DNA of 21,279 nt, from the IMG/VR virus record IMGVR_UViG_3300010373_000144, positions 1 to 21,279 of that record; one strand, written 5' to 3'. The translations under genes and the position numbers were made by a program. The stretch comes from a virus. The notes under the pieces are model-generated. The model saw nothing but the letters and a program-made list of their open reading frames with translations. It did no database searches and had not been told where the DNA came from. Below are positions 1-21,279 of this stretch, in pieces. Position 1 is the stretch's first letter. Each line of letters opens with the position of its first letter.

Positions 1-263
1 GCGGCGAGCATTCTTTTGGCTTCAAACTCCCGACCACCACTATTGCTTAGTGCCAAGTACTCGATCGCCACCAGGGCACTCTCCCGCGTGACGCAATCGT
101 CGTTTGCCTGCCGCATCACATCCCGGTCAGCCGCGTTGAGGGCGACATGGGCAGCGATGGCTGCGCGTCCAACGGCTAGGTCATACGCTTCGGAGCTGGT
201 GAAGCTGTCGCGAAAAAACCCGCACGCCGCGTCGATAACTTGCTCATCTGTCAGTTCTTTCAT
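1..263 (-). CDS. Hypothetical phage protein, 3' end cut by window edge
   Basis: An ATG at 263-261 overlaps the TGA of the upstream gene (ATGA junction). The frame stays open for 87 codons to the left edge, so the gene is incomplete at its C-terminus. It reads MKELTDEQVIDAACGFF and continues as a hydrophilic, mostly helical-looking sequence with alanine-rich stretches. It has no signal peptide, membrane segment or motif I recognise. It is the last visible gene of the leftward early operon, so an accessory early function is likely by context only. The translational coupling and uninterrupted frame support it as a real gene; no function can be given. Confidence 0.7.
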   Translation of the reverse strand, partial: MKELTDEQVIDAACGFFRDSFTSSEAYDLAVGRAAIAAHVALNAADRDVMRQANDDCVTRESALVAIEYLALSNSGGREFEAKRMLA

Positions 264-562
264 GTCGCTCCCCGCGCAGCTTCATAAGCCGCATTGATTT
301 CTGCCATCTTCTTCCTGAGCCTCGTGACCTGGCCCTTGTAGGCCGACAACTGCCTGTCTTTATGCTCGCTCTCGCTACGCCAGTACTTCGCCGACGACTC
401 AGACCGATCCGCTTTGTCAATCAACTCGGTGTAGCGCAGCGCCATCTTTTCGACGGCGTCGGCGATGCGCTGGAGCGACCCGCAGTCGATTTCCGCGACC
501 GTCGCGTTTTCGCACTGGGTGGTGTATTGCTTTTTCGATGCGTCGCGCAAATTGATGGGCAT
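260..562 (-). CDS. Hypothetical coiled-coil phage protein
   Basis: This is a 100-residue protein. I chose the start at 562 (MPINLRDASKK) because AAAGGA sits about 6 nt upstream and the preceding gene stops 1 nt before it. A longer reading frame upstream would overlap the preceding zinc-motif gene and is not needed. Residues from about 30 to the end are charged and heptad-like (RYTELIDKADRSESSAKYW, then a lysine/arginine-rich segment), so a helical coiled coil is likely. No catalytic motif is visible. It sits in the leftward early operon between the zinc-motif gene and the gene that runs off the left edge. The function is unknown. Confidence 0.75.
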   Translation of the reverse strand: MPINLRDASKKQYTTQCENATVAEIDCGSLQRIADAVEKMALRYTELIDKADRSESSAKYWRSESEHKDRQLSAYKGQVTRLRKKMAEINAAYEAARGAT

Positions 563-563
563 G

Positions 564-797
564 TCATTCCTTTGTTGTCGGTCTGTCGTTGTCAAACGGG
601 AGATATTCAGTCTCTCCGCCCAGTCGAACGTCTTCGTCCAATGCTTCTTCGCACTCGGGATGCATCCGACTGGTGAACCATGTGTCATCAACCGATTTCC
701 AAGTGCTGTGCGATTCACCTTTTTCGATGAGTTGCCCGCACCAAGTGCATTGGTGCTGCTTAGCTGCGATGACGGTTTTAGGTTCGGTGCAGAACAT
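564..797 (-). CDS. Small zinc-ribbon-like phage protein
   Basis: This protein has 77 residues. I placed the start at the ATG at 797 (MFCTEPKTV), which has GAGAG upstream; a TTG at 809 in the same frame is an alternative. A CTWCGQ pair (CxxC) near residue 18 and an HPEC motif near residue 48 form a plausible Cys2-His/Cys zinc site, a pattern seen in many small phage proteins of unknown role. The C-terminus is acidic (EEALDEDVRLGGETEYLPFD). The stop lies 1 nt before the start of the next gene, which indicates co-transcription and probably coupled translation. A nucleic-acid or protein-binding role is inferred from the zinc motif only. Confidence 0.75.
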   Translation of the reverse strand: MFCTEPKTVIAAKQHQCTWCGQLIEKGESHSTWKSVDDTWFTSRMHPECEEALDEDVRLGGETEYLPFDNDRPTTKE

Positions 798-841
798 CGT
801 TGCTCTCAATTGGTGGCCCCGCTAACTGCAGCCGGTGCGCT

Positions 842-861
842 CCCCCTGGAATCCCAAGGGG
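842..861 (-). other. Intergenic hairpin in leftward operon
   Basis: In the leftward transcript this segment can fold into an 8-bp stem (one G-U pair) with a 4-nt loop, in the 92-bp gap between the Gp157 gene and the zinc-motif gene. It has no U tract, so it is more likely an mRNA-stability or weak attenuation element than a strong intrinsic terminator. The rest of the gap shows nothing convincing. Confidence 0.3.
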
Positions 862-889
862 CCGACCATCCGCTGCGGGGCCGTAAGGG

Positions 890-1384
890 TTACTTGATGT
901 CCAGTCGTTGCCCATGCACCAGCTTCGCGCCGGGCACGTTAAAACCGTCTTTCAGCGCCTTCCCGATCAACGTCTTATCAGGCGTGTAGGTGGCCGGCAC
1001 TTCTCGCAGGTAGTCGGCTGGCAACTGCGCCTGGTCGAACACCTCCACTGACGCTGGGTTGTCGCGAATCGACAGCTTGAAGTGTGGACATTCGATCTTG
1101 CTGATGCCGGCGAATTTCATGTTCTCGAACACGTATTTCTTGAGCGCCTCGGTCCGGTTTTCCAGCGCCTTGCGCCGCGCCTCCATCTTTGCCTCGGCCT
1201 CCTTGATAGCTGCAGCGGTCGCCGCCAGGTTCTGGCAAAAATAGATGACGTTGACGACCTTCATCTCCAGCTCGCCGCCCATGCTTTCCAGCGTATCGGC
1301 GACGGTTTGCGGATCGAGGTCGAGGTCTTCCAGCTTTGCGGCGTCGTCGTGGTACTGACGGGCCAGTTCATAGAGTGCGGTCAT
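890..1384 (-). CDS. Gp157-family phage protein
   Basis: This 164-residue protein matches the Siphovirus Gp157 family (PF05565) in length and layout. It has an N-terminal helical part (MTALYELARQYHDDAAKLED), a long charged coiled-coil segment around residues 55-90 (EAEAKMEARRKALENRTEAL), and a C-terminal part resembling the typical ending of the family (VPATYTPDKTLIGKALKDG, then VPGAKLV). The start at 1384 is preceded by AAAGGA and lies 2 nt after the stop of the ERF gene. Gp157 genes commonly sit beside phage single-strand annealing genes, as here. The family was first noted in Streptococcus thermophilus phages and linked to resistance to phage infection, but its biochemical role is not settled. 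The family call is confident; the function is inferred from its ERF neighbour. Confidence 0.85.
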   Translation of the reverse strand: MTALYELARQYHDDAAKLEDLDLDPQTVADTLESMGGELEMKVVNVIYFCQNLAATAAAIKEAEAKMEARRKALENRTEALKKYVFENMKFAGISKIECPHFKLSIRDNPASVEVFDQAQLPADYLREVPATYTPDKTLIGKALKDGFNVPGAKLVHGQRLDIK

Positions 1385-1386
1385 GA

Positions 1387-2016
1387 TTAATCCTTTGGCC
1401 ATGCGGCCGTGAGTTTGTCTTGCGTCGGGCCATCGATCAGCGCCCAAATAGCATCAAGCCGGGCACGAGGCATGCCCGCGAGATAGATGGCCGCGCCTGC
1501 CGCATCGCCTGCTGACACGCCCGTGCACAAGCGCCGTGCAACAGCCTTGGGGCTGTCGTCAATAGCGCCGCTTGATGCGCGGGCTGCAACGTCGTGCGTT
1601 TGCGAATCGGCATCGTTGTCGCCCTCGGTGGGGATGGCGAACATTTGGAAAGCGGCATATTTGTAAGCCGCGCTCATGGCTTTGTTGGTGGCTTTATCGC
1701 CGCTATCCATGGCCTCGCCGAACGTGCGAATAGTGTGCTTCGACCCATCCTTGGCCGACACCACATCGAATTCAGCTTCGACCGTCACGTAAAACAGGTT
1801 GCCACCCGCCTTTGTCAGTCGGTCCTCACAGCTTCGCGCCAGCATCCGGGGCAGAATGCAAAGCCCCTGTTCGGCCAGCAGCGGGGCGATGGCGTTGTAT
1901 ACATCATCAATACCTCGGAATTTGTAGCCAGAGCCTTGCGTATTGGTCCGGTCTTTGGATATGCCGGTCTTTGCCAGTGCAGACTGCACGGCGTTGATTG
2001 CTTTGTAAACTTCCAT
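1387..2016 (-). CDS. erf: ERF-family single-strand annealing recombinase
   Basis: This 209-residue protein has the hallmark of the ERF superfamily (PF04404). The N-terminal half reads MEVYKAINAVQSALAKTGI, then YKFRGIDDVYNAIAPLLAEQG, later GEAMDSGDKATNKAMSAAYKYA, matching the conserved core (FRGIDDVYNA, the GDKATNKAMSAAYKYA helix and the following F.IPT). ERF proteins form rings that anneal complementary single strands during phage recombination and genome circularisation. The C-terminal part (from about residue 150) is variable and linker-like. The start at 2016 has a strong AAGGAG site, which overlaps the stop of the 35-residue gene upstream. I see no partner exonuclease or SSB in the window; they could lie beyond the left edge or be supplied by the host. 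Confidence 0.93.
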   Translation of the reverse strand: MEVYKAINAVQSALAKTGISKDRTNTQGSGYKFRGIDDVYNAIAPLLAEQGLCILPRMLARSCEDRLTKAGGNLFYVTVEAEFDVVSAKDGSKHTIRTFGEAMDSGDKATNKAMSAAYKYAAFQMFAIPTEGDNDADSQTHDVAARASSGAIDDSPKAVARRLCTGVSAGDAAGAAIYLAGMPRARLDAIWALIDGPTQDKLTAAWPKD

Positions 2017-2026
2017 TTCATTCTCC

Positions 2027-2134
2027 TTAAAACGGTGCAGGCGCCGTGGCCCAGCGATAGGCCAGCCATGCCGACTTAATGCGGCCAAAACCCATGCGGC
2101 GGCAACGCGAATACTCAAACCTGAATGTGCTCAC
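2027..2134 (-). CDS. Small basic/aromatic 35-residue phage protein
   Basis: A GTG at 2134 preceded by GGAGGT (spacing about 6 nt) opens a 35-codon frame ending in TAA at 2029-2027. The product starts VSTFRFEYSRCRRMGF and continues IKSAWLAYRWATAPAPF. It is rich in arginine and aromatic residues and fits one amphipathic helix. The pattern RRMGF followed by a W-x-AYRW segment recalls small early proteins in other temperate phages, but I cannot name a family. Support comes from the near-perfect ribosome site, the way its stop overlaps the ERF ribosome site, and the lack of any other use for this 120-bp gap. It may couple translation of erf. Confidence 0.7.
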   Translation of the reverse strand: MSTFRFEYSRCRRMGFGRIKSAWLAYRWATAPAPF

Positions 2135-2137
2135 GAT

Positions 2138-2437
2138 CTACCTCCAATAATTCAGCGCCGCCACAGCCACGGCGACACACACAGCCAGCGCGGCGCACAT
2201 ACCAAACAAGACGCGCCTGTGGCCGGGCGTCAGAACCTCTTGCTCGACCTCTTCATGCTTCACGAACGGCGGCTTGAAGCTCTGCATCTTCCCGTTCGCC
2301 TCGCCCTCGTTGCGCGCAACCCACGCCCGATGCGTGCGCTCATAGGCGGCATTGACGTGCTGCGCTTCTTCTTCGCGGATCAGGCGCCAGTCGGCAGCGT
2401 CACCCAACAGGCGCTCGACGTTGGGGTGGTGGCTCAT
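2138..2437 (-). CDS. Single-pass membrane protein, hypothetical
   Basis: This 99-residue protein starts at 2437, where its ATG overlaps the TGA of the upstream gene; GGGAGA lies upstream. Residues 1-75 are hydrophilic and charged (MSHHPNVERLLGDAADWRL, then EEEAQHVNAAYERTHRAW). Residues about 76-96 form one hydrophobic segment (RVLFGMCAALAVCVAVAVAA) followed by NYWR, which predicts a C-terminally anchored protein with its N-terminal domain in the cytoplasm. No motif identifies a function. A role in the early operon such as superinfection exclusion is possible for a small anchored protein, but nothing in the sequence shows it. Confidence 0.72.
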   Translation of the reverse strand: MSHHPNVERLLGDAADWRLIREEEAQHVNAAYERTHRAWVARNEGEANGKMQSFKPPFVKHEEVEQEVLTPGHRRVLFGMCAALAVCVAVAVAALNYWR

Positions 2438-2607
2438 GCGGTTTCTCCCTGTGCTTTTGTGATGGCGGCCCGGCAGTGCTCCAGGCGGGCAGTCCAGACG
2501 ATGCGGCCCTGCTCGTCGCCGGCGCTGATGATGTGCATCTTTGCGGTGACGACGTGCATGCCGCCTTGGACGATATGCCACGGTCCGGGAGTGTGTTTTG
2601 CGCTCAC
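2434..2607 (-). CDS. Hypothetical phage protein (KHTPGPWH type)
   Basis: This protein has 57 residues. The GTG at 2607 is chosen because GGAGGT lies 4 nt upstream and it overlaps the upstream stop (GTGA); a more distal ATG in frame at 2619 would overlap the ribosome site. The N-terminal SAKHTPGPWHIVQGG followed by a second segment ending in RIVWTARLEHCRAAITKAQ resembles the many short phage proteins that begin with a HTPGPW motif. These look like one small beta-rich domain and have no known role. It is coupled to genes on both sides. Confidence 0.75.
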   Translation of the reverse strand: MSAKHTPGPWHIVQGGMHVVTAKMHIISAGDEQGRIVWTARLEHCRAAITKAQGETA

Positions 2608-2792
2608 AGCCACCTCCAAATAGCGCCCAAGACGCTTTGCAACAGGGACATCGGCTGCGCCGTGCGCGGCTCCAGCAGGGCGGCCTGCACCAACTCATCG
2701 GTGCGTGTCATGGCCGGTGCGGGCGGGATGTAGGCGATGCCGATGCGCAGACCGGTCGCGGTAATAGCAAGTGAAGCAGTGCGCGGGCTCAT
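2604..2792 (-). CDS. Hypothetical 62-residue protein
   Basis: The ATG at 2792 overlaps the TGA of the homing-type nuclease gene (ATGA), and the stop overlaps the next GTG. The product starts MSPRTASLAITATGLRIG and ends LLQSVLGAIWRWL, with a moderately hydrophobic C-terminal helix. AAAGGTT lies about 9 nt upstream. I do not recognise a family. Because the nuclease gene lies directly upstream and a 26-codon frame sits on its other side, this protein could be the 3' part of a gene split by the nuclease insertion; the intact coupled start argues that it can still be translated alone. Confidence 0.6.
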   Translation of the reverse strand: MSPRTASLAITATGLRIGIAYIPPAPAMTRTDELVQAALLEPRTAQPMSLLQSVLGAIWRWL

Positions 2793-3415
2793 CGGAGAAC
2801 CTTTCTTGTCAAGGCATCACTTACCGTCCAACCTCGCGTCAGGCGCGCGAGAATCGTTCCATCGGCGATTCCTGTAAGCTCAGACCATTCGGAAACACAC
2901 GCTTCTTTACCTTCGTGGGACAAGATACGCGCGACACTTCTGTTGCGTGTTTGTTCTTTTGGCGTCGCCCATCGGCAATTACCGGGCTCGTAACCCCCGC
3001 TCTGGTTGGGCCATCTGTCGATCGAAGTGCCGTTTGGTCGATCGCCCATATCTGCATAGAAATTCTCGAATGTGCGCCACCGCTCACAGACGGTGATGCC
3101 TTGTCCTCCCCATCGCGGGTAGTCCTTCGAACCTGTATCAAAACAACGAGTCATCATCGCCGCCCAACTGCGGTGCTCTGGTGTATGAGACATTCCGTGG
3201 CGACGATTCTTAAAGCCCTGCGCGCGGATAAGCTCTTTATTGAGGCATCCGCACGACTTCGTCTTTCCACTTTTGAGGTTGCACCCACGAACGAAACTCG
3301 GTGCGCCGCAGTCGCATATACACCTCCATAAGCTTCCGCTTGTGTTGCTGGGCAATCGCTCAACAACCATCAATCGGCCAAATCGTTCGCCAGTCAATTG
3401 CAATGCAAGTGTCAT
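2789..3415 (-). CDS. Free-standing homing-type endonuclease (zinc motif plus NUMOD-like tail)
   Basis: This 208-residue protein starts at 3415, with GGAG about 8 nt upstream. Residues 32-57 hold a C-x-C-x-C...C-x-C arrangement (CICDCG then SCGC), a zinc-binding motif common in phage HNH/AP2-type homing nucleases. The central segment is RHGMSHTPEHRSWAAMM, then WGGQGITVCERWRTFENFY, then a segment ending in GYEPGNCRWATPKEQTRNRS, which matches the well-known phage family with the GI-VC-RW-F-F and NCRWAT signature. The last 45 residues (CVSEWSELTGIADGTILARL) look like a NUMOD-type DNA-binding repeat. A selfish DNA-cleaving role is inferred. It splits the otherwise continuous chain of small early genes, so insertion is likely. 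Confidence 0.8.
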   Translation of the reverse strand: MTLALQLTGERFGRLMVVERLPSNTSGSLWRCICDCGAPSFVRGCNLKSGKTKSCGCLNKELIRAQGFKNRRHGMSHTPEHRSWAAMMTRCFDTGSKDYPRWGGQGITVCERWRTFENFYADMGDRPNGTSIDRWPNQSGGYEPGNCRWATPKEQTRNRSVARILSHEGKEACVSEWSELTGIADGTILARLTRGWTVSDALTRKVLR

Positions 3416-3417
3416 AT

Positions 3418-3498
3418 TCAAATCTCCATTGCTTTGCGCACGATGCCGGCGCGCGTGACGTGGGTGCGGCAGTTGAGGGGGGTGGACATGGTGCTCAT
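3418..3498 (-). CDS. 26-residue ORF, possibly a truncated gene
   Basis: An ATG at 3498 overlaps the upstream TGA (ATGA), following the coupling rule of this operon, and opens 26 codons: MSTMSTPLNCRTHVTRAG, then IVRKAMEI and stop. The stop lies 2 nt before the nuclease start. It may be a genuine micro-gene, or the 5' stump of a longer gene interrupted by the homing nuclease, whose remainder would be the 62-residue gene at 2604-2792. The sequence alone cannot decide. Confidence 0.45.
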   Translation of the reverse strand: MSTMSTPLNCRTHVTRAGIVRKAMEI

Positions 3499-3815
3499 GC
3501 CGATGCCTCTTCACGCAGCGCCGCCTGAACAGCCTCAATGATTCGAATTAGGTACGCCTCTTCGTGCTTTTTCAGGCGCTGGCCCCATGCGAGGCTGTCC
3601 GCGAGATAACCAGGGTCGCAGTCGATGAAGAACTGGCCAATGGTGCGCCCGCTCATGGAACCCCAATATGCCGCGCAGGCCCACGCCCTTGAGAAGCAAC
3701 TGATGGTGATTCGCCCCTGGCCCGGCGCGATGTCGTCGATGTGAACGCGAATCGGGTCCAGATTCGGTGCATCAAAGATGTCGATCTGCGTGACGGTCTT
3801 TTTCTGAATGTTCAT
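3495..3815 (-). CDS. Hypothetical phage protein (LDPIRV...AYWGSM type)
   Basis: This 106-residue protein starts at 3815 with GAGGGAG just upstream and an ATGA overlap with the preceding gene. It reads from FDAPNLDPIRVHIDDIAPGQ into GRITISCFSRAWACAAYW, then GRTIGQFFIDCDPGYLADSL. This layout (LDP-V---D--PG-GR-T--C---AW--YWG-M followed by a C/D-x-x-Y-A-x-x-L segment) is familiar from a family of early-region proteins in lambdoid and other temperate phages whose function is unknown. The C-terminal third is helical and charged. The family resemblance is from memory, so confidence in the gene is high and in any role nil. Confidence 0.8.
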   Translation of the reverse strand: MNIQKKTVTQIDIFDAPNLDPIRVHIDDIAPGQGRITISCFSRAWACAAYWGSMSGRTIGQFFIDCDPGYLADSLAWGQRLKKHEEAYLIRIIEAVQAALREEASA

Positions 3816-4048
3816 GACTCCCTCGCTTTCAGCATGGAATCGGCCTGCTGGTATGCCCAGTTGGCACGCTCTTCAAATGAAAATCCATCGGCGCCAACCG
3901 GATTCGTTGCTGCAGCTTGCATCGCCTTCGCCGCGAAGTAATCGCGCAGGGAGAGCCCTTGAGTTCCATGGGCCACCCACTCCCCGCGCTTGCTGCTCCA
4001 CAAGTCCGCTGATGGAAAAGCCGGGCCGCCCGTGTTTTGCGCGCTCAT
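3812..4048 (-). CDS. Hypothetical phage protein (GGPAFP...LSLRDYFAAKAM family)
   Basis: This protein has 78 residues. The ATG at 4048 (MSAQNTGGPAFPSADL) overlaps the upstream stop and gives the family's usual N-terminus; the in-frame ATG further upstream would run into the preceding gene. It contains GLSLRDYFAAKAMQ and a final helix FEERANWAYQQADSMLKARE. Small phage proteins with a GGPAFP start and an L-RDYFAAKA core are very common in early operons of phages of Proteobacteria, and their role is not known. The motif match makes the gene call solid. Confidence 0.85.
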   Translation of the reverse strand: MSAQNTGGPAFPSADLWSSKRGEWVAHGTQGLSLRDYFAAKAMQAAATNPVGADGFSFEERANWAYQQADSMLKARES

Positions 4049-4335
4049 ACCGTCACCGCCGATTCGATGCAAAGCAGCTTCGACAGATCGTCTTCCAGCT
4101 CCATCATCCTTTTCGCAAACGCCGCCTTGAGTTCCTGCTGCTGTTTTTTGATTGCTGCGACCTGGCTGGGAATCGGGTCGTAGTCATCAGGGATGGTGTA
4201 AGCGAACTTTGCGGGACCGACCAGCGACATGAACTTGTCGGCCATGGAATCGCTGCTGTACAGCGAGTACGATTTCTCACTTCCGAAGTAGCTGGTTTCG
4301 TAGACAAAACCCTCAATCGTCACTTGCTTGCTCAT
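4045..4335 (-). CDS. Hypothetical 96-residue phage protein
   Basis: I chose the start at 4335 (MSKQVTIEGFVYETSYFG) because GGGGAG lies about 8 nt upstream and the preceding gene ends 1 nt before. The N-terminal half looks beta-rich (VTIEGFVYE, KSYSLYSSDS, KFAYTIPDDYDPIP). The C-terminal half is a charged helix (QVAAIKKQQQELKAAFAKRM) that could form a coiled coil. I do not recognise a family with certainty. It is part of the coupled leftward operon and probably has an early accessory role. Confidence 0.75.
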   Translation of the reverse strand: MSKQVTIEGFVYETSYFGSEKSYSLYSSDSMADKFMSLVGPAKFAYTIPDDYDPIPSQVAAIKKQQQELKAAFAKRMMELEDDLSKLLCIESAVTV

Positions 4336-4336
4336 C

Positions 4337-4594
4337 TCACGCTCCCCGCGCAACTGCTGCGTTGCGCATGTCTTGCTGATAGTCGGCGGATAGCAGATAA
4401 GCGCGCTCTGCACCCTCTGCCGCTTCTGAATCAATGATGTTTTCCAGACTGCTGATCGTCTCCACCAGCAACTGGCCCGCTGGCGTGTTCTCGCCGAGCT
4501 GCGATGCTCCTTGCCGCAAGATCAGCAGCATGTCGATGTCGCCGAAGCCCGGTGTTTGGCGCATCGAGTTGATCGCGTCCTGTGCAGTTTTCAT
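4337..4594 (-). CDS. Hypothetical 85-residue acidic protein
   Basis: The ATG at 4594 overlaps the TGA of the upstream gene (ATGA). The product, MKTAQDAINSMRQTPGFG through QLLVETISSLENIIDSEAAE, is acidic and entirely helical in appearance, without cysteines, membrane segments or known catalytic residues. It lies second in the leftward operon, so it should be made very early after pL fires. No family is recognised. The coupling on both sides supports it as real. Confidence 0.72.
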   Translation of the reverse strand: MKTAQDAINSMRQTPGFGDIDMLLILRQGASQLGENTPAGQLLVETISSLENIIDSEAAEGAERAYLLSADYQQDMRNAAVARGA

Positions 4595-4782
4595 TGCTGT
4601 TCTGCTTGCGCTTTGGCGATAGCAGCGCGGGCGGTGGGCCCGGACAGCGGGATGCGCCGGAAGGCCTGTACATAGCCCGCCTTTCCGACGACGTGCGTAT
4701 TAACCGTGGTCGGCTGACCGTCATCACCAAACCAGACTGTGTAATCTCGGCTGCCCACCCGAACACATCGTTCCGTTGCCAT
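4591..4782 (-). CDS. Hypothetical 63-residue protein, first clear gene of pL operon
   Basis: I placed the start at 4782 (MATERCVRVGSRDYTVWFGD) because AGGAG lies 7 nt upstream. A longer frame exists but lacks a ribosome site. The product looks like a small beta-barrel-type domain followed by a short helix (SGPTARAAIAKAQAEQQ). It has no motif I can name. As the first gene with a strong ribosome site after the long pL leader it occupies the position that lambda gives to N, but it is not arginine-rich like N, so I do not call it an antiterminator. Confidence 0.72.
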   Translation of the reverse strand: MATERCVRVGSRDYTVWFGDDGQPTTVNTHVVGKAGYVQAFRRIPLSGPTARAAIAKAQAEQQ

Positions 4783-4811
4783 TGCTGTTCTCCTGTTGCT
4801 GTTGCACACAA

Positions 4812-4975
4812 AGCGATGAATGAAGCGAGCCGGACGCTACCCCGGCGATGTGTTCAGAGTCCCCGTGGGGAGCATCCAAGGCCACCTACCTACCTTGCCA
4901 ATCTGGGAGCCGTATTTATCGAGCCCAGCCTCTAGCGTTTCATCGATTTCCAACGCCGCCGCTTCATTCATCGCT
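4812..4975. repeat. 16-bp exact inverted repeat spaced by 132 bp
   Basis: AGCGATGAATGAAGCG at 4812-4827 is the exact reverse complement of 4960-4975. In the pL transcript the two arms can pair to close a 132-nt loop. One arm contains the start codon of the possible 44-residue ORF; the other lies about 30 nt upstream of the first strong start at 4782. Confidence 0.8.
4837..4971 (-). CDS. Possible 44-residue leader ORF in pL transcript
   Basis: In the pL leader an ATG at 4971 opens 44 codons (MNEAAALEIDETLEAGLDKY through LNTSPG). The ribosome site is weak (GAAGAG about 3 nt upstream). The ATG lies inside one arm of a 16-bp inverted repeat and the stop lies just before the other arm. The product is acidic at its start, with no recognised motif. 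It could be a leader peptide, a small gene, or a chance frame. Confidence 0.35.
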   Translation of the reverse strand: MNEAAALEIDETLEAGLDKYGSQIGKVGRWPWMLPTGTLNTSPG

Positions 4976-5094
4976 CTTCACTCGCCCCGCCAGCTGCAGC
5001 TCACTGAGCCTGACCCTGCCATTGCGTCCTGTTCGGCTTCGGCCCCGTATCGCCGGGCCTTGGGTTTGTCGCTGGTTTGGTGCGAGTGAATTGA

Positions 5095-5123
5095 ATTATC
5101 GGCATTCCGTTATCCCTTGTCAA
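5095..5123 (-). promoter_or_regulatory. pL: leftward early promoter
   Basis: On the minus strand, TTGACA (5123-5118) is separated by 17 bp from GATAAT (5100-5095): a 6/6 -35 and a 5/6 -10. Transcription should start near 5088, leaving a leader of about 300 nt before the first strong start at 4782. The A/T-rich stretch at about 5136-5153 lies where an UP element would be. Two operators overlap the -35 and -10, so this promoter should be shut by the phage repressor. Confidence 0.85.
5098..5111. promoter_or_regulatory. Operator OL2 (ATCGG-N4-CCGTT)
   Basis: This is a palindromic repressor site with one arm off consensus (ATCGG instead of AACGG). It overlaps the -10 of pL and lies 24 bp centre-to-centre from the perfect site beside it. 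Confidence 0.7.
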
Positions 5124-5135
5124 CGGCAATCCGTT
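5122..5135. promoter_or_regulatory. Operator OL1 (AACGG-N4-CCGTT)
   Basis: This perfect 5+5 palindrome with a 4-bp centre (CAAT) overlaps the -35 of pL. The same arms recur in pR at 6095-6108, which identifies it as a shared repressor/Cro operator. Confidence 0.8.
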
Positions 5136-5160
5136 ATTTTTATAAAATAAATTCGCAAAC

Positions 5161-5174
5161 AAGGGAAATCCCTT
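5161..5174. repeat. Palindrome AAGGGA-AA-TCCCTT between terminator and pL
   Basis: This perfect 6+6 palindrome is unrelated to the AACGG operator. An ACAAGGGA element that includes its left arm (5159-5166) is also found in inverted orientation at 5113-5120, within pL. It may be a second regulatory site; no protein can be assigned. Confidence 0.4.
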
Positions 5175-5186
5175 AGCAGATGGCGT

Positions 5187-5210
5187 AAAAAAACCCGCTC
5201 GGGGCGGGCC
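5187..5210 (-). terminator. Rho-independent terminator of repressor operon
   Basis: On the minus strand a GC-rich hairpin (CCCGC stem, 5-nt loop, GCGGG) is followed by seven T. It lies 18 bp past the 84-residue gene and should stop leftward transcripts of the repressor operon before they enter pL. Confidence 0.85.
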
Positions 5211-5227
5211 TATTGGGGCGACGGGCG

Positions 5228-5482
5228 CTAGAACCGGGTTTCGATGGCGTTCATCTCTTTCGCAACCTGCCCCAGTTCATCCGACAAGCTGAGCACCATG
5301 CCCCGCGCAAAGGTTGGATTGACCAGGCAGTGGCCGGCAATCGTGGTGATGTAGCGCGATTTCCTCATGGTGGCCGCAACGGCAATGCCGGTGATGCTGC
5401 CCGTGCGTGCGTTCTCCAGCATCAGCTCAAGCACCTCGACAACATCCTTCGACACACTGCCGCGCATCAAACGAAAGGTCAT
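5228..5482 (-). CDS. Hypothetical protein coupled to repressor
   Basis: This 84-residue protein begins at an ATG overlapping the repressor stop (ATGA) and ends 18 bp before the operon terminator. It reads SKDVVEVLELMLENARTGSI, then ITTIAGHCLVNPTFARGMVL. The pattern of an acidic helix, G-I-x-G-x-A, a basic RSRYI-like turn, then AGxxxxNPTFARGM is familiar from many prophages of Burkholderiales and relatives, where it is unnamed. Because it is co-expressed with the repressor it is likely made in the lysogen. No role can be given. Confidence 0.8.
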   Translation of the reverse strand: MTFRLMRGSVSKDVVEVLELMLENARTGSITGIAVAATMRKSRYITTIAGHCLVNPTFARGMVLSLSDELGQVAKEMNAIETRF

Positions 5483-6048
5483 GATTTCCCCGCTCTTTTT
5501 GCCTCGATATGTTTTTGCGTACGCGCTAGCTTTTTAGCCGCCACGGTCGCGCGCAATTTACGGTCTTGTTCCGATGTTGCCGTGATGGGTATTTCTGGCG
5601 TCGTGTCGGCAGCCTCTGTAACTCGGGCGCCGGATGCCGCCTCTAGCATGGCAGCGATCTCTGCGTGGCCCTCGGGGCTTTCCGCTAAGCTTGCCAGCAG
5701 GAGGCCAGCGCGGTGCCGGGTGCTCGCCGGCATCCTGAGTAATTTATCGCTCAGCGCCTCAAGGATCTGTCCCAGTGTGGGCGCTGTGAGGTTGGTCGGC
5801 GCCGGCGCATTTTGGGCTTCCGGGGGCGCCGTCTCTTCGGCAGTCATTGATCCCTCGCCGGTCGCCAGCCAGAGCGCATTAACCCCATATTTACTGGCAT
5901 AGACGGGCGTATCGGAGGAGCCGTGCCCCGTGCGCTCTGCCGTGGAGATCGTGCTCTGCCGTATGCCCGTCAGCTTCTGGGCCTCCATCTGTTTCAGGCC
6001 CGCGTACAGCCGTGCGGCCCTAAGTCTTTTTCCGTATTCAGTCGCCAT
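5479..6048 (-). CDS. Phage repressor, XRE-type HTH, no S24 peptidase domain visible
   Basis: This 189-residue protein starts at 6048 (MATEYGKRLRAARLYAGLKQ), with CAGGATA upstream; a longer frame upstream would cross pR and Cro. Residues about 4-60 are an XRE-family helix-turn-helix ending in the typical KYGVNALWLATGEGSM. Residues 70-140 are Ala/Pro-rich and helical. The C-terminus is basic (KLRATVAAKKLARTQKHIEA). CI repressors cleaved with RecA help are usually 210-240 residues with a C-terminal S24 (LexA-like) domain carrying Ser and Lys; I see none here. It is transcribed away from the Cro-like gene in the classical switch arrangement and should bind the AACGG-N4-CCGTT operators. Induction must work by a route other than self-cleavage, if this reading is right. 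Confidence 0.88.
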   Translation of the reverse strand: MATEYGKRLRAARLYAGLKQMEAQKLTGIRQSTISTAERTGHGSSDTPVYASKYGVNALWLATGEGSMTAEETAPPEAQNAPAPTNLTAPTLGQILEALSDKLLRMPASTRHRAGLLLASLAESPEGHAEIAAMLEAASGARVTEAADTTPEIPITATSEQDRKLRATVAAKKLARTQKHIEAKRAGKS

Positions 6049-6072
6049 GTTTTTATCCTGACTGAATTTGTT

Positions 6073-6086
6073 ATCAGAAACCCGTT
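6073..6086. promoter_or_regulatory. Weak operator OR2 (ATCAG-N4-CCGTT)
   Basis: The right arm is intact and the left arm is one base from that of OL2. It overlaps the first bases of the pR -35 and lies 22 bp from OR1, so the two-site spacing seen at pL is nearly repeated here. Confidence 0.5.
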
Positions 6087-6113
6087 TACAACGTAACGGA
6101 AAGCCGTTAAGAT
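6085..6113 (+). promoter_or_regulatory. pR: rightward early promoter
   Basis: TTTACA (6085-6090), a 17-bp spacer and TAAGAT (6108-6113). The predicted start is near 6120-6121, at the ATG of the Cro-like gene. The perfect operator OR1 fills the spacer, so repressor binding would block polymerase. Confidence 0.78.
6095..6108. promoter_or_regulatory. Operator OR1 (AACGG-N4-CCGTT)
   Basis: This perfect palindrome (centre AAAG, extendable to TAACGG...CCGTTA) lies inside the pR spacer. It matches OL1 at pL, so one protein pair should control both promoters. Confidence 0.82.
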
Positions 6114-6120
6114 GCGGCTT

Positions 6121-6318
6121 ATGGACTGGAAAAAACTCATTGCTGACCTGAAAATCGCCGGGTTCAGCCAAGAGCAAATAGCTCAAGCGTGCGGGTGTGG
6201 GCAGACCACGATCTCTGAGCTGATGACGGGGAAAACCAAAAACCCCGGTTACTCGGTCGGCGAGGCGATCAAGTCGTTTCACAGGAAGAACGCGCACAAG
6301 ATCAGGGCGGCCGCATAA
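6121..6318 (+). CDS. Cro-like HTH regulator, probably leaderless
   Basis: This 65-residue protein (MDWKKLIADLKIAGFSQEQI, then AQACGCGQTTISELMTGKTK) contains a helix-turn-helix at residues about 10-40 and a short basic tail. It is transcribed divergently from the repressor, as Cro is in lambdoid phages, and should compete for the same operators. An ATG at 6112 in frame lies inside the -10 of pR, so it cannot be in the mRNA; the first usable ATG is 6121, at or within a base of the predicted transcript start. That makes the mRNA leaderless, like lambda cI from pRM. No ribosome site is present, in agreement. Confidence 0.85.
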   Translation: MDWKKLIADLKIAGFSQEQIAQACGCGQTTISELMTGKTKNPGYSVGEAIKSFHRKNAHKIRAAA

Positions 6319-6549
6319 ATGGCCGCCGAAAAAATTGAGATTCGTTTCATGGTGCCGACCGAGCTCGCCGCCGCACTCGACGCGATTGCCATGGCTGACA
6401 GCATGGAGCGCAATCAGCTTGCCATCAAGTGGTTGTTTGCCGGGGTGCGTGAGTACTTGCATAAGTCAAGCATGGTGCATCGCTCGCTGCGCGGCAATCC
6501 ATTGCTCGCGGAAGCCGATGGAAAACCTTCGGAACTGGGCGCGCTGTAA
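6319..6549 (+). CDS. Possible ribbon-helix-helix DNA-binding protein
   Basis: This 76-residue protein begins directly after the Cro stop (TAAATG). The first 45 residues, KIEIRFMVPTELAAALDAIA then MERNQLAIKWLFAGVREYL, fit the strand-helix-helix plan of Arc/MetJ/CopG proteins: an alternating-polarity strand, then two helices with an N-terminal M-x-R-x-x segment. The C-terminal 30 residues are linker-like. In its position directly after cro it takes the place that cII has in lambda, but the fold is different. A role as a second early transcription regulator is an inference. Confidence 0.65.
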   Translation: MAAEKIEIRFMVPTELAAALDAIAMADSMERNQLAIKWLFAGVREYLHKSSMVHRSLRGNPLLAEADGKPSELGAL

Positions 6550-6561
6550 GGCGTTGATGCT

Positions 6562-6768
6562 ATGAAAAAAGACAAGATCACCGCCGCCAAGCTCGAAATG
6601 AAGCAGGTATTCCGCAAAGACGCGCGCGTGATCTTCGACGTGCCGACCATCCGGCACTGCAACGCGATCCAGCGCACTCTCTACACCGGCAACCGCATGG
6701 CATCGGCGCGCGGGGAAGCGGCTGAGCAGGTGCAGTCGATTGCGTCCATTGGGATTGGCTGCCGATGA
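6562..6768 (+). CDS. Hypothetical basic 68-residue protein
   Basis: The start at 6562 (MKKDKITAAKLEMKQVFRKD) is preceded by AAGG about 10 nt away. The product is basic in its first half, with a short predicted strand (ARVIFDVPTI) and helices. I do not recognise a family. Its TGA overlaps the ATG of the broken adenine methylase (ATGA), so this junction is likely the ancestral coupling point of dam in this operon. Confidence 0.68.
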   Translation: MKKDKITAAKLEMKQVFRKDARVIFDVPTIRHCNAIQRTLYTGNRMASARGEAAEQVQSIASIGIGCR

Positions 6769-6873
6769 AATCCATCGCCGGCACGCTGGCCGCGCCTTTC
6801 CCGTACTTTGGCGGCAAGTCGAACGCCTGCGAGACGGTATGGTCCGCGTTTGGCACCGTTGACAACTATGTCG
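6765..6873 (+). pseudogene. 5' fragment of a D12-class adenine methylase gene
   Basis: From the coupled ATG at 6765 the frame encodes about 36 residues (AAPFPYFGGKSNACETVW, then SAFGTVDNYVD) that align with the N-terminus of the complete methylase at 7305 (VAPFPWFGGKSRAVATVW, SAFGEVDCYVE). Similarity stops after TATGTCGA at about 6873, where the antisense HNH gene ends. The fragment holds motif I (FGGKS) but nothing else, so it cannot be active. DNA identity between the two copies is clearly partial, so this is not a fresh duplication. The frame remains open through the antisense gene and stops at 7304, next to the ATG of the intact dam. Confidence 0.8.
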
Positions 6874-7291
6874 ATCGACGGTGCAGTGGGCAATCGCAGT
6901 CTTTCGGATGGCGCCCCGTCCGCTTCGTGGCGCTTTTTGTGGACCACGTTTTTTCTTGCCGCGCTCGCGTTAGAGCCGCGATGCACTTCTCTTGGAATGC
7001 TATGCGGTGTATCGCGAGATGGTCGGCTTTGCTTAGTAGCTCCAAGTTGTCGGGAGCGTCATTCAGTTTGTTCTCGTCGCGGTGGTGCACACCGAATCCG
7101 GTCGGGAGCGGCCCATTCGCCTCCTCCCACACAACCTGCGCCCGCAGCTTCCATTTATTCGGCTCGGCGATCTTTACCCATGCGCGCTGCTCGTTGCCGC
7201 GCTTGTGCCGCGTGCGGACTACAACTGACCCGATGGGTAGGCGATTCGCGGCCGGCGTGCCCGCGATGAATTGTCCTTGTGCGTTTTTCAT
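6866..7291 (-). CDS. HNH endonuclease, antisense to operon
   Basis: This 141-residue protein starts at 7291 and ends in TAG at 6868-6866. Residues 37-60 (RAWVKIAEPNKWKLRAQVVW, EEANGPLP) lead into the HNH core at residues 68-95: V-H-H-R-D-E-N-K-L-N-D, then DNLELLSKADHLAIH. The residues H69/H70, N82 and H91/H95 give the expected H-N-H metal-binding triad. It matches the common phage HNH_3-type nucleases. It is opposite in direction to all surrounding genes and interrupts an adenine methylase, which fits a free-standing homing nuclease. Its own expression must come from an unseen minus-strand promoter. Confidence 0.88.
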   Translation of the reverse strand: MKNAQGQFIAGTPAANRLPIGSVVVRTRHKRGNEQRAWVKIAEPNKWKLRAQVVWEEANGPLPTGFGVHHRDENKLNDAPDNLELLSKADHLAIHRIAFQEKCIAALTRARQEKTWSTKSATKRTGRHPKDCDCPLHRRST

Positions 7292-7304
7292 AGGGGCATT
7301 CTAA

Positions 7305-8351
7305 ATGAAAACTACACCCATGGCAACACCTGGACTTGTAGCGCCGTTTCCGTGGTTTGGCGGAAAGTCGCGGGCCGTGGCAACGGTTTGGTCTGCTTTT
7401 GGTGAAGTGGACTGTTATGTCGAGCCATTTTGCGGTAGCGCCGCGATGCTGCTGGGGGCGCCCGATGGCAAGCGCGTCAGCACGATCAACGACGCTGACG
7501 GTTTTGTCGCTAATTTCTGGCGTGCCATTGCGCACGATCCCGAGGCGATGGCGCACCACGCGGACTGGCCCTGCAACGAAGTTGACCTGTTCGCGCGCCA
7601 TTCGTGGCTCATGCGCCAAGCCGTCGACCTGACCGACAAGCTGCACGCCGACCCGGACTATTACGACGCGAAGATCGCCGGCTGGTGGTGCTGGGGTGCG
7701 TGTAACTGGATCGGTTCGGGGTGGTGCAGCGGCACTGGTCCGTGGATTCACGATGGCGAAAAGATTGTGGATTCCCGCCAGCTCCCGCACCTGTCAGCGG
7801 GGCAGGGCATCAACCGCCAGCTCCCGCACCTGGGCGATGCGGGGCAGGGCATCAACCGCCAGCTCCCGCACCTGGGCGATGCGGGGCAGGGCGACGAACA
7901 CCCACGCACTACCTACATCCTCGAATGGTTCGGGTTATTGCATGACCGATTGCGCGAGGTGCGCGTCACCTGCGGCGACTGGAGCCGGGTCGTCAAGGGT
8001 TCTGTGACCACGCGACACGGCCTGACCGCAATTTTTCTTGACCCGCCCTACACCAAGGGCGCGATGGACTACGCAGCCGGAGGCGTTGGCACGGACCTGC
8101 CGCTGCAGGTGCAGTCCTGGTGCGCGGCCAATGGTGACAACCCGAAGCTGCGCATCGTGCTTTGCGGACACGCGGGAGAGCATGACGCGCTGCTGGCGCA
8201 TGGCTGGTTTACCACTGAATGGACCGCGCGCAAAGGCTACGCAGTCACCGACGAAGCCGTCGAAAACAGCGCCTCCGAAACGCTGTGGTGCAGCCCGAAT
8301 TGCATTCGTTCCGATGCGGGAAACCGTGATCTTTTTGAGGAGGCCGCATGA
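7305..8351 (+). CDS. dam: D12-class N6-adenine DNA methyltransferase (Dam-like)
   Basis: This 348-residue protein (MethyltransfD12, PF02086) transfers a methyl group from S-adenosylmethionine to adenine N6 in DNA. Motif I is near residues 14-20 (WFGGKSR), followed by FCGSAAMLL and NDADGFVANFWRA. The catalytic DPPY is at residues 246-249 (IFLDPPYTKGAMDY). Between them, at about residues 157-196, is a repeated RQLPHL-AGQGIN segment encoded by 42-bp tandem repeats. The start at 7305 follows a TAA directly; AGGGG lies about 9 nt upstream, and an in-frame ATG at 7320 is possible. Phage Dam-like enzymes are thought to protect the genome from host restriction. The intact gene lies downstream of a broken 5' copy and the HNH gene. 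Confidence 0.94.
   Translation: MKTTPMATPGLVAPFPWFGGKSRAVATVWSAFGEVDCYVEPFCGSAAMLLGAPDGKRVSTINDADGFVANFWRAIAHDPEAMAHHADWPCNEVDLFARHSWLMRQAVDLTDKLHADPDYYDAKIAGWWCWGACNWIGSGWCSGTGPWIHDGEKIVDSRQLPHLSAGQGINRQLPHLGDAGQGINRQLPHLGDAGQGDEHPRTTYILEWFGLLHDRLREVRVTCGDWSRVVKGSVTTRHGLTAIFLDPPYTKGAMDYAAGGVGTDLPLQVQSWCAANGDNPKLRIVLCGHAGEHDALLAHGWFTTEWTARKGYAVTDEAVENSASETLWCSPNCIRSDAGNRDLFEEAA
7775..7891. repeat. 42-bp tandem repeats within dam
   Basis: Two identical 42-bp copies (7808-7849 and 7850-7891) are preceded by a shorter degenerate copy (about 7775-7807). Each unit encodes 14 residues (INRQLPHLGDAGQG), so copy-number change keeps the frame. Similar QLPHL-type repeats are familiar in phage D12 methylases. 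Confidence 0.92.
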
Positions 8352-8680
8352 ACCCGCAACTCGCCATCGACTTCACCCCCGCGCCAGCCCCATACCAGCG
8401 CCACTCCCGCACCAGTGCAGCCGCTGCCGCGCGCGTCGAGCCCACCACAGGCACCAAGCGCGCCCTGGTGCTGGCGTTTCTGCGCGGGCGTGGCACGGCC
8501 GGCGCGACGGATGAGGAAATGCAGCAGCAGATCCCCATGAGCGCGAACACCCAGCGGCCGCGCCGAGTGGAGCTCGTAACCGGGCACCTGATCTGCAACA
8601 GCGGGCGCGAGCGCGACACGGCTGGCGGGGATGCGGCGGTGGTGTGGGTGGCGGTTGAGCATGGGAGGTCGGAGCTGTGA
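8348..8680 (+). CDS. Winged-helix-like hypothetical phage protein
   Basis: This 110-residue protein is coupled to dam by ATGA. After a Pro/Ala-rich N-terminal 30 residues it has a compact domain: ALVLAFLRGRGTAGATDEEM, then IPMSANTQRPRRVELVTGHL, then a short beta hairpin (AAVVWVAV). This helix-turn-helix plus wing pattern, with TQRPRR as the recognition segment, recurs in early regions of many phages and is usually unnamed. A DNA-binding role is inferred from the predicted fold only. Confidence 0.75.
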   Translation: MNPQLAIDFTPAPAPYQRHSRTSAAAAARVEPTTGTKRALVLAFLRGRGTAGATDEEMQQQIPMSANTQRPRRVELVTGHLICNSGRERDTAGGDAAVVWVAVEHGRSEL

Positions 8681-8904
8681 CGGATATCGCCCAACTGATC
8701 GACGAGCGCCGTGCGCTGGCCGCGCAACTGGCCGGCAAAGATATGGAGATTGCGATGGCGCTGGGCGAGCGTGCTTCCGCCTACCGGGCCATGCGCGAGA
8801 TGAATGCGCAGACGGTGGCGCGCCAAGCTGCGCGTGAAGCGAGTTGCTATTTCGTCGAACAAGGCGATGCCGATCGCGCAAAGATCGAGGCGGTGCATGC
8901 CTAA
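8677..8904 (+). CDS. Hypothetical helical protein
   Basis: The GTG at 8677 overlaps the preceding TGA (GTGA) and has GGGAGG 11 nt upstream. The 75-residue product (TDIAQLIDERRALAAQLAGK and onward) is almost wholly charged alanine-rich helix, a probable coiled coil with no known motif. Its stop overlaps the start of the replication protein by 8 nt. It may help the replication protein next to it, but that is inference from position. Confidence 0.7.
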   Translation: MTDIAQLIDERRALAAQLAGKDMEIAMALGERASAYRAMREMNAQTVARQAAREASCYFVEQGDADRAKIEAVHA

Positions 8905-9562
8905 TCGAATTTTGCGTGAAGGCATTTTGACAAGCCCAAGAATGGCAAAACTGGGCTGGCCCGAGGAAGTCTTTTACCGACGCCTCATGTCGGTCGTTGA
9001 TGACTTCGGGCGTTACTACGCGGATCACGGGCTACTTCATGCGGCCTGCTACCCACGCCAGTTAAACAAGGTTTCCGACGCGGACATTGGGAAGTTTTTA
9101 CGCGCATGCGTGGATTCGGCCCTTGTAAGTGTGTACCCGGCCACGGACGGGGAGAGCTACCTTCAATTGCTGGACTTTGGGCAGCAGGTGCGTGCAAAGA
9201 AAAGCAAATTCCCGGACCCGCCTAGCGTTTGCGCAGCAGATGCGCAGCAGTCGCAATCAAATGCTCACTTAGACGTATCCGTATCCGTAGACGATAAGGT
9301 CGGCAAGCCGCCCGCTTTTGTTCTTCCGGATTGGATACCCGAGGATACGTGGTCGGCGTATTGCAAAGTCCGGGTGGGGAAAAAGGCAAAGAACGAGCCG
9401 CATGCGCTGGGTCTGATCGTCGGGGACTTGGAGAAATTCAGGGCCATGGGACATGACCCGGTGCAGGTGCTAAACAACTCGATAAAAAGCGGATGGGCCG
9501 GCGTGTTCGAGCCGAAGGGAAAGCCGGCCACGACGCCCCAGCAATCGGAATCGTTCGTATGA
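8897..9562 (+). CDS. Replication initiator-like (O-type) protein
   Basis: This 221-residue protein starts at 8897 (MPNRILREGILTSPRMAKLG), with GAGGCGG upstream; a longer frame would run back through the preceding gene. Residues 15-105 form the conserved N-terminal domain of phage replisome-organiser proteins (WPEEVFYRRLMSVVDDFGRY, then HAACYPRQLNKVSDADIGKF, SYLQLLDFGQQVRAKKSKFP). A variable linker (DVSVSVDDKVGKPP) leads to a C-terminal helical domain (WIPEDTWSAYCKVRVGKKAK through NNSIKSGWAGVFEPKG). Such proteins usually bind an origin inside their own gene and load the helicase, which here lies one gene downstream. The linker DNA around 9268-9292 contains short GTATCC-type repeats and could mark the origin. 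Confidence 0.78.
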   Translation: MPNRILREGILTSPRMAKLGWPEEVFYRRLMSVVDDFGRYYADHGLLHAACYPRQLNKVSDADIGKFLRACVDSALVSVYPATDGESYLQLLDFGQQVRAKKSKFPDPPSVCAADAQQSQSNAHLDVSVSVDDKVGKPPAFVLPDWIPEDTWSAYCKVRVGKKAKNEPHALGLIVGDLEKFRAMGHDPVQVLNNSIKSGWAGVFEPKGKPATTPQQSESFV

Positions 9563-9888
9563 CCGGCCACGAGCCCATCATTGCCATGCGCCAGGACGGC
9601 AACGCGCCGCGCTACGTGTGGGTCACGCGCAACGACGATCTGCCGCACATCGCCACAGTGCACATTGCGCCCAGCGATGTACCGGAGTTGCTTGACCTGC
9701 GTTTCCTGGTGGGCCTTACCGCGCTTGTTGAGGGGCCAGACGACGACCCGATGGTGCCACGGCTGGCCGCTGCTTGCGCCAAAGTCGCGCGCCGCACCGT
9801 GTGCTCAGTGGGCCATTATCTGGCGCCCTACGGCTACGAAACAACCCGAATCACCGACACCGAAGGAATCATGCAATGGCAGAGCTGA
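9559..9888 (+). CDS. Hypothetical phage protein
   Basis: This 109-residue protein starts at an ATG overlapping the TGA of the replication gene (ATGA) and overlaps the helicase gene by 13 nt. It reads MTGHEPIIAMRQDGNAPRYV, with a beta-rich N-terminal half (YVWVTRNDDLPHIATVHIAP, beginning DLRFLVGLTALVEG) and a C-terminal helix. It contains no known catalytic residues. Its place between the initiator-like protein and the helicase suggests a replication-associated role, which the sequence cannot confirm. Confidence 0.7.
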   Translation: MTGHEPIIAMRQDGNAPRYVWVTRNDDLPHIATVHIAPSDVPELLDLRFLVGLTALVEGPDDDPMVPRLAAACAKVARRTVCSVGHYLAPYGYETTRITDTEGIMQWQS

Positions 9889-10841
9889 TCACAGATGACA
9901 TGATTGATTTCAATGTCTACATGCGCGAAACCGATGCACAGCAAAAGGTCAAACCTGCTTCGATGTACGTTCAGGAACTGATTGACCGCATCAAGTCTCC
10001 GATCAAACAAAAACGCGCGGTGATGCCGTGGCGCAAGACGCACGCGCTGGTGCAGTTCCGACCCGGCGAGGTGACGGTTTGGGGTGGCGCGAACGGTGGC
10101 GGAAAGAGCCTTGTTACCGGACAGATTGCATTGAGCCTGTGCAGCCAGGGCGAGAAGGTTTGCATTGCCAGCTTTGAAATGAAGCCCATGAAAACGCTGG
10201 AGCGTATGGGCCGCCAGTGGTCAACCTTCAATGTTTCAGACCCCGCGTTTTACGGCGATGAGCGTGCGAAGTCCCAGTTCGTCGACCTGTACGAACAATT
10301 CCGCGACTGGACCGATGGCAAGCTGTGGCTGTACGACCAGCAAGGCACCGTCACAACGTCTCAGGTCTGCGCCGTGGTGCGCTATTGCGCGAAGGAAAAA
10401 GGCATCACGCATTTTTTCATCGACAGCCTCATGAAGTGCGTCGGTGCGGAGGACGATTACAACGGCCAGAAGATGTTTGTGGACGAGCTGACCGCCATCG
10501 CGCGCGATCACAACATCCATATTCATCTGGTGCACCACATCCGCAAGCCCACAGACGAGAGCCACAAGCCGACCAAATACGACTACAAGGGCACAGGCGC
10601 GATTACCGATCAAGTGGACAACGTCATCAGCGTGTGGCGCAACAAAGCCAAAGAGCGCAAGCGTGAAGCGAATGCCATGCTTTCCGACACCGAGCCCGAC
10701 GCTCTCTTGATCTGCGACAAACAAAGAAACGGTGAATGGGAGGGCAACATCGGGCTTTGGTTCGATCCTGGAAGCTTGCAATACCTGGGTGTTTGTGGCG
10801 ATGAGCCGCTGTCTCTATACATCCATCCGGAGGAGGCATGA
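9876..10841 (+). CDS. RecA-fold replicative helicase (DnaB C-terminal-like)
   Basis: This 321-residue P-loop ATPase starts at 9876 (MAELITDDMIDFNVYMRETD), with AAGGA about 9 nt upstream. Walker A is at residues 70-78 (GGANGGGKS) and Walker B ends at D183 (HFFIDSLMKC). Later come HIHLVHHIRKP and TGAITDQVDNVISVWRNK, which match the H-loop and DNA-binding parts of DnaB/gp4-type helicases. The N-terminal DnaB scaffold domain is replaced by about 50 residues, so it resembles the short phage helicases more than full DnaB. No primase domain is seen. With the initiator-like protein two genes upstream it completes a replication module. The fold call is confident; helicase as opposed to another RecA-like ATPase is likely. 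Confidence 0.88.
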   Translation: MAELITDDMIDFNVYMRETDAQQKVKPASMYVQELIDRIKSPIKQKRAVMPWRKTHALVQFRPGEVTVWGGANGGGKSLVTGQIALSLCSQGEKVCIASFEMKPMKTLERMGRQWSTFNVSDPAFYGDERAKSQFVDLYEQFRDWTDGKLWLYDQQGTVTTSQVCAVVRYCAKEKGITHFFIDSLMKCVGAEDDYNGQKMFVDELTAIARDHNIHIHLVHHIRKPTDESHKPTKYDYKGTGAITDQVDNVISVWRNKAKERKREANAMLSDTEPDALLICDKQRNGEWEGNIGLWFDPGSLQYLGVCGDEPLSLYIHPEEA

Positions 10842-11329
10842 CCACCGACATCCGCCTGTCCGACCTCCTTGCGCGCACAGTGGAAGAGGGCGACTGCCTC
10901 GTGTGGACCGGCTATGCGCAGCACCGCAAGTACCCGCAGTGGCGCATCAAAAACATCAACCGCCCGGCGCGCCGCATTGTGTACGAGGCGGTGCATGGGC
11001 CTCTGCGTCCTGGTCTGCAGGTGGGCATCAACTGCGAATGTGAGTTGTGCGTGCATCCGGACCACCTGGTCGCGCGGCCCAAGAAGCTGGCCATGCGCAA
11101 GGTCAAGATGACGCGCTCGAAGCGGCTGAACATCGCCAACGCACGCCGGGCGAACTCAAAGCTGACCATCGACATCGTGCGCGAGATTCGCGCCAGTGCG
11201 GAGCCGGGGAACGTCATCGAACTGCGGCTCGGGCTGCAGAAGGGTTATGCCTCGCGCATCCGGCTGGGAAAAGTGTGGGCGGACCATTCGAGTCCGTTTG
11301 CGGGGCTGGGCCGGAGGGTGGCGGTGTGA
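10838..11329 (+). CDS. HNH-like nuclease family protein with altered first histidine
   Basis: This 163-residue protein is coupled to the helicase gene by ATGA. Residues 18-77 match the phage HNH fold: DCLVWTGYAQHRKYPQWRIK, then RRIVYEAVHGPLRPGLQVGI, then N-C-E-C-E-L-C-V-H-P-D-H-L at residues 65-77. The usual histidine before the first cysteine is N65 and the usual asparagine before P is H73, so the classical H-N-H triad is not complete. The C-terminal part is a basic helix-turn-helix (SKLTIDIVREIRASAEPG, then YASRIRLGKVWADH), probably for DNA binding. It may be a degenerate homing nuclease now used as a DNA-binding protein; similar proteins with the same change appear familiar in related phages. 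Confidence 0.75.
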   Translation: MTTDIRLSDLLARTVEEGDCLVWTGYAQHRKYPQWRIKNINRPARRIVYEAVHGPLRPGLQVGINCECELCVHPDHLVARPKKLAMRKVKMTRSKRLNIANARRANSKLTIDIVREIRASAEPGNVIELRLGLQKGYASRIRLGKVWADHSSPFAGLGRRVAV

Positions 11330-12726
11330 GATTCTTGTCCGTTTGTTCAGGCATCGAAGCGGCCAGCGTGGCATTTACGCCTCTCGGTTGGAAAGCCGTC
11401 GCCTTCTCTGAAATCGAGCCCTTCCCGTGCGCGCTGCTGGCGCACCATTACCCAGACACGCCCAACTGGGGCGACATGACCAAATTCAAGGACTGGACCG
11501 ATGAACCAATTGACCTTCTTTGCGGAGGAACTCCCTGCCAATCCTTCAGTGTCGCGGGACTCAGAAAAGGACTGGCTGACCCGCGTGGCAACCTCATGCT
11601 TACCTTTGGTGCCATTGCTGCAAAGTATCGGCCCCAATGGCTGGTTTGGGAGAACGTCCCCGGCGTTCTGTCATCAAACGGAGGAAGGGACTTTGGCGCC
11701 TTCCTCGGGATGCTGGGCCAACTCGGGTATGGGTTCGCCTACCGCGTTCTCGACGCTCAGCACTTTGGAGTTCCCCAGCGACGCCGCCGTGTGTTCGTTG
11801 TCGGATGTCTTGGAGACTGGCGCAGTGCCGCAGCGGTACTTTTTGAGCGCCACAGCCTGTCGGGGCATCCTGCGCCGCGCCGACAAGCGGGGCAAAGGCC
11901 TACCGGCACCCTTAGCGCTCGCACTGAGGGCGGTGGCGGACTCGGAACCGACTTTGAATGCAGCGGCGGAGTAGTTCAAGTTAGCCCAACATTGCGCGCG
12001 GGCGGCAACAAGACCGGCGGCGACCGGCCACCAGGCACGGATGTTGATACCTGCGAAACCTTGATTCCTGTGCGAACTTTATGCGCCGCCACGGGTCAAG
12101 CCGGTGCCGAAATCGGTGCCGACATGGCGCCGACGCTGAACTGCAACCACGAAGCGCCGTACATCGCGCACAGCCTGCGCGGAGAAGGCTTCGACGCCAG
12201 CGAGGATGGCACGGGGCGCGGCACGCCGCTGGTGTCGGTCACAGTGCCAACACTGGTCAGTAATGGCGATGCTCACAGTGGGTTTCGTGACAAGCACGGA
12301 CTGATTGCCTTCGACACGACGCAGATCACCAGTGCGGCTAACTACAGCAGCCCCAAAGCGGGCGACCCCTGCCACCCGCTGGCGGCGCTGGCGCATGTTC
12401 CGGCAATTGCATCCATCGTCGCGCAGACGCTTACAGCCAACGGAGGCCAGGGTGGCAGACAAGACAAACAACCTATGACGGTCGTTGGTCAACAGGTGCG
12501 CCGCCTGACGCCAGAAGAATGCGAGGCGCTTCAAGGATTCCCGCGCGGGTATACCGCCATCCCGCACCGTGGCAAACCAGCCGCAGACGGACCCCGTTAC
12601 AAGGCGCTCGGCAATAGCTGGGCGGCTCCTTGCGCGGCGTGGATTGGCAAACGAATTCAAGCTGTAGCCCTTATCGGGTCTACGCAAGAAGCTATTGAAA
12701 ACGCAGCGGAAGAGGTGGCCGTATGA
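11326..12726 (+). CDS. dcm: C5-cytosine DNA methyltransferase (Dcm-like)
   Basis: This 466-residue protein (PF00145) starts at a GTG at 11326 that overlaps the upstream TGA; GGAGGG lies upstream. Motif I is FLSVCSGIEAASVAF at residues 3-17. The catalytic loop is GGTPCQSFSVAG with C71, the ENV motif is at 109-111, QRRRR at 151-155, and the GNS of motif X at 429-431. Between 156 and 428 lies a long target-recognition part with Gly-rich repeats typical of phage Dcm enzymes (ending near LTPEECEALQGFPRGYTAIP). It methylates cytosine C5 in a specific site, presumably to evade restriction together with Dam. The target site cannot be read from the sequence. A second open frame overlaps residues 59-216. 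Confidence 0.95.
   Translation: MRFLSVCSGIEAASVAFTPLGWKAVAFSEIEPFPCALLAHHYPDTPNWGDMTKFKDWTDEPIDLLCGGTPCQSFSVAGLRKGLADPRGNLMLTFGAIAAKYRPQWLVWENVPGVLSSNGGRDFGAFLGMLGQLGYGFAYRVLDAQHFGVPQRRRRVFVVGCLGDWRSAAAVLFERHSLSGHPAPRRQAGQRPTGTLSARTEGGGGLGTDFECSGGVVQVSPTLRAGGNKTGGDRPPGTDVDTCETLIPVRTLCAATGQAGAEIGADMAPTLNCNHEAPYIAHSLRGEGFDASEDGTGRGTPLVSVTVPTLVSNGDAHSGFRDKHGLIAFDTTQITSAANYSSPKAGDPCHPLAALAHVPAIASIVAQTLTANGGQGGRQDKQPMTVVGQQVRRLTPEECEALQGFPRGYTAIPHRGKPAADGPRYKALGNSWAAPCAAWIGKRIQAVALIGSTQEAIENAAEEVAV
11501..11974 (+). CDS. Possible overlapping gene in second frame of dcm
   Basis: A 157-codon frame, shifted +1 relative to dcm, opens at ATG 11501 with AAGGA about 9 nt upstream and closes with TAG at 11974. 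It reads MNQLTFFAEELPANPSVSRD, then VATSCLPLVPLLQSIGPNGW, then VCSLSDVLETGAVPQRYFLS and ILRRADKRGKGLPAPLALAL. From memory, proteins with this exact style (FF-E-LPA-PS, GPNGWFGRTSPA, the SLSD-LETG-PQRYFLS-A-GILRRA-KRGK-LP ending) are annotated in many phages, so the frame looks like a known protein pattern and not a random shadow. It could be a real dual-coded protein, or an annotated artefact that recurs because dcm itself is conserved. Function unknown. Confidence 0.4.
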   Translation: MNQLTFFAEELPANPSVSRDSEKDWLTRVATSCLPLVPLLQSIGPNGWFGRTSPAFCHQTEEGTLAPSSGCWANSGMGSPTAFSTLSTLEFPSDAAVCSLSDVLETGAVPQRYFLSATACRGILRRADKRGKGLPAPLALALRAVADSEPTLNAAAE

Positions 12727-12977
12727 CCTGCACCGACTGCACCGCAACCCGAGAGGCGCCCGCCTGGCCGATGCACAACCCGGCCTGCATCTATTGCGGC
12801 GGCCGCCTGATTCAGAAGATCGGCACGTACCAGATCCCGCAAAGCGAGGCCACCACACGCCGGCGTGCCGTGCTGGCGGATTGGGTAGCTGCCGGGCACG
12901 ACGAAAAGCAGATTCGGGCGCTGTGCAAAGGCCCTCTGGCCGTGGAACCAATCGAGAAAGCGAAGGTGGAAGTGTGA
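12723..12977 (+). CDS. Zinc-ribbon-like hypothetical protein
   Basis: This 84-residue protein is coupled to dcm by ATGA. Two Cys pairs, CTDC at residues 3-6 and CIYC at about 22-25 (HNPACIYCGGRLIQKIG), form a plausible zinc ribbon. The rest is helical (EATTRRRAVLADWVAAGHDE). Short proteins with the HNP-CIYCG motif are frequent in phage middle regions. Role unknown; nucleic-acid or protein binding is the usual guess for such a motif. Confidence 0.75.
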   Translation: MTCTDCTATREAPAWPMHNPACIYCGGRLIQKIGTYQIPQSEATTRRRAVLADWVAAGHDEKQIRALCKGPLAVEPIEKAKVEV

Positions 12978-13120
12978 AGTTCATCCGCAAAACGCTCGCC
13001 GGCATCGGCAGCGCCATCATTTGGGTGCTCGACATGATCGCCACTGTACTGGTGGGCATCCTGTTTTTCATTACGTTTGTCGGCGTGCAGGTGGCATCTT
13101 GGACGGGGAGTAAGTCGTGA
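12974..13120 (+). CDS. Small single-pass membrane protein
   Basis: A GTG at 12974 overlaps the previous TGA, with AAGGTGGA just upstream, and the frame ends at 13120 overlapping the next GTG. The 48-residue product starts MKFIRKTLAGIGSAIIWV and continues as a hydrophobic stretch (VLDMIATVLVGILFFITFVG). It predicts one long or two short membrane segments after a positive N-terminus. No family is recognised. It is clearly part of the coupled chain. Confidence 0.75.
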   Translation: MKFIRKTLAGIGSAIIWVLDMIATVLVGILFFITFVGVQVASWTGSKS

Positions 13121-13449
13121 GCAAGTACGGCGCAGTCAAAACAACCGTGGACGGCATCGTTTTCGACTCGAAAGCCGAGGCGCGCAGGTACGGCGAGCTG
13201 CTGATTCTGGAGCGGGCCGGGTATATCGCCGGCCTGCACCGTCAGCCCGTCTATGTGCTCGCGCCGGCAGTAGTAATCGGCGGCCGCAGGAAGCCAGCGC
13301 TTCGCTACAAGCCCGATTTTTGCTATGTTGATGCAAAGACTGGCGCGACGGTGCTGGAGGATGTGAAGGGCGTCATCACCCCACTGTTTCGCGTGAAACA
13401 GCACCTTATGGCGACCGTGCACGGTATTGAAGTGGTGGTGGTCGCATGA
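13117..13449 (+). CDS. DUF1064 protein, PD-(D/E)xK nuclease-like
   Basis: This 110-residue protein begins at a GTG coupled to the upstream stop. It matches DUF1064 (PF06356): GIVFDSKAEARRYGEL with E21, RYKPDFCYVD with D67, and VLEDVKG with D82-x-K84. That E...D...(D/E)xK order is the catalytic pattern of the PD-(D/E)xK superfamily, and DUF1064 proteins are often placed near phage recombination genes as possible Holliday-junction or flap nucleases. Here it lies before the Nin-like genes, which fits a DNA recombination or repair role. Activity is inferred. Confidence 0.85.
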   Translation: MSKYGAVKTTVDGIVFDSKAEARRYGELLILERAGYIAGLHRQPVYVLAPAVVIGGRRKPALRYKPDFCYVDAKTGATVLEDVKGVITPLFRVKQHLMATVHGIEVVVVA

Positions 13450-13742
13450 AGACATACGTTGCGGGGCCGATGAGTGGCTTGCCAGATTTCAATTTTCCAG
13501 CCTTCCACGCCGAAGCCGCTCGTTTGCGCGCCTGCGGCGATACGGTCCTGAATCCTGCTGAAAACGCCGAGCCGCCCTGCAAGTCATGGGAGGGTTACAT
13601 GCGCATGGCGATTGCACAGGTGGTTCAGTGCGATGCGGTTTTCATGCTGTCTGGCTGGGAGGATTCCCGCGGCGCGCGGCTTGAACACCGGATCGCGAAA
13701 GAACTGGGGCTGACGATTGCTTATCAGCGGGCGCCGGTATGA
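13446..13742 (+). CDS. DUF4406 protein, nucleoside deoxyribosyltransferase-like
   Basis: This 98-residue protein (MKTYVAGPMSGLPDFNFPAF through IAKELGLTIAYQRAPV) matches DUF4406 (PF14359). The hallmark is the N-terminal strand with VAGPMSG, the NFPAFHAEAARLRA helix, DAVFMLSGWEDSRGARLEHR, and E near the second helix. The family shares the fold of nucleoside 2-deoxyribosyltransferases, which cleave or exchange bases on deoxynucleosides. In phages it may act in nucleotide salvage or modification, but the reaction is not proven. ATGA coupling on both sides. Confidence 0.88.
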   Translation: MKTYVAGPMSGLPDFNFPAFHAEAARLRACGDTVLNPAENAEPPCKSWEGYMRMAIAQVVQCDAVFMLSGWEDSRGARLEHRIAKELGLTIAYQRAPV

Positions 13743-14155
13743 GCGAACGCCTCACATTCGCCCTTTGGAATGCACAGCAGGGTTTTGAGCAACTCAACAA
13801 GGCGTGGCACCACGCGAAGGCGCACCTGATCGCGGGCCGGCGCATGACGCTGGAGCTGCGCGAGGAAAAGCGCAGCAATGCGCAAAACCGGCGTCTGTGG
13901 GCGATGCTGGCAGACATCAGCCAGCAAGTGGACTGGTACGGCAAGAAGCTCGCGCCAGAGGATTGGAAGCACGTTTTTACCGCGAGCCTGAAGAAACTTG
14001 ATGTCGTTCCCAATCTTGACGGAACAGGGTTTGTCGCGCTCGGCATGCATACCAGCCGCATGACCAAAGCGGAAATGAGCGATATGCAAACGCTCATGGA
14101 AGCCTTCGGCGCAGAGAAGGGCGTGCAGTTTCGCGCGGCTGAGGAGTGCGCATGA
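13739..14155 (+). CDS. ninB: NinB-family recombination protein
   Basis: This 138-residue protein matches lambda NinB (Orf, PF05772) in length and signature: NEQ-type N-terminus, a basic strand-helix (GRRMTLELREEKRSNAQNRR, LWAMLADIS), DWYGKKLAPEDWKHVFTASL and GMHTSRMTKAEMSDMQTLME. Lambda Orf binds single-stranded DNA and SSB and replaces host RecFOR during Red recombination. The ERF gene in the left arm is the likely partner here. Start and stop are both coupled to neighbours. Confidence 0.92.
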   Translation: MSERLTFALWNAQQGFEQLNKAWHHAKAHLIAGRRMTLELREEKRSNAQNRRLWAMLADISQQVDWYGKKLAPEDWKHVFTASLKKLDVVPNLDGTGFVALGMHTSRMTKAEMSDMQTLMEAFGAEKGVQFRAAEECA

Positions 14156-14436
14156 GCACCATCGCCGAAAAGCAGTGGATGGGCCGCGTTGCCGCTTTGG
14201 GGTGCTACCTGTGCCAACACCTCGGCTACGGCGCCACGCCGGCCCAGGTTCACCACTTACGCGAGGGACAAGGCATGTCGCAGCGTGCCAGTAACTGGCT
14301 GGTGGCGCCGCTCTGCGACAAGCACCACGCGAACAGCAGCCCGGACGGTATCCACGGCCAGCGCCGCGCGTGGAAGTTGGCCCACGTTGATGAAATGGAC
14401 GCCCTGGCATGGGTGATCGAAAGGCTCTCAAAGTGA
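14152..14436 (+). CDS. Ref-like HNH nuclease
   Basis: This 94-residue protein starts at 14152 (MSTIAEKQWMGRVAALGCYL), where ATG overlaps the NinB stop. It has C18-x-x-C21, H34-H35, and LCDKHH at 54-59, with GIHG further on. This matches the Ref family (recombination enhancement function, RecA-dependent nuclease domain, PF16786), first described in phage P1. P1 Ref cuts DNA within RecA-made D-loops. The gene order NinB-Ref resembles the nin region of lambda, where NinG takes this place. A role in processing recombination intermediates is likely. Confidence 0.85.
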   Translation: MSTIAEKQWMGRVAALGCYLCQHLGYGATPAQVHHLREGQGMSQRASNWLVAPLCDKHHANSSPDGIHGQRRAWKLAHVDEMDALAWVIERLSK

Positions 14437-14672
14437 AAGACAGCGCAACAATCTGGAAGCACGTCCTGCATGAAGGCATCTGCGCGACCGATGAAGTCGC
14501 CAGGGCCCTATGCATGCCGCAACCCATGGTCATGAAATCCCTGAACCAGCTTGCTAAATACGGCAGCCTCAAGCGCTACGAGCGCGAGGAAGGCAGTGAT
14601 TTCATGCGCTACGGCGTGACCAAGGAATGCAAGGTGCCGCAGGGTGTGACGGTGCGGGAGGTGCTCGAATGA
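14433..14672 (+). CDS. Winged-helix-like hypothetical protein
   Basis: I chose the GTG at 14433, which overlaps the Ref stop (GTGA) and has AAAGG upstream; an ATG at 14409 in frame would overlap Ref by 28 nt. The 79 residues (MKDSATIWKHVLHEGICATD, then EVARALCMPQPMVMKSLNQL) form a helix-turn-helix followed by a wing-like strand pair (GSLKRYEREEGSDFMRYGVT). DNA binding is likely; the target is unknown. It is followed by a second protein of similar plan, so the pair may work together. Confidence 0.72.
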   Translation: MKDSATIWKHVLHEGICATDEVARALCMPQPMVMKSLNQLAKYGSLKRYEREEGSDFMRYGVTKECKVPQGVTVREVLE

Positions 14673-15022
14673 CCAAACCCACAGGCAAACCCAAGGGTCG
14701 CCCCATCGGCGAGAAAACGAAATCGGTATGCGCGGCGCTGGATGGCCGTCCGGGGACCGCGCGCCAGGTCAAGGATCGCGCCGGCCTGACCAGCAAGGAA
14801 GCCCAAAAGGTGCTCGCCCAGGGTGCCGTCATGGGCCTCTTCGAGCGCGATAAAAGTCACTCGCCACAGGTCTGGTCGGTGATCGAGGACTGGCGCGAGG
14901 CCATTGGGCAGCGCAAGCTCGCCCCGGTGCCGCGCTATGAGGGGCCGCGTCAGACGCCATTTACGGGCGACCGGCTGGCGCTGCAGCGGGTATGGGGCTC
15001 TGTGGTCGGTCAATCTTTATAA
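14669..15022 (+). CDS. Hypothetical DNA-binding protein (AT-hook-like start, wHTH)
   Basis: This 117-residue protein is coupled by ATGA. The N-terminus (MTKPTGKPKGRPIGEKTKSV) contains KPKGRP, an AT-hook-like segment. Residues 20-65 (VCAALDGRPGTARQVKDRAG, then LTSKEAQKVLAQGAVMGLFE) form a helix-turn-helix with a wing. A basic, proline-rich tail follows. It ends 12 bp before the putative late regulator. A transcription role is plausible; no family is recognised. Confidence 0.72.
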   Translation: MTKPTGKPKGRPIGEKTKSVCAALDGRPGTARQVKDRAGLTSKEAQKVLAQGAVMGLFERDKSHSPQVWSVIEDWREAIGQRKLAPVPRYEGPRQTPFTGDRLALQRVWGSVVGQSL

Positions 15023-15034
15023 AAAGGGGAATGC

Positions 15035-15415
15035 ATGGTGCGCGACGAAACCGACAATCTGCTGGATGACCTGATTTCATCGTGGTATCGCTGGGCCAAA
15101 GACTGGACTGGCGTGGCTCAGCACGGCGCCTGCGCGATGTTTGCAGGCGTCAAGAACTCGCGCCAGTGGGACAGCGAAAACGACGTTGTCGATAGCACAT
15201 TGCACAACGAGACCATGAAAGCAGTCGATTTCCATTTATCTGAGCTGCCCCCGGTGTATCGAACCGCGATCCAGCTGCAGGCGCGTAATTTGGCCTGCGG
15301 CGTGAACGTGTGGACAAGCCCGCGCCTGCCGACTGACCCGTTCGAGCGCACCACGATTTTGATCGAGGCCAGGACGACCCTGCTGCGCCGGCTGATTGGG
15401 GCTGGCGTGTGCTGA
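15035..15415 (+). CDS. Putative late-gene regulator (Q- or ArpU/RinA-like by position)
   Basis: This 126-residue protein starts at 15035 after AAGGGG (about 7 nt). It has an acidic start (MVRDETDNLLDDLISSWYRW), a middle segment (NSRQWDSENDVVDSTLHNET, MKAVDFHLSELPPVYRTAIQ) and a basic helical end (TTILIEARTTLLRRLIGA). The ELPPVYRTAIQLQA-R segment recalls region-4-like helix-turn-helix proteins of the phage late-regulator groups (antitermination Q, ArpU and RinA). The position, last gene of the rightward early operon just before the promoter-terminator-tRNA area, also fits. I cannot place it in one of these families with certainty. Confidence 0.6.
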   Translation: MVRDETDNLLDDLISSWYRWAKDWTGVAQHGACAMFAGVKNSRQWDSENDVVDSTLHNETMKAVDFHLSELPPVYRTAIQLQARNLACGVNVWTSPRLPTDPFERTTILIEARTTLLRRLIGAGVC

Positions 15416-15419
15416 ATAG

Positions 15420-15448
15420 TTGATTACTGTAAGAATTCACAGTAAAAT
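15420..15448 (+). promoter_or_regulatory. Promoter with LexA box in its spacer
   Basis: TTGATT (15420-15425), a 17-bp spacer and TAAAAT (15443-15448) form a plausible sigma70 promoter, predicted to start near 15455. The whole spacer is a palindrome that matches the SOS operator, so LexA should repress it. It lies 5 bp past the putative late regulator and drives the HNH-like gene at 15518. Confidence 0.75.
15425..15444. promoter_or_regulatory. LexA (SOS) box
   Basis: TACTGTAAGAATTCACAGTA fits the LexA consensus of beta- and gammaproteobacteria (taCTGT-N8-ACAGta) at every conserved position. The palindrome extends to TTACTGT...ACAGTAA at 15424-15445. It fills the spacer of the promoter above, the usual place for a repressing LexA site. 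Confidence 0.82.
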
Positions 15449-15517
15449 ATGCGCAGCGTTCACAGCTTGCAGGCCGTGAACGCCACTTCCCAAACCATCG
15501 TCAAAGGAACGAGCGGC

Positions 15518-15913
15518 ATGAGCACTTCTGATTCTACACATCAAAACTCAGTTAAATCTATTTCTTCATATAGGAAATATCAGTCTCACAGGAGTAACGC
15601 GAAACGACGCGGCATTGAATTCGACTTGACATACGACGAATGGCTGGAAATTTGGGGCCAGAAATTAGAAGATCGAGGCCGACTGTCCGGGCAATACGGC
15701 ATGCTGAGAACACGCGACGAAGGCGGTTATACGGTGGGAAACGTCAGAATTGGGACACCCAAGGAAAACCAGCAGGAAGCAGCCGTGGCCAAGAAAGTAA
15801 AAAGCGCCCAGACCAGGAAACCATTTGCGGATTTCTGTCCAAGGCCACCAACTGAGACCGCATGGATGTGGCGAAAGAATGTTTTTGCGGAATATTCTGA
15901 AGATGAGGAATAA
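15518..15913 (+). CDS. HNH-like endonuclease-family moron gene under LexA-box promoter
   Basis: This 131-residue protein starts at 15518 (MSTSDSTHQNSVKSISSYRK), with AAAGGAA about 9 nt upstream; an ATG at 15449 touches the -10 and lies upstream of the predicted transcript start, so it is excluded. The core (YRKYQSHRSNAKRRGIEFDL, TYDEWLEIWGQ, then GGYTVGNVRIGTPKENQQEA) matches a phage family of HNH-like nucleases whose signature is an AKRRGI-F-LT-EEW segment followed by Y-VGNVRI-T--EN. The first 70 bp are visibly richer in A and T than neighbouring genes, suggesting separate origin. It is uncoupled and has its own SOS-type promoter. Nuclease activity is inferred. Confidence 0.72.
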   Translation: MSTSDSTHQNSVKSISSYRKYQSHRSNAKRRGIEFDLTYDEWLEIWGQKLEDRGRLSGQYGMLRTRDEGGYTVGNVRIGTPKENQQEAAVAKKVKSAQTRKPFADFCPRPPTETAWMWRKNVFAEYSEDEE

Positions 15914-15918
15914 AACGC

Positions 15919-15947
15919 TTGACATTAGGTTGGATATCGTTTCGAAT
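15919..15947 (+). promoter_or_regulatory. Putative pR'-like late promoter
   Basis: TTGACA (6/6) at 15919-15924, a 17-bp spacer, and TCGAAT (4/6) at 15942-15947. A transcript from about 15954 would meet a terminator at 16007-16030, giving an RNA of about 75 nt. The arrangement, directly after a putative late regulator and upstream of packaging genes, resembles lambda pR'-tR'. Confidence 0.5.
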
Positions 15948-16006
15948 ACGTGTGTGGGCGCGAGCGTGGGTGAGTGAATCGCACGTAACTGCCTCCAGAA
16001 TTTCCC

Positions 16007-16030
16007 AAGCCACCCTAGCGGTGGCTTTTT
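16007..16030 (+). terminator. Rho-independent terminator 1
   Basis: AAGCCACC (16007-16014), a 5-nt loop and GGTGGCTT (16020-16027) form a perfect 8-bp stem followed by T. It is strong in the rightward direction and probably ends transcripts of the HNH-like gene or the short pR'-like RNA. Confidence 0.88.
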
Positions 16031-16089
16031 CGTATCCGGCAGCAATGCCGCGTGGCACGGCACAGCGCCATAAGCTGGCCACATTTTCG

Positions 16090-16121
16090 CCTCGCTGAGA
16101 TCATTCCAGTGAGGTCTTTTT
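16090..16121 (+). terminator. Rho-independent terminator 2
   Basis: An 8-bp stem with one G-U pair (16090-16097 with 16107-16114), a 9-nt loop and a TCTTTTT tail lie just 5 bp before the tRNA. Together with terminator 1 it forms a tandem block that late transcripts must pass. Confidence 0.72.
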
Positions 16122-16125
16122 GTTT

Positions 16126-16198
16126 GTGTCGGTAGCTCAACTGGCAGAGCAGCGGCCTCCAAAGCCGCGGGTTGAAGGTGCGACTCCTTCCCGGCCCG
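16126..16198 (+). tRNA. tRNA-Trp (CCA anticodon), slightly degenerate
   Basis: The cloverleaf is readable: acceptor GTGTCGG with CCGGCCC (one mismatch at pair 2-71), TA, D-arm GCTC/GAGC, anticodon stem GCGGC/GCCGC with loop CTCCAAA (anticodon CCA at 16159-16161), a 5-nt variable region, and T-stem GAAGG/CCTTC with loop TGCGACT. The expected second T of the T-loop is G. The 3' CCA is not exactly encoded. It is a phage-carried tRNA or a decaying one, about 260 bp before the late genes. Confidence 0.82.
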
Positions 16199-16460
16199 CC
16201 CATTTCAGTCGCCCCGAAGACGCATCACACGCACACGTCACAACGACCCGAGGTGCTGATCTTCGCGGGCGGCGAATCTCTCGCCACCTCTACCCAGCAG
16301 TTGCCATCCTGCCCGACAGGGCGCGGCACAGGTGTATGTGGCAAAGGCAGCGCTGGCCAGTGCCGTCGTAACGCCAGCAGTCCCAGCACGAGCAAAGGCG
16401 CAATCCGCTGTCTCCCGACCAATTGCGCGCGGGGCTGGGCATCTTTCACCAAGGATCATC
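16199..16460. other. 262-bp stretch without convincing gene
   Basis: Between the tRNA and the ribosome site of the gene at 16461 I see no frame with a good ribosome site or family resemblance on either strand. Frames that cross it begin inside the tRNA or run out of frame into the next gene. It likely holds late leader RNA or unresolved control sequence. Confidence 0.5.
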
Positions 16461-16658
16461 ATGAGCATTGCAGACATCAAGGGCTATATCGAGGGCCACC
16501 TGGCCAGCGCAGGAGACGACTTGAAGCAGAAATTCGCCGAGGTGGTCGCCTTCGTGGAGGGCAAGGAAACCGAGGCTGCGACTGTGGCTGCCGAAGTCGC
16601 CGATCTGACCGCGCGCGGGTACACCGTGACGGCGCCGGCCGACCAACCTGCTGCCTAA
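16461..16658 (+). CDS. Small acidic hypothetical protein, first late ORF
   Basis: This 65-residue protein starts at 16461 (MSIADIKGYIEGHLASAGDD) after AAGGATCATC, a good ribosome site; an upstream in-frame ATG at 16332 lacks one. It is a charged helical protein (LKQKFAEVVAFVEGKETEAA, TVAAEVADLTARGYTVTA) ending in a Pro/Ala tail. Small helical proteins at this position before terS are common in phages, but I cannot name it. Confidence 0.72.
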   Translation: MSIADIKGYIEGHLASAGDDLKQKFAEVVAFVEGKETEAATVAAEVADLTARGYTVTAPADQPAA

Positions 16659-16661
16659 ATC

Positions 16662-16727
16662 ATGAGCCTACTGACGTTTTGGGCGATTCTGCTGGGCGTC
16701 ATGTGGTTGTGCTGGTATGGGGCGTAA
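16662..16727 (+). CDS. 21-residue hydrophobic micro-ORF overlapping terS start
   Basis: From ATG 16662 the 21 codons encode MSLLTFWAILLGVMWLCWYG-A, a single membrane helix. The stop at 16725-16727 overlaps the terS start by 11 nt. It has no clear ribosome site, yet terS also lacks one, so translation of this peptide may serve to deliver ribosomes to terS. Its length means chance is possible. Confidence 0.4.
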   Translation: MSLLTFWAILLGVMWLCWYGA

Positions 16728-17304
16728 GTCCAAGCTGACCGAGAGCCAGTGGGCGGACATTGAAAAGCGGCTGCTCGAAGGCGAGGCATCCAGGGCGCTC
16801 GCCAAAGAGTTTGGCGTCTCTGAGGGGCTTATCCGCAAGCGCAAAGGTACGCGGGTCAAGCAGATAAAAGCCGTTGGGAATCAAATAGTTACGGCAGAGC
16901 TTGCTTATCGGGCGCTCGATTCTGGTACGCGGGAAGGTACGCAGCGGTACGCAGCCAAGCTCCTTGCGATCAGCGATGACATGCTGGACGGCGCAGCCCA
17001 TGCGGCTTCGACGTTCCGACAACTCAGCGCCATCGCGAGCACGGAAATGCAAAAGGTCGATGTCGTGGACCCGCACCTGTCGCTGGACACGCTCAAGAAC
17101 GTTTCCGCTTTGACCTCGATGGCGAACGAGGCCGCCAAGACGCCGATCAACCTGATCGCAGCCAACAAAGAGGCGGTGCGGGATATGGCGCAAGTCGATA
17201 ACCCGGCCGCCAAGACCATCACATGGGACGAGTTTTATGGAAAGCCGCCCAAGTCTAAACAACGGGGTTCTGGAGTCGTTTTGGAGAACACCGGCACGCA
17301 ATAG
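16717..17304 (+). CDS. terS: Terminase small subunit
   Basis: This 195-residue protein starts at 16717 (MGRKSKLTESQWADIEKRLL). Residues 7-45 are a helix-turn-helix (WADIEKRLLEGEASRALAKE, FGVSEGLIRKRK), the DNA-recognition part of phage small terminases. The middle is a helical oligomerisation region. The C-terminus is ITWDEFYGKPPKSKQRGS and would contact the large subunit. The terL start lies 68 nt before the terS end. It selects phage DNA for packaging and starts the late packaging module. The call rests on fold and location beside terL. Confidence 0.85.
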   Translation: MGRKSKLTESQWADIEKRLLEGEASRALAKEFGVSEGLIRKRKGTRVKQIKAVGNQIVTAELAYRALDSGTREGTQRYAAKLLAISDDMLDGAAHAASTFRQLSAIASTEMQKVDVVDPHLSLDTLKNVSALTSMANEAAKTPINLIAANKEAVRDMAQVDNPAAKTITWDEFYGKPPKSKQRGSGVVLENTGTQ

Positions 17305-18622
17305 GGTGTTGTACGGTGGCCGCAGCTCGGGCAAGTCCTGGGCCACGGCTGAGGCGGCGATTGTGCTGGCGCAGTGCATGAAGCTGCGGTTTCTGTGCAC
17401 TCGGCAGTTCCAGAACAAGATCGAGGAATCGGTCTACACGCTGCTCAAGATCCAGATCGAGAGGTTCGGCTGGCAGGCCAAATTCAAGATCACGGACAAC
17501 AAGATCGTCTGTCTGACGACTGGCAGCGAGTTCGTGTTCTATGGCCTGTGGCGCGCCATTGACGAAATCAAGTCTCTCGAATCCATCGATGTGCACTGGG
17601 CCGAAGAGGCCCACCTGATGACCGAATCCCAGTGGTTGGTCATTGACCCGACTCTGAGAAAAGAGGGCTCACAGCACTGGATTGTTTTCAATCCTCGCCT
17701 GTCAACCGATTTCATTTACAAGCGGTTCGTCACCAGCCCGCCGCCCGACACCATCGTCAGGAAGCTGAACTACACGGAAAACCCGTTTCTCAGCGACACG
17801 ATCAAAAAGGTGATCGAAGCTGCAAAAGCCGAGGATTACGACGAATACGCGCACATCTACCTGGGCGAGCCCCGCCAGGACGACGATGCGGTCATCATCA
17901 AGCGCTCGTGGATTCTGGCGGCGATTGACGCGCATGTGAAGCTTGGCTTTGAGGCATCGGGTGCGCGGCGTATCGGCTATGACGTGGCCGATAGCGGGCA
18001 GGACAAGTGCGCCAATGTCTACGCGCGAGGCTCCGTGGTGAGCTGGGCCGACGAGTGGAAGGCTGGCGAGGATGAGCTGCTGAAAAGCTGCTCGCGCACC
18101 TATAACGCAGCGCGGGAGCGTCAGGCATCAGTGGCTTACGACTCGATTGGCGTGGGCGCCGGCTCGGGCGCGAAGTTCAACGAGATCAACGAGCAGCGCA
18201 AGACGGAAGGCGAGACCTTCATGGTGCAGCACGCCGGCTTCAACGCAGGCGGCGCGGTGTGTGACCCGGACTCGACGTATCTGCCGGGACGCACCAACAA
18301 AGACATGTTCAGCAACATCAAGGCGCAGGCCTGGTGGATGCTGGCGGACCGGTTCCGCAACACCTACAACGCGGTACAGCGCGGCGAGAAGTTCAGCGAC
18401 GACCAGCTGATCAGCATCGCCAGCGATTGCCCCCACCTGGACAAGCTCATTGATGAACTCTCGACACCTCGCCGTGACTACGACGCGAACGGGCGCGTGA
18501 AAGTGGAAAGCAAAAAGGATCTGGCTAAACGTGACGTGGCATCGCCGAATCTGGCGGATGCGTTCGTCATGTGCTTCCCGCCGAGCGCGCGCGCCATCGA
18601 AATTTGGGAGCGGCTGGCATGA
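17237..18622 (+). CDS. terL: Terminase large subunit (PBSX/Terminase_3 type)
   Basis: This 461-residue packaging motor has an ATPase with Walker A GGRSSGKS at residues 27-34 and Walker B ending in W121-A-E123-E124 (VHWAEEAHLM). The C-terminal RNase H-like nuclease has acidic residues D249 (RIGYDVADSGQDK), D302 (VAYDSIGVGAGSG) and D441 (NLADAFVMCF). The start at 17237 overlaps terS by 68 nt in another frame; no other start exists before Walker A except rare codons. The protein translocates DNA into the prohead and cuts concatemers. Length and motifs match the PBSX-type (PF04466) group. Confidence 0.95.
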   Translation: MESRPSLNNGVLESFWRTPARNRVLYGGRSSGKSWATAEAAIVLAQCMKLRFLCTRQFQNKIEESVYTLLKIQIERFGWQAKFKITDNKIVCLTTGSEFVFYGLWRAIDEIKSLESIDVHWAEEAHLMTESQWLVIDPTLRKEGSQHWIVFNPRLSTDFIYKRFVTSPPPDTIVRKLNYTENPFLSDTIKKVIEAAKAEDYDEYAHIYLGEPRQDDDAVIIKRSWILAAIDAHVKLGFEASGARRIGYDVADSGQDKCANVYARGSVVSWADEWKAGEDELLKSCSRTYNAARERQASVAYDSIGVGAGSGAKFNEINEQRKTEGETFMVQHAGFNAGGAVCDPDSTYLPGRTNKDMFSNIKAQAWWMLADRFRNTYNAVQRGEKFSDDQLISIASDCPHLDKLIDELSTPRRDYDANGRVKVESKKDLAKRDVASPNLADAFVMCFPPSARAIEIWERLA

Positions 18623-20076
18623 AGCGGAGAACACGCGCACAGCAGCCGGCCCGAACCGCCGACAGCTTCCAGAACTTCGCCGCGCGCGTCGGCCTGGGAA
18701 CAGGAAATCAGAACGATGGCGCTGGCTATGGCTTTTCTCCGATGTCGCGCAACCGCGTGCAGATGGAGTTTGTCTACCGCTCCAGCTGGATTGCCGGCCA
18801 GGCGGTGGATACCTACGCCGAGGACATGACGCGCGAAGGCATCGTTCTCAAGGGCGAGATCGATCCCGACGACATGGAGTCGCTGGAAAAGGCCGCGGGC
18901 CGTCTGCGGCTGTGGGACGCAATTTGCGATACGGTGAAGTGGGCTAGGCTGTACGGGGGCTGTGTCGGTGTGCTGATGATCGACGGCCAGAAGATGGAGA
19001 CGCCGCTGCGCCTGGACACCATCGGAAAAGGTCAGTTCAAGGGCGTGCTGCCGCTGGATCGATGGGTGGTGCAGCCGACCCTTCAGGACCTGATCACCGA
19101 CTTCGGCCCGGACATGGGCAAGCCAAAATACTACGACGTGATCGCCGACGCGCAGGCGTTGGTGAACATGCGCATTCACCATTCTCGCGTCATCCGCGTG
19201 GAGGGCGTGGACCTGCCGTACTGGCAGCGTATCGCCGAGAACGGATGGGGACAATCCGTGCTGGAGCGCCTGTGGGATCGCCTGGTGGCGTTCGACAGCA
19301 CTACGCAGGGTGCGGCGCAGTTGGTGTTCAAGGCACACTTGAGGACGTACAAGGTCGATGGCCTACGCGAGATCATCGCTACCGGCGGAAAAGCGTTCGA
19401 GGGCCTGATCAAGCAGATCGACATGATCCGCATGTACCAGTCCAACGAGGGCATGACCCTCATGGATGGCAAGGATGAGTTTGAGGCGCACGCCTACACC
19501 TTCGCCGGCCTGAACGACGTACTGCTGCAGTTTGGCCAGCAGATCAGCGGCGCGCTCGGGATTCCGCTGGTGCGCCTGTTCGGCCAATCCCCGGCCGGGC
19601 TCTCCAGCACCGGCGAGAGCGACATCCGCAACTATTACGACAACGTCAAGCAGCAGCAGGAGCGCCGACTGCGCACGGGCGTCGGCAAGGTCTACGGCGC
19701 GCTGTATCGCAGCGAACTGGGCGAGGCGCCCCCCGAGTCGTTCGACTTCGATTTCCGCCCGCTATGGCAGCTCTCCGACACAGAGAAAGGCACGATTGCC
19801 TCACAGATCACAACCGCCATCGTAGGGGCATCGGATGCCGGGATTATCGACCGCGCCACGGCGCTCAAGGAGTTGCGCCAGTCGTCGCACATCACGGGAG
19901 TTTTCTCTAACGTGAGCGACGAAGACATCAAAGAGGCCGAGGACGAACCGCCGCCAGCGCCCGAGGAAACACCAAATGAAACCGCTAACCCTGGACCGAA
20001 TGGCGCCGCCGCGAAGGCTGACGAAGCCGCAGCAGGCGGAGCGGGTGTACGCAAGGCAGCTACGGCGCCTGGCTGA
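18619..20076 (+). CDS. Portal protein, DUF1073 (PF06381) type
   Basis: This 485-residue protein is coupled to terL by ATGA. The N-terminal sequence SRNRVQMEFVYRSSWIAGQA, then VDTYAEDMTREGIVLKGEI, and later GWGQSVLERLWDRLVAFDST, QQISGALGIPLVRLFGQSPA and GESDIRNYYDNVKQQQERRL match the DUF1073 portal family. Portals form the 12-subunit ring at one head vertex. The C-terminal 60 residues are acidic and Pro/Ala-rich. Some relatives carry a C-terminal Acb1-type phosphodiesterase domain and database names reflect this, but I see no paired HxT/S motifs here. The last 101 nt overlap the next gene. Confidence 0.92.
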   Translation: MKRRTRAQQPARTADSFQNFAARVGLGTGNQNDGAGYGFSPMSRNRVQMEFVYRSSWIAGQAVDTYAEDMTREGIVLKGEIDPDDMESLEKAAGRLRLWDAICDTVKWARLYGGCVGVLMIDGQKMETPLRLDTIGKGQFKGVLPLDRWVVQPTLQDLITDFGPDMGKPKYYDVIADAQALVNMRIHHSRVIRVEGVDLPYWQRIAENGWGQSVLERLWDRLVAFDSTTQGAAQLVFKAHLRTYKVDGLREIIATGGKAFEGLIKQIDMIRMYQSNEGMTLMDGKDEFEAHAYTFAGLNDVLLQFGQQISGALGIPLVRLFGQSPAGLSSTGESDIRNYYDNVKQQQERRLRTGVGKVYGALYRSELGEAPPESFDFDFRPLWQLSDTEKGTIASQITTAIVGASDAGIIDRATALKELRQSSHITGVFSNVSDEDIKEAEDEPPPAPEETPNETANPGPNGAAAKADEAAAGGAGVRKAATAPG

Positions 20077-20728
20077 GCACGTCGGGCACATCATCGGCGG
20101 CTTTCCGCCGGGCGACCCGGCCACGGTGCCGACGATCACGCAGATGCTGTCGGCCTATGCCGATGCCCTGATGCCCTGGGCCACGGCGACCGCCAAGAAG
20201 ATGGTCGAGGATGTGAACCAGCGCGACCTGGCTGGCTGGAAAACGGTCAGCGCCGATCTATCCAAGGGCCTGCAGCGCGAGGTGCAGGGCGCCGATGTCG
20301 GTGAGACCATGCGCCGCCTGATGGCTGAGCAGGTGACGCTGATTCAAAGCATCCCGATCGAGGCGGCGCGGCGGGTGCATGACCTGACGATCAAGGGATT
20401 GGAAGACAGCACCCGCGGCAAAGAAATACAGCGCGAGATCATGCGCAGCGGCGAAGTCACCAAGAGCCGCGCGGTATTGATTGCGCGTACCGAGGTGTCG
20501 CGCACCGCGTCGAATCTCACGCAGGCTCGAGCGCAGGCTATTGGCAGCACGCATTACATCTGGCGCACCTCTGGAGACAGCACGGTGCGGCCAGACCACA
20601 AGATTTTGAACGGCAAGATTTTCGCGTGGAATGATCCGCCGGTGGCCGATGAGCACAGCGGGGCGCGCGCCAATCCGGGCGGCATTTACAACTGTCGGTG
20701 TTTTGCCGAGCCCATTATTGAAGAATAA
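19976..20728 (+). CDS. Head morphogenesis protein (Mu-F / SPP1 gp7 type)
   Basis: This 250-residue protein starts at 19976 (MKPLTLDRMAPPRRLTKPQQ) with GAGGA 9 nt upstream, inside the 3' end of the portal gene in another frame; an ATG at 20000 is possible. The C-terminal 100 residues carry the Phage_Mu_F signature (PF04233): RAVLIARTEVSRTASNLTQ, WRTSGDSTVRPDHKILNGKI, and PGGIYNCRCFAEPI with the NCRC cysteines. The family acts as minor head protein associated with the portal in SPP1. It belongs to the head assembly module. Confidence 0.92.
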   Translation: MKPLTLDRMAPPRRLTKPQQAERVYARQLRRLAEHVGHIIGGFPPGDPATVPTITQMLSAYADALMPWATATAKKMVEDVNQRDLAGWKTVSADLSKGLQREVQGADVGETMRRLMAEQVTLIQSIPIEAARRVHDLTIKGLEDSTRGKEIQREIMRSGEVTKSRAVLIARTEVSRTASNLTQARAQAIGSTHYIWRTSGDSTVRPDHKILNGKIFAWNDPPVADEHSGARANPGGIYNCRCFAEPIIEE

Positions 20729-20730
20729 CC

Positions 20731-21279
20731 ATGAAGCACCAAACCAAAGACCGCGGACGCTTCTACACGACGAGCGACCTGGGTGCGAAGCGCAGCACCA
20801 CGCCCGAGGGTTTCCTGGTGTGCCAGGACGTGCCAATAGCTCGCATCGGCGAGCAGCGCTACACCGATGAAGAGCTGCCACTGGACGCGGTTAACGGCGA
20901 GATTCGCATTGATCGCCTGCCCGAGGAAGTGTTCCGCGCCGAGACCATTGCCAGCTTCGAGGGTAAGGATGTCACGGTAGAGCACCCAAATGATTTTGTC
21001 AGCCCCGAGAACTGGCACCAAATATCCGTCGGGTCCGTTCAAAACGTGCGCCGCGGAGAGGGGATACAAGACGACCTATTGATTGCCGACCTGGTGATCA
21101 AAGACAAGGCCGCCATCGATTATGTCAACAAAGAATTGCCCGAAGTGAGCGCCGGCTACGAGGCCTCATACGAGCAGACAGAACCCGGACGCGGGGTACA
21201 GCGTGACATCGTGGGGAACCACGTTGCCTTAGTTGAGCGTGGCCGCGCCGGCCCGCGTTGTTCAATCCAAGATGAGGAA
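20731..21279 (+). CDS. DUF2213 protein, cut by right edge
   Basis: This gene is open at its 3' end, with 183 residues visible from 20731 (MKHQTKDRGRFYTTSDLGAK). It matches DUF2213 (PF09979): TPEGFLVCQDVPIARIGEQR, ASFEGKDVTVEHPNDFVSPE, VSAGYEASYEQTEPGRGVQR, and a typical VGNHVALVERGRAGPRCSIQ. The family lies next to head genes in many phages and its last part (beyond the window) is usually an acidic, disordered scaffold-like tail. Some relatives are annotated as prohead protease-type proteins. Coding is certain; the role in head assembly is inferred from position. Confidence 0.9.
   Translation, partial: MKHQTKDRGRFYTTSDLGAKRSTTPEGFLVCQDVPIARIGEQRYTDEELPLDAVNGEIRIDRLPEEVFRAETIASFEGKDVTVEHPNDFVSPENWHQISVGSVQNVRRGEGIQDDLLIADLVIKDKAAIDYVNKELPEVSAGYEASYEQTEPGRGVQRDIVGNHVALVERGRAGPRCSIQDEE

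Follow-up and report, generated by a model that had tools for sequence, protein, structure and literature searches.

A viral DNA of 21,279 bases, a single contig assembled from an environmental metagenome sample and referred to here at its full length as the window, carries a LexA box that exactly fills the spacer of a promoter ahead of a small phage gene. We judge it probable that this arrangement is a LexA-repressed promoter in the style of recA, which would be opened by the SOS response and serve a monocistronic prophage accessory gene. The features on which the analysis draws are as follows.

5479–6081, minus strand: CI-like repressor gene with a helix-turn-helix and no S24 peptidase domain (domain searches)
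15035–15415, plus strand: Q-like late regulator gene, 126 amino acids (family A8, 15 relatives)
15420–15448, plus strand: sigma70-type promoter, TTGATT, 17 bp, TAAAAT (promoter scan)
15425–15444, no strand assigned: LexA (SOS) box TACTGTAAGAATTCACAGTA (pattern search of the window)
15456–15483, plus strand: inverted repeat GCGTTCAC...GTGAACGC that forms the 5′ hairpin of the predicted SOS transcript (repeat search, folding)
15503–15508, plus strand: Shine-Dalgarno-like AAAGGA (sequence)
15518–15913, plus strand: HNH-like accessory gene, 131 amino acids, likely start ATG 15518 (PHROG matches, family alignment, AlphaFold2, orthologs in L216 and L251)
15919–15947, plus strand: late promoter (pR′-like), TTGACA at 15919–15924 and a weak −10-like TCGAAT at 15942–15947 (position-conserved TTGAC(A/G) in relatives)
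16007–16035, plus strand: intrinsic terminator (tR′-like), predicted end of the SOS transcript (terminator scan; same place in relatives)
16125–16202, plus strand: tRNA-Trp (CCA) in the late leader (a tRNA-Trp also follows the ortholog in L251)

The stretch from 15420 to 15448 reads TTGATTACTGTAAGAATTCACAGTAAAAT, with TTGATT at 15420–15425 and TAAAAT at 15443–15448 separated by a 17-bp spacer that is filled by the box at 15425–15444. The original prediction placed the two hexamers and the box at these positions, and this observation is confirmed. Both the perfect pattern TACTGTN8ACAGTA and its shorter core CTGTN8ACAG match once in the 21,279 bases, in each case at the box. By chance, a window of this length is expected to hold 6e-5 perfect boxes under a first-order Markov model and 5e-4 if bases are independent, and the shorter core is expected 0.2 times under the first-order model. 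The hexamers score 9 of 12 and by themselves are no better than chance; two promoter-like sites were found in total, compared with 1.6 ± 1.2 in shuffles, and TTGATT/TAAAAT is the only one on the plus strand within 13000–18000. For box and promoter geometry together the expectation falls to about 4.5e-7, for a pattern picked after the site was seen.

That the only perfect box (6e-5 expected) lies exactly in a promoter spacer supports the LexA reading, as does the occurrence of the same geometry in other viral contigs, where a scan with TTGNNTACTGTN8ACAGTANNNT returned at least 80 loci (L134–L213). Because the box shares the last base of the −35 hexamer and the first two bases of the −10 hexamer, bound LexA would exclude RNA polymerase. 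The recA promoter of E. coli is built alike, in that its LexA box fills a 16-bp spacer and touches both hexamers, whereas the window site belongs to a phage gene, has a 17-bp spacer and carries atypical inner bases.

The large terminase has its best named-genome relatives in Caballeronia, Paraburkholderia, Burkholderia and Achromobacter, with Pseudomonas agarici close (70–73% identity), and these relatives are mostly beta- and gammaproteobacterial. Most LexA proteins of these two classes bind CTGT-N8-ACAG, with known exceptions (PMC3323433). The terminase relatives thus point to a presumed beta- or gammaproteobacterial host using this box, which favours LexA repression as the most likely control of the promoter. 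Among eight Burkholderiales genomes reached through terminase relatives, seven hold perfect boxes (1–6 per genome, compared with 0–1 for a reversed-pattern control), and in four of the eight, boxes with one or two mismatches lie at the lexA locus.

The box had been described as matching the SOS operator at every conserved position. This is correct for the outer bases (12 of 12), but the inner eight, AAGAATTC, score −6.9 bits, compared with −2.1 to 11.2 for 28 perfect Burkholderiales boxes, whose inner positions are strongly biased (A or T and then T after CTGT). The octamer therefore scores below all 28 sites from this presumed host group, and above 83% of random octamers of similar GC content. 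With complete outer contacts and poor inner bases, the site probably falls below the highest affinity, and inner bases that are atypical for the presumed hosts weaken the LexA reading.

Weak matches to phrog_79 (anti-termination protein Q-like) were found in 5 of the 15 members of family A8 (best E 0.0039) and not for the window copy of the Q-like gene. Downstream of this gene, no more than about 25 bp away, nine relatives carry TTGACA or TTGACG with a spacer and a −10-like sequence behind it; most of the nine then have an intrinsic terminator within about 100 bp. Q, pR′ and tR′ of lambdoid phages occur in the same order as the Q-like gene, late promoter and terminator. While the Q-like gene stands directly before the late promoter and early terminator in the nine relatives, the window has an extra unit of about 500 bp between them, made up of the LexA promoter, the 5′ hairpin, the Shine-Dalgarno sequence and the 131-amino-acid gene, which stops 5 bp short of the late −35 element. 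The gene had been located between the putative late regulator and the packaging genes, which is accurate and can be made more precise, since it lies between the Q-like gene and the late promoter belonging to that gene (TTGACA at 15919–15924). A first search of genome contigs with the Q-like profile returned nothing; the family occurs in a single one of the 399 Burkholderiales genomes, and the 369 genomes searched from the wider class yielded no member, which by itself says little.

The accessory gene probably starts at ATG 15518 and not at ATG 15449, since AAAGGA lies nine bases upstream of the former and the latter touches the −10 element. Host LexA would occupy the box in the promoter spacer and keep the gene silent in the lysogen, and on DNA damage RecA-driven cleavage of LexA would free the promoter. 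The first downstream terminator is that at 16007–16035, so the predicted SOS transcript is monocistronic and about 0.55 kb long, with putative ends at about 15455 and, in the late-leader terminator, near 16030. Expression of the gene would then be early and would not depend on late transcription, and the leader of about 100 bp, with a LexA promoter for this gene alone, uncouples it from the Q-like gene.

Folding of the 78-nt leader yields an ordinary energy (z −0.6). The inverted repeat at 15456–15483 was considered as a phage repressor operator and rejected, as it is single copy in the window. A mobile promoter cassette was likewise rejected, the leader having no match in phages; its one 40-bp match, on an Acinetobacter plasmid before an AAA ATPase gene, was judged to be chance.

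Comparison with related contigs reveals that the same gene is wired differently elsewhere. In L082, whose Q-like protein is 83% identical to that of the window, nothing lies between the Q-like gene and the late promoter. An ortholog of the HNH-like gene sits at the same place in L216 (77% identical over the core and 54% over the whole), where its start codon overlaps the Q-like stop codon (TTTGATG), leader and box are missing, and the late TTGACA follows directly. The description of the gene as uncoupled applies to the window, where it has its own leader of about 100 bp, but not to L216, where the two genes are coupled; promoter, box and the leader that carries them are thus specific to the window. 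A further ortholog, 61% identical, lies in L251 just past the late promoter and terminator and just before tRNA-Trp, again without a box, in a contig whose Q-like gene is 45% identical to that of the window. Control of the HNH-like gene therefore differs in three ways: coupled to the Q-like gene (L216), behind the late terminator (L251), or preceded by a LexA box (window).

The box is not conserved more widely, which weakens the LexA reading. No perfect box was found in 80 terminase relatives, where the few near matches (one or two mismatches) sit elsewhere, or in 15 relatives with the Q-like gene, and none within two mismatches lies upstream of 23 HNH-like relatives. The 399 Burkholderiales genomes hold two distant members of the HNH-like family, without a perfect or near box. 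Since orthologs at or near the same place lack the box, a resident accessory gene appears to have come under LexA in the window lineage; we infer gain as the direction, although this one case fits loss in the other lineages as well. A gene with a LexA box between the late regulator and the late promoter was seen once in the data searched.

In L084 (230–1140) the corresponding stretch, from the Q-like gene to the late promoter, contains a different HNH gene, one that is canonical and unrelated. It is followed by an apparent repeat of the last Q-like codons, as though a copy of the 3′ end of the Q-like gene had come in with the insert. With HNH-type genes at or near this place in the window, L216, L251 and L084, the surroundings of the late promoter look like a landing site for such genes, and the HNH-like accessory gene is resident there in this phage group.

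The 131-amino-acid product matches an unnamed PHROG family (E 1.5e-16) as well as HNH endonuclease and endonuclease VII families; its matches to T4-type sigma70 decoy and Srd anti-sigma proteins are weaker. NUMOD3 is present in five members of its family and NUMOD1 in two. The AlphaFold2 model (mean pLDDT 83; good for residues 11–100, poor for the C-terminal tail) shows the HNH order of two strands and a helix (beta-beta-alpha). Its best solved match is PacI, at modest significance (Foldseek E 0.029, probability 1.00; Z 5.8 over 86 residues, rmsd 4.4), and a structural second look at the listed families brought out nothing except PacI. When solved structures were searched by sequence, the family profile had T4 I-TevI as its one weak match (C-terminal part, E 0.003), and the single protein gave a chance-level match only.

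The resemblance of the predicted fold to HNH proteins is in keeping with the HNH-like label of the original prediction, but every family member has Met/Arg at the first catalytic position and Asn at the last. In all 21 family sequences the H-N-H positions, as assigned from the predicted fold, are Met62/Arg64, Asn75 and Asn84. The family-wide absence of the catalytic histidines leaves nuclease activity a putative property; PacI itself has an unusual active site. We regard the product as most probably a DNA-binding protein from a family that is HNH-like and related to homing endonucleases, in plain terms an accessory or degenerate homing-type protein, and it may have no nuclease activity. At 14146–14433 of the window, 1 kb upstream of the box, there is a separate small HNH gene of canonical type that weakly matches RecA-dependent P1 Ref (E 1.8e-4).

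One other explanation shares the promoter mechanism and adds a function for the product, which as a Tum/GfoA-like antirepressor would inactivate a non-cleavable CI-like repressor and so couple prophage induction to SOS. Its interest stems from the phage repressor, which has a helix-turn-helix and no RecA-cleavable S24 domain. Gifsy phages have short non-cleavable repressors and a LexA unit outside the immunity region, and the window unit is similarly placed, beyond the replication genes (PMC3121763). The 21 kb seen contain no second LexA site, although the window is a fragment and other sites may exist outside it, and the weak sigma70 decoy and anti-sigma matches suggest that the fold can serve regulation. 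However, neither a DinI-like domain nor a match to a known antirepressor was found in the product (Pfam, PHROGs, NCBIfam). Moreover, the L251 ortholog, behind the late terminator, would come too late for an inducer, and neither it nor the L216 ortholog, after the Q-like gene, has a box. An antirepressor thus seems unlikely, and we give equally little credence to a broader proposal, a new family of SOS-triggered prophage switches in which a catalytically dead HNH fold would serve as antirepressor or transcription regulator, directed at the non-cleavable repressor or at late transcription.

It is also rather improbable that the box is a chance occurrence or relic that binds too little LexA to matter, leaving the gene to constitutive or read-through expression. 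Its poor inner bases, its lack of conservation in relatives, a host that is itself presumed and a CTGTN8ACAG core that alone is expected 0.2 times per window all agree with such an origin, yet the 12 outer bases are expected 6e-5 times before position is counted, and the leader in which the box fills a promoter spacer is absent from the L216 ortholog. Least probable to us is an active endonuclease made under SOS, either an HNH packaging nuclease acting as terminase partner or a RecA-linked nuclease like P1 Ref, itself of the HNH type, which works together with RecA and enhances the SOS response (PMC4713147). Proximity to the packaging genes and an HNH-like fold with PacI as best solved match would suit such an enzyme, but Met/Arg and Asn replace the HNH histidines in 21 of 21 family members, and the missing catalytic residues make a Ref-like role less likely. 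Ref itself is under the C1 repressor and not LexA (PMC4713147), and the window has its separate canonical HNH gene at 14146–14433 with the weak Ref-like match.

The preferred reading, an accessory gene repressed by LexA, resembles several known systems in part. Freestanding HNH/NUMOD homing-endonuclease-like genes of the T4 type belong to the same sequence family, and some relatives lie among tRNA genes, but the window copy differs in lacking a NUMOD module and in having its own putative SOS promoter, and mobility would be hypothetical for it. Phage morons are likewise short units with their own promoter between genes that are adjacent in sister phages. The L216 ortholog differs in having no promoter of its own, which means that gene and promoter were not acquired together as a fixed unit.

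LexA-controlled genes of temperate phages include tum of coliphage 186, antC of N15, gfoA and gftA of the Gifsy phages and coi of P1. Like the gene described here, they lie outside the immunity region and have promoters overlapped by a LexA box, and the Gifsy phages share with the window a repressor without a cleavable domain (PMC3121763). The window product differs in belonging to an HNH-like family, in the absence of a DinI domain and in having antirepression as a candidate function only, and its gene differs in lying between a Q-like gene and the late promoter and in having orthologs without LexA control. LexA-controlled phage genes are therefore already known, whereas the gene family, the place and the differing wiring among relatives are new. 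Should the LexA reading be true, the relatives would show three kinds of wiring for one phage gene at one genomic place, a direct example of SOS control gained via a single promoter, and the gene would be a candidate for DNA-damage sensing by a phage with a non-cleavable repressor.

Several observations concern the late leader itself. Its tRNAs include tRNA-Trp (CCA) at 16125–16202 of the window and at 3428–3503 of L251, and an odd Phe call with anticodon AAA at 3066–3150 of L082. At the leader start, just after the −10 element, a motif like GGnGGATAACTnGCCTCTAnAATTT is common to L240, L216, L242, L245, L249 and L087 and is a candidate site for the Q-like protein. A search for a covarying RNA element in the late leader gave an empty consensus fold. 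The roughly 237 bp at 16228–16464, without clear coding function and before the packaging genes, are 86% identical to L082:3552–3781, despite terminases that are unrelated at this level; they are a candidate cos/pac site or structured leader.

The contig scan also points to other phage genes that may be under LexA. In 35 of the at least 80 loci listed, the box lies about 25 bp before members of one integrase gene family (MAIRKLNTGKWLCECYLNGR...), for example at L139:4471–4499 and in L143, L151 and L189, which suggests that the integrase is under LexA control in that prophage group. Two unrelated contigs, L156 (7281, minus strand) and L210 (4496), have the box-in-spacer geometry before a small phrog_2707 gene, making phrog_2707 a candidate second family of LexA-controlled phage genes.
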